Position numbers and translations under genes: made by a program. Of a stretch of 64,000 nt of DNA, positions 1-64,000 are shown one piece after another. The stretch's first letter is position 1; each line of letters begins with the position of its first letter. The stretch covers positions 3,162,001 to 3,226,000 of the forward strand of contig NZ_LT796768.1 in the NCBI RefSeq assembly GCF_900167475.1, written 5' to 3'. Under the pieces are notes generated by a model that saw nothing but the letters and a program-made list of their open reading frames with translations, was not told where the DNA came from and did not search any database. This DNA comes from Aeromicrobium choanae (GTDB lineage: Bacteria > Actinomycetota > Actinomycetes > Propionibacteriales > Nocardioidaceae).

Positions 1-465
1 TCGGCGAGCTCGCTCGACGTCGCGTCCAAGCGACTGCACGTCGACCGGATGACCGAGCGCCAGGCGGATCGGCTCGACCTCTGGCTGTCGTCGCTGCAGT
101 ACCAGGACCCGCGGCTGTTGGGCTTCGACCTCGCCGTGCTGATGGAGGTCGTCGAGCACGTCGACGAGGACCGGCTCCCGGCGGTCGTGGCGAACGTCTT
201 CGGCTTCATGCGCCCCGGATCGGTCGTCGTGACGACGCCCAACACCGAGTACAACGCCCTTTACCCGGCACTGGCGGCGGGCGGGTTCCGTCACGTCGAC
301 CACCGGTTCGAGTGGACGCGCAGCGAGTTTGCGGCGTGGAGCGACGGCGTCGCCGCCCGGTACGGCTACACGGTCGAGCGCGCCGGCATCGGCGCCGAGG
401 ATCCCGAGCGGGGCACCCCCACCCAGCTGGCCGTGTTCCGTCGAGCCGAGGAGGTGGCCGCATGA
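1..465 (+). CDS. hen1: Hen1-type 3' terminal RNA ribose 2'-O-methyltransferase, C-terminal part (5' end outside window)
   Basis: The open frame runs in from base 1, so only the C-terminal ~154 residues are present. The metal-binding signature of Hen1 enzymes is visible: E-V-V-E-H in LMEVVEHVDEDR, followed by a later histidine in HVDHRFEW. This matches the ExxEH...H Mg/Mn ligands of the family. Bacterial Hen1 methylates the 2'-OH of the 3' end of a cleaved RNA before ligation, so that the repaired RNA resists a second cut at the same site. Its stop overlaps the start of pnkp (ATGA), as in the known two-gene repair cassette. The N-terminal part cannot be assessed here. Confidence 0.93.
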   Translation, partial: SASSLDVASKRLHVDRMTERQADRLDLWLSSLQYQDPRLLGFDLAVLMEVVEHVDEDRLPAVVANVFGFMRPGSVVVTTPNTEYNALYPALAAGGFRHVDHRFEWTRSEFAAWSDGVAARYGYTVERAGIGAEDPERGTPTQLAVFRRAEEVAA

Positions 466-2957
466 GCGTGCTCCAGGTGCCCGAGGTGTCGCTCGTCGTG
501 CTGGTCGGCGCGAGCGGCTCGGGCAAGACGTCGTTCGCGGCGCGGCACTTCCTGCCCACGGAGGTCGTCTCGTCGGACGCCTGCCGTGCGTTGGTGTCGG
601 ACGACGAGAACGACCAGTCGGCGACGACCGACGCTTTCGACCTCCTCGAGTTCATCGTCGGCAAGCGCCTGTCGCGGGGACTGCTGACGGTCGTGGACGC
701 CACGAACGTGCAGCCCCACGCCCGCAGGAGCCTCATCGCGGTGGCGAAGGACCACGATGTGCTGGCCACCGCCGTGGTGCTCGACGTGCCGCCGGCGGTC
801 TCGGTCGCGCGGAACGCCGAGCGGCCCGACCGCACGTTCGGCGCGTCCGTCGTCAAGCGGCAGCACGACCAGCTGCGACGGTCCCTGAAGTCGCTCCGGC
901 GCGAGGGCTTCCGTCACGTCCACGTGCTGTCGTCGGTCGAGGAGATCGAGGCGGCGACGTTCGAGCGCACCCGTCTGCACAACGACCTGCGCGACGTCAC
1001 GGGCCCGTTCGACGTCATCGGGGACGTCCACGGGTGCCGGGCCGAGCTCGAGCAGCTGCTCGACGACCTCGGCTACGCGATCACCCGCGACGGCGCCGGG
1101 CGGCCCGTCGACGCGAACCATCCGGACGGACGCCGGGCGATCTTCGTGGGTGACCTCGTCGACCGCGGACCCGACTCGCCGGGCGTCCTGCGGCTCGTCA
1201 TGGGCATGGTCGCGTCGGGCCACGCGTTCTGCGTCGCGGGCAACCACGAGGCGAAGCTGTCGAACGCGCTGTCCGGCCGCAAGGTCACCGTCAGCCACGG
1301 CCTCGAGACCACGCTCGCCCAGCTCGAGTCCGAGTCCGACGAGTTCCGTGCCGAGGTCGCGGGCTTCGTCGACGGTCTCATCGCGCACTACGTGCTGGAC
1401 GGCGGACGCCTCGTCGTGGCCCACGCCGGGCTCAAGGAGAGCTACCACGGCCGTGCCTCCGGTCGCGTCCGTGCGTTCGCGCTCTATGGGGACACGAGCG
1501 GCGAGACCGACGAGTTCGGCCTGCCGGTGCGGTACCCGTGGGCCGAGGACTACCGCGGTCAGGCGATGGTGCTCTACGGCCACACGCCGACGCCCACGCC
1601 GGAGTGGATCAACAACACGATGTGCCTCGACACCGGCTGCGTCTTCGGGGGCTCGCTCACCGCATTGCGCTATCCCGAGCGCGAGGTCGTCCAGGTCCTC
1701 GCGGCGGAGACGTACTACGAGCCGGTCCGGCCCCTCGCGCCGCCGGAGCGCGAGCCGGACACGCTGCGCCTCGACGACGTCCTCGGTCCTCGGATCATCG
1801 AGACCTCGACCATGGGCCGGATCTCGCTGCGCGAGGAGAACGCGGCCGGCGCACTCGAGGTGATGAGCCGCTTCGCCGTCGAACCGACGCGCCTGGTGTA
1901 CCTGCCGCCGACCATGTCGCCGAGCGACACCTCGTCGCTCGAGGATCACCTGGAGCACCCGGAGCAGGCGTTCACGCACTTCGCCCGGACCGGCGCCGGC
2001 CGGGTGATCTGCGAGGAGAAGCACATGGGCTCCCGCGCGGTGCTGGTCGTCGACCGCGACGGCGGGGGCGTGGTGCACACGCGCACCGGGCGCGCGTTCT
2101 TCGACGCCGCGTCCGAGCGTGCCGTCCTCGACCGGGTTGCCTCGGCCGTTGCCGCGGCGCAGCTGTGGGACGAGCTGGGGACGGCATCGCTGGTGCTCGA
2201 CGCCGAGATCATGCCCTGGTCGACGAAGGCGGGCGCGCTCATCCGTGAGCAGTACGCCGCGGTCGGAGCCGCGGCACGCGCGGGTCTGGCCAGCACGCTC
2301 GACGTCGTCGGCGCCGCGGCCGAGCGAGGCCTCGACGTCGGCGATCTTGCCGGGCGCACGAGTCGCCGCCGCGACGACGCCGATGCGTACACGGCCGCCT
2401 ACCGTCGCTACGTCTGGGAGGTCGACGGCCTCGACGGGCTTCGAATCGCGCCGTTCCAGGTGCTGGCGAGCGACTCGGAGACCTTCGAGACCCGCGACCA
2501 CCTGTGGCACCTCGCGATCGCCGACCGGCTGGTCGAGAGCGACGGCGACCTCTTCACGACGACCGGGCGACTGGTCGTCGACCCGGCCGACGAGGCCTCG
2601 GTCCGTGCGGGAGTCGAGTGGTGGAACGCCCTCACGGGCGCCGGCGGCGAGGGCATGGTCGTGAAGCCGCTCGCCAACCTCACGCGCGGGCCCAAGGGCC
2701 TCGTCCAGCCCGGCGTGAAGGTGCGGGGCCGCGAGTACCTGCGCATCATCTACGGCCTCGACTACACCGAGCCGCAGAACCTCGCGCGTCTCCGCGACCG
2801 CAACCTCGGGCACAAGCGCTCGATGGCGCTGCGCGAGTACGCCCTGGGACTCGAGGCGCTCAAGCGCCACGTCAGCGGCGAGCCCACCTGGCGAGTCCAC
2901 GAGTGCGTCTTCGCGGTGCTCGCGATGGAGTCCGAGCCGGTCGACCCGCGCCTGTAA
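462..2957 (+). CDS. pnkp: Polynucleotide kinase-phosphatase-ligase (Pnkp), RNA end-healing and sealing enzyme
   Basis: 831 aa from the ATG at 462, which overlaps the hen1 stop by four bases. Upstream in-frame codons lie inside hen1 and are not used. Three modules are readable. The N-terminal 5'-OH kinase has a P-loop GASGSGKT at residues 16-23. The metallophosphoesterase starts near residue 183 with GDVHG, GDLVDRGP and GNHE. The C-terminal adenylyltransferase/ligase has a nucleotidyl lysine in KHMG near residue 520. Pnkp partners Hen1: it heals 5'-OH and 2',3'-cyclic phosphate ends and then seals them. The length equals that of known bacterial Pnkp proteins and no key motif is missing. Confidence 0.96.
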   Translation: MSVLQVPEVSLVVLVGASGSGKTSFAARHFLPTEVVSSDACRALVSDDENDQSATTDAFDLLEFIVGKRLSRGLLTVVDATNVQPHARRSLIAVAKDHDVLATAVVLDVPPAVSVARNAERPDRTFGASVVKRQHDQLRRSLKSLRREGFRHVHVLSSVEEIEAATFERTRLHNDLRDVTGPFDVIGDVHGCRAELEQLLDDLGYAITRDGAGRPVDANHPDGRRAIFVGDLVDRGPDSPGVLRLVMGMVASGHAFCVAGNHEAKLSNALSGRKVTVSHGLETTLAQLESESDEFRAEVAGFVDGLIAHYVLDGGRLVVAHAGLKESYHGRASGRVRAFALYGDTSGETDEFGLPVRYPWAEDYRGQAMVLYGHTPTPTPEWINNTMCLDTGCVFGGSLTALRYPEREVVQVLAAETYYEPVRPLAPPEREPDTLRLDDVLGPRIIETSTMGRISLREENAAGALEVMSRFAVEPTRLVYLPPTMSPSDTSSLEDHLEHPEQAFTHFARTGAGRVICEEKHMGSRAVLVVDRDGGGVVHTRTGRAFFDAASERAVLDRVASAVAAAQLWDELGTASLVLDAEIMPWSTKAGALIREQYAAVGAAARAGLASTLDVVGAAAERGLDVGDLAGRTSRRRDDADAYTAAYRRYVWEVDGLDGLRIAPFQVLASDSETFETRDHLWHLAIADRLVESDGDLFTTTGRLVVDPADEASVRAGVEWWNALTGAGGEGMVVKPLANLTRGPKGLVQPGVKVRGREYLRIIYGLDYTEPQNLARLRDRNLGHKRSMALREYALGLEALKRHVSGEPTWRVHECVFAVLAMESEPVDPRL

Positions 2958-2981
2958 CTTCTTCCCGCCAGCGTTGCGTTG

Positions 2982-3140
2982 TCAGAATTCCGTCGTGGCG
3001 ATGAGTGCGACGAGGACCGCAGTACTCAGAATCGCCATCACCGCGACGATTGAGAGCACGGACAACCACACCAGGATCACGGTGCGCAGGGGTGGTGGAC
3101 CCGGCTCCGGCGTGCTTGCGAACTCTTCAAGGCTCGGCAT
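2982..3140 (-). CDS. Very small predicted membrane protein (52 aa)
   Basis: A 52-codon frame reads MPSLEEFASTPEPG, a proline-rich linker, then one strongly hydrophobic segment (about residues 21-47, rich in V, L, I, A) and a short polar tail. An AGGA sits seven bases before the ATG, a reasonable ribosome binding site. It faces the end of pnkp (convergent) and is divergent from the next small membrane gene. I do not recognise a family. The clean single-helix pattern and the RBS are the only support, so it could be spurious. Confidence 0.45.
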   Translation of the reverse strand: MPSLEEFASTPEPGPPPLRTVILVWLSVLSIVAVMAILSTAVLVALIATTEF

Positions 3141-3226
3141 CCTCGGATCCTAAGCCCACGTAGAGCCTGTGATCGCAGATCCTCGATCTTGCTGCGAGCG
3201 CTCTTCCTCGCATCGAGAATGAGCAC

Positions 3227-3457
3227 GTGACCGACGACGTGGGCGAGAAGCCGGGATGGGTGTCGTGGCTCGTCCTGGGCCTCTCGACGTGGGCGTTCGC
3301 CCTCGTGCTCGCCATTGACCCGATCAAGCCCGGAGTCGCGCGGTGGCTCATCCCTCTCGTCTGGTTCGTCCTCGGCAGCCATTCGGTCCTGCGCTCGTGG
3401 CGACTCCGGCGTGACACGCGGGCCCTTGACGCGAACCCCACCTCAGGAGGTCACTAG
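3227..3457 (+). CDS. Small two-helix membrane protein, function unknown
   Basis: 76 aa from a GTG start. Two hydrophobic stretches (about residues 11-29 and 38-50) are separated by a short loop containing IDPIKPG and followed by a basic tail (WRLRRDTR), so the C-terminus probably lies in the cytoplasm. It resembles the many small actinobacterial two-TM proteins without assigned function. It lies just upstream of the methyltransferase at 3488 with about 30 bases between, and could be cotranscribed. No catalytic motif is visible. Confidence 0.6.
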   Translation: MTDDVGEKPGWVSWLVLGLSTWAFALVLAIDPIKPGVARWLIPLVWFVLGSHSVLRSWRLRRDTRALDANPTSGGH

Positions 3458-3487
3458 GGAGAGGCCCCTGTGGGAGGTGGAGGTGCG

Positions 3488-4360
3488 ATGGAGTCCCGAA
3501 GCGCGGACACGACGGTCCACGAGACGAACCTGACCCAGGCGGAGTCGTGGGACGGCGCCGGAGGCGAGTACTGGGCGGCCCACGCCGACCGGTTCGATCG
3601 CGCCGTGGCGGACTACCAGGAGCGCTTCGAGTCAGACGTCGCCGTCCGTCGGGGCGAGCGCGTCCTCGACGTCGGCTGCGGGGGTGGCCTGACGACGCGC
3701 CGGGCCGCCCGCGCTTCCGTCGACGGCGAGGTGCTCGGGGTGGACCTGTCGAGCCAGCTGCTCGACGTCGCCCGCAGCCGTGCCGAGGCCGAGGGGCTCG
3801 GCACCGTGCGCTTCGTCCGAGCCGATGCCCAGGTGCACGCGTTCGAGCCGGGCCACTACGACGTCGTCCTCTCCCGCACCGGCGCGATGTTCTTCGGGGA
3901 CCCGGTCGCCGCGTTCGCCAACCTGCGTGACGCCACGAGACCCGGTGGCCGGATGGTGCTGATGACCTGGCAGCCGCCCGACCGCAATGACTGGATCCGC
4001 GTCACCCTGGGCGTGCTGGGCGGGGCTCCGGGGCCGACCGCCGATCTCGACGCTCCCGGCATGTTCTCGCTGTCCAGACCCGAGCGGATCCGCGCCGTGC
4101 TCGAGGCCGCGGGCTGGACGCACGTGGAGGTGGACGGCGTCGAGGGCCGGGAGTGGTTCGGGGCGGACGTCGACGACGCCCTCGGCTTCCTGCGGGGGCT
4201 GTTCGCCTGGCTCCTGGACGAGCTGTCGCAGGACGAGCGCGACGCCGCGATCGAGCGGCTCCGCGAGAGCCTGGCCGCGCACGTCGGTCCGGGCGGGGTG
4301 GAGTTCGGCTCAGCCGTCTGGCTGGTCACCGCACGCAAGGAGGCAACGGATGAGCAGTGA
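3488..4360 (+). CDS. Class I SAM-dependent methyltransferase (UbiE/Methyltransf_25-like)
   Basis: 290 aa from the ATG at 3488, chosen over the GTG at 3470 because GGAGG lies four bases before it. Motif I is VLDVGCGGGLTTRRAA; motif II acid D in LGVDLSSQLLDVAR; motif III region ADAQVHAFEPGHYDVVLSR. The post-core part GGRMVLMTWQP is like ubiquinone/menaquinone-type or small-molecule methyltransferases. The substrate cannot be read from sequence. The 3' end overlaps the next methyltransferase by 11 bases, so the two are translationally coupled. Confidence 0.85.
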   Translation: MESRSADTTVHETNLTQAESWDGAGGEYWAAHADRFDRAVADYQERFESDVAVRRGERVLDVGCGGGLTTRRAARASVDGEVLGVDLSSQLLDVARSRAEAEGLGTVRFVRADAQVHAFEPGHYDVVLSRTGAMFFGDPVAAFANLRDATRPGGRMVLMTWQPPDRNDWIRVTLGVLGGAPGPTADLDAPGMFSLSRPERIRAVLEAAGWTHVEVDGVEGREWFGADVDDALGFLRGLFAWLLDELSQDERDAAIERLRESLAAHVGPGGVEFGSAVWLVTARKEATDEQ

Positions 4361-5156
4361 CGCACCGACGTTCCACGACGTCGACTCCTCCTCCGACGAG
4401 GGACGGGCGGCCGCGCTGATGGCCCTCGACCTCCAGGCGCAGCTGCCGCCGATCCAGCGGCTGCACGCCTGGCTGCTGGAGCACCTGGACCCGCTGCCCG
4501 GGATGGACGTCCTGGACGTGGGCTGCGGGACGGGCGAGGACATCCGGGGTCTCGCGGTCCTGGTCGCCCCGAGCGGCTCGGCCACGGGCGTGGACCCGAG
4601 CGACACCATGCTGGCCGAGGCCCGCCGCCGCGGCGAGGCCGCGCGCAACCCCGCACGGTTCGTCCGCGGGTCGGCGGAACGGCTCCCGGGCGACGACGGC
4701 TCCCTCGACCTCGTGCGCAGCGAGCGGGTGCTGCAGCACCTCGCGGACCCGGCGGTCGCGGTCGGGGAGATGGCCCGCGTCCTGCGGCCCGGCGGCCGGG
4801 TCGGCCTGATCGACACGGACTGGCGCACGCTGGCGACCTGGCCCGGCGACCCGCACCTCGCGGCGGCGTGGCTCGAGGACTGGGCCGGGGTCCCGTCGCC
4901 GGCCGCCGGGGCCCAGCTGCTCGACCTCGTCCGGCGTCACGGGTTCGTCGACGCCCGCGTCACGACCGACACCTTCATGCTGCGACCGCGTGCCCTGGAC
5001 CAGCCCCCGGTCTCCATCGTGCTGGAGCTCGCCGCCCGACGCGCGGCCGCCGCGGGGGAGGAGGCCGCATGGCGGCAGGCGCTCGAGGAGAGCGCGGCGG
5101 AGGGAGCGTTCGTCTTCGCCGTCACGCTGTACGCCGTCGTCGCCACGCGCAGGTGA
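4350..5156 (+). CDS. Class I SAM-dependent methyltransferase, second of a tandem pair
   Basis: 268 aa from the ATG at 4350, preceded by AAGGAGG. SAM-binding motif I is VLDVGCGTGEDIRGLA; the acidic residue of motif II is in ATGVDPSDTMLAEA; then GSAERLPGDDGSLDLVRSERVLQHL, typical of Methyltransf_11. It has the later GGRVGLIDTDWRTL strand seen in small-molecule methyltransferases. It overlaps the upstream methyltransferase by 11 bases. The pair are not close copies of each other, so they probably act on related rather than identical substrates. Substrate unknown. Confidence 0.85.
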   Translation: MSSDAPTFHDVDSSSDEGRAAALMALDLQAQLPPIQRLHAWLLEHLDPLPGMDVLDVGCGTGEDIRGLAVLVAPSGSATGVDPSDTMLAEARRRGEAARNPARFVRGSAERLPGDDGSLDLVRSERVLQHLADPAVAVGEMARVLRPGGRVGLIDTDWRTLATWPGDPHLAAAWLEDWAGVPSPAAGAQLLDLVRRHGFVDARVTTDTFMLRPRALDQPPVSIVLELAARRAAAAGEEAAWRQALEESAAEGAFVFAVTLYAVVATRR

Positions 5157-5168
5157 CGTCGACCTTCG

Positions 5169-6584
5169 TCAGGACGCGGCCACGGCGGCGCGGAGGGCGC
5201 CGAGCGTGCGCTCGACGTCGGCGTCGGTCGTCGACCAGTTGCTGACGGAGATGCGCAGCACCGCCCGGTCGTGCCACACCGAGCCGGTGGTCCACGCGGT
5301 GCCGTCCTCCAGCATCAGGCGGACGACGTCGCGCGTGCGGTCGTCGTCGCCGAAGGCTGCGCAGACCTGCGTGAACACCACGTCGTTGAGCACCTCGGCG
5401 GACTCGATGCCGGCGATGCCTTCGGCGAACGCGCGGGCGTGCCCGGCCAGGCGGTCGACGAGCTCGGCGACACCGCTGCGTCCGAGGGACCGCAGCACGG
5501 CCCACACGGTGAACGCGCGGCCGCGGCGCGACAGCTCGGGAACCTTCTCGAACGGGTCGCCGGCCGCGTCCTGGATGAGGTAGTCGCCGTGCATCGACAT
5601 CGCTGCCCGCAACGCGGCCGGGTCGCGCACGATCGCCAGTCCGCAGTCGTAGGGCACGTTCAGCGTCTTGTGCGCGTCGGTCGCCCACGAGTCGGCGGCC
5701 TCGTAGCCGTTGACGAGGTGCCTGAACGACGGGCTGGCGCCCGCGAAGAGCCCGAACGCCCCGTCGATGTGCACCCACGCCCCGTGCTCGTGCGCCACCG
5801 TGATGGCCTCGTCGAACGGGTCGAACGCGCCGGAGTGGATGTTGCCCGCCTGGAGGACGACCATCGTCGGCTGCCCGTCGTCGCCCTCCTCGAGGATCGC
5901 GCGGAGCGCCTCCGCCTCGAGTCGTCCCTGCGCATCCACCGGAACGAGCTCGGGCGCACCCAGGCCGAGATACCGCAGCGCCAGGTCGACCGAGCCGTGT
6001 CCTTCGGCACCGGCCAGCACCCGCACGCCCGGTGAGCCGGCCAGTCCTCTGGTGCCGACATCCCAGCCCGCGCGGGTGAGCACGGCGTCGCGGCCTGCGG
6101 CGAGGCACGTGAAGTTGGCCGTGGTGCCGCCGGTCACGAAGCCGACCGCGCCGCCTGCGGGCAGACCCAGGAGGTCGAGGACCCACCCCTCGGCGATGTC
6201 GTCGACCGCGGTGGCCGCCGGAGTGACCGTGCGCATGCCGGAGTTCTGGTCCCACGCCGAGGTCAGCCAGTCGGCCGCCATCGCCGCCGGATGCGTGCCG
6301 CCGATCACGAACCCGAAGAACCGGCCCGAGGGCATCGCGGTCAGTCCCGGCTCCGCCGCCCGGGCCAGCAGGTCGATGACCTCGACAGGATCGGTCGGGC
6401 CCTCGGGAAGGTCGGCGCCGAGGGCCGCGATCACGTCGGCCACCGAGGCGGCCGGGGGAACGGGGCGGTCGGGCAGGGTGGCCAGCCAGCTCAGAGCGTG
6501 CTCGTGAGCACGGGCGAGGGCTTCCGATGTGTCCGGCGGCCGGTCCATCTCGTCAGGATGACCCACCGTCGAGGGTGAGTCCAT
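5169..6584 (-). CDS. Group II pyridoxal-phosphate decarboxylase (aromatic-L-amino-acid decarboxylase-like)
   Basis: 471 aa, fold-type I PLP enzyme. The Schiff-base lysine lies in TDAHKTLNVPYD near residue 313. The phosphate-binding turn is GFVTGGTTANFTCLAAGRD, and HIDGAFG provides the ring-stacking and Asp region. Members of this family decarboxylate aromatic or acidic amino acids or cysteine sulfinate; the substrate is not predictable here. An internal ATG at 6548 (MDRPPD) is an alternative start, and neither start has a strong RBS. It converges with the upstream methyltransferase pair and lies 18 bases downstream of the antiporter gene on the same strand. Confidence 0.88.
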   Translation of the reverse strand: MDSPSTVGHPDEMDRPPDTSEALARAHEHALSWLATLPDRPVPPAASVADVIAALGADLPEGPTDPVEVIDLLARAAEPGLTAMPSGRFFGFVIGGTHPAAMAADWLTSAWDQNSGMRTVTPAATAVDDIAEGWVLDLLGLPAGGAVGFVTGGTTANFTCLAAGRDAVLTRAGWDVGTRGLAGSPGVRVLAGAEGHGSVDLALRYLGLGAPELVPVDAQGRLEAEALRAILEEGDDGQPTMVVLQAGNIHSGAFDPFDEAITVAHEHGAWVHIDGAFGLFAGASPSFRHLVNGYEAADSWATDAHKTLNVPYDCGLAIVRDPAALRAAMSMHGDYLIQDAAGDPFEKVPELSRRGRAFTVWAVLRSLGRSGVAELVDRLAGHARAFAEGIAGIESAEVLNDVVFTQVCAAFGDDDRTRDVVRLMLEDGTAWTTGSVWHDRAVLRISVSNWSTTDADVERTLGALRAAVAAS

Positions 6585-6602
6585 AGCCCGCGGAATCCGC
6601 CG

Positions 6603-8183
6603 TCACTCCGGGGGACCGGCGCGGGAGAAGCGGATCTCCTCGATGTCGAGCCTGGACTGCACCTGCCGCAGCACGATGTCGTCGATGCGCCGCTCGTCGC
6701 GCAGCTGCACGAGTGCCTCCCTGCGCCGAGCCAGGAGGGTGAGCGACAGGCTCGTGTACTGGTCGTGGTGCTCGACCAGCGGGTCGCCGTCGGACCCAGC
6801 GGCTTCCACCAGCTGCCGCTGCTTGTCGAGCTCGTGGCGGACCCGCGTCGTCACGAGCTCCCCGACACCGAGCTCGGTGGCCGTGTCGTCGATGGCCTCG
6901 ATCGCGGCGTCGAGGGTGAAGACCTCGGCGAGCTGGATCTCCTCGTCGACGGAGGTGTCGCTGGGCAGTCGGGCGAACCGCACGATCGCCGGCAGGAGCA
7001 GCGCCTGGAGCAGGCTCAGCATGATCACGCCGCAGGCGATGAGCACGATGAGGTCGCGGTCGGGGAAGGGCGCTCCGGACTCGACGGTGCGTGGAACGGC
7101 GAGGATCGCCGCGAGGGAGACCGCTCCGCGGAAGCCGGCCGTCGCGGTCACGGTCCGCTGGCGCGCGCTGACGCGACGCTCGCGCTGGACCGGGCGCCGG
7201 TCGACGACGCGGATCGCGTAGGGCGTCGTGTAGGTCCACACCCACCGCACGCCGATCACGACGACGGCCACCAGCAGCGTGTCCAGCAGCGCCTGCGCCA
7301 TCGACGTGCTGGAGAGGGCGCGGAACGCGGACTGCGCCTCGAGACCGATCAGGACGAACAGGGCGCTGCTCAGCATCGTGGTGGAGAGCGACCAGAACGG
7401 GACCACGAGGTGGCGGGTGGCCGCGCCGGTGATGCGCGGGGCGACCTGACTGAGGAAGAGCCCGCAGGCGACGACGGCCAGCACGCCCGACGCCTCGATC
7501 GCCTCGGCGGCCAGGAACGCGGCAAACGGGGTCACGAAGATGGCGATGCCCTCGAGCATCGGATCGTTCATCCGCCGGCGGATCCGCCAGCTGAGCAGCC
7601 CGACCAGACCACCCGCGAGAAGGCCGCCGCCGTACGACAGCACGACGAGCCAGGTGACGTGCCACCCGGTCAGGTACTCCTCACCGACGGTGACGCCCAC
7701 CGCGAGCCCGTAGATGACCAGGGCGGTGCCGTCGTTGATGAGGCTCTCGGCGCGCAGGGTCGTGACCGTGCGGCGGGGGAGGTGGCGGGCCAGGACGCCG
7801 ACCGCGGTGGCGTCGGTGGGCGCGAGCGCCGCGCCGAGCACCCACGCCGGGCCCCATGACATGCCGAGCATGTAGTGGGCGGTCGCCGCGACGGCGCCGG
7901 CCGTGGCCACCACCAGGACGGTGCTCGTGAGGACCACGACGCGCAGGTTGTTGCGGATCTCCCGCAGCGACGTCGTCAGGCTCTCCCAGAACAGCAGCGC
8001 GGGGAGGAACACCAGGAGGATGACCTCGGGTGGCAGGTGCGCTTCCCGAAGGGTCGGCGCGAACCCGATGAGCACGCCGGCGACGACCAGCAGGATGGCC
8101 GGGGCGATCGGGTAGCGGCTGGCGAGAGCGCCGCACGCCACGATCGCGATTCCCAGCAGGACGACCATCTCGAGTCCGAGCAC
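6603..8183 (-). CDS. CPA1-family Na+/H+ antiporter
   Basis: 526 aa from a GTG, with about 11-12 hydrophobic segments in the first ~400 residues and a hydrophilic C-terminal regulatory tail. The family hallmarks APTDATAV and SLINDGTALV (the ND motif that binds the exchanged ion) are present. It exchanges cytoplasmic Na+ (or K+) for protons in the plasma membrane. The cytoplasmic tail from about residue 420 is charged and probably helical. An internal ATG at 8168 is an alternative start. It is cotranscribable with the PLP decarboxylase downstream. Confidence 0.9.
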   Translation of the reverse strand: MLGLEMVVLLGIAIVACGALASRYPIAPAILLVVAGVLIGFAPTLREAHLPPEVILLVFLPALLFWESLTTSLREIRNNLRVVVLTSTVLVVATAGAVAATAHYMLGMSWGPAWVLGAALAPTDATAVGVLARHLPRRTVTTLRAESLINDGTALVIYGLAVGVTVGEEYLTGWHVTWLVVLSYGGGLLAGGLVGLLSWRIRRRMNDPMLEGIAIFVTPFAAFLAAEAIEASGVLAVVACGLFLSQVAPRITGAATRHLVVPFWSLSTTMLSSALFVLIGLEAQSAFRALSSTSMAQALLDTLLVAVVVIGVRWVWTYTTPYAIRVVDRRPVQRERRVSARQRTVTATAGFRGAVSLAAILAVPRTVESGAPFPDRDLIVLIACGVIMLSLLQALLLPAIVRFARLPSDTSVDEEIQLAEVFTLDAAIEAIDDTATELGVGELVTTRVRHELDKQRQLVEAAGSDGDPLVEHHDQYTSLSLTLLARRREALVQLRDERRIDDIVLRQVQSRLDIEEIRFSRAGPPE

Positions 8184-8217
8184 GGGTCAATCTTCACCCA
8201 GACGAGCAACTCCGCGC

Positions 8218-8982
8218 TCAGGCTCCGCCGAAGGGACGCGACGGGTAACCCGTGTCGAAGTGCATGTAGTCGGGCACGTCGATGTTCTGCCAGATCCAGC
8301 CCTCGCGGTCGAACAGCCGCCACACGAGACCCTTCTCGAGGATCTTGCCGCGTCCGGGGGTGCGCTCGGCGTGGCGCGCGGAGGGCGTCCAGCAGTCGCA
8401 CCGCAGGTCCATCCACGGGTTCTCGAGCGGATTGATGTCGACCGCGCGCCCGTTCGCGTGGGGCGAGTCCTTGAACGGCGCGTTGATCTGGTCGGCGCGG
8501 CGGCAGTTGAAGGCCGAGGTGTTGTCCGCCGACAGGCTCCTGGCGACGTCGCCGCCGTAGGCCTCGACCCCCTTCATCTTGCGGATCGGGAACTCCTCGG
8601 CGAAGAGGCGGTCGAAGATCCGCTGGATGCTCTGCGCCACGTCCGCGTTGACGATCACGTGACCGCGACGCGTGCGCCCCTCGAAGTCGACGAAGTTCAG
8701 GTCGACGCGCCGGAGCTGGTCGCGGCGCTGGATGGGGCACTCCGGGCGCACCATGCCGGCCCCGACGATCGCGTCCCACTGCGCCGGGGGGACCTCGCGG
8801 ACCTGCGACGCGGGCGGTGGAGCAGGCGTCGTGTCGGTGGGCGACGGAGCGGAGGTCGTGGCCGAGGGCGTCGCGCTGGCGCTGCTGGGGCTCGGCGCGG
8901 GCTCGTCGTCCTGCGCGCCGCTGCAGCCGGCGAGCAGGGCCAGCGTCATGACCGCGGTCGTCAGGCGTACGAGGTGTGGCAT
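8218..8982 (-). CDS. Secreted lipoprotein peptidase of the M15 (VanY-like / L-alanyl-D-glutamate) family
   Basis: 254 aa from the ATG at 8982, which gives a proper lipoprotein signal (MPHLVRLTTAVMTLALLAGC); an in-frame GTG-type start at 9015 would add a charged leader and is disfavoured. The lipobox LLAGC is followed by a Ser/Thr/Pro/Ala-rich linker (~35 residues). The catalytic domain keeps M15 zinc ligands: HANGRAVDINP (HxxxxxxD) and DYMHFD near the C-terminus. It probably trims peptidoglycan stem peptides at the outer face of the membrane. Peptide bond specificity is not determinable. Confidence 0.85.
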   Translation of the reverse strand: MPHLVRLTTAVMTLALLAGCSGAQDDEPAPSPSSASATPSATTSAPSPTDTTPAPPPASQVREVPPAQWDAIVGAGMVRPECPIQRRDQLRRVDLNFVDFEGRTRRGHVIVNADVAQSIQRIFDRLFAEEFPIRKMKGVEAYGGDVARSLSADNTSAFNCRRADQINAPFKDSPHANGRAVDINPLENPWMDLRCDCWTPSARHAERTPGRGKILEKGLVWRLFDREGWIWQNIDVPDYMHFDTGYPSRPFGGA

Positions 8983-9028
8983 CGCGAAGGGGCTCCCGTC
9001 GGGTCTGGACTGCACCCCCGCGAGTCTG

Positions 9029-9532
9029 TCAGGCGAACAGTCCTCGGTAGTGGTCGGACTGCCCGGGGTGGTAGTCGTCGAAGCTGATCGCCGCGACGTC
9101 GTTGCCGGACTCCGCCGCGACCAGCCGGTCGAGGTAGTACTCCCAGCCGGGACCGACGTTGGCGGCCAGCTCCGGGTCCGTCATCGACTGGCTGAACGTC
9201 AGGGTGGTGGTGCCTGCCGTCTCGGTCAGCTCCAGGAGCAGGTCGAAGGTGTCCGTCTCGCCGGCGGGGGAGGAGACCTCGAGGAGGTGCGGCGGCTCGC
9301 AGCGGTGAATCGTGAAGGTCTCGTCCTGGACGTCGTCGCCCTCGGCGTTCATGCGGAACTCGACCGAGCCGGACGACGGGTCACCGCTCCACGTGCCGAT
9401 CCACCGCGCCAGCCGGTCGCTCTCGGTGATCGCCGCCCACACGGACTTGATCGGAGCACGGAAGGTGCGGGTGAGGACGACGCCGTCGCGACCGTTGCGG
9501 GTCTCGCGGCGACCGGTCGGGCTGGCGGTCAT
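9029..9532 (-). CDS. SRPBCC / AHSA1 (START-like) domain protein
   Basis: 167 aa from the ATG at 9532, which overlaps the stop of the arsR-type gene by four bases. The opening VVLTRTFRAPIKSVWAAITESDRLARWIG is the standard AHSA1 start, followed by beta strands and a closing helix with GWEYYLDRL. Proteins of this kind paired with ArsR regulators bind hydrophobic ligands. No catalytic residues are expected. The genetic pairing says its level is set by the ArsR protein. Ligand unknown. Confidence 0.88.
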   Translation of the reverse strand: MTASPTGRRETRNGRDGVVLTRTFRAPIKSVWAAITESDRLARWIGTWSGDPSSGSVEFRMNAEGDDVQDETFTIHRCEPPHLLEVSSPAGETDTFDLLLELTETAGTTTLTFSQSMTDPELAANVGPGWEYYLDRLVAAESGNDVAAISFDDYHPGQSDHYRGLFA

Positions 9533-9888
9533 GCGGTCTCCTCGGAGGAACCGGGCGCGGGGGCGCTCCGGTGGTGTCGGACCGTGCGTCGGACCTCGAG
9601 ATCCAGGCCGTCGAGCACGGATTCGCTGAAGCGTGGCTGCGGGGTGAGCTCCTGCAACAGGTCTCTCACCGGCGCGAGACCCTCGGCGACGAGGGCGTAG
9701 TGGCGCTCCCGTCCGTGGTCCTCTGCAGAGACCAGCCCCGCCTCGGTGAGCACCTTGAGGTGCTTGCTCACCGCCGGGCGACTGATCGGGTGCTCGGCTG
9801 CGAGGTCCATCACGCGCGCTGGTCCCTGCCTCAGCCGGCGCAACAGCGCCCGACGCACGGGGTCGGACAGAGCAGTGAACGGATCCAC
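9529..9888 (-). CDS. ArsR-family winged-helix repressor
   Basis: 119 aa from a GTG. The wHTH spans about residues 5-75: LSDPVRRALLRRLRQ, then DLAAEHPISRPAVSKHLKVLTEAGLV as recognition helix, and the wing with GRERHYALV. No CxC metal-binding motif is visible, so it is probably of the non-metal, SRPBCC-paired subgroup. It is the first gene of a two-gene unit. A perfect 6-6-6 inverted repeat lies only nine bases upstream of its start, a likely autoregulatory operator. Confidence 0.9.
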   Translation of the reverse strand: MDPFTALSDPVRRALLRRLRQGPARVMDLAAEHPISRPAVSKHLKVLTEAGLVSAEDHGRERHYALVAEGLAPVRDLLQELTPQPRFSESVLDGLDLEVRRTVRHHRSAPAPGSSEETA

Positions 9889-9896
9889 CGCTCATT

Positions 9897-9914
9897 GGTA
9901 ACGGAATGGTTACC
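9897..9914. promoter_or_regulatory. Inverted repeat, probable ArsR operator
   Basis: GGTAAC-ggaatg-GTTACC, two perfect 6-base arms with a 6-base spacer, just upstream of the ArsR-type gene and in the short divergent gap to the EF-Tu-like gene. Size and position fit an ArsR dimer site that controls the arsR-SRPBCC unit and possibly the divergent gene. Binding is inferred. Confidence 0.6.
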
Positions 9915-9958
9915 GAAATGTCAACAGTCGCCGGTGAGTTCCGTGGAAGACTCGCGCC

Positions 9959-10312
9959 ATGGACGCGCGGGATCTGGATCGCTGGCAGGAGCACGGGCGG
10001 GAGCACGGCTACATCCGCGCGAGGCTCCGGCTGCTCACGACCGAACAAGGCGGACGTCAAGGGGCGATCCACTCCGGCTACAGGTCGTGCTGGGGCTTCC
10101 CGCTTGCCTTGCACGCAGACATGCACGATGGCCCGTTACTGATCGAGAGGCGGGAGATCCTGGATCCCGGAGAGGTCGCTATTGTCTGCCTCCATCCGCT
10201 CTTCCCGGAGTTCTGGCCCGAGGTCTCCGAGGGCCTGCCGCTGGTCATGTTCGAGGGGTCGCGGAAGGTCGGTGAGGCCGTGGTGATCGAGGTCGTGCCG
10301 CCAGTTCGCTGA
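9959..10312 (+). CDS. Stand-alone EF-Tu domain-3-like beta-barrel protein
   Basis: 117 aa. The sequence has the pattern of the last domain of elongation factor Tu: LLTTEQGGRQGAIHSGYRS near residue 25, a middle LDPGEVAIVCLHP, and the final FEGSRKVGEAVVIEV. In EF-Tu the corresponding strings are ...EEGGRHTPF..GYRPQF and ..REGGRTVGAGVV. There is no GTPase domain. Such free-standing domains occur in accessory regions next to immunity-type genes, and their function is not established. It ends in a perfect 9-bp hairpin at its stop codon. First gene of an accessory islet reaching to 12936. Confidence 0.72.
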   Translation: MDARDLDRWQEHGREHGYIRARLRLLTTEQGGRQGAIHSGYRSCWGFPLALHADMHDGPLLIERREILDPGEVAIVCLHPLFPEFWPEVSEGLPLVMFEGSRKVGEAVVIEVVPPVR

Positions 10313-10344
10313 CCCCGACGATCCGGTCGATGGAGGTCGGGGTC
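10311..10344 (+). terminator. Stem-loop after the EF-Tu-like gene
   Basis: GACCCCGAC ... GTCGGGGTC, perfect 9-base arms around a 16-base loop, starting at the stop codon. There is no T-run after it, which is common for terminators in high-GC Actinomycetota. It probably ends transcription before the Imm8-like gene. Confidence 0.5.
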
Positions 10345-10382
10345 CCTCGGGTCGACCGGCTCGCCGGGACCTGTCAGCAGAT

Positions 10383-10400
10383 TGAGTCAAGGTTGACTCA
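10383..10400. promoter_or_regulatory. 18-bp near-perfect palindrome before the Imm8-like gene
   Basis: TGAGTCAA-GG-TTGACTCA, perfect 8-base arms around a two-base centre, ending 24 bases before the start codon. The right arm contains TTGACT, like a -35 box, though no good -10 at the right spacing was found. It is AT-richer than its surroundings. It reads as a regulator binding site rather than a terminator, but the regulator is unknown. Confidence 0.5.
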
Positions 10401-10424
10401 TGCGCGCCGTTCTCAGGAGGTTCA

Positions 10425-10757
10425 GTGTTGAACCCAACCCCGCAAACCTTTCCGGCTGATCCCGCTGGGTTCGCGTTGAACGCTCGGGTCATCGTGGGCC
10501 CGTCGGATGCGGAAGGCGAGGAGTCGTTCGATGTCCATGTGTGCACGCCAGAGTGGCTGGCGACAGCATGCGATCGTGCTGGGGGTATGTACAGCGCCCG
10601 GCATCACCTTGTCGTGAACTTCGACGACTTCGATCAGCGAAAGATCCGCGATTGGCTTGTCGCGAGGATCCAGGCTGTGGAGGCTGAAACGTGGTCAGAA
10701 TTGTGCGAGCGCATCGGTCGCTTGGGCTACTGGGAGTTCGAGGACTATCCGTCCTGA
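10425..10757 (+). CDS. Imm8-family immunity-like protein
   Basis: 110 aa. The family pattern is clear: a beta start (ALNARVIVGP), then ESFDVHVCTPEWLA, GMYSARHHLVVNFDDFDQRKIRDWL and the closing GYWEFEDYPS. Imm8 proteins are cognate immunity factors of polymorphic toxins delivered between cells. AGGAGG lies four bases before the GTG at 10425 (seven before the adjacent in-frame TTG at 10428, which may be the real start). No toxin gene is beside it, so it may be an orphan acquired for protection against neighbours' toxins. Confidence 0.78.
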   Translation: MLNPTPQTFPADPAGFALNARVIVGPSDAEGEESFDVHVCTPEWLATACDRAGGMYSARHHLVVNFDDFDQRKIRDWLVARIQAVEAETWSELCERIGRLGYWEFEDYPS

Positions 10758-10842
10758 TAAGCGTCCTGCCACCCGCACTGGCAACGATCCTGGCGCGCAA
10801 GCCGTGACGCGGCGTCTTCACGCTGGGAATCTGGGCAGAAGC

Positions 10843-10859
10843 CTGAACCTACGGTTCAG
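10843..10859. terminator. Short hairpin between convergent small genes
   Basis: CTGAACC-tac-GGTTCAG, perfect 7-base arms with a 3-base loop. It lies between the ends of the Imm8-like gene and the minus-strand gene ending at 10849, and the minus-strand stop codon sits inside it. It could work as a bidirectional terminator. Confidence 0.45.
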
Positions 10860-11151
10860 ACGGTGGTGCGGACTGGTCGTCAGCGAAGACCCATCCGCGA
10901 GCCAGAAGGAAACTCCTCATCTCGGTCAGAACCGGCGAACCCTGCAGGCGTCTCCGTGCATCGATGGCTTGCGCCAGCATCAGATGGTGATCCTGACCGA
11001 AGAGCGCCTCGAGGACTTCCGACAGGTTGCGCTCCGAGTACTCCTCGAACAGCGCTGCCATGAGCGCTTCCCGTCGGTCGAGCGTGGGCAGTTCGGGAAA
11101 CAGGCCTCGGAGAACACCCACGTCCTGCTCGAGGTGAGGGGACAGGGCCAC
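10849..11151 (-). CDS. Hypothetical protein, 100 aa
   Basis: GTG start at 11151, immediately fixed by an in-frame stop two codons upstream. Mostly alpha-helical composition: an acidic first half (LRGLFPELPTLDRREALMAALFEEYSERNLSEVLEALF), then a QDHHLMLAQAIDARRRL helix and a short C-terminal strand-like piece (FLLARGWVFADD). I do not recognise the family. The natural amino acid mix and clean ends favour a real gene. Neighbours are immunity-type genes, which suggests but does not show a related job. Confidence 0.6.
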   Translation of the reverse strand: MALSPHLEQDVGVLRGLFPELPTLDRREALMAALFEEYSERNLSEVLEALFGQDHHLMLAQAIDARRRLQGSPVLTEMRSFLLARGWVFADDQSAPPSEP

Positions 11152-11287
11152 GCGTCAGCTCACAGCCGGAGGGGTCGATGCGATGTGCGTCACGGGCAAG
11201 ATCTTCTCACGCACTGAGGCGCCCGCAGATCTCCTGACGCGGCACGACGAGCGGGGCGTGCCCGCAGATCAAGGCGCTACTTGCCGC

Positions 11288-11578
11288 TCACGGCAGGTCG
11301 AACCACGCCTTCGCCCTGTCCCAGATTTGCTCGAACTCGACCGGGTCCAGCGGCGCGGCGCGAGACTGTGGGTCGACGTTGATTTCCTCCATCGGTGGGA
11401 TCCGCTCGGTTCCGAGGCCCGTGCTGCCGGTCTCGATTCCCTCGCCGGCAAGATCGAGGCGCCCATTGGCGTACTCGTCGACCTTCCGGATCTCATACCC
11501 GTCGTTATCGATCTCGCTGTAGAGCATGACTTGATGATCGGTGGATCCGTGGCTCCAACGAACCTGGAGGTGCCTCAT
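11288..11578 (-). CDS. DUF6881-like small protein
   Basis: 96 aa from the ATG at 11578 (GAGG region in front: aacctggaggtgcc on the plus strand gives no strong SD on this strand). The start MRHLQVRWSHGSTDHQVMLYSEIDNDGYEIRKVDEYANGRL fits the DUF6881 pattern MRYLKVRWxHxxxDEPVxLYSELDxxxxExRKVExFxxG as I recall it. The family is found among immunity and SUKH-type accessory genes; its function is unknown. The same frame stays open upstream to 11926 and beyond, so a longer protein is possible (separate entry). Confidence 0.72.
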   Translation of the reverse strand: MRHLQVRWSHGSTDHQVMLYSEIDNDGYEIRKVDEYANGRLDLAGEGIETGSTGLGTERIPPMEEINVDPQSRAAPLDPVEFEQIWDRAKAWFDLP

Positions 11579-11926
11579 TCGGTCCGCCTTGCAATCGTGG
11601 GCCGCGCCGGCGGCGGTGCCTCTCGTCCCTCCAGATGGTGGCACGCCTCGGCGATGACGGTTCCAATGCCCGAAGCGAAAGCTCGGCACGCGCACGGCCA
11701 CGTCCAACTGTGGGTCACCCGTGAGGAAGATGCGGGTTGGCAGGGGGAGCGACGGCTGGGTCGCAACCGGTGACCTGACGGTCGACCTGGCGACCAGTTG
11801 GCCGGTGTGGCGGCCGATCTGGAAGGGCTCGTCCCCGGCTGGCACGGCGATGAGCCCGTGATCGAGACCCGCCCATCTGACTGAAGCAGCATCCGGATCG
11901 ATTTGGTCTGCCATCATGCGAGCCAT
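11579..11926 (-). other. In-frame open extension upstream of the DUF6881-like gene, coding status unclear
   Basis: This ~350-base stretch has no confident gene. The minus frame of the DUF6881 gene stays open through it, from ATG codons at 11926, 11917 and 11914, and most third positions are G or C as expected for a gene. Predicted text includes FQIGRHTGQLVARS and TRIFLTGDPQLDVAVRVP, which match nothing I know. Options: the N-terminal part of a 212-aa protein ending in DUF6881, a decayed gene fused by deletion, or chance. No RBS was found at the candidate starts. Confidence 0.35.
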
Positions 11927-11962
11927 GGAGCACGGACTCAATGCACCAGCGGCCTGCATCTG

Positions 11963-12493
11963 ATGAGCCCAAGCGAAGACGCGCTCCGGGTCTTCGAGGG
12001 TGACCTCGTTCTGGCGATCGAACATGTCGACGCATGCGTCGCCACGTTCCGCGGGACCGAGGATGTCGACCTGCAATTCCTGTTCGCGGAGCGCCTGCCG
12101 ACGCTCGGATCGGCCGCGCTTCCTGCATTGCGCAAGATCCTCGATGATCCCGAAGTGTCTGGCTCACTTCGGTATCTCGCCGCCTGGGTCGCTCTACAGA
12201 TTGGCGACCGCGGGGATTCCGTCGCGGTCCTGTGCAGAGAAGTCGAGACGGCGACCCGATGGTCGCTGCCTGCTGCAGGCGCCCTTGCGCAGTTCGGCAT
12301 TCGCGAAGGTGTGGGGCCGGTCCTGGCGGCGCTGTCACGTGTGGATCCGCAGGACACGGCCGAAGTCATCGGGTACGTGACCGCGCTCAGGGACTTGGGC
12401 GGTGACCTGCCAACGCCGGCACGTGAACGTTTCCGATCGGAAGGCCCTCGATGGATGATGCGCGCCATCGAGGACGACTTCCCGGAGGTCTAG
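11963..12493 (+). CDS. HEAT-repeat-like protein, 176 aa
   Basis: ATG at 11963 chosen; an upstream in-frame start at 11903 adds an unconvincing His/Cys-rich leader. Helical pairs repeat across the protein: LQFLFAERLPTLGSAALPALRKILDDPEV, GSLRYLAAWVALQIGDRGDSVAVLCREVE, WSLPAAGALAQFGIREGVGPVLAAL, TAEVIGYVTALRDLGGDLP. This is the alternating pattern of HEAT / PBS-lyase-type repeats used in protein-protein binding. Similar proteins are common as immunity or accessory factors. Codon bias is weaker than in the core genes around it. No enzymatic motif. Confidence 0.7.
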   Translation: MSPSEDALRVFEGDLVLAIEHVDACVATFRGTEDVDLQFLFAERLPTLGSAALPALRKILDDPEVSGSLRYLAAWVALQIGDRGDSVAVLCREVETATRWSLPAAGALAQFGIREGVGPVLAALSRVDPQDTAEVIGYVTALRDLGGDLPTPARERFRSEGPRWMMRAIEDDFPEV

Positions 12494-12534
12494 TTCCAGT
12501 TCCGTGATGGCCACCAGCCCTCAATGCGATAGGC

Positions 12535-12620
12535 GCTCGCCGCGCGAGGGTGGGTGGCGCCGGGGCTCGACACCGCGGTGGCGGCGGCGGTAACGGCGGC
12601 TGTCCAAGACCCGCGTAGCT
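12535..12620 (-). pseudogene. Decayed duplicate of the pfkB 3' end
   Basis: This stretch aligns with 12953-13034, the sequence coding the last ~25 residues of the PfkB kinase. By eye about three quarters of the bases match over ~85 positions with one single-base gap, including gcgccgggg and a shared CGACACCG core. Both copies are in the same orientation and flank the zinc-ribbon gene 12625-12936. It has no usable reading frame. It is best explained as a remnant left by insertion or recombination at the pfkB 3' end. The rest of the gap from 12494 holds nothing else I can support. Confidence 0.6.
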
Positions 12621-12624
12621 GGCG

Positions 12625-12936
12625 CTAGGAACCAGGAGTCACCCGGTCCAGATAGCGGGCGATCATCTTGGCCTCGTCCCGGTAGCACGCCCCGCGCTTC
12701 ACGAGGTCGCCACGATCTCGGAAGTCGAGACGCTCAGCGCACTGTGAACAGGCCCCGAGGTAGTACGGCAGCACCAGTCTGGATCTCCGTGGTACCGGCT
12801 TGAAGCTCAGCCAGTGAGTGGTGGGAGTTGCAGAGCAGAAGTCGCACCGGCGCTCTGGCGCCACGGTCGTGGGGATGGCTCGGTCGTCCGGCTCCCCAGT
12901 GAGGCCGACGGTGATCGACATGGAGTGCCACATCAT
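12625..12936 (-). CDS. Small zinc-ribbon-like protein, function unknown
   Basis: 103 aa from the ATG at 12936 (alternatives at 12933 and 12924). Two CxxC pairs, CDFC near residue 32 and CSQC near residue 65, fit a four-cysteine zinc ribbon. The C-terminal part is basic and helical (DLVKRGACYRDEAKMIARYLDRV). The start overlaps the pfkB stop, so it is translationally coupled to pfkB. It lies between a decayed copy and the real copy of the pfkB 3' end, which suggests that it was inserted there. Family not recognised. Confidence 0.65.
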   Translation of the reverse strand: MMWHSMSITVGLTGEPDDRAIPTTVAPERRCDFCSATPTTHWLSFKPVPRRSRLVLPYYLGACSQCAERLDFRDRGDLVKRGACYRDEAKMIARYLDRVTPGS

Positions 12937-13853
12937 CCGTGAGGTCGGACGAGCTCGTTGCGCCAGGGCGGGTCCGCGCCGGGGCGCGACACCGTGATGG
13001 CCGCGGCGGTGACGGCAGCCTGCCCGAGCTCGCGGAGTTCGTCGGCGGTGAAGGAGGAGCGGTCGGCCCAGCCGCGCACCAGCAGCTCGGTCAGCAGGGT
13101 GCCCATCCAGGTGTCGCCCGCGCCGATCGTGTCGGCGACCTCGACCTCGGGAACCTGCACCTCGACCTCCTGATCACCGGAGCGGAGCACCGCCGACGCG
13201 CCGCCTCGGGTCAGGGCGGCCAGGGCGGGACCGTGCGCGGCCAAGTCACGGAGCACCGACAACGGATCGCCGTCGCCGTCCGCCAGCACCTCCGCGTCCT
13301 CGTCGCTCAGCTTCACGAAACGGCTCAGCCGGGCGAGGTCGAAGACTCGCTGCCGGAGCACCGGAACCGACGGCGCGAGGGCGGGCCGCACGTTCGGGTC
13401 GAAGCCGACTGCCAGCCCGCTGGCGTGCGCGCGTCGCACGAGGTCGGCGATGGCGTCCGCCCCGGGAGCCATCCAGGCGCCGATCGATCCGACGTGGACG
13501 AGGTCGAAGTCCGCCGGTTCTGGCAGCGACTCGGGGTCCCAGCGCAGGTCGAACTCGTACGTGGCCGCGCCGCCTGCGTCGAGCGTGGCGGTGGCCGACG
13601 CGGTGGGCGCCGACGACCCGGTGCCGTCGAACCTCACGCCGCTGCGATCGAGATGGGCCCGGACGAGGGAGCCGAAGTGGTCGTCGCCCACCTGCGCGGC
13701 CAGCGTGGTGTCGATGCCCTGACGCGCCATGGTCACCGCGACGTTGAGGGGCGAGCCGCCCGGGTGTTCGGCGACGCTGCCGCCGGGCTTGCGGGTGACG
13801 TCCACCAGGGCCTCGCCGACGACGAGGGCGCGGGGAGTTCGTGCGTCGCTCAC
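12933..13853 (-). CDS. PfkB-family carbohydrate kinase (fructokinase/ribokinase-like)
   Basis: 306 aa from a GTG. N-terminal ALVVGEALVDV and GGSPLNVAVTMARQG are the substrate-binding signature. The C-terminal signature 2 is DTIGAGDTWMG, with the catalytic Asp in GAGD. It phosphorylates a sugar with ATP in the cytoplasm; the GEALVD/GGSPLNVA pattern leans toward fructokinase, but adenosine- or other sugar-specific members cannot be excluded. It overlaps the upstream VOC gene by four bases and the downstream zinc-ribbon gene by three to four, so all three are likely one transcript. Confidence 0.9.
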   Translation of the reverse strand: MSDARTPRALVVGEALVDVTRKPGGSVAEHPGGSPLNVAVTMARQGIDTTLAAQVGDDHFGSLVRAHLDRSGVRFDGTGSSAPTASATATLDAGGAATYEFDLRWDPESLPEPADFDLVHVGSIGAWMAPGADAIADLVRRAHASGLAVGFDPNVRPALAPSVPVLRQRVFDLARLSRFVKLSDEDAEVLADGDGDPLSVLRDLAAHGPALAALTRGGASAVLRSGDQEVEVQVPEVEVADTIGAGDTWMGTLLTELLVRGWADRSSFTADELRELGQAAVTAAAITVSRPGADPPWRNELVRPHG

Positions 13854-14227
13854 CGTGGTTGGAAGAGCTCGACGAGATTGCCGTCCGGGTCCGCGACGAG
13901 CACCTGCTGTCCGCCTGGACCGCTCACGACTTCCGTGGTCGGCTCCACGCCGTCCGCGCGGAGCCGGTCGACCTCGAGGCCCAGGTTGTCGACGAGGACG
14001 TGGATGCGGTTGCGCCCCGGGACGTCGAGGTCGGCGGGTGTGGCGCGAGCGCCGGAGCTGCCCGGACCGGACAGCAGCACCCGCAGCGAACCTCGGGTCA
14101 CCTCAGCGAAGGGTGGGGCCGGATGGCTGCGCAGCGTGAACCCGAGCCGGTTCACGTAGAAGTCGATGGCCGCCTGCACGTCCTGCACGATGTAGCGGAC
14201 ACTGCCGTACGCCTCGTCACCGTTCAT
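13850..14227 (-). CDS. VOC-superfamily (glyoxalase/bleomycin resistance-like) protein
   Basis: 125 aa, two beta-alpha-beta-beta-beta modules. It opens GSVRYIVQDVQAAIDFYVNRLGFTL and closes VLVADPDGNLVELFQPR, the usual VOC metal-side ending with a Glu ligand candidate. The first module has no conserved His/Glu at the normal ligand position that I can identify with certainty, so enzymatic activity is open. Overlaps pfkB by four bases. Confidence 0.88.
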   Translation of the reverse strand: MNGDEAYGSVRYIVQDVQAAIDFYVNRLGFTLRSHPAPPFAEVTRGSLRVLLSGPGSSGARATPADLDVPGRNRIHVLVDNLGLEVDRLRADGVEPTTEVVSGPGGQQVLVADPDGNLVELFQPR

Positions 14228-14266
14228 GGGAGTACCTCCGTTCGCCCAGCCTAGGCACGCGAGGGG

Positions 14267-14725
14267 TCAGACTCCCGACTGTGCTCCCGCCTGACGGGTC
14301 ATCGGGATGTGGTCGATGCCGGCTTCGTCGTAGTGAGGCCCGGAGGTGACGAAGCCGAAGGCGCCGTACCAGTCCTCGAGGTAGGCCTGGGCGCCGATGC
14401 GGATCTCCTGGTCGCCCCACCGGCTGAGGACCTCGCGGATGAGGGCTCCCGACAGCCCCTTGCCGCGCGCCTCCTTGAGAGTGGCCACACGCCCGACCTT
14501 GCGGACGCCATCGGCGACGTAGGTGCGCAGGTACGACTGGACGATGCCGTTGTCGTCGGCGATCCAGAGATGGGTGCAGTCGTCGGCGAGGTCGACGCCG
14601 TCGACGTCGGGCTCGTCGCACTGCTGCTCCACGGCGAACACCACGTCGCGGATGCGCCAGATCTCGTAGACCTCGCGGCCGCTGAGCTCGGGGCCGCTTC
14701 GGGCGATGATGGTGGGGATCGTCAC
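14267..14725 (-). CDS. ElaA-like GNAT acetyltransferase
   Basis: 152 aa from a GTG. The family pattern is well preserved: VYEIWRIRDVVFAVEQQCDEPDVDGVDLAD, then HLWI, GRVATLKEARGKGLSGALIREVL (acetyl-CoA binding loop R-G-K-G-L), QAYLEDWYGAFGFVTSG and HIPMTRQ. ElaA-type proteins are acetyl-CoA-dependent N-acyltransferases of unassigned substrate. 39 bases separate it from the VOC gene downstream, and an interspersed repeat lies behind its start. Confidence 0.88.
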   Translation of the reverse strand: MTIPTIIARSGPELSGREVYEIWRIRDVVFAVEQQCDEPDVDGVDLADDCTHLWIADDNGIVQSYLRTYVADGVRKVGRVATLKEARGKGLSGALIREVLSRWGDQEIRIGAQAYLEDWYGAFGFVTSGPHYDEAGIDHIPMTRQAGAQSGV

Positions 14726-14750
14726 GGGTCGACGATATCGGGGTGCAGCG

Positions 14751-14796
14751 TGGTCTCGATACGCCGCTCGCTGCGCTCGCGAGCTACTCGACCACC
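14751..14796. repeat. Interspersed palindromic repeat (TGGTCTCGATACG ... CTCGACCACC type)
   Basis: The stretch starts TGGTCTCGATACG and ends GCTACTCGACCACC, with nested palindromic parts such as CTCGC/GCGAG in between. I recognise it as a short dispersed repeat common in intergenic regions of Nocardioidaceae and related Actinomycetota. Only one copy was found in this window. It reaches into the gene ending at 14784, and the TAG stop of that gene (ccggtggtcgagtag on the minus strand) is supplied by the repeat. Confidence 0.65.
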
Positions 14797-15647
14797 GGGG
14801 CGGCCAGCAGGTCCTCGACGAGGTCGAGCAGGCGGGCGCGCAGCGGAGCGGCGGCGTCTGTGAAGTCGCGCTGACGACGCACGTACTCGGCCTTGCCCTC
14901 CGGAGTCTCGATCCGGATGGGCTCGTAGCCGAGGTGGCCGAGGTCGTACGGCGAGGCCATCATGTCGACCTCGCGCACGGCCAGTGCCAGCTCGAACGTG
15001 TCGAGGACGATCGTCGCCTCGACGAACGGCAGCAGCCGGAAGGCGATGCGGTACAGGTCCATCGTGGCGTGGAGGCAGCCCGGCTGCTCCCACTCGAGCT
15101 GGTGCTCGCGGCCCAGCTCCTCGATGTTCAGGGGGCGCGCCTCGTCGGTGAAGAACCGGAACGCGTCGACGTGGGTGCACGTGAGCTTGTGCGACTCCAC
15201 GACCTCGTCGGTGCCGGCACCGCCCAGGCGCAGGGGCGCGGGGTGCCGCCGGTCGTCCGCGTCGCGGTAGACCATGGCCCACTCGTGCAGCCCGAAGCAG
15301 CCCGTCCGGGCCGGGCGCGAGGCCGTGCGGGTGAGCAGCTCACGCGTCCACCGCAGCCCCGGCAGCCGCTTCTCAAGCCGCGAGGAGTCGACCGAGACCA
15401 GGTCGTCGTCCTCGACGTAGGCACCGAGCGCGGCGTACTCCGGCGCGTCGGCCAGTCCGATGCCGAGCCCCGGGTGCCAACGCTCGAGGGCACCGGGGGA
15501 GAGGTTGTAGTACTCGAACAGGAAGTCCGCGACGGGGTGCTTCTCGCCGTTAGCCCGGCGCGCCAGGTGCGGTGCGGTGTGCCTGCGAGCCCGCTCGCGG
15601 TGGGCCTCCGCGAGCGGCATCCAGTCGGCGCGGCTCAGGACCTGCAT
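14784..15647 (-). CDS. Conserved actinobacterial protein, usually annotated '3-methyladenine DNA glycosylase'
   Basis: 287 aa from the ATG at 15647; a longer in-frame start at 15776 would lie inside zur and is rejected. Readable blocks include APHLARRANGEKHPVADFLFEYYNLSPGALERWHPG and GCFGLHEWAMVY. I recognise the family from actinobacterial genomes under the name 3-methyladenine DNA glycosylase, but I see neither a helix-hairpin-helix nor AAG-type motifs, so the biochemical name is doubtful. It overlaps the zur end by 13 bases, placing it last in the zinc transcript. Its last residues and stop come from an interspersed repeat. Confidence 0.7.
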   Translation of the reverse strand: MQVLSRADWMPLAEAHRERARRHTAPHLARRANGEKHPVADFLFEYYNLSPGALERWHPGLGIGLADAPEYAALGAYVEDDDLVSVDSSRLEKRLPGLRWTRELLTRTASRPARTGCFGLHEWAMVYRDADDRRHPAPLRLGGAGTDEVVESHKLTCTHVDAFRFFTDEARPLNIEELGREHQLEWEQPGCLHATMDLYRIAFRLLPFVEATIVLDTFELALAVREVDMMASPYDLGHLGYEPIRIETPEGKAEYVRRQRDFTDAAAPLRARLLDLVEDLLAAPVVE

Positions 15648-16024
15648 GATCCGCAGGTGCCGAAGATCTCCAGCGTGTGCGAGACGTCGGCGAACCCGTT
15701 CTCGTCGGCCACGCGGTCGGCCCACTTCTCGACCGTGGGTCCCTCGACCTCCACCGTGCGGCCGCATGAGCGGCACACCAGATGGTGGTGGTGCCCGCGG
15801 CTGCAGCGTCGGTACAGCGTCTCGCCGTCGTCGGAGCGCAGGGCGTCGACCTCATCGGCCTCCGCGAGCGCCTGGAGGGTGCGGTAGACGGTGGACAGGC
15901 CGACGTTGTCGCCGCGATCCTCCAGCAGCGCATGGATCTGCTGGGCCGAGCGGAACCCGTCGAGGTCCTCCATCAGATCGGCGACGGCGCGCCGCTGGCG
16001 GGTGTTACGCGGTGCCTCGACCAC
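15635..16024 (-). CDS. zur: Fur-family repressor, most likely the zinc sensor Zur
   Basis: 129 aa from a GTG. Winged helix at residues 8-75 (TRQRRAVADLMEDLDGFRSAQQIHALL, NVGLSTVYRTLQALAE), then the metal region RCSRGHHHHLVCRSCG and the C-terminal CGSC pair, giving the structural CxxC...CxxC zinc site. It is called Zur rather than Fur because it directly follows znuB (20-base overlap) in a znuACB transcript, and twin Zur-like boxes sit at the head of that transcript. The unit would therefore be autoregulated. Confidence 0.88.
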   Translation of the reverse strand: MVEAPRNTRQRRAVADLMEDLDGFRSAQQIHALLEDRGDNVGLSTVYRTLQALAEADEVDALRSDDGETLYRRCSRGHHHHLVCRSCGRTVEVEGPTVEKWADRVADENGFADVSHTLEIFGTCGSCRS

Positions 16025-16847
16025 GAGGTGCCTCCTGTCGGGAACGGACGTGCGTCAAGCCGTGGGCCAGCGCCGCCACGATGAACACGCCGAGGGCGAT
16101 CACGACGATCGTGGGCCCCGGCTGGGTGTCGATCTGGACGCTCACCAGCAGCCCGGAGACGGCCGAGAACAGGCCGATCCCCATGGCAGCCAGGTGGGTG
16201 GAGCGGAAGCTCCGCGTCAGCTGCTGGGCCGCGGCCACCGGCACCACCATGAGCGCCGAGACCAGGAGCAGGCCGACGGTGCGCATCGCCACCGTGATCG
16301 TCACCGCCGCAAGCACGGCGATGAGCATCCCGTAAAGCCGCACGGGGATCCCCATGACGCGCGCCTGCGACTCGTCCTGGCACAGCGCGAACAGCTGCGG
16401 CCGCAGGGCGACGGTCGTCGCGATCACGACGAGGCCCAGCACGATCACGACCGCCAGGTCGGCGCGGCTCATCGTGATGATCGAGCCGAACAGGTACTGG
16501 TTCAGCACGGCTGCGGACTCGCCCGCCAGGTTCGTCAGCAGGACGCCGCCGGCGAGGCCGCCGTAGAACAGCATCGCCAGGGCCAGATCGCCGCTCGTGC
16601 GTCCGATGCTGCGCAGGACCTCGAGCAGGATCGCGCCGCCCACGGCGACGACCACGGCGGTGGCGAGGGGCGCGACGCCCGTGAGCAGGCCGAGCGCGAC
16701 GCCCGTGAGCGCCACGTGTCCGAGCCCGTCGCCGAGCAGGGCCAGCCGGCGCTGCACGACGAACGTGCCGACGGCCGGCGCCGACAGGCCGGTGATGATC
16801 GCGGCGGCCAGGGCGTACTGCATGAACGCGTAGGACAGGACGCTCAT
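16005..16847 (-). CDS. znuB: Zinc ABC transporter membrane subunit ZnuB
   Basis: 280 aa with eight or nine hydrophobic helices. Opens FMQYALAAAIITGLSAPAVGTFVVQRRLALLGDGLGHVALTGVALG, the typical ABC-3 permease start; GVLLTNLAGESAAVLNQYLFG and the late GLLLVSALMVVPVAAAQ are family blocks. It forms the homodimeric channel fed by ZnuA and driven by ZnuC. Start ATG overlaps the znuC stop by four bases. Confidence 0.94.
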   Translation of the reverse strand: MSVLSYAFMQYALAAAIITGLSAPAVGTFVVQRRLALLGDGLGHVALTGVALGLLTGVAPLATAVVVAVGGAILLEVLRSIGRTSGDLALAMLFYGGLAGGVLLTNLAGESAAVLNQYLFGSIITMSRADLAVVIVLGLVVIATTVALRPQLFALCQDESQARVMGIPVRLYGMLIAVLAAVTITVAMRTVGLLLVSALMVVPVAAAQQLTRSFRSTHLAAMGIGLFSAVSGLLVSVQIDTQPGPTIVVIALGVFIVAALAHGLTHVRSRQEAPRGRGTA

Positions 16848-17632
16848 GCCTTGCCTCCGGGAAGGGGTCCCTCGGCGGGCACGGGCCGGGTCACGGTGGG
16901 CTCGCTGCTGTGCGCGTGGTCGTGCGCGTGGTCGTGGGTCCCGGGGCCGAGTGCGGGCCCTTCGTACTCCACCAGCCCGCGGTCGAGATGGACCGCGCGG
17001 TCCACCAGCGGAGCCATCGGGCCGAGCTCGTGCGCCACCATGACGATCGCCGTGCCGCGCTCGTCGAGCTCGCCCAGCAGGCCGGCGAAGACCTCGGCGC
17101 TGTGCGCGTCGATGCCGGCCATCGGCTCGTCCATGACGACGAGGTCGGGATCGGCCACGAGGGCCCGGGCGATGTGGGCGCGCTGCTGCTGGCCGCCGGA
17201 GAGGTGCGTGATCGGCCGCTTGGCGAGATCGGCCAGCCCGACGCGCTCGATCAGGTCGGCGGCGGAGGTGCGGTCGGCCCGGGAAGGCCAGCCGAAGCGC
17301 GGCCGGCGCGAGAGCGCCCCGCTCACCACGACCTCGGTGACCGTGGCCGGGACGCCGGAGAACGCCTCGGGGCGCTGGGCCATGTACCCGACCCGCTGGT
17401 GGTCGGTGAAGCGCCCGAGCGGGGTGCCGAAGAGCTCGATCGAGCCACGGTGCGGCAGCAGGCCCACGAGGGCGCGCACGAGCGTGGACTTCCCCGATCC
17501 GTTGGCGCCCAGGATCGTGACGAACTCGCCCGGCATCACCCGCAGGTCGACCCCGCGCAGCACCTGGGTGCCGCCGAGGTCGACCGTGACGCCGGTGGCG
17601 TCGATGACGGGTGGGACGGAGTGGGAGGTCAC
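16844..17632 (-). CDS. znuC: Zinc ABC transporter ATPase ZnuC
   Basis: 262 aa from the GTG at 17632, which overlaps the znuA stop by four bases; the open frame extends further but only as shadow of znuA. Walker A GANGSGKST near residue 43, signature LSGGQQQRAHIARAL, Walker B LVVMDEPMAGID, H-loop MVAHELG. The C-terminus ends with a His/Asp-rich tail (HDHAHDHAHSSEP) that could bind zinc. Supplies energy for Zn import with ZnuB and ZnuA. Confidence 0.93.
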   Translation of the reverse strand: MTSHSVPPVIDATGVTVDLGGTQVLRGVDLRVMPGEFVTILGANGSGKSTLVRALVGLLPHRGSIELFGTPLGRFTDHQRVGYMAQRPEAFSGVPATVTEVVVSGALSRRPRFGWPSRADRTSAADLIERVGLADLAKRPITHLSGGQQQRAHIARALVADPDLVVMDEPMAGIDAHSAEVFAGLLGELDERGTAIVMVAHELGPMAPLVDRAVHLDRGLVEYEGPALGPGTHDHAHDHAHSSEPTVTRPVPAEGPLPGGKA

Positions 17633-18570
17633 GAGCAGTCGTTCGCCTTCGTCAGCGCGTCGAGGTTCTGTCGCATGAGGGAAACGTAGTCCTCGTCGGT
17701 GGTCTCGTCCGAGAGACCCTCGATCGGATCGAGCACGGCCGTCTCGGCACCGGTCTCGCGCGCCACGGTCTCGGCCAGGGCGGAGGACGCGAGGCGCTCG
17801 GTGAAGATCGTCGTGATGCCGTGGTCCTCGACCTCCTCGGTGATCTCGGCCAGCGCCGCCGTGGTCGGCTCGGACTGCGGGTCGATGCCGCTGATCGCGA
17901 TCTGCGTCAGGCCGTACGCCGCGGCGAGGTGCCCGAACGCGGCGTGCGACGTGACGAACTCCGTCTGCTTGCACGAGGCCAGACCGCTCGTGAAGTCGGC
18001 GTCGAGGTCCTCCAGCTCGGCGATCAGCTCGTCGGCGTTCGCCTCGTAGGTGGACGCGCCGTCGGGATCGGCCTCGACGAGGGCGTCCCGCACCCCTGCG
18101 GCGGCGGTCACCATGTTGGCCGGGTTCAGCCACACGTGCGGGTCGACGCCGCCGTGGTCGTGGTCGTGACCCTCGTGGTCGTGGCCCTCGTCGTGCTCGT
18201 GGTCGTGCTCGTCCTCGCCCTCGATCGGCGCCACGCCCTCGGCCATGTCCACGGTGGACCCGCCGTCACGGTCGGCGTCCTCGACCGCGTGGTCGACGGC
18301 CTCCTGGAAGTTCGACAGGTACACCACGACGTCGGCCTCGTTGACCTTCATGACCTGCTTGGCCGTCAGCTCGAGGTCGTGGGCCTCGGCGCCGGGCGAC
18401 GTGAGCGTCGTGACCGAGACGTCGTCGCCACCGATCCGCTCGGCGAGGAACTGCGCGGGATAGAACGAGGCCACGACCTCGGTGCGGCCGTCGTCGTCAC
18501 CGCCTCCGGCGCAGGCGACGAGGGTTCCGGCGAGGAGGGCGGTGCACGCGGCACCGGCAAGCAGCTTCAT
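17629..18570 (-). CDS. znuA: Zinc-binding lipoprotein ZnuA
   Basis: 313 aa from the ATG at 18570 (in-frame TTG 18585 and ATG 18579 are alternatives). Lipoprotein signal with lipobox LVAC. Cluster A-I binding-protein fold, with a long mobile His/Asp/Glu loop between residues ~125 and 150 (EDEHDHEHDEGHDHEGHDHDHG) followed by DPHVWLNP, the hallmark of zinc-specific ZnuA. It captures Zn2+ outside the membrane for ZnuBC. First gene of znuA-znuC-znuB-zur. Two Zur-like palindromes lie at and before its start codon. Confidence 0.94.
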   Translation of the reverse strand: MKLLAGAACTALLAGTLVACAGGGDDDGRTEVVASFYPAQFLAERIGGDDVSVTTLTSPGAEAHDLELTAKQVMKVNEADVVVYLSNFQEAVDHAVEDADRDGGSTVDMAEGVAPIEGEDEHDHEHDEGHDHEGHDHDHGGVDPHVWLNPANMVTAAAGVRDALVEADPDGASTYEANADELIAELEDLDADFTSGLASCKQTEFVTSHAAFGHLAAAYGLTQIAISGIDPQSEPTTAALAEITEEVEDHGITTIFTERLASSALAETVARETGAETAVLDPIEGLSDETTDEDYVSLMRQNLDALTKANDCS

Positions 18571-18584
18571 GACAACCATTCTCA
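18570..18584 (-). promoter_or_regulatory. Zur-like box A, overlapping the znuA start
   Basis: Plus strand TGACAACCATTCTCA, an imperfect 7-1-7 palindrome of the actinobacterial Zur type (TGAnAAnnnTTnTCA). It covers the first base of the chosen znuA ATG. Its centre is 22 bp, two helix turns, from box B. Confidence 0.6.
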
Positions 18585-18591
18585 AGAGGGT

Positions 18592-18606
18592 TGAGAACGA
18601 TTGTCA
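18592..18606 (-). promoter_or_regulatory. Zur-like box B upstream of znuA
   Basis: Plus strand TGAGAACGATTGTCA, again TGAnAAnnnTTnTCA with matching outer arms. It fills the 38-base gap between the stop of the upstream ATPase gene (18609) and znuA. Together with box A it gives two Zur dimer sites on the same helix face. The match to Zur consensus is from memory of Mycobacterium and Streptomyces sites. Confidence 0.6.
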
Positions 18607-18608
18607 AA

Positions 18609-19673
<1,065 letters not shown>

Positions 19674-19716
19674 GATGCTGCTCCGTTCGCTCTTCTTGAC
19701 GGACTGGGGGTCCTGG

Positions 19717-20475
19717 TCACCACGGCTGTCCGTCCGGCTTGTGGGCCACGGTGAAGCGGTAGTAGTCGATCAGCTTCAGGTCCGCGGCGGCGTCCGGATC
19801 GACGACGCACGTCACGTGCGGGTGCAGCTGGAGCACGGAGGCGGGACAGAAGGCGCTCACCGGTCCCTCGACCGCGGCGGCGACCGCGGCCGCCTTGGCC
19901 GACCCGGTGGCGACGAGCACGACGTGCCGGGCCTCGAGGATCGTGCCCAGGCCCTGCGTCAGCACGTGGATCGGCACCTCGTCGACCGAGCCGAAGAAGC
20001 GGGCGTTGTCCTCACGCGTGCGCGGGGTCAGGGTCTTGGTCCGCGTGCGCGAGGCGAGCGACGAGCCGGGCTCGTTGAAGCCGATGTGGCCGTCGGTGCC
20101 GATCCCGAGCAGCTGCACGTCGATGCCACCCGCGGCGGCGATGGCCGCCTCGTAGCGGGCTGCCTCGGCGGGGACGTCCGCCGCCTCGCCGTCCGGCCCG
20201 TCGACCTCGATGCCCGCGCGGTCGGTGAAGTCGCGCCGGATCACCGAGTGGTAGCTCTCCGGGTGTGAGCGGGGCAGGCCGAGGTACTCGTCGAGCGTGA
20301 AGGCGCGCACCCCGTCGAAGGAGAGCTCGCCGGCGTCGCGCCGGCGCAGCAGCGACGTGTAGACCGGCAGCGGCGACGACCCGGTGGCGAGGCCGAGCAC
20401 CGCTCCCGGGCGCAGGTGTCCGGCGATCGCGTCCGCGGCGACCTCGCCCGGGCTCGTGGTGACGACGACCTCCAT
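19717..20475 (-). CDS. nagB: Glucosamine-6-phosphate deaminase NagB
   Basis: 252 aa. LGLATGSSPLPVY (phosphate loop), FTLDEYLGL (Asp general base), LLGIGTDGHIGFNEPGS (catalytic Asp-His region), all in the expected order. It converts glucosamine-6-P to fructose-6-P and ammonia, the last step of GlcNAc use. The length is near that of compact NagB proteins. The start codon overlaps the stop of the ROK kinase gene by one base, coupling the two. Confidence 0.94.
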   Translation of the reverse strand: MEVVVTTSPGEVAADAIAGHLRPGAVLGLATGSSPLPVYTSLLRRRDAGELSFDGVRAFTLDEYLGLPRSHPESYHSVIRRDFTDRAGIEVDGPDGEAADVPAEAARYEAAIAAAGGIDVQLLGIGTDGHIGFNEPGSSLASRTRTKTLTPRTREDNARFFGSVDEVPIHVLTQGLGTILEARHVVLVATGSAKAAAVAAAVEGPVSAFCPASVLQLHPHVTCVVDPDAAADLKLIDYYRFTVAHKPDGQPW

Positions 20476-21398
20476 CAGTCCGTCACCCCCTCGGTGACGA
20501 GCAGCGCGGCCCCGCGGGTGCCGACGGCGACGTGCTCGGGAAGCCAGCGCACGCGGTCCGCGACCGGGACGGCGCGGCCCACGAGGGCGCGGTCGTCGTG
20601 GTGCAGGCGCGTCGTGACCGCGGCGCGCAGTGCGGGGTTGCGGGAGACGACGCCACCGGTCACGAGGATCAGCGCGACGTCGGGACCGTAGGCCAGCAGG
20701 GTGATCGCGTGCGCGATCCCGGCCGTGAGGTCGTCAGCAGTGCGGGCGGCGACCTCGTCCCCGGCCTCGGCCGCGGCGAAGAGCTGGCGTGCGGTGCCGG
20801 CCCAGCCCCTTCGCAGCCCGCTGCCCGAGGCGTACAGCTCGAGGCAGCCGGTCTGGCCGCACGGGCAGACCGGGCCGCTGCGATCGAAGACCAGGTGGCC
20901 GATCTCGCCGGCCGAGCCGGTCGCCCCCGCGCGAAGCCGACCGCCGAGCACCATCCCCGCGGCGAGCCCCGTGCCGATGTTGAGCAGCGCGTAGTCGTCG
21001 ATGCCGGGATCGTGCTGCGCGAGCCAGCCGCGAGCGCCGAGCGCCGCGGTCTTGACGTCGTTCTCGACGCCGACCGGCCCGGGAGTGAGCGCCCGCAGCG
21101 TCGGCAGCAGGTCGAGCGGCTCCGCGCCGAGACCGAGGTTGACCGCATGGGAGGCGGTGCCCTTGGTGACGAAGCCGGGGATGCCGACGCCGATGCCCAC
21201 GACGTCGGCGTCGGGGCCGACCTGGGCGGCGAGGGCGTGGACGACCGTGGTGATCCCGTCGCGGATGCCGTCGGCGCCGAGCTCGGTGCGGTGCCGCAGC
21301 TCGGCCAGCGCGGGCCCGGTGGGATCGGTGGGCGAGACGGCCATCGCCTTGACGGAGGTGCCGCCGATGTCGAGGCCGACGAGGATCGGGGTGGTCAC
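20475..21398 (-). CDS. nagK: ROK-family sugar kinase, probably N-acetylglucosamine kinase
   Basis: 307 aa from a GTG. N-terminal ATP loop LVGLDIGGTSVKAM, catalytic Asp in VENDVKTAALG, ROK zinc site CPCGQTGCLELYASG with three cysteines, and GEIGHLVF. No N-terminal HTH, so it is an enzyme rather than a repressor. Its place between a GH3 hexosaminidase and nagB argues for GlcNAc to GlcNAc-6-P, though glucokinase activity is not excluded. Overlaps the GH3 gene by four bases. Confidence 0.88.
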   Translation of the reverse strand: MTTPILVGLDIGGTSVKAMAVSPTDPTGPALAELRHRTELGADGIRDGITTVVHALAAQVGPDADVVGIGVGIPGFVTKGTASHAVNLGLGAEPLDLLPTLRALTPGPVGVENDVKTAALGARGWLAQHDPGIDDYALLNIGTGLAAGMVLGGRLRAGATGSAGEIGHLVFDRSGPVCPCGQTGCLELYASGSGLRRGWAGTARQLFAAAEAGDEVAARTADDLTAGIAHAITLLAYGPDVALILVTGGVVSRNPALRAAVTTRLHHDDRALVGRAVPVADRVRWLPEHVAVGTRGAALLVTEGVTD

Positions 21399-22843
21399 GC
21401 CGCCTCACCCCTCAGCGCGCGCGAGAGGGCAGACAGCAGGGCGGCCGACGAGCCCATCGTGCACAGGACGTCGGAGCGGTGCGCGAGCGTCGGATCCGGC
21501 CAGGCCAGCTCGACGAGTCGTGCGTGCGGGTTGGCGTCGAGCTGGGCGGTGATCCAGGCGCGGACGTCAGGGTGGGCGGCGGCGCGGCGGGCGACCACGA
21601 GGACCTCGCCGCCGAACGGCCCGACACCCTCCAGGTCACGAGCGGTGAGGTCGACGACGGCGGCGTCCACGTCGAGGCGGCCCCAGTCGGTCCAGCCCAC
21701 GGCGGGGTTGGTGCCGGTGTCGATGCGCACGACGGTGGCGCGTCCCGCAAGCGGGCTGACGCCGAGCCGGGACACCACCTCCGCCGCGACCTTCTCGGAG
21801 GCGATCCGTGCGGTCTCGATCGTTCCGGGCTCGGGCGCGGGACGGCCGGCCCAGTCGGCACGCAGCCGCTCGACCCGTGCCGCCGCGTCCCGGAGCCGGG
21901 CGCGATCCAGGGTGCCCGCGTCGACCGCCGCGACGACGGCCTCCACGGCCGCGGTGAGCGCGCTCGGTCCGGACGAGGGCTCCGGGCCGAGGCACAGCAG
22001 GTCGGCCCCCGCGGCCAGCGAGGCCACGGCCGCGCCGCCAAGGCCGAGGGTGCCGCTGGCGCCGGCCATGTCGAGCGCGTCGCTGACGATCACCCCGTCG
22101 TAGCCGAGCTCCTCACGCAGCAGCCCGGTCAGGACGGCACGGCTCAACGTGGCAGGGCGGCCGGGGTCGAACGCGGCCAGGACCACGTGCGAGGTCATGA
22201 TCGACGCCGCCCCCGCCTCGATCGCGGCCCGGAACGGCACCAGCTCACGCTCGCGCAGGACCGCGGCGGAGGCGTCGACACGCGGCAGCTCCAGGTGCGA
22301 GTCGGCACTGGTGTCGCCGTGCCCGGGGAAGTGCTTCACGCTCGCCGCGACGCCCGAGGAGGCCAGTCCCTCGACGAAGGCGGCCACGTGGCGGGCCACG
22401 AGCGCCGGGTCCGCGCCGAAGCTGCGGGTGCCGATGACGGGGTTGGCGGCGTTGCTGTTCGCGTCGGCGCACGGCGCCAGGTCCAGCCACACGCCGGCTT
22501 CACGGAGCTCGGCACCGATGCCGGCCGCGATCGTGCGGGTGAGCGCGACGTCGTCGACGACGCCCAGGGCGGCGTTGCCCGGATGCGGGCTGCCCGTCGC
22601 CATGTGCAGGCGGGTCACGTCGCCGCCCTCCTCGTCGAGGGCCAGGATCCGCGTCGGGTCCAGCGCCGCGACGGCACGCGCGACGGGACGGACGTCGCCG
22701 TCCGTGGGCAGGTTGTCGCCGTAGAGGCAGATCCCGGCCAGTCCGTCGTCGAACGCCCGCGCCAGCCACGACGGAACCCGCGGGCCGTGGAACGCGGCCA
22801 GCATCACGCCGTGGGCGTCGGTGCGCACCGAGTCGTCGGTCAT
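21395..22843 (-). CDS. nagZ: GH3 beta-N-acetylhexosaminidase (NagZ-like), cytoplasmic
   Basis: 482 aa from the ATG at 22843, overlapping the permease stop by four bases. NagZ-type motif KHFPGHGDTSADSH holds the Asp-His acid/base dyad; the nucleophile Asp lies in VIVSDALDMAG. No signal peptide, so it acts after import. A C-terminal domain of ~130 residues follows the barrel, longer than the Gram-negative single-domain NagZ and like Gram-positive two-domain forms. Inside a sugar-uptake operon it probably cleaves imported chitobiose or muropeptide-type oligosaccharides. It could also be a GH3 GlcNAc phosphorylase. Confidence 0.88.
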   Translation of the reverse strand: MTDDSVRTDAHGVMLAAFHGPRVPSWLARAFDDGLAGICLYGDNLPTDGDVRPVARAVAALDPTRILALDEEGGDVTRLHMATGSPHPGNAALGVVDDVALTRTIAAGIGAELREAGVWLDLAPCADANSNAANPVIGTRSFGADPALVARHVAAFVEGLASSGVAASVKHFPGHGDTSADSHLELPRVDASAAVLRERELVPFRAAIEAGAASIMTSHVVLAAFDPGRPATLSRAVLTGLLREELGYDGVIVSDALDMAGASGTLGLGGAAVASLAAGADLLCLGPEPSSGPSALTAAVEAVVAAVDAGTLDRARLRDAAARVERLRADWAGRPAPEPGTIETARIASEKVAAEVVSRLGVSPLAGRATVVRIDTGTNPAVGWTDWGRLDVDAAVVDLTARDLEGVGPFGGEVLVVARRAAAHPDVRAWITAQLDANPHARLVELAWPDPTLAHRSDVLCTMGSSAALLSALSRALRGEAA

Positions 22844-23667
22844 CCCTTCACCGCCCCCGAGACGAGGCCGGAGGTCATCCGGCCCTGGACGATCATGAAG
22901 AACACGATGACCGGGACGGCGACCATCGTCGCGCCGGCCATCACGCCGGGCCAGTCGATCGCCTCGTTGGACACGTCGGACAGCCCGCGCAGCCACAGCG
23001 GCAGCGTGCGGTTCGACGGGTCCATCACCACGACGGCGAGGGTGAACTCGTTCCAGGCCTGCAGGAAGCCGTAGACGCTGGCCGCCACCAGTCCGGGCGC
23101 AAGCAGCGGGAACGTGATCGTGAAGAACGCGCGCGTGCGGCTGCAGCCGTCGACCATCGCGGCCTCCTCCAGGTCGATCGGGACTCCGTCGGCGAAGCCG
23201 CGCAGCATCCAGATCGTGAAGGGCAGGATCATCGCGATGTACAGCAGGCCCAGACCGCCGATCGTGTTGTAGAGGCCGGCGTCGCCGAGCATCTTGTACT
23301 GGCTGATGAACAGCGCCTCCGGCGGGATCATCTGGATCGCCAGGACGACGAGGACGAACTGGCCGCGCCCACGGAAGCGGAACCGCGAGATCGCGACGGC
23401 CCCCAGGAACGCGCACAGCCCGGCGCAGATCACGGCGATCATCGTCACGGTGATGCTGAGCTTGAACGAGTCGACGAACGCGTCGTCGAAGACCCGCGCG
23501 AAGCCCGAGCCCGTGAGCTCGCGGGGGAACCAGGCCGGCTCGGGGGAGCGCAGCCGGTCGGCCGGCTGGAACGCGCTGTTGAGGATCCAGTAGACCGGGA
23601 ACACCCAGACGACGGCGACCACGATGGCCAGGGCACCCCACAGGCGGCGGGTGGTCGTGCGCCTCAT
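22840..23667 (-). CDS. Sugar ABC transporter permease, MalG/DasC type
   Basis: 275 aa from the ATG at 23667, overlapping the other permease's stop by four bases. Six transmembrane segments; the cytoplasmic EAA loop reads DLEEAAMVDGCSRTRAFFTITFPLLAPG. It begins with a basic MRRTTTRRLW segment and a first helix. Together with the MalF-type permease it forms the membrane channel for the sugar taken by the binding protein. Confidence 0.93.
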   Translation of the reverse strand: MRRTTTRRLWGALAIVVAVVWVFPVYWILNSAFQPADRLRSPEPAWFPRELTGSGFARVFDDAFVDSFKLSITVTMIAVICAGLCAFLGAVAISRFRFRGRGQFVLVVLAIQMIPPEALFISQYKMLGDAGLYNTIGGLGLLYIAMILPFTIWMLRGFADGVPIDLEEAAMVDGCSRTRAFFTITFPLLAPGLVAASVYGFLQAWNEFTLAVVVMDPSNRTLPLWLRGLSDVSNEAIDWPGVMAGATMVAVPVIVFFMIVQGRMTSGLVSGAVKG

Positions 23668-24563
23668 CGCGACTCCTTCAGCAGCGCGCGGACGTAGCCC
23701 GCGGTGAGGATGAGGGTCAGCACGAGCACGAACATCGCCAGCGCGGAGGCCATGCCGTAGTCGCTCTGGCCGATGCCGAGCGTGTAGATGTAGGTGCCGA
23801 GCAGGTGCGTCTTGCTCGGCGTGCCGCCGACTCCCTGCAGGTAGTAGATCTGGGCGAACACCCGCAGGTCCCACACGACCTGCAGCAGCAGGGTGATCGT
23901 CAGGACGGGGCGGATCGTCGGGTAGACGATGTGGCGGAACCGCTGCCAGGCGTTCGCGCCGTCGAGCTCGCCGGCCTCGAGTGCGTCCTCGGACACCTGG
24001 GTCAGGGCCGCGTAGATGGTGAACATGACGAACGGGACGCTCATCCACACGACGATCACGGTCGCCACGAAGTAGAAGGACAGCGGGTTCGTCAGCCAGT
24101 TGTGCCCGTCGAAGGACTCGAAGCCGAGGTGGACGAGCGTCCAGTTGATGACGCCGTAGCGGGTGTCGAAGAGCCACTGCCACGAGGTCATCGCGGCGAT
24201 CACCGGCATGGCCCACGCGAGCAGCATCGCGATCTGGAGCGTCAGCCGGGGTCCGCGCGACACGTGCTTCAGCAGTACCGCCAGCGCGATCCCGATGACC
24301 ATCGTCACGGCCACGTTGACGGCGCAGAACGCGAGCGACCGGCCGACGACGGCCCACATCTGCGGGTCGGTGAACAGCGCGGTGTAGTTCTCCAGACCGA
24401 CGAAGGGCGCGGCCTGGCCGAACTGCTGCGCCCGGCCGTACTCCTGGAAGGACATGACGACCTGGCGCACGAGGGGATAGCCCATGGCGATCCCGAGGAT
24501 CACCACCGCGGGCGTCAGCAGGGCGTAGGGCCCGAACCTGCGGGCCACCGTCTGCGTGCTCAT
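23664..24563 (-). CDS. Sugar ABC transporter permease, MalF/DasB type
   Basis: 299 aa, six transmembrane segments, EAA loop DALEAGELDGANAWQRFRHIVYPTIRP. Opens FGPYALLTPAVVILGIAMGYPLVRQVVMSF, typical of CUT1 permeases for oligosaccharides. A strong hairpin at 24604-24629 separates it from the binding-protein gene and may lower its expression relative to that protein. Confidence 0.93.
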   Translation of the reverse strand: MSTQTVARRFGPYALLTPAVVILGIAMGYPLVRQVVMSFQEYGRAQQFGQAAPFVGLENYTALFTDPQMWAVVGRSLAFCAVNVAVTMVIGIALAVLLKHVSRGPRLTLQIAMLLAWAMPVIAAMTSWQWLFDTRYGVINWTLVHLGFESFDGHNWLTNPLSFYFVATVIVVWMSVPFVMFTIYAALTQVSEDALEAGELDGANAWQRFRHIVYPTIRPVLTITLLLQVVWDLRVFAQIYYLQGVGGTPSKTHLLGTYIYTLGIGQSDYGMASALAMFVLVLTLILTAGYVRALLKESR

Positions 24564-24603
24564 CGTTCCTCCTTCCCTGGGCAGTGTGCTCCCGGCAGGC
24601 GGC

Positions 24604-24629
24604 GGGGCCCGGCCTCTCGACCGGGCCCC
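24604..24629 (-). terminator. Strong intra-operon stem-loop after the binding-protein gene
   Basis: GGGGCCCGG and CCGGGCCCC, perfect 9-base all-GC arms around an 8-base loop, in the 90-base gap between the binding-protein gene and the first permease. There is no T-run. In ABC sugar operons such hairpins commonly stabilise the upstream message or partly terminate transcription, giving excess binding protein. Confidence 0.6.
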
Positions 24630-24653
24630 ACCGGACTCCTCACCGTGAGCGTG

Positions 24654-25901
24654 TCACTTGTTCAGCTCGGCCTCGAGCTTGGCGTCGGTGGCCTTGGCGA
24701 CCGTGGCGACGTCCTCGCCGTTCGCGATGGCGCCGAAGAACTCCTCCATGACGCTCGACGTCTCGACGGCGGCCCAGTTGGGCGAGGTCGGCGTGAGCTT
24801 GGAGTTTCCGGCCGCGGTGATGGCCGCCGTGGCGAACTCGTCGTCGCCCATGAGCGACGTGAACTCGTCGTTCGCCGGGCCGAGGCCGTTCTTGGCGAGC
24901 AGCTGCTGGTAGTCGTCGCTGTAGATCAGCTTGAGCACCTCGAAGGCCAGGTCCTGGTTCTTGGACTTGGCCGACACGGCGAGGTTCGAGCCGCCGGCGA
25001 AGACCGGGGCGGCCTCACCGTCGACACCCGGCAGCGCGAAGCCACCGAGATCCTCGGCCTTGTCCTCGGCGACCGACCAGCGCGCCCAGCTCGGCGCCAT
25101 GAACATCGCGGCCTCACCGTTGTTGAACGGCGTCCACGCCTCCTCGTCCTTGCCGTCCTTCGGGGCGGTCGTGGCCTTCTCGGCCAGCTGCTGCCACTGC
25201 TCGAGGCCCTGGATCGACTCAGGGCTCGACAGCTTGCCCACCCATGCGTCGCCCTCCTGCACGGCGATGTCGCCGCCGTGCGCGAAGATCCAGCTGATGC
25301 CGTTGCGCCAGTCCTGGCCGGGCAGCCAGAAGCCGCTGTACTTGTCGCCGCCGTCGGCCTTCAGCTGCGTCGCCGCGGCGCTGAAGTCCTCGAGGGTCTT
25401 CGGGGGCTCGAGGCCGGCGTCCTTGAGGGCCTTCTTGCTGTAGAAGACGTAGCGCGATCCCCAGTAGTACGGCACCGCGTAGAGCTTGTCCTCCCACGTG
25501 CCGGCCTCGACGAACGACTCGGGGCCCATGGCGCCCAGCTCGTCGGCCTTGTCGGTCAGGTCGGTGAAGGCGCCGATGCTCGTGAACGAGGCGGCCTGGG
25601 TGTTGCCGATCTCGACGACGTCGGGCGACTCGTCGCTCGGCAGCGCGGTGTTCAGGCGGGTCAGCAGCTCGCCCCAGTCGATGCGCTCGATCTTCAGGGT
25701 CTTGCCGTCGTTCTGGGCGGCGAACTCCTTGGTCAGCCAGTCGCTGGCCTCCTTCGGGGTGTCCTCCTTGCCCGCGAGCCACAGGGTGATGGTGTCGGAC
25801 CCGGCGTCGGACGACGAGTCGTCGTCGCCCCCGCACGCGGCCAGGACGCTCAGGGCGATCCCGGCCACGGCCGCGCTCGCCACGAACTTACGGAGCTTCA
25901 T
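24654..25901 (-). CDS. Sugar-binding lipoprotein of a CUT1 ABC transporter (DasA/NgcE-like)
   Basis: 415 aa from the ATG at 25901 with AGGAGAGG in front. Lipoprotein signal and lipobox LAAC, then a Ser/Asp linker and TITLWLAGKEDTPKEASDWLTKEF. The SBP_bac_1 pattern continues with DVVEIGNTQAASF, YAVPYYWGSRYVFYSKKALKDAGL and W-rich ligand-site segments. It captures the sugar at the cell surface. Amino-sugar genes in the same transcript suggest GlcNAc or chito-oligosaccharides; other sugars are possible. Confidence 0.92.
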   Translation of the reverse strand: MKLRKFVASAAVAGIALSVLAACGGDDDSSSDAGSDTITLWLAGKEDTPKEASDWLTKEFAAQNDGKTLKIERIDWGELLTRLNTALPSDESPDVVEIGNTQAASFTSIGAFTDLTDKADELGAMGPESFVEAGTWEDKLYAVPYYWGSRYVFYSKKALKDAGLEPPKTLEDFSAAATQLKADGGDKYSGFWLPGQDWRNGISWIFAHGGDIAVQEGDAWVGKLSSPESIQGLEQWQQLAEKATTAPKDGKDEEAWTPFNNGEAAMFMAPSWARWSVAEDKAEDLGGFALPGVDGEAAPVFAGGSNLAVSAKSKNQDLAFEVLKLIYSDDYQQLLAKNGLGPANDEFTSLMGDDEFATAAITAAGNSKLTPTSPNWAAVETSSVMEEFFGAIANGEDVATVAKATDAKLEAELNK

Positions 25902-25954
25902 GATGTGCCTCTCCTGCATGATGTGTGGTGGTGGAGTGTTCGGCGGGGCGCACC

Positions 25955-27052
25955 TCACACGACTCCCAGCTCGCGATGGCGCACCAGCGCCGCCGCCCCG
26001 GTCAGGACGAGCTCGTCGTGGGCGACCAGGCGGATCCTGATGCGCTGGGCGACGAAGGGGAGACTCTGGCGGGCGACGGCGGCGCGTGCTGCCTCCAGCA
26101 CGGGGCCGTCGAGCAGGTCGGTCGGTCCGTGCAGGACGACGTCGGCGATGCCGAGGGTCGTCACGATCGGCGTCAGGACAGATCCGAGGAGGTCGCCGAC
26201 GTGGCTGCGGGCCTCGTCGGACCCGGCCGCCCGCAGGGCCGGGGCGCTGAGCAGGGTCTCGAGGCAGCCGCGGTTCCCGCAGGCGCAGGCGGCTCCGTCG
26301 GGATCGACGACGATGTGGCCGATCTCGCCGGCCGAGCGCAGGGGACCGGCCACGGGGTGGCCGTCGACGAGGATGCCGCCGCCGACGCCCTGGCCGATCG
26401 TGACCATCAGCAGGCCGGCGTCGTCGCCGTCGCCGAAGGCTCCCTCGGCGACCGCCGCGATGTTGGCGTCGTTGCCGACGCACACGGGAAGCCCGTGACG
26501 CTCGGTCAGGGTGGCGGCGAGGGGGACGTCCTCCCAGGCCAGGTTCGGCGCCTGCAGGACGACGCCCTCGTCGTCGATGATGCCCGGCGTGCCGACGCCG
26601 ATGCCGAGCACGCGACGGGGTGCGCTCTCGACGAGGTGAGCGACGAGAGTGGACACGTCGTCCACCGCGTCGGCACCCCGGGTGAACGGGGCCTGCTCGC
26701 GCAGGAGGACCTGGCCGTGCAGGTCGACGACGGCGCCGTCGAAGCCCGAGTCGTCGGACAGGTCGACGGCCACGATCACCGGCGCGTCCTGCGAGATCGC
26801 CACGAGCGTCGCAGGCTTGCCCAGGTGGGTGCCGGGCCGCGCGCCGATGTCGTCGACCAGTGACTCCTGCAGCATCTCGGCGACCAGGTCCGACACGGTC
26901 ACGCGGGTCAGCCCGGTCTCGCGAGCGAGGTCCGCGCGGGTCGTGGGCCCGTGGTCCATGAGGTGCTGCAGCAGCAGGGTGCGGTGGTGCCGGCGGGTGT
27001 CGGCCGGACGCACCTTGCCCACCGCACGTCGCGTCGTTGTGGTCGAGGTCAC
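25955..27052 (-). CDS. ROK-family transcriptional repressor (NagC/Mlc type)
   Basis: 365 aa from a GTG. N-terminal wHTH about residues 20-75 (LLQHLMDHGPTTRADLARETGLTRVTVSDLVAEML), then a ROK ligand domain with IVAVDL, GNDANIAAVAEG and the cysteine zinc site ACACGNRGCLETL. It heads the amino-sugar operon and most likely represses it, with release by GlcNAc or its phosphate. An AT-rich inverted repeat directly abuts its start codon, and no SD precedes the start, so the message may be leaderless. Confidence 0.9.
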   Translation of the reverse strand: MTSTTTTRRAVGKVRPADTRRHHRTLLLQHLMDHGPTTRADLARETGLTRVTVSDLVAEMLQESLVDDIGARPGTHLGKPATLVAISQDAPVIVAVDLSDDSGFDGAVVDLHGQVLLREQAPFTRGADAVDDVSTLVAHLVESAPRRVLGIGVGTPGIIDDEGVVLQAPNLAWEDVPLAATLTERHGLPVCVGNDANIAAVAEGAFGDGDDAGLLMVTIGQGVGGGILVDGHPVAGPLRSAGEIGHIVVDPDGAACACGNRGCLETLLSAPALRAAGSDEARSHVGDLLGSVLTPIVTTLGIADVVLHGPTDLLDGPVLEAARAAVARQSLPFVAQRIRIRLVAHDELVLTGAAALVRHRELGVV

Positions 27053-27054
27053 AG

Positions 27055-27075
27055 AGTTAATAAACCAAACTAACT
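27055..27075. promoter_or_regulatory. AT-rich inverted repeat, probable ROK operator
   Basis: AGTTAAT and ACTAACT, 7-base arms with one mismatch, separated by AAACCAA. It begins three bases before the repressor start codon and is strikingly AT-rich for this genome. AT-rich dyads of this kind are typical targets of ROK repressors. It sits between the nag operon and glyS. Confidence 0.6.
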
Positions 27076-27214
27076 AAAGCCCGTCAAGCGTTTCGATGAA
27101 CGTCGGTGCCGACCGCCGGGAGACCGGGGGTATCGTGGACCGCTGACCTCGGGCGCGCGTTGTCACGACGACGCGCAGCGGCCCGCCGACATCCAGCCGG
27201 ACAGGATTTCCTCC

Positions 27215-28600
27215 ATGGCCTCAGTCATCGACACCGTCATCAGCCTCTGCAAACGCCGCGGCTTCGTCTACCAGTGCGGCGAGATCTACGGCGGCACCCG
27301 CTCCGCCTGGGACTACGGGCCGCTCGGCGTCGAGCTCAAGGAGAACGTCAAGCGCCAGTGGTGGCGCTCGATGGTGCAGGGCCGCGACGACGTCGTCGGC
27401 CTCGACTCCTCGGTGATCCTGCCGACGCCGGTGTGGCAGGCCTCGGGCCACCTCGCCGCCTTCGTCGACCCGCTGGTCGAGTGCCTGCAGTGCCACAAGC
27501 GCTACCGCCAGGACCACCTCCAGGAGGCCTACGCCGAGAAGCACGGCCTCGACGACCCCGATGCGGTCGAGATGTCCACGCTGGTCTGCGCGAACTGCGG
27601 CACCCGCGGCCAGTGGACCGAGCCGCGCATGTTCAACGGCCTGCTGAAGACGTTCCTCGGCCCGGTCGAGTCCGAGGAGGGCCTGCACTACCTGCGCCCC
27701 GAGACCGCCCAGGGCATCTTCGTGAACTTCGCGCAGGTCATGACGTCCTCGCGCCAGAAGCCCCCGTTCGGCATCGGCCAGATCGGCAAGAGCTTCCGCA
27801 ACGAGATCACGCCCGGCAACTTCATCTTCCGCACGCGCGAGTTCGAGCAGATGGAGATGGAGTTCTTCGTCAAGCCCGGCGAGGACGAGGAGTGGCACCA
27901 GTACTGGATCGACACGCGCCTCAAGTGGTACACCGACCTCGGCGTGAACCCCGACAACCTGCGCCTCTTCGAGCACCCGGCCGAGAAGCTCTCGCACTAC
28001 TCCAAGCGCACCGTCGACATCGAGTACCGCTTCGGCTTCGCGGGCTCGGAGTTCGGTGAGCTCGAGGGTGTCGCGAACCGCACCGACTTCGACCTGTCCA
28101 CGCACGCCGAGCACTCGGGCCGGGACCTGTCGTACTTCGACCAGGCCAACAACGAGCGCTGGACCCCGTACGTGATCGAGCCGGCTGCCGGCGTGAACCG
28201 CTCGCTGATGGCCTTCCTCGTGGACGCCTACACCGAGGACGAGGCGCCCAACGCCAAGGGCGGCGTGGACAAGCGCACCGTGCTGCGCCTGGACCCGCGG
28301 CTCTCGCCGGTGAAGGCCGCGGTCCTGCCGCTGTCGCGCAACGAGGCCCTGTCGCCCAAGGCGCGCGACCTCGCCGCCGAGTTGCGCCAGAACTGGAACG
28401 TCGACTTCGACGACGCCCAGGCGATCGGCAAGCGCTACCGCCGCCAGGACGAGATCGGCACGCCGTTCTGCATCACCGTCGACTTCGACACGCTCGAGGA
28501 CGACGCCGTCACGATCCGGGAGCGCGACTCGATGTCGCAGGAGCGCATCGGCCTGGACCAGGTCAGCGGGTACCTCGCGTCGCGCCTCGTCGGTTGCTGA
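27215..28600 (+). CDS. glyS: Glycyl-tRNA synthetase, single-chain (alpha-2) type
   Basis: 461 aa. Starts [41 protein letters not shown], the eukaryote/archaea-like GlyRS form. Class II motif 2 is [25 protein letters not shown] and motif 3 lies near the C-terminus; a CxxC...CxxC zinc pair (CLQCHK, CANCG) sits near residues 90-130. The C-terminal anticodon-binding domain follows [17 protein letters not shown]. Charges tRNA-Gly in the cytoplasm. A possible -10, TATCGT, lies at 27131-27136. Confidence 0.97.
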
Positions 28601-28602
28601 GC

Positions 28603-29160
28603 ATGCGCGCCCTCGCCGCAGCGGTCCTGCTGCTCGCGCTGGCCGCGTGCTCGAGCGGTGACGCCCAGGAGTCGTCAGCTTCCGAGCCCGGCTTCGAGGT
28701 GCCGACGGGGCTGAGCCTGTCGGATCCGGGCACCGAGAAGAAGGTCCGCGAGTCGATGGCCGTGGCGTACCCGTCGGCCGACGACGAGGCGGGCACCGCG
28801 CTGACGCTGGGCGTCGCCCGGATCGACAAGGTGCCGCGCCGCGACCTCTCGCTGTTCACGGTGCCCGAGGGCATGCAGCCGTACTACGTGCGCGTCGTGA
28901 TGGGGAACCGCGGTCCGGCCGCGGCGGAGTTCCCCGAGGGCCTGCCGTGGTGGCTGCACCTCGCGGGCGACGTGCTCGTGCCGCCGACCGCCACCCCCGC
29001 CGGACTCACCGCGTGCGCGGCGCCGAAGGTCGGCGCGTCCTTCGCGGCCGGTCAGACGGCCAAGGGCTGCCTGCTGTTCCTCGTCCCGCGGGGCACGGCG
29101 GTCGAGTCGGTCGACTTCCAGCCCGGCGACGTCACCACGGCGGTCCGATGGCGACCCTGA
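28603..29160 (+). CDS. Predicted lipoprotein, function unknown
   Basis: 185 aa from the ATG at 28603 just after the glyS stop. Signal MRALAAAVLLLALAACSS with lipobox LAAC. The mature part is beta-rich (ALTLGVARIDKVP, FTVPEGMQPYYVRVVMGNRG) and looks like a small immunoglobulin-like / DUF4352-type fold, which I cannot confirm. The 3' end overlaps the dusB start by 13 bases, so glyS, this gene and dusB probably form one transcript. Confidence 0.78.
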   Translation: MRALAAAVLLLALAACSSGDAQESSASEPGFEVPTGLSLSDPGTEKKVRESMAVAYPSADDEAGTALTLGVARIDKVPRRDLSLFTVPEGMQPYYVRVVMGNRGPAAAEFPEGLPWWLHLAGDVLVPPTATPAGLTACAAPKVGASFAAGQTAKGCLLFLVPRGTAVESVDFQPGDVTTAVRWRP

Positions 29161-30284
29161 CGCGGGGCCTCGACCTCGGGCGCGTCCACGTCGACGTGCC
29201 GGTCGTGCTCGCCCCGATGGCCGGCGTCACGAACGTGGCCTTCCGCCGCCTGTGCGCCGAGCAGGGGGCCGGGCTCTACGTGTGCGAGATGATCACCACC
29301 CGCGGCCTCGTCGAGGGCGACGCCACGAGTCTGTCGATGCTGACGTTCGCCGAGGGCGAGCAGGTCCGCTCGGTGCAGCTGTACGGCATCGACCCCGACA
29401 CCGTCGGCCGTGCCGTGGAGATCCTGTGCGCCGACCACGGCGTCGACCACGTCGACCTCAACTTCGGCTGCCCCGTGCCCAAGGTGACCCGCAAGGGCGG
29501 CGGCTCGGCGCTGCCGTGGAAGGCCACGCTGCTGGGCCAGATCCTCACCGCGGCCGTGAGCGCAGCCGAGCCGTACGGTGTGCCGGTCACGATGAAGACC
29601 CGCAAGGGCATCGACGAGGACCACCTGACCTACCTCGACGCCGGGCGCCTCGCCCAGGACACCGGCTGCGCCGCGATCGCGCTGCACGGCCGCACCGCCG
29701 CGCAGCACTACAGCGGGCGCGCCGACTGGGACGCGATCGGCGAACTCAAGGCCGCCGTCGACATCCCGGTGCTCGGCAACGGCGACATCTGGGAGGCCTC
29801 CGACGCGCTCGCGATGGTCGAGCAGACCGGTTGCGACGGCGTCGTCGTCGGTCGCGGCTGCCTCGGGCGGCCGTGGCTGTTCCGCGATCTCGCGGCCGCC
29901 TTCGACGGCCGCACCGTCGCCACCCTGCCGAACCTCGGCGAGGTCATGGCCGTCATGCGCCGCCACGCCGAGCTGCTGGGGGAGTGGCTGGGCGAGGAGC
30001 GCGGCTGCGTCGAGTTCCGCAAGCACGTCGCGTGGTACCTCAAGGGCTTCCCCGCGGGCTCGAGCGTGCGCGACCGGCTCGGGCACGTCAGCTCCTACCG
30101 GGCGCTCGACGAGCTGCTCAGCGACCTCGACCCCGACGTGCCATTCCCGGTGAGCGAGCTCGGCGTGCCACGTGGCCGCCAGGGCTCCCCGCGCAAGGTC
30201 GTGCTGCCCGAGGGCTGGCTGGATTCCCGTGAGATGTCGGGCGCCATGGACGTGGCCGCCGAGAGCGCGATCAGCGGCGGCTGA
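29148..30284 (+). CDS. dusB: tRNA-dihydrouridine synthase (DusB-like)
   Basis: 378 aa from the ATG at 29148, inside the tail of the lipoprotein gene. FMN barrel: VVLAPMAGVTNVAFRRLC, catalytic Cys in LNFGCPVPKV, TMKTRKGID, ALHGRTAAQHYSG, GNGDI and GVVVGRGCLGRPWLF, all family blocks. It reduces specific uridines in tRNA D-loops with NADPH. The 3' end overlaps the convergent PH-domain gene by 14 bases. Confidence 0.95.
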   Translation: MATLTRGLDLGRVHVDVPVVLAPMAGVTNVAFRRLCAEQGAGLYVCEMITTRGLVEGDATSLSMLTFAEGEQVRSVQLYGIDPDTVGRAVEILCADHGVDHVDLNFGCPVPKVTRKGGGSALPWKATLLGQILTAAVSAAEPYGVPVTMKTRKGIDEDHLTYLDAGRLAQDTGCAAIALHGRTAAQHYSGRADWDAIGELKAAVDIPVLGNGDIWEASDALAMVEQTGCDGVVVGRGCLGRPWLFRDLAAAFDGRTVATLPNLGEVMAVMRRHAELLGEWLGEERGCVEFRKHVAWYLKGFPAGSSVRDRLGHVSSYRALDELLSDLDPDVPFPVSELGVPRGRQGSPRKVVLPEGWLDSREMSGAMDVAAESAISGG

Positions 30285-31590
30285 CCCGGCGCGCCTCGCG
30301 CGCCCGCTCGACCTCCTCGAACGACACGCGGCGCGCGACCTCCGCGTCGAGGTGGGCCGCCTTCGCCGAGACCGGCCCGTCGGGCGTGTGCACGTGCACC
30401 GAGGCGACGCGCAGCCGGCGCTGCAGCGGGCCCTGCGAGAACTCCACCGACTGCACCTTGTGGTGCGGCACGATCGAGCGACTGCGGGTGATCCAGCCCG
30501 TGGCCGTGGTCACCGTGTGGGCGGTGGACTCCAGCCAGCGGTACTTCCAGCCGATCGGCGCGAAGATCCGCGACCTGCTCGTGGGGCGCACCCGGGCGCC
30601 GGTGCCCCGGTCGGGATCGGGGATCAGCTCGTCGACGATCCGCTGGGCGAGGTCGAGGTCGGCGATCGGCAGCAGGGTGGTCGACGAGACGCCGCCACTG
30701 TCGTCGGAGGTGGCGCCGTAGCCGGCGACGTCCACGTCGAGACGTGACCAGCGATAGCGGCGCCAGACGATCGGCTCGACGACGGCGATGCCCTGCACGC
30801 GGTCGTAGGGGATCGTCTGGGAGCTGCGGCTGAGCAGCCCACGCTCGATGCGCAGTCCGCGAGGACTCCGGGACAGCGTGAAGTCCCACTGGGCGAAGAT
30901 CCGGTTGGTGATCATCTGGCCGATGCCCCACAGGGCCGGGATGAGGATGGCCAGCAGGGCCCAGCCGGTCTCGGTGAAGAGGGCGAAGCCGATCGATCCC
31001 ACGGCGGCCAGCACGGTCGCGACGAAGTCCAGCGACAGCAGGGTGCCGATGATGATGCGATCGGGCGGCACGATGTGCAGCACCTGGCGATGCTCCTCCA
31101 GCGGGACTCCGCCGTCGCCCTCGGTCTCCTGGGGCGTGCCGTGGGCGCGCTCGAGCAGGAGCCGGCGCAGCCGACGGGACTCGGTCAGGGTCAGGAAGCG
31201 CAGCCGCGTGCGGGAGTCGGAGCCGCCGGCCATCTCGATCGTCAGCTCGGAGAGCCCGACCAGCCGGGCGATGAGCGGCTCGTTGATGTCGACGGACTGC
31301 AGCCGCTCGAACGGGATCCGCCGCGAGGACTTGAACAGCACGCCCTTCTCGACCCGGACCTCCTGGTCGTCGATCACGTAGCGCGTGAAGAGCCAGCTGA
31401 CCCAGCCGGCCACGGCGCCGAGGACGAAGCCCGCCGGGAGGGACGCGAGCGTCCACCACTGGGGGTCGCTGAAGTCGAGGGCCTGCCACGACACGGCCAC
31501 GGCCACGCCGGCGCCCCAGATCAGGCCCTGCAGCAGCGCGGTGAGCGGGTGGGTGCGGTGCGCCTCAGACGCCGGCGCCATGACCCTCAC
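30271..31590 (-). CDS. Membrane protein with bacterial PH (bPH2) domains, YdbT-like
   Basis: 439 aa; ATG codons at 31590 and 31581 are both possible starts. Several transmembrane pairs alternate with bPH2 domains, each marked by an R/S-x-I-P-(F/Y/H)-x-(R/K)-(L/V)-Q string: SRRIPFERLQSVDI, SQTIPYDRVQGIAV and SIVPHHKVQSVEF. That gives three PH units. The YdbS/YdbT pair in Bacillus affects tolerance to peptide antibiotics; here the role is unproven. Overlaps the partner gene at 31565 by 26 bases. Confidence 0.88.
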   Translation of the reverse strand: MRVMAPASEAHRTHPLTALLQGLIWGAGVAVAVSWQALDFSDPQWWTLASLPAGFVLGAVAGWVSWLFTRYVIDDQEVRVEKGVLFKSSRRIPFERLQSVDINEPLIARLVGLSELTIEMAGGSDSRTRLRFLTLTESRRLRRLLLERAHGTPQETEGDGGVPLEEHRQVLHIVPPDRIIIGTLLSLDFVATVLAAVGSIGFALFTETGWALLAILIPALWGIGQMITNRIFAQWDFTLSRSPRGLRIERGLLSRSSQTIPYDRVQGIAVVEPIVWRRYRWSRLDVDVAGYGATSDDSGGVSSTTLLPIADLDLAQRIVDELIPDPDRGTGARVRPTSRSRIFAPIGWKYRWLESTAHTVTTATGWITRSRSIVPHHKVQSVEFSQGPLQRRLRVASVHVHTPDGPVSAKAAHLDAEVARRVSFEEVERAREARRVSRR

Positions 31591-32080
31591 CGAGATCGGT
31601 CAGCCGGTCGCGCAGGCGGGTGGCCTCGTCGAGGGGGACGCCGGGGATCTCGGCGGCCGTGGACGTGGACGCGGTGTGCAACGTGACCGTGCTGAACCCG
31701 AGCGCGCGGGCGACGGGACCCGACTGCACGTCGACGAACTGCATGCGGCCGTAGGGGACCACCACGAGCCGGCGGAACATGATGCCGCCGCGCACGATGA
31801 AGTCGTCCTCGGCCTCGGCGTAGCCCCAGCTGCGACGGTTGCGCGGTGCCCACCACCAGATCCACGCGATGAGCGCCAACCCGGCGCCGGCGGGGAGCCA
31901 CACGAGCCAGTCCCATCCGCCGAGGGCCCCGTCGAACGGAACCCACAGGCCCGCCGAGAGGAGCAGGAGCACGACGCCGCACGCCGTGCCGATGAGTCCG
32001 CGGGCCGTGGCGAGCTGGGGCGAGACGGCGGTCCACTCGCCTTCGGGGCTGGTGAACAGGTCCTGACGCATGCGATCCAC
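31565..32080 (-). CDS. Membrane protein with one bPH2 domain, YdbS-like
   Basis: 171 aa from a GTG at 32080 (ATG at 32071 is an alternative). Two transmembrane helices near residues 27-68 precede one bPH2 domain with GGIMFRRLVVVPYGRMQFVDVQSGPVARALGFSTVTLHTAS, the diagnostic string. It is the usual small partner of the YdbT-like protein, encoded first in the unit. It probably assembles with it in the plasma membrane. Confidence 0.88.
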   Translation of the reverse strand: MDRMRQDLFTSPEGEWTAVSPQLATARGLIGTACGVVLLLLSAGLWVPFDGALGGWDWLVWLPAGAGLALIAWIWWWAPRNRRSWGYAEAEDDFIVRGGIMFRRLVVVPYGRMQFVDVQSGPVARALGFSTVTLHTASTSTAAEIPGVPLDEATRLRDRLTDLGEGHGAGV

Positions 32081-32104
32081 CCTAGGGCTGCGCCACGCAG
32101 CGTG

Positions 32105-32110
32105 TACGGT
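32105..32110 (+). promoter_or_regulatory. Probable -10 of nagA, near-leaderless
   Basis: TACGGT, eight bases before the GTG start of nagA and with no SD between. A short dyad CTGCG-cca-CGCAG (32088-32100) lies just upstream. No clear -35 was found. Confidence 0.4.
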
Positions 32111-32118
32111 CCCCTCTC

Positions 32119-33267
32119 GTGGGACACCTGATCAGCGCCGCGGCGGTCGTCGACGTCGGAGTCGACCTCGAGCCGGGCTGGGTCGAGGTCGCCGACGGCA
32201 CGATCGTCGCGTCCGGCACGGGCGCTCCTCCGAGGCCCGCCGACGAGCACCACGACGGCATCCTCGCGCCGGGACTCGTCGACGCCCAGATCAACGGCGC
32301 CTACGGGGCTGACTTCGCCGTCGCGACCGACGACGAGTGGGACCGGATCGTCGACGGCCTCGCCGCGACCGGCGTCACCGCGATCGCGCCGACCTTCATC
32401 ACCGCCCCTGTCGAGGACCTCGTCGAGCAGCTGCGGGACTTCCGGGGCCAGCGCACCCGGCTCGCCGGCCGTCCCGGTGCGACGCGCCTGCTCGGTGCCC
32501 ACGTCGAGGGACCATTCATCTCGGCCGCCTGCAAGGGCGCGCACGACGAGGCGTTCCTCGTCGACCCGACGCCCGAGCGCGTCGACGCGCTGATCGAGGC
32601 CGGGGGAGCGGACCTGGGCTACGTGACGCTCGCCCCCGAGCGTGACGGCGCCCTCGAGGCGATCGAGCGGCTCGTCCGTGCCGGGGTCCGGGTGAGCATC
32701 GGCCACAGCGACGCCGACGATGCGACCGCGACTCGCGCCGTGGACGCCGGTGCGACACTCGTGACCCACCTCTACAACGCCCAGCGGGGGCTGGCGCACC
32801 GCGATGGTGGGGTGGTCGGCGTCGCGCTGACCGACGCGCGCCTGACCCCAGGCCTGATCGCCGACGGGCACCACGTCGACCCGATCGCCCTGCAGGTCGC
32901 GTTCGCCAGCGCCGCGGGCCGCATCATGCTCGTCACCGACGACCTGTCGACCTTCGGGATGCCGCCCGGCCGGTACGAGCTCGGGGGAGCCGCGGTCGTC
33001 ATCGACGAGGACCAGCCGGCGCGCCGTGAGGACGGCACGATCGCCGGTGCCGCGGTGCGGCTCGACGCCTGCATCGCCCACGTCGTCCGGGCTGCCGGGG
33101 TCGACGTCGCCACCGCGATCCGGGCGGCCAGCACCGTTCCCGCCGTCGCCCTCGGCGCGCCCGAGCTCGGCACCCTCGCGCCCGGGACTCCCGCCGATCT
33201 GGTCGTGCTGGATGCCGCCGAGCTCCGGGTCTCGCACACGTGGATCGCCGGCCGCCGCTCCGGTTGA
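32119..33267 (+). CDS. nagA: N-acetylglucosamine-6-phosphate deacetylase NagA
   Basis: 382 aa from a GTG. Amidohydrolase with metal and catalytic residues in order: GLVDAQINGAYGADF, Glu in GAHVEGPFIS, His in SIGHSDAD, His in VTHLYNAQRG, catalytic Asp in MLVTDDLST. It removes acetate from GlcNAc-6-P, the step between the ROK kinase and NagB. It lies 5 kb from the nag operon, on the other strand, and lacks the AT-rich ROK dyad found there, so it may be expressed separately. The THLFNAM of many NagA proteins is THLYNAQ here. Confidence 0.94.
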   Translation: MGHLISAAAVVDVGVDLEPGWVEVADGTIVASGTGAPPRPADEHHDGILAPGLVDAQINGAYGADFAVATDDEWDRIVDGLAATGVTAIAPTFITAPVEDLVEQLRDFRGQRTRLAGRPGATRLLGAHVEGPFISAACKGAHDEAFLVDPTPERVDALIEAGGADLGYVTLAPERDGALEAIERLVRAGVRVSIGHSDADDATATRAVDAGATLVTHLYNAQRGLAHRDGGVVGVALTDARLTPGLIADGHHVDPIALQVAFASAAGRIMLVTDDLSTFGMPPGRYELGGAAVVIDEDQPARREDGTIAGAAVRLDACIAHVVRAAGVDVATAIRAASTVPAVALGAPELGTLAPGTPADLVVLDAAELRVSHTWIAGRRSG

Positions 33268-33350
33268 CCGAGCGGCCGACCCGGTGGGACACTGGTAGAC
33301 GCAGCCTTCGCGGCTGCCCTGCCCTCCACCTCTCCTGAACAAGGATGAAC

Positions 33351-33551
33351 ATGGCCAAAGCGCTGTACGGCTACGTCGGTGGCCCGTCCCCTGAGCACGC
33401 TCACGAGGCTGCGGTCCTGCGCCGCCGGATCGGCGACCTCGAGAACGAGGTGCTGCGACTGAAGGCCGAGAACGACGGCCTCCTCGCGCGCCTCGCCGAG
33501 ACCGCGCACGACGGCGACCTCGCCGAGCTGCTCGAGTCCGCTGCTCGCTGA
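33351..33551 (+). CDS. Small coiled-coil protein, function unknown
   Basis: 66 aa from the ATG at 33351, preceded by AAGGA at good spacing; an ATG at 33345 would start too close to it. The N-terminal MAKALYGYVGG motif is followed by a heptad-like helix (VLRRRIGDLENEVLRLKAENDGLLARL). I know this pattern as a conserved actinobacterial small protein without function. It lies upstream of smc; a hairpin/dyad follows its end. Confidence 0.75.
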   Translation: MAKALYGYVGGPSPEHAHEAAVLRRRIGDLENEVLRLKAENDGLLARLAETAHDGDLAELLESAAR

Positions 33552-33566
33552 TCCTGCGGCGTTTCC

Positions 33567-33589
33567 CCTGCGATGGCCGACATCGCAGG
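33567..33589. promoter_or_regulatory. Perfect inverted repeat in the smc promoter
   Basis: CCTGCGAT and ATCGCAGG, perfect 8-base arms around GGCCGAC, ending three bases before the smc -10. It covers where the -35 and spacer would be, so a bound protein should block smc transcription. Alternatively it is the terminator of the small gene ending at 33551; there is no T-run. Confidence 0.5.
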
Positions 33590-33592
33590 CAC

Positions 33593-33598
33593 TAGGCT
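33593..33598 (+). promoter_or_regulatory. Probable -10 of smc, leaderless
   Basis: TAGGCT followed by six bases and the GTG start of smc, with no SD. It fits a transcript starting at the start codon. Confidence 0.55.
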
Positions 33599-33604
33599 GA
33601 CGTC

Positions 33605-36600
33605 GTGTATCTGAAGACCCTCACGCTGCGGGGATTCAAGTCCTTCGCGTCGTCCACGACGCTGGCCCTCGAACCCGGCATCACGGCAGTCGTCGGCCCC
33701 AACGGGTCCGGCAAGTCCAATGTCGTCGACGCCTTGTCGTGGGTGATGGGCGAGCAGGGCGCCAAGACGCTGCGCGGCGGCAAGATGGAGGACGTCATCT
33801 TCGCCGGCACCGCCGGCCGCGCACCCCTCGGCCGTGCCGAGGTCGTCCTGACGATCGACAACTCCGACGGCGCGCTGCCGATCGAGTACGCCGAGGTCAC
33901 GATCAGCCGCACGATGTTCCGCAGCGGCGGCTCCGAGTACGCGATCAACGGGAACACGTGCCGCCTGCTCGACGTCCAGGAGCTGCTGAGCGACTCCGGC
34001 ATCGGGCGCGAGATGCACGTCATCGTGGGCCAGGGCCAGCTCGACTCGGTGCTGCGCGCCACCCCCGAGGAGCGCCGCGGCTTCGTCGAGGAGGCCGCCG
34101 GCGTCCTGAAGCACCGCAAGCGCAAGGAGAAGGCGCTCCGCAAGCTCGACGCCACGCAGGACAACCTGACCCGCCTCAACGACGTGCTCACCGAGCTGCG
34201 CCGCCAGCTCAAGCCGCTGGGTCGCCAGGCCGAGGTCGCCCGCCGCGCGGCGGGCATCCAGGCCACGGTGCGCGACGCCCGCGCCCGCCTGCTCGCCGAC
34301 GACATCGTCGCCGCGCGCACCACGATCGAGACCGAGCTGGCCGACGAGCACGCGCTGCGCGCCCGTCGCGAGGAGGTCGAGAAGGCTCTCGCCGACGCCC
34401 GTCGCATCGAGGCCGAGCTCGAGCAGGCCCTCGCCACCGACGCACCCCTGCTCGCCCGCGCCCAGGAGACGGTCTACGCCCTCGGCAGCCTGCGCGAGCG
34501 GTTCCACGGCACTGCCAACGTCGCCCGCGACCGGATCCGGCTCGCCGCCGACGCCTCGTCGGACCGCGTCGACGGACGCGACCCCGAGGAGCTTGAGGCC
34601 GACGCCCGGCGCGCTCAGGAGCGACTCGTCGAGCTGGAGGCCGACGTCGCCACCGCGGCCGAGGCGCTCCAGGGCACCATCGCCTCGCGGGGGGAGGCCG
34701 AGGAGGCGTACTCCACCGAGGAGCGCCGGATCGCCGGACTGCTGCGCGCGGCCGCCGACCGCCGCGAGGGGCTGGCCCGCCTGCATGGCCAGGTCAACGG
34801 ACTCAAGAGCCGCGCCGCCGCCGCGGGCGAGGAGATCGGCCGCCTGACGGCCGCGCGCGCCGAGGCCCGGCAGCGCGCCGAGGAGTCGCAGCGCGAGTTC
34901 AGCGCGCTCGAGAGCACGATCGCCGGACTGAGCGCCGGTGAGTCCGGCCTCGACGAGGAGCTGGAGGGCGCCGAGGCGGCGCTGGCCACCGCCGAGGCCG
35001 CCGTCGCCGAGCTGACGTCCAGGCGCGACGAGCTGGAGCGTCGCCTGGCCACGGCCACGGCACGCAAGGAGGCGCTCGAGCTGGGTCTGAATCGCAAGGA
35101 CGGCTCGGGGGCGCTGCTCGCCGCCTCCGACCGGCTCAACGGCGTGCTCGGCTCCGTCGCCGCCCTGATCACCGTCCGTGGCGGCCACGAGGCAGCCGTC
35201 GGCGCCGCGCTCGGCTCGGCCGCCGACGCCGTGGCCGTCGACCGCGTCGACAGCGCGATCGACGCGCTTCACCTGCTGCGCGAGGAGGACCTCGGGCGCG
35301 CCGGGCTGCTGCTGGGCTCGGGCGACGTGTCCACCGACGACTGGCCCTCGCTGCCGGGCGGCGCCGTCTACGCCGAGTCACTCGTGGAGGCGCCCGCCGA
35401 GCTGCGCGGTTCGTTGCGCCGCCTGCTGCACAAGGTCGCGGTCGTCGAGACGCTCGCGGCCGCGAAGCGACTCGTCGCCGACCTGCCCGACGTCACCGCG
35501 GTCACCGCCGACGGCGACCGCATCGGTGCACACTTCGCCGAGGGCGGCTCCACCAGCTCGCCCAGCCTCATCGAGGTCACCGCGGCGATCGACGAGGCCG
35601 GCGAGACCATCGAGCGCACCGGCCACGAGCTGGAGGCGCTGCGCTTCGAGTCCGAGCGCGCGACCACCGCGGCCCAGGCCGCGAACGACCGGGTCGACGC
35701 CGCGCTGGCCCGCCTGCACGAGTCCGACGCGTCGATGTCCGCCGTCGCGGAGAAGCTGGCCCAGCTGGGCACCACCAGTCGGTCTGCCGCCGCCGAGGCC
35801 GAGCGCCTGCAGGCCGCCATCGCCGCCGCCGAGGAGGCCCGCGACCGCGACGTCGCCGGCTTGTCCGAGCTCGAGGAGCGGCTCACCGCCGCGGAGGACG
35901 CACCCGACGTCGAGCCCGACACCGCCGAGCTGGAGCGCCTCGCCGAGGCGGCCTCGGCCGCCCGCCGGGCCGAGACCGACGGCCGGCTGGCGCTGCGCAC
36001 CGCGGAGGAGCGCGCCAAGGCCCTCGGCGGCCAGGTCGCGTCGCTGCTCGAGGCCGCCGAGGCCGAGCGCGAGGCTCGCGAGCGCGCCCGGGTGCGGGCG
36101 GAGCGCCGCCGCCGCGAGGCCGAGACGGCCACGGCCGTGCTGCAGGCCGCCGAGACCGCGCTGCAGCACCTCGAGCAGTCGTACGCCGACGCCACGCGCA
36201 CCCGCGTGGAGATCGAGCACTCGCGGTCCGAGCGCGAGCAGCGGCTCAAGGAGGCCCGCTCCACCGTCCGCGGCCTGTCGTCCGACCTCGAGGGCCTGAC
36301 CGACTCGGTGCACAAGGACGAGATGGCCCGCGCCCAGCTGCGGCTGCGGTTGGAGTCCCTGCAGGAGCGCGCGCTGGAGGAGCTCGGCGTCGAGCCCGAC
36401 ACGCTCGTGGCCGAGTACGGTCCCGACCAGATGGTGCTGCCGATCGGCGTGGAGGGACAGGCCGACGAGTCCGGCGAGATCGAGCCCATCCCGTTCGACC
36501 GCACCGAGCAGGCCAAGCGACTCAAGACGGCCGAGCGCGAGCTGGCGATGCTGGGCAAGGTCAACCCGCTCGCGCTGGAGGAGTTCTCCGCGCTGGAGGA

Positions 36601-37159
36601 GCGTCACCAGTTCCTCTCCGAGCAGCTGGACGACCTGCGCAAGACCCGCGAGGACCTGCTCGAGATCGTCGCCGACGTCGACGCCAAGGTCGAGCAGGTG
36701 TTCACCGAGGCCTGGGCCGACGTCGAGCGCGAGTTCAACGACGTGTTCTCGCGCCTGTTCCCCGGCGGCGAGGGCCGCCTGATCCTCACCGACCCGTCGG
36801 ACATGCTCGCGACCGGCATCGACGTGGAAGCGCGGCCGCCGGGCAAGAAGGTCAAGCGGCTGTCGCTGCTCTCCGGCGGCGAGCGCTCGCTGGTGGCCGT
36901 CGCGTTCCTCGTCGCGCTGTTCAAGGCGCGACCCAGCCCGTTCTACATCCTCGACGAGGTCGAGGCGGCGCTCGACGACACGAACCTCGGCCGCCTCCTG
37001 GAGATCTACGAGGAGTTGCGCGCCAACTCCCAGCTCATCGTGATCACGCACCAGAAGCGCACGATGGAGGTCTGCGACGCGCTGTACGGCGTCACGATGC
37101 GCGGGGACGGCGTCTCGGCCGTGATCAGCCAGCGCCTGCGCGAGGAGGAGTCCGCATGA
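33605..37159 (+). CDS. smc: Chromosome segregation ATPase SMC
   Basis: 1184 aa from a GTG. Walker A GPNGSGKS at residues 31-38, two long coiled coils (Ala/Arg/Glu-rich) around a hinge near residues 500-660, then ABC signature LSGGERSLVAVAFLVALF and Walker B FYILDEVEAALDD in the C-terminal head. The full length is typical. It condenses and arranges the chromosome with ScpAB, which are not in this window. The stop overlaps the thioesterase start (ATGA). Confidence 0.97.
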   Translation: MYLKTLTLRGFKSFASSTTLALEPGITAVVGPNGSGKSNVVDALSWVMGEQGAKTLRGGKMEDVIFAGTAGRAPLGRAEVVLTIDNSDGALPIEYAEVTISRTMFRSGGSEYAINGNTCRLLDVQELLSDSGIGREMHVIVGQGQLDSVLRATPEERRGFVEEAAGVLKHRKRKEKALRKLDATQDNLTRLNDVLTELRRQLKPLGRQAEVARRAAGIQATVRDARARLLADDIVAARTTIETELADEHALRARREEVEKALADARRIEAELEQALATDAPLLARAQETVYALGSLRERFHGTANVARDRIRLAADASSDRVDGRDPEELEADARRAQERLVELEADVATAAEALQGTIASRGEAEEAYSTEERRIAGLLRAAADRREGLARLHGQVNGLKSRAAAAGEEIGRLTAARAEARQRAEESQREFSALESTIAGLSAGESGLDEELEGAEAALATAEAAVAELTSRRDELERRLATATARKEALELGLNRKDGSGALLAASDRLNGVLGSVAALITVRGGHEAAVGAALGSAADAVAVDRVDSAIDALHLLREEDLGRAGLLLGSGDVSTDDWPSLPGGAVYAESLVEAPAELRGSLRRLLHKVAVVETLAAAKRLVADLPDVTAVTADGDRIGAHFAEGGSTSSPSLIEVTAAIDEAGETIERTGHELEALRFESERATTAAQAANDRVDAALARLHESDASMSAVAEKLAQLGTTSRSAAAEAERLQAAIAAAEEARDRDVAGLSELEERLTAAEDAPDVEPDTAELERLAEAASAARRAETDGRLALRTAEERAKALGGQVASLLEAAEAEREARERARVRAERRRREAETATAVLQAAETALQHLEQSYADATRTRVEIEHSRSEREQRLKEARSTVRGLSSDLEGLTDSVHKDEMARAQLRLRLESLQERALEELGVEPDTLVAEYGPDQMVLPIGVEGQADESGEIEPIPFDRTEQAKRLKTAERELAMLGKVNPLALEEFSALEERHQFLSEQLDDLRKTREDLLEIVADVDAKVEQVFTEAWADVEREFNDVFSRLFPGGEGRLILTDPSDMLATGIDVEARPPGKKVKRLSLLSGGERSLVAVAFLVALFKARPSPFYILDEVEAALDDTNLGRLLEIYEELRANSQLIVITHQKRTMEVCDALYGVTMRGDGVSAVISQRLREEESA

Positions 37160-37566
37160 GCAGCCCCCACGGCACGTTCACGATCACCACGCGCTGGGAG
37201 GACGAGGACGTCTACGGCCACGTGAACAACGTGAAGTACTACTCGTACTTCGACACGGCCGTGAACGGCTACCTCATCCGCGAGACCGGCACCGACATCC
37301 GCCGGCTGCCCGCCTACGGGATCGTGGCGGAGTCCTCGTGCCGCTTCCTGCGTGAGCTCAAGTTCCCGCTCGACGTCGTGGCGGGCCTGAAGGTCACGAA
37401 GCTGGGGAGCTCCAGCGTCGTCTACGAGATCAGCCTGCACCAGGGCGACGACCCCGAACCGGCCGCGATCGGCCGGTTCGTGCACGTCTACGTGACGGGG
37501 GAGGACCGCAAGGTCACCCCGATTCCCGACGTCATCCGCACGGTGCTGGAGCCCCTCACGGTCTGA
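37156..37566 (+). CDS. Hotdog-fold acyl-CoA thioesterase (YbgC/FadM-like)
   Basis: 136 aa. The 4HBT active-site string DEDVYGHVNNVKYYSYFDTAVNGYL has the D/E-x3-G-H-V-N-N pattern of the catalytic loop, followed by the SSCRFLRELKFPLDVV strand. It hydrolyses acyl-CoA or similar thioesters in the cytoplasm; chain specificity cannot be read. Translationally coupled to smc by a four-base overlap. Confidence 0.9.
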   Translation: MSSPHGTFTITTRWEDEDVYGHVNNVKYYSYFDTAVNGYLIRETGTDIRRLPAYGIVAESSCRFLRELKFPLDVVAGLKVTKLGSSSVVYEISLHQGDDPEPAAIGRFVHVYVTGEDRKVTPIPDVIRTVLEPLTV

Positions 37567-37647
37567 GGCGGCAGAGGCGGGTGATGTCCGCCACGTCGCA
37601 TGCTCCTCCGGGCGTTCCTGACCCCGGCGCGACCTACGCTCGCGGGT

Positions 37648-37667
37648 GGATCACAACGGTGTGATCC
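37648..37667. promoter_or_regulatory. Perfect palindrome ahead of cydA
   Basis: GGATCACA-ACGG-TGTGATCC, perfect 8-base arms, 18 bases before the cydA start. A TACGCT at 37634-37639 could be the -10, which would place the dyad at the transcription start, a typical repressor position. It resembles TGTGA-type CRP/FNR half-sites facing outward; it is not a Rex site as I know it. It could also be a 5'-UTR hairpin. Confidence 0.5.
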
Positions 37668-37685
37668 GCAGTCGGAAGGACCAGC

Positions 37686-39116
37686 GTGGACACAGCACTC
37701 GACCTCGCCCGGTGGCAGTTCGGCATCACGACCGTCTACCACTTCCTGTTCGTGCCGATGACGATCAGCATGGCGTTCCTCGTGGCGATCATGCAGACCG
37801 CGTGGTGGCGCACCGGGAACGAGAAGTGGCTCCGGCTGACCCGGATGTTCGGCAAGCTCTTCCTCATCAACTTCGCCATGGGCGTCGTCACCGGCATCGT
37901 GCAGGAGTTCCAGTTCGGCATGAACTGGAGCAGCTACAGCCGGTTCGTCGGCGACATCTTCGGCGCACCGCTCGCGATCGAGGGCCTGCTGGCCTTCTTC
38001 CTGGAGTCGACGTTCCTGGGCCTGTGGATCTTCGGCTGGGACCGGCTCAAGCCCGGCCTGCACCTGATGACGATCTGGATCGCCGCGATCGGGACGGCCC
38101 TCTCGGCGTACTTCATCCTCGCGGCCAACTCCTTCATGCAGAACCCCGTGGGCTTCACCATGAACGAGGAGCGCGGCCGAGCCGAGCTGAACGACTTCAT
38201 GGCGGTGCTGACGAACAAGGTCGCCCTCATCACGCTGCCGCACACCCTGTTCGCGGCCTTCATGGTCGGCGGCGGGTTCGTGGCCGCGGTCGCGGTGTGG
38301 CACCTCATCCGCCGGCCCGACCGGGACGTCGACGCGTTCCGCAGCGCGGCGAAGCTCGGCGCGGTGACGCTGCTCGTGGCCGGCCTCGGCGTCGTCATCA
38401 CCGGCGACATCCAGGGCAAGGTCATGACCGAGGTGCAGCCGATGAAGATGGCGGCCGCGGAGGCGCTCTACGAGGACTCCGACGGGTGCGCCCCGTTCTC
38501 CCTGTTCACGGTCGGCACCCTCGACGGATCGAAGCCGCTGTTCAGCGTCGAGGTCCCGTGCCTGCTGTCGCAGCTGGCCACGGGCGGCCTCGACGGTGAG
38601 GTGCGCGGCATCAACTCGCTCAACGAGGAGTACGCCAAGACGTACGCCGACTCCGGGATCACCGACTTCTCGCCGAACATCCCGGTCACCTACTGGAGCT
38701 TCCGCCTCATGATGGGCCTGGGCTTCGTGGCGATGGCCGCCAGCGCCTGGATCCTGTGGGTCCTGCGCAAGGGTCGGGTCCCGGCGCCGGATGCGCGCAC
38801 CACCCGCTGGCTGCTGTGGACCGCGATCGTCCTTCCCCTGATGCCGCTGTTCGCGAACTCCTTCGGCTGGATCTTCACCGAGATGGGGCGCCAGCCGTGG
38901 GTGGTCTTCGGCCTGATGCCCACCGAGGCGGGCGTCTCGCCGTCGGTCTCGGCCGCGCAGGTCTGGACCTCGATGCTGGGCTTCACGCTGCTCTACGGCG
39001 CGCTGGCTGTGGTGGAGGTCAAGCTGCTGCTGCGCTTCATCGATAAGGGCCTGCCCGACGCCAACCCGCCCCAGCCGAACGACGACTCCGACGCCCCGCT
39101 GGCGTTCGCGTACTGA
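37686..39116 (+). CDS. cydA: Cytochrome bd oxidase subunit I
   Basis: 476 aa from a GTG, with GGAAGGA in front. About nine transmembrane helices; heme b595-side His19 in VYHFLFVP; a second His in ALITLPHTLFAAF; and the quinol-site family string GRQPWVVFGLMPTEAG. The Q-loop region is short, as in Gram-positive enzymes. With CydB it reduces oxygen to water using quinol, with high oxygen affinity. First gene of cydABDC. Confidence 0.97.
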   Translation: MDTALDLARWQFGITTVYHFLFVPMTISMAFLVAIMQTAWWRTGNEKWLRLTRMFGKLFLINFAMGVVTGIVQEFQFGMNWSSYSRFVGDIFGAPLAIEGLLAFFLESTFLGLWIFGWDRLKPGLHLMTIWIAAIGTALSAYFILAANSFMQNPVGFTMNEERGRAELNDFMAVLTNKVALITLPHTLFAAFMVGGGFVAAVAVWHLIRRPDRDVDAFRSAAKLGAVTLLVAGLGVVITGDIQGKVMTEVQPMKMAAAEALYEDSDGCAPFSLFTVGTLDGSKPLFSVEVPCLLSQLATGGLDGEVRGINSLNEEYAKTYADSGITDFSPNIPVTYWSFRLMMGLGFVAMAASAWILWVLRKGRVPAPDARTTRWLLWTAIVLPLMPLFANSFGWIFTEMGRQPWVVFGLMPTEAGVSPSVSAAQVWTSMLGFTLLYGALAVVEVKLLLRFIDKGLPDANPPQPNDDSDAPLAFAY

Positions 39117-39126
39117 GGAGACCGCC

Positions 39127-40122
39127 ATGGAACTCACCACCGTCTGGTTCATCCTGATCGCCTTCCTGTTCGTCGGGTACTTCGTGCTGGAGGGCTTCGA
39201 CTTCGGCGTCGGCATGCTCGTCGGCCTGCTGGCCAAGGACGAGAAGGAGCGCCGCGTCCTCGTCAACACCATCGGTCCGGTCTGGGACGGCAACGAGGTG
39301 TGGCTCATCGTCGGCGGCGGCGCGATGTTCGCCGCCTTCCCGGAGTGGTACGCCACGCTGTTCAGCGGCTTCTACCTGCCGCTGTTCCTGATCCTGATCG
39401 CCCTGATCGTCCGCGGGGTCGCGTTCGAGTACCGCGGCCTGCGCGACCAGCAGGAGTGGCGCGACCGCTGGGACTGGGCGATCATCATCGGCTCGTTCGT
39501 GCCGGCGCTGCTGTGGGGCGTCGCGTTCGCCAACATCATCCGCGGTGTGCCGATCAACGAGTCCCACGAGTACGTGGGCGGGTTCTTCAACCTGCTCAAC
39601 CCGTACGCACTGCTCGGTGGCCTGCTCACGACGTCGGTCTTCCTCGTGCACGGGGCGTTCTTCGTGGCGCTCAAGACCGTCGGCGACATCCGCGTGCGGG
39701 CGCACGCGTTCGCGCAGCGGCTGGGCGCCGTCGTCGCGGTGCTCGCGGTGGCGTTCATCGGCTGGACCGCGGTCCGCGACGGCGACCTCGCCGTCTGGGT
39801 GATCGGTGGCGTGGCCGCCCTCGCGTTCCTCGGGGGCCTGGCCGCCAGCATGCGCGACCGTGACGGCTGGGCCTTCGTCGGCACGGCCGTGGCGATCGCC
39901 GGCGTCGTGGCGATGCTGTTCGTCGCGCTGTTCCCCGACGTCATGCCCTCGACGCTCGACCCGGCGTTCAGCCTGACCACCGAGAACGCGTCGTCGACGC
40001 CCTACACGCTCAAGATCATGACGTGGGTGGCGGTGGCCTTCACGCCCATCGTGCTGATGTACCAGGCGTGGTCGTACTGGGTGTTCCGCAAGCGCATCGG
40101 CGTCCAGCACATCCCGGCGTGA
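39127..40122 (+). CDS. cydB: Cytochrome bd oxidase subunit II
   Basis: 331 aa, eight to nine helices. Opens TTVWFILIAFLFVGYFVLEGFDFGVGML, the conserved CydB start with the buried Asp/Glu of the proton path, and GPVWDGNEVWLIVGGGAMFAAFPEWYA. Ten bases behind cydA; the stop overlaps the GTG start of cydD. Confidence 0.97.
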   Translation: MELTTVWFILIAFLFVGYFVLEGFDFGVGMLVGLLAKDEKERRVLVNTIGPVWDGNEVWLIVGGGAMFAAFPEWYATLFSGFYLPLFLILIALIVRGVAFEYRGLRDQQEWRDRWDWAIIIGSFVPALLWGVAFANIIRGVPINESHEYVGGFFNLLNPYALLGGLLTTSVFLVHGAFFVALKTVGDIRVRAHAFAQRLGAVVAVLAVAFIGWTAVRDGDLAVWVIGGVAALAFLGGLAASMRDRDGWAFVGTAVAIAGVVAMLFVALFPDVMPSTLDPAFSLTTENASSTPYTLKIMTWVAVAFTPIVLMYQAWSYWVFRKRIGVQHIPA

Positions 40123-41714
40123 GACCCCTCGACCCGCGGCTCGTCCGCCGCTCGGCCACCGTCCGCACCCACCTGGTGTGGTCGGTGGTCCTGGGCGTGC
40201 TCACGGCCCTGCTCATCATCGGCGTCTCCTGGTGCGTCGCCGAGGTCGTCGCCCGCCGGTTCACCGGCGCCGAGGTGCTGCTGTTCCCGCTCGCGATCGC
40301 CGCGGCCTTCGGGCTGCGGGCAGCGATCGCCTGGGCGCACGGTGTCGTCAGCGAGCGGGCCGCGATCCGCGTGAAGGCCGAGCTGCGGTCCGAGGTGGTG
40401 GATGACCTGCTCGATCCGCGGCGCATCGGTCCGCGGCCGGCCAGCGGGCGGCTCGTGGCCCTGCTCGGCCCCGGGATGGACGCGTTCGACGGCTACGTCG
40501 GGCGTTTCCTGCCGCAGCTGGCGCTCGCGGCGATCGTGCCGGCTGCCGTCATCGCGGTCATCGCCTGGACCGACCCGCTGTCGGCGGTGCTCATCGTGGT
40601 CACGCTGCCGCTCATCGGGCTCTTCATGTGGCTCGTCGGCGTGCTGACGCGCGACCGCGTGGAGCGTCGCTGGTCCGCCATGGAGCGGCTGGCCCGGCAC
40701 TTCACCGACGTGCTCGACGGGCTGGTCGTGCTGAAGGTCTTCGGCCGGCGCCAGGAGCGAGGGATCCGCGAGGTCGGCGACCGGCACCGGGTCGAGACGA
40801 TGCGCGCCCTGCGGCTCGCCTTCCTGTCCTCCCTGGTGCTCGAGCTGATCTCGACGATCTCGGTGGCCCTCGTGGCCGTGAGCGTCGGCCTGCGGGTCGT
40901 CGAGGGTCATCTCGACCTGCGCGACGCGATGTTCGTCCTGCTCCTCGCGCCCGAGGCGTACCTCCCGGTGCGCCGGGTCGGGATGATGTTCCACGACAGC
41001 ACCGAGGGCGCGACGGCCACCGCCGAGCTGCTCGACCTGCTGGACCACGACCGCCACGAGGGGACCGTCACGCCCCCGTCCGGGCCCTCGGCGATCACGG
41101 TGCGCGGTGCGCGGCTGACTCATCCGGGCCGCAGTGCGCTGTCGCTGGCCGTCGACGACCTGCGCGTGGAGCCGGGGGAGTTCCTTGCCGTCATCGGGCG
41201 CTCGGGCGGCGGGAAGTCCACCCTGCTGGACGTCCTGCTCGGCTTCGAGCGACTCGACGCGGGCACGGTCACGATCGGCGACACCGCACTGGCAGACCTC
41301 GACATCGCCGCGTGGCGGGAGTCGGTCGCCTGGGTGCCGCAGACCCCGCACCTCGTGGCCGGCACCGTCGGCCAGAACGTCGCGCTGGGCCAACGAGGCG
41401 CGAGTGGCGAGGAGATCGCCTCGGCCGCCCTCGACGCAGGACTCGACCTCGCACTGGACCGAGCCGTGCGTGAGGGCACCACCGACCTGTCCGCGGGGGA
41501 GCGGCGCCGCGTGGCGGTGGCGCGGGCCCTGCTGCGGGTCCGACTCACGGGCGCCTGGCTCGTGCTGCTGGACGAGCCCACCGCGGGCCTCGACGCCCAC
41601 CACGAGGCCACGGTGCTGACGGCCCTGCGCGCCTCGGGTGCCACCGTGCTGGTCGTGACGCACCGGCCCGAGACGGTGGCCGCGGCCGACCGGGTCGTCG
41701 AGGTCGCCGCATGA
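40119..41714 (+). CDS. cydD: ABC exporter CydD, cytochrome bd assembly
   Basis: 531 aa from the GTG at 40119 that overlaps the cydB stop; a longer start at 40023 lies inside cydB. Transmembrane domain, then Walker A GRSGGGKST, signature LSAGERRRVAVARALL, Walker B LVLLDEPTAGLDA. CydDC exports thiols (glutathione or cysteine in E. coli) and is needed for heme insertion into the bd oxidase. Which thiol is used here is unknown, as actinobacteria use mycothiol. Confidence 0.92.
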   Translation: MRPLDPRLVRRSATVRTHLVWSVVLGVLTALLIIGVSWCVAEVVARRFTGAEVLLFPLAIAAAFGLRAAIAWAHGVVSERAAIRVKAELRSEVVDDLLDPRRIGPRPASGRLVALLGPGMDAFDGYVGRFLPQLALAAIVPAAVIAVIAWTDPLSAVLIVVTLPLIGLFMWLVGVLTRDRVERRWSAMERLARHFTDVLDGLVVLKVFGRRQERGIREVGDRHRVETMRALRLAFLSSLVLELISTISVALVAVSVGLRVVEGHLDLRDAMFVLLLAPEAYLPVRRVGMMFHDSTEGATATAELLDLLDHDRHEGTVTPPSGPSAITVRGARLTHPGRSALSLAVDDLRVEPGEFLAVIGRSGGGKSTLLDVLLGFERLDAGTVTIGDTALADLDIAAWRESVAWVPQTPHLVAGTVGQNVALGQRGASGEEIASAALDAGLDLALDRAVREGTTDLSAGERRRVAVARALLRVRLTGAWLVLLDEPTAGLDAHHEATVLTALRASGATVLVVTHRPETVAAADRVVEVAA

Positions 41715-43312
41715 GTCGCACGTACTCGCGCCGGGTGCGCCTGGGCGCCGGGCTCGCGACGGGCGTCGCGGCCCAGCTGGCCGCCGTCGGTCTGCTCCTG
41801 GCGTCGGCGTGGCTCATCGTCCGGGCCGCGGAGCAGCCGCCCGTGCTCTACCTCATGGTCGCGATCGTCTCGGTGCGCTTCTTCGGCATCTCGCGATCCG
41901 TGCTGCGCTACGTGGAGCGGCTGCTGACGCACGACGTAGCCCTCGCCGACGCCGTCGAGCAGCGCGTCGCCACCTACACCGACCTCGACCGGGCGGCGCC
42001 CGCCGGACTGGGCGACCTACGCCGTGGCGACCTCGTCAGCCGGGTCGTCGCCGACGTGGCCCGGATGCAGGACCGGCTGTTGCGACTGCGGATCCCGTGG
42101 TGGGTCGGTCTGGCGGCCACGGCCGTCGTCGTGGCCGTCGTGGCGCTCATCGACGCCCGTTCGGGACTGGTCATCGCGGCCGGTGTCGCGCTGGCGGCGG
42201 TGTCGCTGAGGTGGCTCGTCGGGCGTGCCGGCACGTCCCGCGGCGGTCGCGCCGAGGCGCAGGGACGCCTGTCGGCCGAGGTCGCCGCCGCAGCCGTCGC
42301 CGCCCGCGAGCTCGTGGCCTTCGGCGCCGCCGAGGAGGCGCGTGCCATCGCCTCGACGGCCACCGGCGACGCGGAGTCGGCGCAGTCCGGTGGCGCGAGC
42401 GTCGCCGGCATCGGATCGGCCGGCGTGCTGGCCGTGGCGGGCGCGACGGTCGCCGTCCTGGCCGCCTGGTCGGGCGGCCTCGACCCCGTGCTCGTCGGTG
42501 TGGTCCTGTTGGCGCCGATCGCGCTGATCGAGCCGTGGGACGGCTGGTCCGAGGCCGAGCGGCTGCGGCCGGAGATCACGGCGGCGGCGGCACGGCTCGC
42601 CGCCCTCGCGGACCTCGGCGCGCCGGTCGAGGACCCGTCCGACCCGCGACCGCTGCCGGCCGGGAACGACCTCGTCGTCGAGGGGGTCCGCGTCGGCTGG
42701 GACGCGCCCGTGACGGCGCCGATCTCGTTCAAGCTGGCCGAGGGCGCCGCGATCGCCGTCACGGGTCCCAGCGGGGTCGGCAAGTCCACGCTCGCCTACG
42801 CCCTGCTGCGGCTCCTGCCGACATGGCACGGCACCGTCACCCTCGGAGGCGTCCCCACGACCGGTCTCGCCGCCGCCGACGTCCGGCGCCGCATCGGCTA
42901 TCTCGGCCAGGACGACGCGGTGTTCGACACCTCGATCCGCGAGAACCTGCGCATCGCCGACCCGGAGGCCGACGACCAGCGCCTGCGTGCCGCGCTCGCG
43001 TCCGCCGGGCTGCTCGCGTCGGTCGACGTCATGCCGCAGGGCCTCGACACCCCGGTCGGTGAGCACGGCGGACGACTCTCCGGCGGCGAGCGCCAGCGAC
43101 TGTGCCTGGCGCGGCTGCTGCTGGCCGACCACCGTGTGCTGGTCCTGGACGAGCCGACCGAGCACCTCGACGCGCCCACGGCGGCTGCGCTGATGGACGA
43201 CGTCCTCGCCCTGGCGGGCCCCGGTGGGCGCAGCCTCGTCGTCATCTCGCACAGCCCGGCCGTGCTGGCCCGGTTCGACGACGTCGTCGCCTTGTCTAGG
43301 GTGGACCCGTGA
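41711..43312 (+). CDS. cydC: ABC exporter CydC, cytochrome bd assembly
   Basis: 533 aa; the start overlaps the cydD stop by four bases. Transmembrane part opens RRVRLGAGLATGVAAQLAAVGLLLASAWLIVRAA (CydC-like) and contains RFFGISRSVLRYVERLLTHDVAL, a CydC family string. Walker A GPSGVGKST, signature LSGGERQRLCLARLLL, Walker B VLVLDEPTEHLDA. The end of the gene holds the probable ftsY -10. Confidence 0.93.
   Translation: MSRTYSRRVRLGAGLATGVAAQLAAVGLLLASAWLIVRAAEQPPVLYLMVAIVSVRFFGISRSVLRYVERLLTHDVALADAVEQRVATYTDLDRAAPAGLGDLRRGDLVSRVVADVARMQDRLLRLRIPWWVGLAATAVVVAVVALIDARSGLVIAAGVALAAVSLRWLVGRAGTSRGGRAEAQGRLSAEVAAAAVAARELVAFGAAEEARAIASTATGDAESAQSGGASVAGIGSAGVLAVAGATVAVLAAWSGGLDPVLVGVVLLAPIALIEPWDGWSEAERLRPEITAAAARLAALADLGAPVEDPSDPRPLPAGNDLVVEGVRVGWDAPVTAPISFKLAEGAAIAVTGPSGVGKSTLAYALLRLLPTWHGTVTLGGVPTTGLAAADVRRRIGYLGQDDAVFDTSIRENLRIADPEADDQRLRAALASAGLLASVDVMPQGLDTPVGEHGGRLSGGERQRLCLARLLLADHRVLVLDEPTEHLDAPTAAALMDDVLALAGPGGRSLVVISHSPAVLARFDDVVALSRVDP
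43297..43302 (+). promoter_or_regulatory. Probable -10 of ftsY inside cydC, leaderless
   Basis: TAGGGT, six bases before the ftsY GTG, in the last codons of cydC. It would give ftsY its own leaderless transcript, independent of the cyd operon, though the genes overlap by four bases. Confidence 0.5.
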
Positions 43313-44474
43313 CCACCACGACCCTCGTCGTCCTGATCGCCGTCGCCGTCGTCGTGCTCGGCGGCGGCCTGGCCTATCTCATCGCCAACCAGCGTCGCGA
43401 GCTGCCGCCGCCCGACGTGATGGACGAGCTCACCGAGCGTGAGATCGAGCATCCCGAGCTGCGCGAGGTCGACCTCGACGAGGTCGAGGAGCTGGAGGCC
43501 GGGGTCCTCGAGGAGGAGCCGGCCGCCCCGGCGGCCCCCACGATCGAGCGCCCCGAGACCCCGCAGGGCCGTCTCGGGCGCCTCCGCTCGCGCCTGTCGC
43601 GCTCGCAGACGAGCCTGGGCCGGGGCCTGCTGTCGCTCCTCGGTGGCGGCGACCTCACCGAGGACCAGTGGGAGGAGATCGAGGACACCCTGCTGGCGGC
43701 GGACGTCGGCGTCGGTCCCACCACCGAGCTCGTCACGAACCTGCGCGCCCGGCTGGCCGCCGAGGGCGTCAAGGACCCGGCACGCGCCAAGGCCGTGCTG
43801 CGCGACGAGCTGCTGGGCCTCGTCGGCCCCTCGCTCGACCGCACGATGCACACGACCGGCAACGACAGCCTGCCCGGCGTCGTGCTCGTGGTCGGCGTCA
43901 ACGGCACCGGCAAGACCACCACCGTGGGCCGTCTCGCCCGCGTGCTCGTCGCCGAGGACCGCTCGGTCCTGCTCGGCGCGGCCGACACGTTCCGCGCCGC
44001 CGCCGCCGACCAGCTGGAGACCTGGGGCGCCCGCGTGGGCGTGCCCACCGTGCGCAGCCACGAGGGCGCCGACCCGGCGAGCGTCGGCTTCGAGACCGTC
44101 AAGCAGGGCATCGCCGACGGCGTCGACGTCGTCCTGGTCGACACCGCCGGCCGCCTGCACACCAAGTCGGGCCTGATGGACGAGCTCGGCAAGGTCAAGC
44201 GCGTCATCGAGAAGCAGGCTCCCGTCACCGAGGTGCTGCTGGTCATCGACGCCACCACGGGTCAGAACGGCCTCACCCAGGCCCGCGTGTTCGGCGAGGT
44301 CGTCGACGTCACGGGCATCGTGCTGACGAAGCTCGACGGCACCGCGAAGGGCGGCATCGTCATCGCCGTGCAGCGCGAGCTGGGCGTGCCGGTCAAGTAC
44401 GTCGGCCTCGGCGAGGGCCCCGACGACCTCGCGCCGTTCGACCCGGCCGACTTCGTCGACGCCCTCCTGGAGGC

Positions 44475-44478
<4 letters not shown>
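43309..44478 (+). CDS. ftsY: Signal recognition particle receptor FtsY
   Basis: 389 aa from a GTG. N-terminal membrane anchor (residues 3-25) and acidic A region, then the N domain and the SRP GTPase G domain: G1 GVNGTGKTTT, G2 DTFRAAAADQL, G3 DTAGRLHTK, G4 TKLDGTAKGG and closing GEGPDDLAPF. It receives ribosome-SRP complexes at the membrane; its partner ffh is 4 kb downstream. Its TAA stop is inside the GlnR-like box of amtB. Confidence 0.97.
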
Positions 44479-48394
<3,916 letters not shown>

Positions 48395-48406
48395 CGGGCG
48401 CTCGGC

Positions 48407-48412
48407 TACTCT
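48407..48412 (+). promoter_or_regulatory. Probable -10 of ffh, leaderless
   Basis: TACTCT, eight bases before the ATG of ffh, with no SD between them (the intervening bases are ggggacct). Confidence 0.5.
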
Positions 48413-48420
48413 GGGGACCT

Positions 48421-50001
48421 ATGTTCGATTCGCTGCAGGACCGGCTCCAGTCGGCATTCAAGGGACTCCGCGGCAAGGGCAAGCTGTCCGATGCCGACAT
48501 CGACGCTGTCGCCCGCGAGATCCGCGTCGCGCTGCTCGACGCCGACGTCGCGGTGCCCGTCGTGCGCGAGTTCATCGCGAACGTCAAGGAGCGCGCCCGC
48601 GGCGCCGAGGTGAGTCAGGCGCTCAACCCGGCGCAGCAGGTCATCAAGATCGTCAACGACGAGCTCGTGCGCATCCTCGGCGGCGAGACGCGCCGCATCC
48701 GCTTCGCCAAGAACCCGCCGACCGTGATCATGCTCGCCGGCCTGCAGGGCGCCGGCAAGACCACGCTCGCGGGCAAGCTCGGTCGCTGGCTCAAGGCGCA
48801 GGGTCACTCGCCGATGCTCGTCGCGGCCGACCTCCAGCGCCCCAACGCCGTCACGCAGCTGAAGGTCGTCGGCGACCAGGCGGGCGTCACCGTCTTCGCT
48901 CCCGAGGCCGGCAACGTCAGCGGCGCCCAGACGGGCTCCGGCACCCAGAGCATCGGCGACCCGGTGCGGGTCGCGCGTGATGCCGTGGCCGAGGCGAAGC
49001 GCTCGCTGCACGACGTCGTCGTCATCGACACCGCCGGCCGCCTGGCGATCGACGCGGAGCTGATGAAGCAGGCCGCCGACATCCGCGAGGCCACGCAGCC
49101 CGACGAGGTGCTGTTCGTCATCGACGCGATGATCGGCCAGGACGCCGTCGGCACCGCCGAGGCGTTCCTCGAGGGCGTCGACTTCACCGGCGTGGTCCTG
49201 TCGAAGCTCGACGGCGACGCCCGCGGTGGTGCCGCCCTGTCGGTGCGCTCGGTCACCGGCCGCCCGATCATGTTCGCCTCCACGGGCGAGAAGCTCGACG
49301 AGTTCGACGTCTTCCACCCCGACCGCATGGCCTCGCGCATCCTCGACATGGGCGACGTCATGACCCTCATCGAGCAGGCCGAGAAGGTCTTCGACGCCGA
49401 TCAGGCGGCGGAGGCCGCCGAGAAGGTCGCCGGCGGCTCCTTCACGCTGGCCGACTTCCTCCAGCAGATGGAGGCCCTGTCGAAGATGGGGTCGATGAGC
49501 AAGATGCTCGGGATGCTGCCGGGCATGGGCCAGTTCAAGGACCAGCTCGCGAACTTCGACGAGAAGGACATCGACAAGATCAAGGCGATCATCCGCTCGA
49601 TGACGCCCTCCGAGCGCGACAACCCCAAGATCATCGACGGCTCGCGCCGCGCCCGCATCGCCCGTGGCTCGGGCACGCAGGTCAGCGACGTCAACCAGCT
49701 CGTCACCCGCTTCTTCGAGGCCGCCAAGATGATGCAGCGGATGGCCAAGGGCGGCGGGGTGCCCGGCATGGGCGCCATGCCCGGGATGCCCGGGATGGGT
49801 GCGGGGAAGCGCGCCGGGGCCAAGCAGCCCAAGCAGAACAACAAGAAGAAGGGCAAGCGCGTCTCGGGCAACCCCGCCAAGCGCGCCGCGGCCGCCCAGG
49901 CCGAGCCGGCGAAGCCCGCCGGGGCCGGCGCGTTCGGCTTCGACCAGAACGCCGCCGCCGACGACTTCGAGCTGCCGAAGGAACTGCGCGACCTGCTCTG
50001 A
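48421..50001 (+). CDS. ffh: Signal recognition particle protein Ffh
   Basis: 526 aa. N domain, then SRP GTPase motifs GLQGAGKTT, ADLQRPNAV, DTAGRLAID, SKLDGDARGG, and a C-terminal Met-rich M domain (MSKMLGMLPGMGQFK) with the RNA-binding SxRxRIARGSGTQVSDVN helix-turn-helix. An extended Ala/Pro/Lys tail with GMGAMPGMPGMGAG follows. It binds signal sequences and 4.5S RNA and docks to FtsY. Confidence 0.97.
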   Translation: MFDSLQDRLQSAFKGLRGKGKLSDADIDAVAREIRVALLDADVAVPVVREFIANVKERARGAEVSQALNPAQQVIKIVNDELVRILGGETRRIRFAKNPPTVIMLAGLQGAGKTTLAGKLGRWLKAQGHSPMLVAADLQRPNAVTQLKVVGDQAGVTVFAPEAGNVSGAQTGSGTQSIGDPVRVARDAVAEAKRSLHDVVVIDTAGRLAIDAELMKQAADIREATQPDEVLFVIDAMIGQDAVGTAEAFLEGVDFTGVVLSKLDGDARGGAALSVRSVTGRPIMFASTGEKLDEFDVFHPDRMASRILDMGDVMTLIEQAEKVFDADQAAEAAEKVAGGSFTLADFLQQMEALSKMGSMSKMLGMLPGMGQFKDQLANFDEKDIDKIKAIIRSMTPSERDNPKIIDGSRRARIARGSGTQVSDVNQLVTRFFEAAKMMQRMAKGGGVPGMGAMPGMPGMGAGKRAGAKQPKQNNKKKGKRVSGNPAKRAAAAQAEPAKPAGAGAFGFDQNAAADDFELPKELRDLL

Positions 50002-50025
50002 CGCGACTTGGTCCACTCCCGGGCG

Positions 50026-50031
50026 TAGCGT
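50026..50031 (+). promoter_or_regulatory. Probable -10 of gntK, leaderless
   Basis: TAGCGT, seven bases before the gntK ATG. The intervening GAGGG could also act as a weak SD if transcription starts further upstream. Confidence 0.4.
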
Positions 50032-50038
50032 GAGGGCC

Positions 50039-50548
50039 ATGAGTCCGCCGCTGGTCGTGGTCATGGGGATCTCGGGGGTCGGCAAGTCCGCGGTGGGTCA
50101 CGCGGTCGCCGACGATTCAGGCGTTCCGTACGCCGACGGTGACGACTACCACCCGAAGGCCAACATCGAGAAGATGTCGGCCGGCCACGCGTTGACCGAC
50201 GAGGACCGGTGGCCCTGGCTCGACCTGATCGGCGGCTGGCTCGCCGAGCACGACGCGGGCGGCGGCGTGATCAGCTGCTCCGCGCTGCGCCGGGTGTACC
50301 GCGACGTGCTGATCCGGCACGCGCCTCGCACCGTGTTCCTGCACCTCGTGGGCGACCACCAGCTGATCCTGTCCCGCATGCAGGGACGCGACCACTTCAT
50401 GCCGGTCTCGCTGCTGGAGTCGCAGGAGGCCACCCTCGAGCCGCTCGAGGCCGATGAGAACGGCGTCGTCTTCGACGTCACCGAGACGCCGGAGAGGATC
50501 GCCACGGCGTTCCTGCTCTGGCTGCGCACGAGGGAGAACCTGACATGA
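50039..50548 (+). CDS. gntK: Gluconokinase
   Basis: 169 aa from the ATG at 50039; a longer frame into ffh is shadow. P-loop GISGVGKSAVG at residues ~10-20, DGDDYHPKANIEKMSAGHALTDEDRWPWL is the gluconate-binding family string, then CSALRRVYRDVLR-like CSALRRVYRDVLIRH and HFMPVSLLESQEATLEP. Phosphorylates gluconate for the pentose phosphate pathway. The stop overlaps the permease start (ATGA). Confidence 0.96.
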   Translation: MSPPLVVVMGISGVGKSAVGHAVADDSGVPYADGDDYHPKANIEKMSAGHALTDEDRWPWLDLIGGWLAEHDAGGGVISCSALRRVYRDVLIRHAPRTVFLHLVGDHQLILSRMQGRDHFMPVSLLESQEATLEPLEADENGVVFDVTETPERIATAFLLWLRTRENLT

Positions 50549-51879
50549 GCGAATCGACCCAGCTGATCCTCGCGGCCCTCGCCGGCATCGCCGCGATCGT
50601 CGCGCTGATCACCGTCGCCAAGCTGCACCCGTTCCTGAGCCTGACGATCGGTTCGCTGGTCGTCGGCGCCGTCGCGGGGGAGCCCATGGCCGACGTGCTC
50701 CTGAGCTTCTCCAAGGGCGTGGGCGAGACCGTGGCGGGCGTGGGCATGCTGATCGCCCTCGGCGCGATGTTCGGCAAGATCCTCGCCGACTCGGGCGGGG
50801 CCGACCAGATCGTCGACACGATCATCTCGCGGTCGTCGGACCGGATGCTGCCCTGGGCGATGGCGGCGATCGGCGCGATCATCGGACTGCCGATGTTCTT
50901 CGAGATCGGCCTCGTCCTGCTGATGCCCGTGATCTTCCTGGTCGCCCGGCGCTCCGGGAAGTCGCTCATCGCCCTGGGCATCCCCGCCTTGGCCGGCCTG
51001 TCGGCGATGCACGGTTTCGTTCCTCCGCACCCGGGTCCGCTCATCGCCGTGGACGCACTCGGCGCCGACCTGGGCCTGACGCTCGGGCTGGGCGTCCTGG
51101 TCGCCATCCCGACGATCATCGTCGCGGGACCGATGTTCGCGCTGGTCGCCGCCCGCTGGGTCGACGTGCCCACCCCGCAGCTCTTCGACGTCGAGGAGTC
51201 CGAGCGCGGCACGAAGCGCCCCTCCTTCGCCATCACGCTGGCCACGGTCCTGCTGCCGGTGATCCTGATGCTGGCCAAGACGTTCGTCAAGATCTTCGAG
51301 ATCGGCGGCCCCGTGGGGTCGACGCTGGACTTCATCGGCACCCCGCTGGTCGCGCTGCTGATCTCGGTCCTGGTGGCGCTCGTGACGCTCGGCCGTGCTG
51401 GCGGCATGCCCTGGGACACGATGATGGACAGCCTGGGCGCATCGCTCGGGCCCATCGCGGGCATCGTGTTCATCGTCGGTGCCGGCGGCGGCTTCAAGCA
51501 GACCCTCATCGACACCGGCATCGCCGACGTCGTGGCCGACTGGGTCGAGGGCTCGAACTTCTCGGTGCTCGTCGTGGCATGGCTCGTGGCGGTGCTGATC
51601 CGTCTCGCCACCGGCTCGGCCACGGTCGCCACCGTCACGGCGTCCGGGATCATGGTGCCGCTCGCCGAGGGGCTGAGCACGTCCGAGACCTCGCTCATGG
51701 TGCTCGCGATCGGCGCCGGCTCCGTGTTCTTCAGCCACGTCAACGACGCGGGCTTCTGGCTGGTCAAGGAGTACTTCGGCATGAGCATCGGCCAGACGAT
51801 CAAGACGTGGTCGATCATGGAGACCGTGCTGTCCGTGTCCGGGCTGGGGTTCGTCCTCTTGCTGGGTCTCGTAGTCTGA
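50545..51879 (+). CDS. gntP: Gluconate/H+ symporter of the GntP family
   Basis: 444 aa, about 12 hydrophobic segments. GntP strings include GSLVVGAVAGEPMADVLLSFSKGVGETVAGVGMLIALGAMFGKILADSGGADQI, FVPPHPGPLIAVDALGADLGLTLGLG and HVNDAGFWLVKEYFGMSI. It imports gluconate, which GntK phosphorylates. No GntR regulator gene is nearby. Confidence 0.94.
   Translation: MSESTQLILAALAGIAAIVALITVAKLHPFLSLTIGSLVVGAVAGEPMADVLLSFSKGVGETVAGVGMLIALGAMFGKILADSGGADQIVDTIISRSSDRMLPWAMAAIGAIIGLPMFFEIGLVLLMPVIFLVARRSGKSLIALGIPALAGLSAMHGFVPPHPGPLIAVDALGADLGLTLGLGVLVAIPTIIVAGPMFALVAARWVDVPTPQLFDVEESERGTKRPSFAITLATVLLPVILMLAKTFVKIFEIGGPVGSTLDFIGTPLVALLISVLVALVTLGRAGGMPWDTMMDSLGASLGPIAGIVFIVGAGGGFKQTLIDTGIADVVADWVEGSNFSVLVVAWLVAVLIRLATGSATVATVTASGIMVPLAEGLSTSETSLMVLAIGAGSVFFSHVNDAGFWLVKEYFGMSIGQTIKTWSIMETVLSVSGLGFVLLLGLVV
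51872..51877 (+). promoter_or_regulatory. Probable -10 of the ABC exporter operon, leaderless
   Basis: TAGTCT in the last codons of gntP, six bases before the GTG start at 51884. No SD is present. Confidence 0.5.
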
Positions 51880-51883
51880 CCGG

Positions 51884-53617
51884 GTGCTGATCGCGCTCCT
51901 GCGCCACCACCTGCGGCCCTACCGGGTGCCGGTCCTGGTGGTGTGCCTCTTCCAACTCGTCCAGACCCTGGCCACGCTGTACCTGCCCGGGCTGAACGCC
52001 GACATCATCGACGAGGGCGTGGCGAAGGGCGACGTCGGCCGCATCTGGCAGGTGGGCGGGCTGATGCTCGGCGTCACCGTGCTGCAGGTCGTGTGCAACG
52101 TCGTCGCCGTCTTCATCGGCTCGCGCGTCGCGATGGCCGTGGGTCGTGACCTGCGCGCCGAGGTCTTCGGCACGGTGCAGTCGTTCGGCAGCCGCGAGAT
52201 GGCCTCGTTCGGGCCGCCCACGCTGATCACCCGCAACACGAACGACGTCCAGCAGGTCCAGCTGCTGCTGTTCATGGGGCTGACGATGATGGTCGCCGCC
52301 CCGATCACCGGCATCGGCGGGCTGGTGATGGCCCTGCGCGAGGACGTCCAGCTGTCGGCCGTCTTCCTGATCGTCCTGCCCGTGCTCGTCATCTCGCTCG
52401 GGCTGATCATCGCGCGGATGCGCCCCCTGTTCCGCCTCATGCAGGAGCGGATCGACACGCTGAACCAGATCATGCGAGAGCAGATCACGGGCGTGCGCGT
52501 GGTCCGGGCCTTCGTCCGCGAGGACCAGGAGGCCGCCCGCTTCGCGCACGCGAACGAGCTCAACCGCCAGGTTGCCGTGGGCGCCGGCCGGCTCATGAGC
52601 ACGTTCTTTCCTCTGCTGATGGGGATCATGAACCTCTCGGTGGTCCTCGCGCTGTGGTGGGGCGCCTCGCGCATCGGTGCGGGCGAGCTGCAGATCGGCC
52701 AGCTGACCGCCTTCCAGCAGTACCTGATCCAGACCCTGATGGCCGTCATGATGGCCACCTTCATGTTCATGCTGTGGCCTCGCTCGGAGGTGTCGGCCGA
52801 GCGGCTCACCGAGGTGCTGCGCACCGAGCCCGCGATCGACCTCGATCCCGAGGTGCCCAGCGTCGAGCTGTCGCAGGGTCGCGTCGACGTCGAGGGCGCG
52901 TCGTTCGCCTATCCGGGTGCGGAGAACGCCGTGATCGAGGACGTGTCGCTCGTGGCCCGGCCGGGGGAGACCACGGCGATCGTGGGCTCCACCGGCAGCG
53001 GCAAGACCACCGTGCTCGGACTCGTGGCGCGGCTCTTCGACGTCACGGGTGGCCAGGTCCTGATCGACGGACTCGACGTGCGTGACGTGCGCCCCGCCGA
53101 CGTCTGGCGGGCCATCGGGCTCGTGCCCCAGAAGGCACTGCTGTTCACCGGCTCGATAGCCGACAACCTGCGGTTCGGCCGGGCCGAGGCGACCGACGAC
53201 GAGCTCTGGGACGCGCTGCGCATCGCGCAGGCCGAGGACTTCGTCCGCGCGATGCCCGACGGGCTCGAGTCACCCGTGAGCCAGGGCGGCTCGAACTTCT
53301 CCGGCGGGCAGCGCCAGCGGCTCGCGATCGCCCGCGCGATCGTCAAGCGCCCCCGGATCTACCTGTTCGACGACTCCTTCTCCGCGCTGGACTACGCGAC
53401 CGACGCCGCCCTGCGGGCCGCCCTGAAGCCGGTCACGGCGGACGCCGCCGTCGTGATCGTCGCCCAGCGGATCAGCACGATCCGCCAGGCCGACCGGATC
53501 GTCGTGCTCGACGAGGGTCGCGCCGTCGGCACCGGCACGCACGAGGAGCTCATGGAGACCTGCGAGGTCTACCGCGAGATCGTCCTGTCGCAGCTGTCGC
53601 CGGAGGAGGCCCGATGA
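51884..53617 (+). CDS. Heterodimeric ABC exporter, subunit with degenerate ATP site
   Basis: 577 aa: six-helix transmembrane domain, then NBD with Walker A GSTGSGKTT, signature FSGGQRQRLAIARAIV and a changed Walker B, YLFDDSFSALD, where the catalytic Glu is Asp. This is the usual non-catalytic half of type IV exporters such as BmrCD or TM287/288. The cargo (drug, lipid or peptide) is unknown. It overlaps its partner gene by four bases. Confidence 0.92.
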   Translation: MLIALLRHHLRPYRVPVLVVCLFQLVQTLATLYLPGLNADIIDEGVAKGDVGRIWQVGGLMLGVTVLQVVCNVVAVFIGSRVAMAVGRDLRAEVFGTVQSFGSREMASFGPPTLITRNTNDVQQVQLLLFMGLTMMVAAPITGIGGLVMALREDVQLSAVFLIVLPVLVISLGLIIARMRPLFRLMQERIDTLNQIMREQITGVRVVRAFVREDQEAARFAHANELNRQVAVGAGRLMSTFFPLLMGIMNLSVVLALWWGASRIGAGELQIGQLTAFQQYLIQTLMAVMMATFMFMLWPRSEVSAERLTEVLRTEPAIDLDPEVPSVELSQGRVDVEGASFAYPGAENAVIEDVSLVARPGETTAIVGSTGSGKTTVLGLVARLFDVTGGQVLIDGLDVRDVRPADVWRAIGLVPQKALLFTGSIADNLRFGRAEATDDELWDALRIAQAEDFVRAMPDGLESPVSQGGSNFSGGQRQRLAIARAIVKRPRIYLFDDSFSALDYATDAALRAALKPVTADAAVVIVAQRISTIRQADRIVVLDEGRAVGTGTHEELMETCEVYREIVLSQLSPEEAR

Positions 53618-55512
53618 GCTGGCACGGGGCACCCCAGAAGCCCGCGAGGGCGAACAACTTCCGCGCCACGTTCGGCCGCGTCTTCCGCAGGCTGCTGCTG
53701 GACCGCACGCTGGTGTTCGCGCTGGCCGCGTTCGGCCTGATCGGCGTGGCGCTGTCGGTCATCGGCCCGAAGATCCTGGGGCACGCCACGGACATCATCT
53801 TCGACGGCTTCGTCTCGAGCCAGTTCCCCGAGGGCATGACCAAGGCCGAGGCCGTCGCGTCCCTGGAGGCCGACGGACAGGACCAGCTGGCCCAGCTCGT
53901 CGGCGCGCTCGACCTCCAGCCGGGTCAGGGCATCGACATGGGCGCGCTCGGCACGGTCCTGGCGATCGTCACCGCGATCTACGTCGTGGCGTCGCTGTTC
54001 ATGTGGCTGCAGGGCGTGCTGGCCACCACGGTCGTCCAGCGCATGGTCGCGGATCTGCGCAACGACGTGGAGGACCAGCTCAACCATCTGCCGCTGGCCC
54101 ACCTCGACCGCCAGGAGCGCGGCGAGATCATGTCGCGCACGACGAACGACCTCGACAACCTGGCCCAGTCGCTGCAGCAGACGCTGAGCCAGATGATCAC
54201 CAGCATCCTCATGGTGATCGGCACGCTGGCGATGATGTTCTGGATCTCGCCGCTGCTGACGATCATCGCCCTCGTGACGATCCCCGTGGCGATCCTGATC
54301 ACGGGTGGCGTCATGAAGCGCTCCCAGCCGCAGTTCGTGGCGCAGTGGACGCAGACCGGCCGGCTCAACGCGATCATCGAGGAGTCGTTCACCGGCCACG
54401 AGGTCGTCAAGGTCTTCGGACGCCAGCGGGTGGCCGAGGAGGAGTTCGCCGCGACGAACGACGAGCTGTTCGGGGCATCGTTCCGGGCCCAGTTCATCTC
54501 GGGCGTCATCCAGCCGCTGATGATGTTCGTCTCCAACCTCAACTACGTGCTGGTCGCGGTGGTCGGCGGGCTGCAGGTCGCCAACGGCTCCCTGTCGCTC
54601 GGCTCGGTCCAGGCGTTCATCCAGTACTCGCGGCAGTTCACCCAGCCGCTCACGCAGGTCGCCGCGATGGTGAACCTCCTGCAGTCCGGCATGGCCTCGG
54701 CCGAGCGGGTGTTCGCGTTCCTCGACGAGGAGCGCGAGCGCCCCGACCGCGTGGACGCTCCCGAGCCCGACCCGCTGCGAGGGCGCGTGGTGTTCGACCA
54801 CGTCGACTTCTCGTACTCCGACGAGCCGCTGATCGAGGACCTGTCGCTCGTGGCCGAGCCCGGCCAGACCGTCGCGATCGTCGGTCCGACGGGCGCGGGC
54901 AAGACCACCCTGACGAACCTCGTGCTGCGCTTCTACGAGGTCGACGGCGGCCGCATCACGCTGGACGGCGTCGACATCGCCGAGATGAGCCGCCGCGAGC
55001 TGCGCGACGACTTCGGCGTGGTGCTGCAGGACACGTGGCTGTTCTCCGGCACGATCCGCGAGAACATCGCCTACGGCGCCGACGACCCCTCCGAGGAGCA
55101 GATCCTGGCCGCCGCCCAGGCCGCCTCCGTGGACCACTTCGTCCGCACCCTGCCCGACGGGTACGACACGGTGATCACCGACGACGGCGGGGGAGTGAGC
55201 GCCGGGCAGCGCCAGCTGCTCACGATCGCGCGCGCGTTCCTGGCCGATCCGGCCATCCTCGTGCTGGACGAGGCGACCAGCTCGGTCGACACCCGCACCG
55301 AGGCGCTCGTGCAGTCCGCGATGAACAATCTGCGCTCGGGTCGCACCAGCTTCGTCGTGGCCCACCGGCTCTCCACGATCCGCGACGCCGACCTGATCGT
55401 GGTCATGGAGGCGGGCCGGATCGTCGAGAAGGGCACCCACGAGGAGCTCATCGCGGCCCAGGGCGCGTACCAGCGGCTGTACGCCGCGCAGTTCGCGTCG
55501 TCGCTGGGCTAG
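53614..55512 (+). CDS. Heterodimeric ABC exporter, catalytic subunit
   Basis: 632 aa. N-terminal ~40-residue extension, six transmembrane helices with a longer first extracellular loop (residues ~60-105), then NBD with Walker A GPTGAGKTT, signature VSAGQRQLLTIARAFL and intact Walker B ILVLDEATSSVDT with catalytic Glu. Pairs with the upstream degenerate subunit. Its stop overlaps the stop of the convergent GMC oxidase gene (ctag). Confidence 0.93.
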   Translation: MSWHGAPQKPARANNFRATFGRVFRRLLLDRTLVFALAAFGLIGVALSVIGPKILGHATDIIFDGFVSSQFPEGMTKAEAVASLEADGQDQLAQLVGALDLQPGQGIDMGALGTVLAIVTAIYVVASLFMWLQGVLATTVVQRMVADLRNDVEDQLNHLPLAHLDRQERGEIMSRTTNDLDNLAQSLQQTLSQMITSILMVIGTLAMMFWISPLLTIIALVTIPVAILITGGVMKRSQPQFVAQWTQTGRLNAIIEESFTGHEVVKVFGRQRVAEEEFAATNDELFGASFRAQFISGVIQPLMMFVSNLNYVLVAVVGGLQVANGSLSLGSVQAFIQYSRQFTQPLTQVAAMVNLLQSGMASAERVFAFLDEERERPDRVDAPEPDPLRGRVVFDHVDFSYSDEPLIEDLSLVAEPGQTVAIVGPTGAGKTTLTNLVLRFYEVDGGRITLDGVDIAEMSRRELRDDFGVVLQDTWLFSGTIRENIAYGADDPSEEQILAAAQAASVDHFVRTLPDGYDTVITDDGGGVSAGQRQLLTIARAFLADPAILVLDEATSSVDTRTEALVQSAMNNLRSGRTSFVVAHRLSTIRDADLIVVMEAGRIVEKGTHEELIAAQGAYQRLYAAQFASSLG

Positions 55513-57098
55513 ACGATGCGTGCGAGGTCGTGCGCCACGATCTCGTCCATCGCACGCTCGGCGACGGCGGCGATCGTCATCGAGGGGTTGCAGGCCGCGG
55601 TCGACCCGGGGATGAGGGCGCCGTCCAGGACGTAGAGGCCGGGCAGGTCGTGCACGCGTCCGGCCAGATCGGCCGAGGTGCCCATCGCCACGCCGCCCAG
55701 CGGGTGCCAGGTGCTGGGCACGACCGCGTTGGTGTCGGCCAGGCTTCCCATGGGTGCGGCGATGCGCTTCGCGCGGGCCTGGATCGCCTCGAAGAGGCGC
55801 GCGTCGCCGTTGCGGGGCCAGGTCAGCTTCGCCTCGTCCGTGAGCCAGTCGTACGCGAACCTCCCGCGGGCGTCACTGATCCCGAATCCGACCATCATGG
55901 TGGAACGGGCGTTGATGCCCAGTCCCGGGATGGATGCCTGGATGATCGTGTTGGCGGTCTCGGGAGTCGACCAGTCCTTCGAGCCGTACACGACAGGTCC
56001 GCCCTGGACCGCCCCGAAGTCCTCGGCCAGGCTGGTCCACAGATAGATCCGGTCGCCGTTCGTGCCCCAGTTCGTGCCCAGCCCGTCGATCCGGGGCAGG
56101 TGCCCGCGACCGACCGAGCGGACGAGCAGCTTCGTCGTGTTGATGCTGCCGGCGGCCATGACGAGGGTCTTGGTGGTGAGGATCTTCCTCTGCAGGATCG
56201 TGCCGCGATCGTCGGTGCGATCGACGTGCACCACCCACCGGCCGTCCTTCGCCCGCTCGATGTCGATGACGTTGTGCTGGGTGAGGACCTTCGCGCGACC
56301 GGTGTCCTCCGCCTGCTTGATGTAGGTCACGTCGATCGAGTGCTTCCCGCCGTTGTTGACGCCGAGCGCCGAGTCGCCGTTGGTGTACGACGGCCTCATC
56401 TCGCCCTTGAGCTCGCGCAGCGCCCACGACCAGTCGATCGGCATGGGGATCTTCTCGAGGTCGTACCCCTCGCGTTGGACGTGCTCGGCGAAGATCCGCG
56501 CCGGCTTGTACGTGGGAGAGCGCACCAGCTCGTCGGGCGCCGTCTGCAACCTGAGCATCCGCGCGACCCGCGGGTAGTGCACGGCCGCCATCCGGGCGTA
56601 GTCGAGCTCCTCGGGCAGGCAGTGGTTGAAGAGCTCCTCGTTCGGCTGGAGCGTCATCCCCTGGTAGACCAGCGAGCCGCCCCCGACGCCGGCCGCGCAC
56701 ATCGCCGTCATGTTCCTGCCGGTGACGGCCTCGAGCAGGCCCACGTACGGCGCCACGAAGAGCGGCTTGCCCAGCACCTGGTTCGCCGAGCCGTACCAGA
56801 GGGCTCGCTCGTCGAGGGAAGAGAGCGTGGGGAACGTGGTGGCATTCGGTCCCGTCGGCCAGCGGCGGCCGCGCTCGAGCACGAGGACGGGAACCCCGGC
56901 CTGCGCGAATCGCAGGGCGGCGACGCCGCCGCCGAAGCCGGATCCGACGATGACGACCGGGTGCTCCTCACGCGCGACCGGCACGCGAGCGGCCGCGGCG
57001 GGCTTGGTCGTCCCGCCGATCGTGGCGGCAGCGCCCAGGACGGCGCCTGCCGCCAGTACGTCGCGGCGAGTGAGGGACGTGGGTGAAGTCGGGGTCAC
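55509..57098 (-). CDS. Exported GMC-type flavoprotein, cholesterol oxidase-like
   Basis: 529 aa from a GTG. Tat-type signal SLTRRDVLAAGAVLGAAATIGG; FAD loop VVIVGSGFGGGVAALRFAQAG; GVGGGSLVYQGM; and the C-terminal STWHPLGGVAMG and ACNPSMTIAAVAERAMD, which match class I cholesterol oxidase (catalytic His and Asn regions). By manual alignment from memory, the isomerisation Glu of Streptomyces ChoA (GLETWVS) is Asn here (GINARST). It likely oxidises a sterol or other alcohol outside the cell. A TetR gene lies directly upstream. Confidence 0.88.
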   Translation of the reverse strand: MTPTSPTSLTRRDVLAAGAVLGAAATIGGTTKPAAAARVPVAREEHPVVIVGSGFGGGVAALRFAQAGVPVLVLERGRRWPTGPNATTFPTLSSLDERALWYGSANQVLGKPLFVAPYVGLLEAVTGRNMTAMCAAGVGGGSLVYQGMTLQPNEELFNHCLPEELDYARMAAVHYPRVARMLRLQTAPDELVRSPTYKPARIFAEHVQREGYDLEKIPMPIDWSWALRELKGEMRPSYTNGDSALGVNNGGKHSIDVTYIKQAEDTGRAKVLTQHNVIDIERAKDGRWVVHVDRTDDRGTILQRKILTTKTLVMAAGSINTTKLLVRSVGRGHLPRIDGLGTNWGTNGDRIYLWTSLAEDFGAVQGGPVVYGSKDWSTPETANTIIQASIPGLGINARSTMMVGFGISDARGRFAYDWLTDEAKLTWPRNGDARLFEAIQARAKRIAAPMGSLADTNAVVPSTWHPLGGVAMGTSADLAGRVHDLPGLYVLDGALIPGSTAACNPSMTIAAVAERAMDEIVAHDLARIV

Positions 57099-57111
57099 GC
57101 TCGAAAACTAG

Positions 57112-57131
57112 ACAGTTGTAACTCTAAGTGT
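57112..57131. promoter_or_regulatory. Imperfect palindrome between TetR and GMC oxidase genes
   Basis: The 20-base stretch has 12 of 20 positions matching its own reverse complement, with a tighter core AGTTGTAACT. It spans the TetR stop and the short gap before the oxidase gene. A TetR operator is possible, but support is weak. Confidence 0.3.
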
Positions 57132-57690
57132 CAAGAAGAGTTACGGTCTGTCCCAGCCACCGGTCCACCAGGTCCCGCAGTCCCTCGTCGGTCGCGATGA
57201 GGTCGGAGTCGAAGAGCAGCAGCGACAGGGCGAACCGCACCAACATCTCGGTGATCTCGTCGAGGTGCCGGGCGAGACCTGGTGAGCGCTCGAGGATCGG
57301 GGTGAGCGCCAGGCGCGCGGCAGGGACCGCACGCTGCATCATGTCGGCCTCGAACACCGGGTTGTGGGGATCGGGTCGCAGCAGGGCCGCCAGCACCGGG
57401 CGATCGCGCAGGACGGCGCGCGCCGCGACGACCAGCTCGACGACGAACGCCCGTGCGGTGGGCGCGGCATCCGTTCGTTCGCGCACGGCCTCGTACGCCT
57501 CGAAGACGGTCGTCGTCATCGTCTCGGAGACCAGATCGGTCAGTGTGCCGAAGTTGGAGTACACGGTCTGACGCGTGACTCCGGCCTCGCGAGCGACCGA
57601 GGCGACCGTGACAGCGGCGAACCCGTCGTCCTCGATGAGGCGCACGGTCGCCGCCATGATGCGGGCACGGGAACGCATGGCGTCCATCAT
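57124..57690 (-). CDS. TetR-family transcriptional regulator
   Basis: 188 aa from the ATG at 57690 (57687 and 57678 are alternatives; an upstream start at 57726 would overlap der). HTH near residues 10-55: RIMAATVRLIEDDGFAAVTVASVAREAGVTRQTVYSNFGTLTDLVSE. The ligand domain is divergent, as usual. 25 bases before the GMC oxidase gene on the same strand, so it probably controls itself and the oxidase. Ligand unknown; a steroid is a guess from context. Confidence 0.9.
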   Translation of the reverse strand: MMDAMRSRARIMAATVRLIEDDGFAAVTVASVAREAGVTRQTVYSNFGTLTDLVSETMTTTVFEAYEAVRERTDAAPTARAFVVELVVAARAVLRDRPVLAALLRPDPHNPVFEADMMQRAVPAARLALTPILERSPGLARHLDEITEMLVRFALSLLLFDSDLIATDEGLRDLVDRWLGQTVTLLDT

Positions 57691-57704
57691 GACGCACGCC
57701 CCGA

Positions 57705-57710
57705 TAGGCT
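57705..57710 (+). promoter_or_regulatory. Probable -10 of der, leaderless
   Basis: TAGGCT, six bases before the in-frame GTG at 57717, the same hexamer and near-identical spacing as before smc. It favours 57717 over the GTG at 57711 as the der start. Confidence 0.5.
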
Positions 57711-57716
57711 GTGCGG

Positions 57717-59039
57717 GTGTCCACACAGCCCGTCCTCGCCGTCATCGGCCGTCCCAATGTCGGTAAGTCGACTCTGGTCAACCGCATCATCGGACGGCGA
57801 GAGGCCGTCGTGGAGGACGTCCCCGGCGTGACCCGCGACCGCGTCCCGTACGACGCGATCTGGAACGGGCGCGCGTTCACCGTCGTCGACACCGGCGGCT
57901 GGGACCCTGACGCCAAGGGCATGGCCGAGCGCATCGCCGCGCAGGCCGAGGTGGCCATCGCCGTCGCCGACGCCATCTTGTTCGTCGTGGACGCCACCAT
58001 CGGCGCCACCGACATCGACGACCGCGTCGTGAAGCTGCTGCGCGCCTCGGGCAAGCCCGTGGTGCTGGCCGCGAACAAGGTCGACGACCAGAAGGGCGAG
58101 CTCGAGGCCGCCAGCCTGTGGAACCTCGGGCTCGGCGAGCCCTACCCGGTCTCGGCGCTCCACGGTCGTGGCAGCGGCGACATGCTCGACGCGATCCTCG
58201 AGGCGCTGCCCGAGGCTCCGGAGGAGGACTTCGACGCACCCCGCGGCCCGCGCCGCGTGGCCATCGTCGGCAAGCCCAACGTCGGCAAGTCCAGCCTGCT
58301 GAACAAGTTCGCCGGCGAGGACCGCGTCGTGGTCGACAACGTCTCTGGCACCACGGTCGACCCGGTCGACGAGCTGGTCGAGCTCGGCGGTCGCGTCTGG
58401 ACCTTCATCGACACCGCCGGCATCCGCAAGCGCGTGAAGACGGCCACGGGCCACGAGTACTACGCCAGCCTGCGCACGTCGGCCGCGATCGAGCGCGCCG
58501 AAGTGGCCGTCATGGTGATCGACGCGAGCGAGTCGATCTCCGAGCAGGACCTGCGCATCATCAACACGATCGAGGAGACCGGCCGCGCCGTCGTGCTGGC
58601 CTTCAACAAGTGGGACCTCGTCGACGACGAGCGCCGGTTCTACCTGGAGCGCGAGATCGAGCGCGACCTGGTGCAGATCCCGTGGGCGCCGCGCATCAAC
58701 GTGGCGGCCCGCACCGGCTGGCACATCGACCGCCTCGTGCGCGCGCTCGACGCCGCCCTCGAGGGCTGGGAGACCCGCGTGTCCACTGGCGCGCTGAACT
58801 CGTTCCTCGGCCGTCTCGTCGCCGAGCACCCTCACCCCGTGCGCGGCGGCAAGCAGGCGAAGATCCTCTTCGGCACCCAGGCGTCCACGGCGCCGCCCAC
58901 CTTCGTGCTCTTCACGTCGGGCAAGCTCGAGGCCGGCTACCTGCGCTTCATCGAGCGCCGCCTGCGCGAGGAGTTCGGCTTCGTGGGCAGCCCGATCCAC
59001 CTGCAGCAGCGTCCGCGCAAGAAGCGCGAGCGCCGCTGA
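57717..59039 (+). CDS. der: Ribosome-assembly GTPase Der (EngA)
   Basis: 440 aa from the GTG at 57717. Two tandem GTPase domains: GRPNVGKST ... [11 protein letters not shown] ... NKVD, then GKPNVGKSS ... DTAGIRKR ... NKWD, followed by the C-terminal KH-like domain ([31 protein letters not shown]). It acts in 50S subunit maturation. The stop overlaps the glutaminase start by one base. Confidence 0.96.
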
Positions 59040-60229
59040 TGCGCTCGCCCGTCCCCGACTACCTCGACGAGGTTCTGCAGGCCTGCGGCGGCATCGAGGG
59101 CGAGCCGGCCGACTACATTCCCGAGCTGGCGAAGGTCGATCCCGCGCTGTCGGCGATCGCCCTCAGCACGGTGGACGACGCGCACCACAGTGCGGGCGAC
59201 GCCGAGCACCGCTTCACCATCCAGTCGATGTCGAAGCCGTTCGCCTACGCCGTGGCGATCGAGCACCTCGGCTGGGATGCGGTGCACGCGAAGATCGACG
59301 TCGAGCCGTCGGGCGAGGCGTTCAACGAGATCTCGGTGGACTCCGAGACCGGCCGCCCCCACAACGCGATGATCAACGCGGGCGCGATCGCGACCGCGGG
59401 CCTCGTGGGCTCCTTCGAGCGCTTCGCGGATTTCGCGTCCCGGCTGGCCGGCCGCGAGCTCGAGGTCGACGAGGCGGTCTTCGAGTCGGAGATGGGCTCG
59501 ACCCACCGCAACCTCGCCCTGGCCCACCTCATGGCGGCCTACGGCATCGTCGAGGACCCGGTGGACGCCGTCGAGCGGTACGTGCGGCAGTGCTCGCTGG
59601 CAGTGGACGTCCGCGACCTCTCGCGGATGGCGGCGACCCTGGCGAACGGCGGCGTGCAGCCCGAGTCGGGGGAGCGGATCATGGCGGAGCGCACCACCCG
59701 CCAGGTCCTGAGCGTGATGGCCACGTGCGGCATGTACGACGCGGCGGGGGACTGGCTCAGCACCGTGGGCATCCCGGCCAAGAGCGGTGTCTCGGGCGGC
59801 ATCATCGGCGTGCTGCCCGGACAGGTGGGCGTCGCGGTGTTCTCGCCCGGCCTGGATGCGCACGGGAACAGCGCGCGCGGCGTCGAGATGATGCGCCGGC
59901 TGTCCGACGACATGGGCATGCACCTGATGAACCCCGGACGCCCGTCGCGTTCGGCGCTGGCCGACGTGCGGGTCGAGGACGGGACCACGGTCTACGTCCT
60001 GGGCGGCGACCTGCTGTTCGCGAGCGCCGAGTCGCTGATCCGCCACCTGGTGGAGCACCCGCCGGAGACCTCGCAGGTCGTCTTCGACATCAGCCGGGTC
60101 GACGAGGTCACCGACGTGGGGCGCCGGATGGCCGCGGAGGCCAGGCGCCGCCTGGAGCTCGACGGGCTCGACGTCACCGTGATCGACTTCGAGGGATCCG
60201 ACCGCCTGGCCCAGCAGCACTCCAGCTAG
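59039..60229 (+). CDS. glsA: Glutaminase fused to a C-terminal STAS domain
   Basis: 396 aa from the ATG at 59039. Serine-dependent beta-lactamase-like glutaminase: catalytic SxxK in IQSMSKPFAYAVAIE, then SVDSETGRPHNAMINAGAIATAGL and SGVSGGIIGVLPGQVGVAVFSPGLD. After residue ~300 comes a STAS-like domain (VYVLGGDLLFASAESLIRHLV, VVFDISRVDEVTDVGRRMAAE). Hydrolyses glutamine to glutamate and ammonia in the cytoplasm. The STAS part may sense or anchor. Converges with the HNH gene with a four-base overlap. Confidence 0.92.
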   Translation: MRSPVPDYLDEVLQACGGIEGEPADYIPELAKVDPALSAIALSTVDDAHHSAGDAEHRFTIQSMSKPFAYAVAIEHLGWDAVHAKIDVEPSGEAFNEISVDSETGRPHNAMINAGAIATAGLVGSFERFADFASRLAGRELEVDEAVFESEMGSTHRNLALAHLMAAYGIVEDPVDAVERYVRQCSLAVDVRDLSRMAATLANGGVQPESGERIMAERTTRQVLSVMATCGMYDAAGDWLSTVGIPAKSGVSGGIIGVLPGQVGVAVFSPGLDAHGNSARGVEMMRRLSDDMGMHLMNPGRPSRSALADVRVEDGTTVYVLGGDLLFASAESLIRHLVEHPPETSQVVFDISRVDEVTDVGRRMAAEARRRLELDGLDVTVIDFEGSDRLAQQHSS

Positions 60230-61419
60230 GCCGCGGGCCACAGGTCGAGCTCGACCACCACGGGCGAGGGCAGGCGCCATCGCTCGCGGTGCTCGACCGC
60301 GGGGGCGATGAACTTCTCGGGCAGCCTGTCGTGGGACTTCATGTTGTGGTGCTTGCGGCAGAGACACCGCAGGTTCCCCGCGCTGGTGGTTCCCCCGCGG
60401 TCGTGGGCCAGCGCGTGGTCGAGATCGGTCTCGGCCGCTGGCGCTCGGCACCCGGCCACGCGACAGGTGCCGTCGCGCCAGTGCAACGCCGCTCTCAGCG
60501 CATCCGGTGGCTGGTAGCCCAGGCTGGTGGTGTCGAGCACTCGACCCACCGGATCGAGGACGAGCCGGCGGAACAGCGTGGTCTCGGACTCGGCCAGCTC
60601 ACGGACCCACCGCGCGGGCACGGCGTGCTCGCCGTCGCGGGTGATGCCCGGTCCCTCGGTGAGGCCGATGAGGTCGGCCGCGTCGATGCTGATGGCGATC
60701 TCGGCACGGACGTCGGTCTCGGTGCCGGTGCAGGAGGTGAGCCAGTGACCGACGAGGTCGGCCTGACGCTGGTCGCGGGTGCGGCAGTCGATCTCGCCGG
60801 TGTCGGGATCGACCTTCGGGAGCTGCTTCGCCGCCCGGCGGAGGCGGTGTCCGACCGCGATGGCGACGTGGGTGGGCAGGAGGGCGTTCAGCCAGGACGT
60901 TCCGTCGCCGTTGTGGCTGATGTCGACTCGACGGGTCTCCACCGCGCGGTCGGCCTCGGCCTCGACCTCCTCGGGCTCGAGGCGTGCCCGCATCCTGTTC
61001 AGCCAGGCGCGCAGCTCGCCGACGGTGTGTGAGCTTGCGAAGGGCACGACGCTGGCGTCGAGTGCCTCGACCGAGGGCGTGTGGGCGAGCTTGTCGATCG
61101 TGTCGGCGATCAGCGTGGCGCGGGCGGCGTCGATGGAGCCGTCGCCGAAGGCGATCCACGTGCGGGGCGCGCGATCACGCAGGATCCCGGCGTCGTTCAC
61201 GATGCCCCACACGCGGTGCTCCGTGGCGTGGAGGGCGTGGGCGATCTGGAGGGTGACCCCGCGCCGGCCGAGCTCCCTGCCAATCTCGGGGGCGTCCTCC
61301 GCGTCGACCTCGGCGCAACCGGACTCGTGGGCCGTGAGGATCAGCGACCAGGAGGCGAACTCGCCCCGTGCCTGCGCACGCGCCGCGCTCTGCAGCAGCA
61401 GCTCCTGGGGTCGTTCCAT
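60226..61419 (-). CDS. DUF222 / HNH endonuclease domain protein
   Basis: 397 aa. N-terminal ~280-residue DUF222 region (helical; RVWGIVNDAGILRDRAPRTWIAFGDGSIDAARATLIAD), then a C-terminal HNH with CRVAGCRAPAAETDLDHALAHDRGGTTSAGNLRCLCRKHHNMKSH: D-H, N and H of the metal site plus two Cys pairs. Multi-copy in Actinomycetota genomes and linked to mobile DNA in some, but the function is unknown. No partner gene is visible. Confidence 0.9.
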   Translation of the reverse strand: MERPQELLLQSAARAQARGEFASWSLILTAHESGCAEVDAEDAPEIGRELGRRGVTLQIAHALHATEHRVWGIVNDAGILRDRAPRTWIAFGDGSIDAARATLIADTIDKLAHTPSVEALDASVVPFASSHTVGELRAWLNRMRARLEPEEVEAEADRAVETRRVDISHNGDGTSWLNALLPTHVAIAVGHRLRRAAKQLPKVDPDTGEIDCRTRDQRQADLVGHWLTSCTGTETDVRAEIAISIDAADLIGLTEGPGITRDGEHAVPARWVRELAESETTLFRRLVLDPVGRVLDTTSLGYQPPDALRAALHWRDGTCRVAGCRAPAAETDLDHALAHDRGGTTSAGNLRCLCRKHHNMKSHDRLPEKFIAPAVEHRERWRLPSPVVVELDLWPAA

Positions 61420-61479
61420 GTGCTCAATCTAGAGACGACCTCTGACAGTTCTGTTGGGCCCGGGATCCAGTGCCTCCCG

Positions 61480-62445
61480 TCAGATTCCGAGGTCCTGCTG
61501 CACCTTCCGCAGCGCCTCGGCCGATGCCTGCAGCTGCCGCTCCTCGTGCGCCGACATCCGCACGTCGAGCACCCGCGCGACGCCCTTCGCGTTCACGATG
61601 CTCGGCAGGGAGAGAGCCACGCCGTCGATCCCGTGGTGGCCCCGGTGGACGATGCTGACGGGCAGGACGGCGTTCTCGTCGCTCAGCACCGCCTCGATGA
61701 TTCGGGTGGCCGAGACGCCGATCGCGTAGTTGGTGGCGCCCTTGCCCTCGATCACGGCATAGGCGGCATTGCGGACGCGGTCGGTGATGTCGTCGAGCTC
61801 GTGGTGGGAGAACGGGCGGGAGTCCTCCGCGGTGGCGGACGGCACCCAGTCAAGGATCGGCACCGGCCCGATGCGGGCCTGGGACCACAGCGCGAACTCC
61901 GTGTCGCCGTGCTCGCCCACGATGTCGGCGTGCACGCTGTGCGGCGCCACCCCGGCGCGACCGGCGAGCAGCTGGCGCAGCCGTGACGTGTCGAGCACGG
62001 TGCCCGACGCCATCACCCGCTCGTCCGGCAGCCCGGTGATCTGTTGGGCCGCCACGGTGAGCACGTCGCACGGGTTGGTCACGAGCATGTAGACGGCGTT
62101 GGGGGCCTGCTGCATCAGGACCGGCAGCATCTGCTCGAGGATCCTGACGTTCGTGCCCGCCAGGTCGATGCGCGTTTGGCCGGGATCCTGCTTCGCACCC
62201 GCGGTGATCACCACCAGATGGGCCCCGGCGACGACCGACGGGTCGGCCCCGCCGATGATCTGACTGCTGCCGGTGAACAGGGCGCCGTGCTGGAGATCCA
62301 GCACCTCTGCCTCGACCTTCGGCCGGTTCACGTCGTACAGCGCGATGGTGCGCGCGGAGCGCCGGATCAGGCAGGCGTAGGCGATCGCCGTGCCGACGCT
62401 GCCCGCGCCCACGATGGCGACCTTGGAGTTCTCGATGACGGCCAT
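61480..62445 (-). CDS. ldh: L-lactate dehydrogenase
   Basis: 321 aa from the ATG at 62445; the open frame continues upstream into the tRNA promoter and is not used. NAD loop KVAIVGAGSVGTAIAYA, Asp selecting NAD (ALYDVNR), substrate loop KQDPGQTRIDL with Gln and Arg (lactate rather than malate), VTNPCDVLT and the catalytic His in DIVGEHGDTEFALWS. Interconverts pyruvate and L-lactate. It is divergent from the tRNA gene. Confidence 0.95.
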   Translation of the reverse strand: MAVIENSKVAIVGAGSVGTAIAYACLIRRSARTIALYDVNRPKVEAEVLDLQHGALFTGSSQIIGGADPSVVAGAHLVVITAGAKQDPGQTRIDLAGTNVRILEQMLPVLMQQAPNAVYMLVTNPCDVLTVAAQQITGLPDERVMASGTVLDTSRLRQLLAGRAGVAPHSVHADIVGEHGDTEFALWSQARIGPVPILDWVPSATAEDSRPFSHHELDDITDRVRNAAYAVIEGKGATNYAIGVSATRIIEAVLSDENAVLPVSIVHRGHHGIDGVALSLPSIVNAKGVARVLDVRMSAHEERQLQASAEALRKVQQDLGI

Positions 62446-62474
62446 GGCCCCATTGTGGGGTGCCCCCGGCCCGA

Positions 62475-62504
62475 TGACGACCTCGGCGAGACCTGCGCTA
62501 GACT
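62475..62504 (+). promoter_or_regulatory. Probable tRNA-Pro promoter
   Basis: TGACGA (62475-62480) and TAGACT (62499-62504) separated by 18 bases; the mature tRNA starts 14 bases after the -10. It lies in the divergent gap to ldh. Confidence 0.5.
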
Positions 62505-62518
62505 CTTGCAGGTTGTCA

Positions 62519-62592
62519 CGGGCTGTAGCGCAGCTTGGTAGCGCACCTGACTGGGGGTCAGGGGGTCGCAGGTTCAAATCCTGTCAGCCCGA
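62519..62592 (+). tRNA. tRNA-Pro (anticodon GGG)
   Basis: Cloverleaf read by hand: acceptor CGGGCTG/CAGCCCG with discriminator A; D arm GCGC-AGCTTGGTA-GCGC; anticodon stem CCTGA/TCAGG with loop CTGGGGG, anticodon GGG at 34-36; T arm CAGG-TTCAAAT-CCTG. 74 bases, and CCA is not encoded. Confidence 0.95.
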
Positions 62593-62598
62593 CCGTGA

Positions 62599-62631
62599 GG
62601 TACCGGGAATTCCAGCGGAGTTCCCGGTACC
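62599..62631 (+). terminator. Strong hairpin after tRNA-Pro
   Basis: GGTACCGGGAA pairs with TTCCCGGTACC; the stem extends inward by four more pairs to a three-base loop. It starts seven bases after the tRNA and has no T-run. The following stretch to 62790 shows no supportable gene. Confidence 0.65.
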
Positions 62632-62790
62632 GGAAGAGACGACAGACGGCCAAGTGTCCAGTTGGTGTCCACAGCGGATGGCAGGACCGCCCTCCCTGCT
62701 GCTTGCGGCGACAAGCTCGCCGCCACCCCGATCACACGCGCTCTCCTCGACACGGGCGAGAGTCCTGTCATACGCGGTGCAGCAGATTAC

Positions 62791-63291
62791 CTAGGCGACA
62801 CCCGATCGCTCGCACTCATCGACATACGCGGCCGTGAGAGCGTCGAGCACGCTGCCGACGCCGTCGGCGCGTGGTATCCCCAGGTGCAGTTCACGGAGTT
62901 CATCCATGAACGCCTCCCAGAGCTCTGGACCGCCGGTCTCGAGCAACTCTGCTCGGATCGCGAGCTCGGGGGAGACCGGAAGATGACGCCGCCCCCAGGA
63001 GCCGAGGTGGGCGAACACCGGCACGAGTTGGATTGACGGTTCCGTCAGGCTGTAGATCACCTTCTGCTTGTGGGAGGGATCCGCGACCCGGGAGAGCATC
63101 CCCAGGTCGACGAGTCGAGCGAGCCTGTTCGCGAGGATGTTGCTGGCGATGTGCTCGTCGGAGTTCGCGAGCAGCTCCCCGTAGTGCCGGCGGTTTCCGA
63201 ACGTGATGTCGCGCAGGACGAGCAACGTCCACCTGTCGCCGAACACCTCGAGAGAGAGATTGATCGGGCATCCGGATCGGTTCGTGTCCAC
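62791..63291 (-). CDS. HxlR-family transcriptional regulator
   Basis: 166 aa from the GTG at 63291, which has AAGGGA six bases before it; an ATG at 63330 is in frame but would put coding sequence into the probable operator. HxlR core: GCPINLSLEVFGDRWTLLVLRDITFGNRRHYGELL with the conserved N-terminal Cys, then SNILANRLARLVDLGMLSR as recognition helix. Members often sense aldehydes or quinones through this Cys. It is divergent from the DHFR-like reductase, its probable target. Confidence 0.9.
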   Translation of the reverse strand: MDTNRSGCPINLSLEVFGDRWTLLVLRDITFGNRRHYGELLANSDEHIASNILANRLARLVDLGMLSRVADPSHKQKVIYSLTEPSIQLVPVFAHLGSWGRRHLPVSPELAIRAELLETGGPELWEAFMDELRELHLGIPRADGVGSVLDALTAAYVDECERSGVA

Positions 63292-63309
63292 GTTGCGTCC
63301 CTTCTCATG

Positions 63310-63374
63310 AAACCACTTGCAATCTACCATCGGTTCTGATTACGCTCGATCCAATTGCAGAACACCAGTGGTTT
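63310..63374. promoter_or_regulatory. Nested inverted repeats between HxlR and reductase genes
   Basis: AAACCACT (63310-63317) pairs with AGTGGTTT (63367-63374), and inside them TGCAAT (63318-63323) pairs with ATTGCA (63354-63359), all perfect. They lie in an AT-richer divergent gap and probably include the HxlR operator and both promoters. Confidence 0.45.
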
Positions 63375-63474
63375 GGACTGGCGTCGCGTGCCGGTCGCCG
63401 CAGGGATGGTGGGCAGCGTCTCGGCTCGCGCATCCCGGTTCGTCACGCACATCGACTACCGGATCGGATGAGTC

Positions 63475-64000
63475 ATGGCCAAAGTGGCGTGGGGATTCAC
63501 CTGCTCGATCGACGGCTTCATCGCCGGCCCCGATCACGACATGAGCTGGCTGTCGGCCTCAGAGCCGATGGCTGAGGGCATGACGGCGAGCATGGCGGGA
63601 AAGGTGGGTGTGATCATCTCCGGCAGAGCCGGCTACGACGCCGCTCAGGCCCAGAGGGACGAACGCGACGAGATGACCTCCGAGGCGTACGGCGGCGCGT
63701 GGTCGGGAACCGAGTTCATCCTCACGCACCGACCGGAGGAGATCGCAGACGATCCGACGATCGTTCCGCTCAACGTCGACGTCGGCGAGGCCATCCGCCG
63801 GGCGAAGGAGATCGCCGGCGACGAGGACGTCCAGATCATCAGCGCGGACATCGCCCGCCAGGCACTGGAGCAGGATCTCATCGACGAGCTGCAGGTCTTC
63901 GTCGCTCCGGTGTTCCTGGGCGACGGCATCCGGATCTTCGACGTCCCCGGCGGGCGCCGCTACGACTGGGAGCTCGTCGAGACCTACGAGGGTGCCGAGC
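63475..64000 (+). CDS. DHFR-like (RibD C-terminal domain) reductase, 3' end outside window
   Basis: First 175 residues only; the frame is open at the window end. Starts MAKVAWGFTCSIDGFIAGPDHDMSWL, the typical yyaP/RibD_C opening. VGVIISGRAGYDAAQ, TEFILTHRPEEI, DVQIISADIARQALEQDLIDELQVFVAPVFLGDGIRIFD are further family blocks, including the NADPH-side strand. Such proteins are NADPH-dependent reductases of unknown substrate, often controlled by a divergent regulator, here HxlR. Confidence 0.88.
   Translation, partial: MAKVAWGFTCSIDGFIAGPDHDMSWLSASEPMAEGMTASMAGKVGVIISGRAGYDAAQAQRDERDEMTSEAYGGAWSGTEFILTHRPEEIADDPTIVPLNVDVGEAIRRAKEIAGDEDVQIISADIARQALEQDLIDELQVFVAPVFLGDGIRIFDVPGGRRYDWELVETYEGAE

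Follow-up and report, generated by a model that had tools for sequence, protein, structure and literature searches.

In Aeromicrobium choanae, the 38-bp gap before znuA is filled by two perfect Zur-box dyads, and this segment very probably combines promoter, operator and start codon in one unit that drives a leaderless, Zur-repressed znuA-znuC-znuB-zur message. Judged from its sequence and its conservation, the element is real, conserved and functional-looking, and it is an example of a type of switch that is already known. What it may add is modest and testable, namely that the promoter geometry sets the spacing of the operators and that the paired boxes outlive a pair of charged residues in Zur. 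A review noted that the significance of such pairing, with Zur boxes on the -35 and -10 elements, 'has remained unclear' (PMC6103462); the answer offered here is that the spacing follows the promoter and that either box can be lost.

Twin Zur boxes and the znuA operon

The dyads TGACAACCATTCTCA (18570-18584) and TGAGAACGATTGTCA (18592-18606) both matched the pattern TGAnAAnnnTTnTCA perfectly, and their centres (18577 and 18599) were 22 bp apart. The exact pattern occurred at these two sites only in the whole 3,421,926-bp genome, versus 0 sites for the backward control, and when up to one mismatch was allowed, the same two sites alone were detected in the window (the whole 64-kb stretch of DNA that was analyzed), where 100 shuffles gave an average of 0.04. 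With up to two mismatches, 105 sites per strand were obtained genome-wide versus 75 in the control, so that such weak matches were regarded mostly as noise. Five one-mismatch boxes elsewhere in the genome gave nothing convincing on inspection of the surrounding open frames, and no DNA match was found in plasmid records. The coordinates and the genome-wide pattern scan thus bore out the sequence-only reading, in which two dyads with centres 22 bp apart had been described as filling the gap before znuA. The positions of all features are given in Table 1.

Table 1. Positions of the boxes, promoter elements and genes on the analyzed stretch, with the basis of each assignment
Feature	Position	Strand	Basis and remarks
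Upstream Zur box (box 1)	18592-18606	-	5'-TGACAATCGTTCTCA; exact pattern match
Start-proximal Zur box (box 2)	18570-18584	-	5'-TGAGAATGGTTGTCA; exact pattern match; last A = A of znuA ATG
-35 hexamer TTGACA (predicted)	18602-18607	-	Promoter scan; 5/6 bases within box 1; TTGACA in 109/114 twin loci
-10 hexamer GAGAAT (predicted)	18578-18583	-	Within box 2; spacer 18; 7 nt before ATG; final T in 114/114 twin loci
znuA, zinc ABC transporter substrate-binding lipoprotein	17629-18570	-	Pfam PF01297, 3.9e-85; ATG 18570-18568; N-terminus MKLLAGAACTALLAGTLVAC
znuC, ATP-binding subunit	16844-17632	-	PF00005, 1.8e-28; GTG start; best NCBIfam model AztA, below its cut-off
znuB, permease	16005-16847	-	PF00950 (ABC-3), 1.4e-60
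zur, Fur-family zinc repressor, operon gene 4	15635-16024	-	PF01475, 6.3e-32
Sugar ABC transporter ATPase (UgpC/MsiK type)	18609-19673	-	NCBIfam PRK11650/UgpC, 5.5e-139, over cut-off

The operon is read on the minus strand in the order znuA-znuC-znuB-zur, and the co-directional UgpC/MsiK-type ATPase gene ends 38 bp ahead of znuA. The Fur-family gene at 15635-16024 is best read as zur: its predicted product has the Fur fold and is related to zinc regulators, the best PDB relatives being S. coelicolor Zur (3mwm, 6.7e-51; 7vo0) and M. tuberculosis FurB/Zur (2o03), with all of the matched NCBIfam models below their cut-offs. Both dyads are of the 7-1-7, TGAnAAnnnTTnTCA type of actinobacterial Zur operators and lie within the promoter of a zinc-uptake gene in a genome with zur. 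Motif and context (zur in fourth place within the operon; nearest solved relatives of its product from S. coelicolor and M. tuberculosis) therefore support their reading as Zur boxes, as had been proposed from the sequence alone. A Zur consensus, TGAAAATGATTTTCA, was quoted in an earlier study (PMC2823685).

Zur was found in 48 of the 49 genomes of the genus, and 30 loci were taken for comparison, of which 29 were read (L276 was left out). In 28 of the 30 Aeromicrobium genomes compared, no more than 2.5 kb separated zur from znuA; in the remaining 2, zur was on a different contig.

Operators of the Fur family resemble one another, and the boxes might accordingly be used by another protein of the family (Fur or PerR) instead of Zur. 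This is extremely improbable: the operon itself holds zur, the nearest solved relatives of its product are zinc regulators, and, among 10 loci of the genus with the exact motif that were inspected (genes named by eye), the motif adjoined genes for L28/L31-like ribosomal proteins (L252 and L254) or a second ABC transporter (L256). Such ribosomal protein paralogues and a second ABC transporter are usual Zur targets.

Predicted promoter and start of the znuA message

In a promoter scan of positions 18400-18800, a single site was detected, TTGACA-N18-GAGAAT on the minus strand, with 10 of 12 bases matched, whereas shuffles gave a mean of 0.0; the -10 hexamer accounts for 4 of the 6 bases of TATAAT. 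In leaderless promoters, the -10 element stands 6-8 nt ahead of the start codon, and GAGAAT lies 7 nt before the znuA ATG. By inspection, no AGGAGG was present before znuA, and a weak candidate for a Shine-Dalgarno sequence is GAGAA, which is part of the -10 itself and lies 9-13 nt ahead of the ATG. On the basis of the promoter geometry and the conserved position of the ATG, the znuA message is most likely leaderless. The sequence-only reading had left a choice between a leaderless message and one begun in the preceding gene; the latter is not needed, although read-through from the sugar transporter gene is possible because no terminator was found before znuA in the scanned region (18400-18800). 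The same reading had the downstream box covering the start codon, which holds for one base, the A of ATG 18570-18568, and not for the rest.

Complete cover of a start codon by the box would be given only by the in-frame ATG at 18579-18577. This codon is also one of the possible starts of a message with a leader, which would begin upstream and be translated from this ATG, from the TTG at 18585, likewise in frame, or from the ATG at 18570, with GAGAA as a weak Shine-Dalgarno candidate. We consider such a message improbable, since an ATG in that place (box positions 6-8) depends on a G at position 8, which was present in only 60 of the 114 twin loci described below, whereas the ATG at the box end was kept in 112, and since GAGAAT is accounted for as the -10 element.

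Under the leaderless reading, transcription would proceed from the -35 TTGACA (18607-18602) and the -10 GAGAAT (18583-18578), separated by the 18-bp spacer, and would start at the A of the znuA ATG (18570), give or take one base. In the presence of zinc, one Zur dimer would occupy each box, one over the -35 and the other over the -10, the transcription start and the znuA start codon, and RNA polymerase would be shut out twice over by the two bound dimers. When zinc drops, Zur would come off and the importer would be made together with more Zur, autoregulation being expected from the position of zur within the operon. The 21-22-bp spacing of the boxes would probably derive mainly from the 17-18-bp spacer of the promoter, and corresponds also to approximately two helical turns.

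Conservation of the twin boxes and probable origin of their spacing

Regions upstream of znuA were chosen without regard to boxes from the genus (46), the rest of the family (60) and the rest of the class (50), giving 156 loci. The genus sample covered 46 of 49 genomes, the others having no match (G032), a distant match only (G027) or a contig that ended at the gene (G036, L072). The family sample comprised 60 of the 86 matching non-genus genomes (120 searched), and the class sample was hand-picked from the stronger non-family matches (148 genomes searched, 116 matching), with G147, G154, G157, G180 and G181 (E values of 3e-60 to 1e-41) left out. Twin boxes were defined as two boxes at a spacing of 16-33 bp with up to 3 mismatches per box and up to 4 in total; one locus (L172) was scored as a twin only with a wider search window.

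Twin boxes were detected in 114 of the 156 upstream regions (genus, 40/46; other family, 45/60; other class, 29/50), versus 0 of 3120 Markov sequences and 1 of 156 reversed sequences. With or without a tie rule, the best spacing was 22 bp in 94 twins and 21 bp in 20, and a poorer second pairing at 31-32 bp was found in four twin loci. In 112 of the 114 twins, box 2 ended on the A of an in-frame ATG. Up to one mismatch per box sufficed for 87 twins, 86 of which were anchored on the ATG, and looser thresholds were needed for the other 27. This anchoring of box 2 on the start codon should help to fix annotations of the znuA start.

Outside the family of A. choanae, twins were found in 5 of 14 sampled families (f18, 12/12; f19, 12/12; f29, 3/4; f36, 1/1; f16, 1/10; nine others, 0/11). 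The 21-bp form was also collected with a pattern limited to spacings of 20-21 bp (3 of 393 in the class sample), so that the resulting contigs do not give the frequency of the twin form; all 43 of the 43 named contigs encode a relative of A. choanae ZnuA, and their genera include Nocardioides, Aeromicrobium, Cellulomonas, Isoptericola, Arthrobacter and others. Since 42 of the 156 loci, 6 of them from Aeromicrobium, lacked the twin form, two boxes appear dispensable. An exact box was absent from the whole genome in 5 of the 49 genomes of the genus.

A single box was observed before znuA in six Aeromicrobium genomes (L011, L012, L015, L016, L025 and L070).

After 10 duplicates were dropped from the 114 twins, constraint and base pairing were counted on 104 distinct modules. 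Position 4 of box 1 was C (the C of TTGACA) in 101 of the 104, while its mirror position was G in 11; position 7 of box 2 was T (the end of the -10) in all 104, while its mirror position was A in 55 and position 7 of box 1 was T in 62. Zur as the only shaping force is contradicted by these counts, because equal constraint on the two halves of a box would be expected and the observed constraint was lopsided.

The 42 loci without twins comprised 9 with only the ATG box, 32 with only box 1 and one without a box. Among the nine, five retained TTGAC with a spacer of 17-18 at the place of box 1 (L140, L150, L156, L158 and L208) and four did not (L160, L185, L206 and L015, the last classed here because an in-frame ATG follows its box, with the real start more likely 21 nt further on). 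Among the 32 with box 1 only, 21 had the first in-frame start codon at the distance seen in twins, 34-36 nt from the start of the box, and 11 did not. The lopsided constraint and these cases of box loss suggest that the promoter spacer probably fixes the spacing of the boxes, the boxes standing 21-22 bp apart because the promoter spacer is 17-18 bp, with the promoter serving as a scaffold for the boxes. Binding of two dimers on the same face of the helix may be a free by-product of this spacing, possibly with an importance of its own.

The inverted repeat might instead be selected as RNA. Folded as minus-strand RNA, the A. choanae element gives a 16-bp hairpin with the AUG hidden at the base of its stem (-23.4 kcal/mol, z -5.4), and such a hairpin would hide the znuA AUG in read-through messages, so that the leaderless message alone would be translated. 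Across the modules, box 1 and box 2 formed 1327 complementary pairs, versus 1288 (sd 6.1) in unstratified shuffles, 1297 (5.3) in shuffles within family groups and 1305 (4.7) in shuffles within groups and box-1 type, and in each scheme 0 of 2000 shuffles was as good, with relatedness left in by the shuffles. However, two near-palindromes of one motif are always complementary, and all 15 positions paired in only 16 of the 104 distinct modules. When 100 of the 104 modules were arranged in 50 sister pairs and the five free positions were compared, 53 single changes broke pairing and 25 kept it, while 18 double changes kept it and 11 did not. In addition, no terminator was found and no Rfam family reached its cut-off; the one sub-threshold match (ASdes, E 0.099, 19.4 bits versus a cut-off of 40) lay away from the site. 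Selection for an insulating hairpin is thus very improbable, and the structure, striking in A. choanae and not kept in relatives, was taken as a by-product of the repeated palindrome.

In its wider form, the promoter-scaffold reading describes one composite of 39-40 bases, TTGACAAnnnTTnnCA-N6/7-TGAnAATnnnTnnCATG, in the family of A. choanae and several other actinomycete families, in which sigma contacts, two operators, the transcription start and the start codon would fall on shared bases, the spacing would be dictated by the promoter spacer, and the two dimers would act as a double lock by steric hindrance and not as a cooperative switch, an arrangement that would persist where the charge pair of Zur is lost. 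We hold this wider form to be slightly more likely than not.

Cooperativity and known systems

In the sequence-only reading, side-by-side binding on one helix face was expected to give a sharp zinc response; on this view, the spacing would be selected chiefly for cooperative binding of two Zur dimers. At 10.5 bp per turn, 21 bp corresponds to 2.0 and 22 bp to about 2.1 helical turns. In E. coli, two dimers of Zur bind the znu operator with high cooperativity, through an Asp49-Arg52 contact (PMC4219657). The inner half-sites in our modules also co-varied somewhat, with 8 double changes at position 12 versus approximately 3 expected in the 50 sister pairs. Against these points, the same spacing is predicted by the 17-18-bp promoter spacer, and the promoter geometry was kept in several loci that had lost a box; the residues corresponding to Asp49 and Arg52 are Ala32 and Glu35 in A. 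choanae Zur; and independent action was favoured as most likely for such box pairs in the review (PMC6103462). Selection chiefly for cooperativity is therefore regarded as possible and rather unlikely.

The residues at the positions of the E. coli pair were D/K in 18, D/R in 4, D/T in 1, A/E in 3 and A/A in 3 of the 29 Zur proteins read from the genus. All six genomes with A/E or A/A (L270-L275) had twin boxes, and the four with D/R (L295, L297, L298 and L299) were the four members of the single-box group whose Zur was read. This distribution is opposite to that predicted by a contact of the E. coli type, since twins accompany the A/E and A/A proteins and a single box the D/R proteins; the uncoupling of charge pair and twin boxes in the genus, however, weighs only weakly against cooperativity, as the comparison was made genome by genome and perhaps only two events are involved. 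Cooperativity of the E. coli type was accordingly rejected for A. choanae, whose Zur lacks the pair and whose genus does not show a pattern in its favour. The A/E and A/A proteins are natural variants in which the role of the charge pair could be tested, and the twin-box, single-box and charge-pair-less Aeromicrobium genomes together are natural test material.

At residues 32 and 35, A/E or A/A is found in the Zur of A. choanae and of five close relatives, while D/K or D/R is present in 22 of the 29 proteins of the genus.

A close known counterpart is znuA of S. coelicolor, which like that of A. choanae is preceded by two Zur boxes, one on the -35 and one on the -10 (PMC5472717; PMC6103462). 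Each of these boxes, taken on its own, is bound by S. coelicolor Zur, with Kd values of approximately 15 and 19 nM (PMC5472717). S. coelicolor Zur has an Asp/Lys pair, unlike the Zur of A. choanae's clade. Primers for S. coelicolor znuA matched in family f18, which places Streptomyces in this family, and in its 12 sampled genomes the boxes were 22 bp apart and ended on the ATG as in A. choanae, but had 1 or 2 mismatches per box (TTTCCA and similar), whereas those of A. choanae are perfect. In the S. coelicolor paper, the znuA template is given as -107 to +87, in a sentence in which the zitB coordinates agree with numbering from the transcription start (PMC5472717). The znuA forward primer was found in 10 of 393 Streptomyces genomes, one of which (L238) also matched the reverse primer exactly; at this locus, counting from the -107 end puts the A of the ATG at +1 and the end of the reverse primer at +86 (+87 in the paper). 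The same distance from primer to ATG was obtained in 5 of the 10 forward-primer loci and other distances in the rest. If the template coordinates are counted from the transcription start, the placement at L238 hints that S. coelicolor znuA is leaderless as well.

In C. glutamicum, the Zur targets cg0042, cg0043 and cg2911 were reported as leaderless, with a Zur motif over the core promoter, the start of cg0043 being called "mapped" in the text and "predicted" in the figure legend (PMC2823685). These targets resemble A. choanae znuA, as predicted here, in both respects and differ in having one 21-bp motif each (cg2911 may also have a half site upstream of its promoter) instead of two full boxes. 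The znuABC operator of E. coli resembles the predicted A. choanae operator in that two dimers bind at the promoter of a zinc importer, and differs in its motif, in holding both dimers on 31-bp DNA and in the Asp49-Arg52 contact, which is absent in A. choanae (PMC4219657). Enterobacterial Zur boxes were described as clearly different in the review, and the yciC promoter of B. subtilis, by the description given there, is alike in having one Zur box on the -35 and another on the -10 (PMC6103462). Among the open-licence papers listed, judged by their titles and the opening lines of their abstracts, none dealt with the composite across actinomycetes or with Aeromicrobium znuA, which is a weak negative.

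Two further observations concern neighbouring genes. In two relatives of the genus (G013 and G018; loci L252 and L254), a single exact box was located at about position 1500 beside divergent genes, named by eye, that resemble zinc-free ribosomal protein paralogues of L28-like and L31-like type. Directly upstream of the zinc importer of A. choanae, an apparent cluster for amino-sugar uptake and use extends over 18609-24600 on the same strand, and contains the UgpC/MsiK-type ATPase gene (assigned with NCBIfam) as well as nagB-like, glucokinase-like and permease genes (named by eye).
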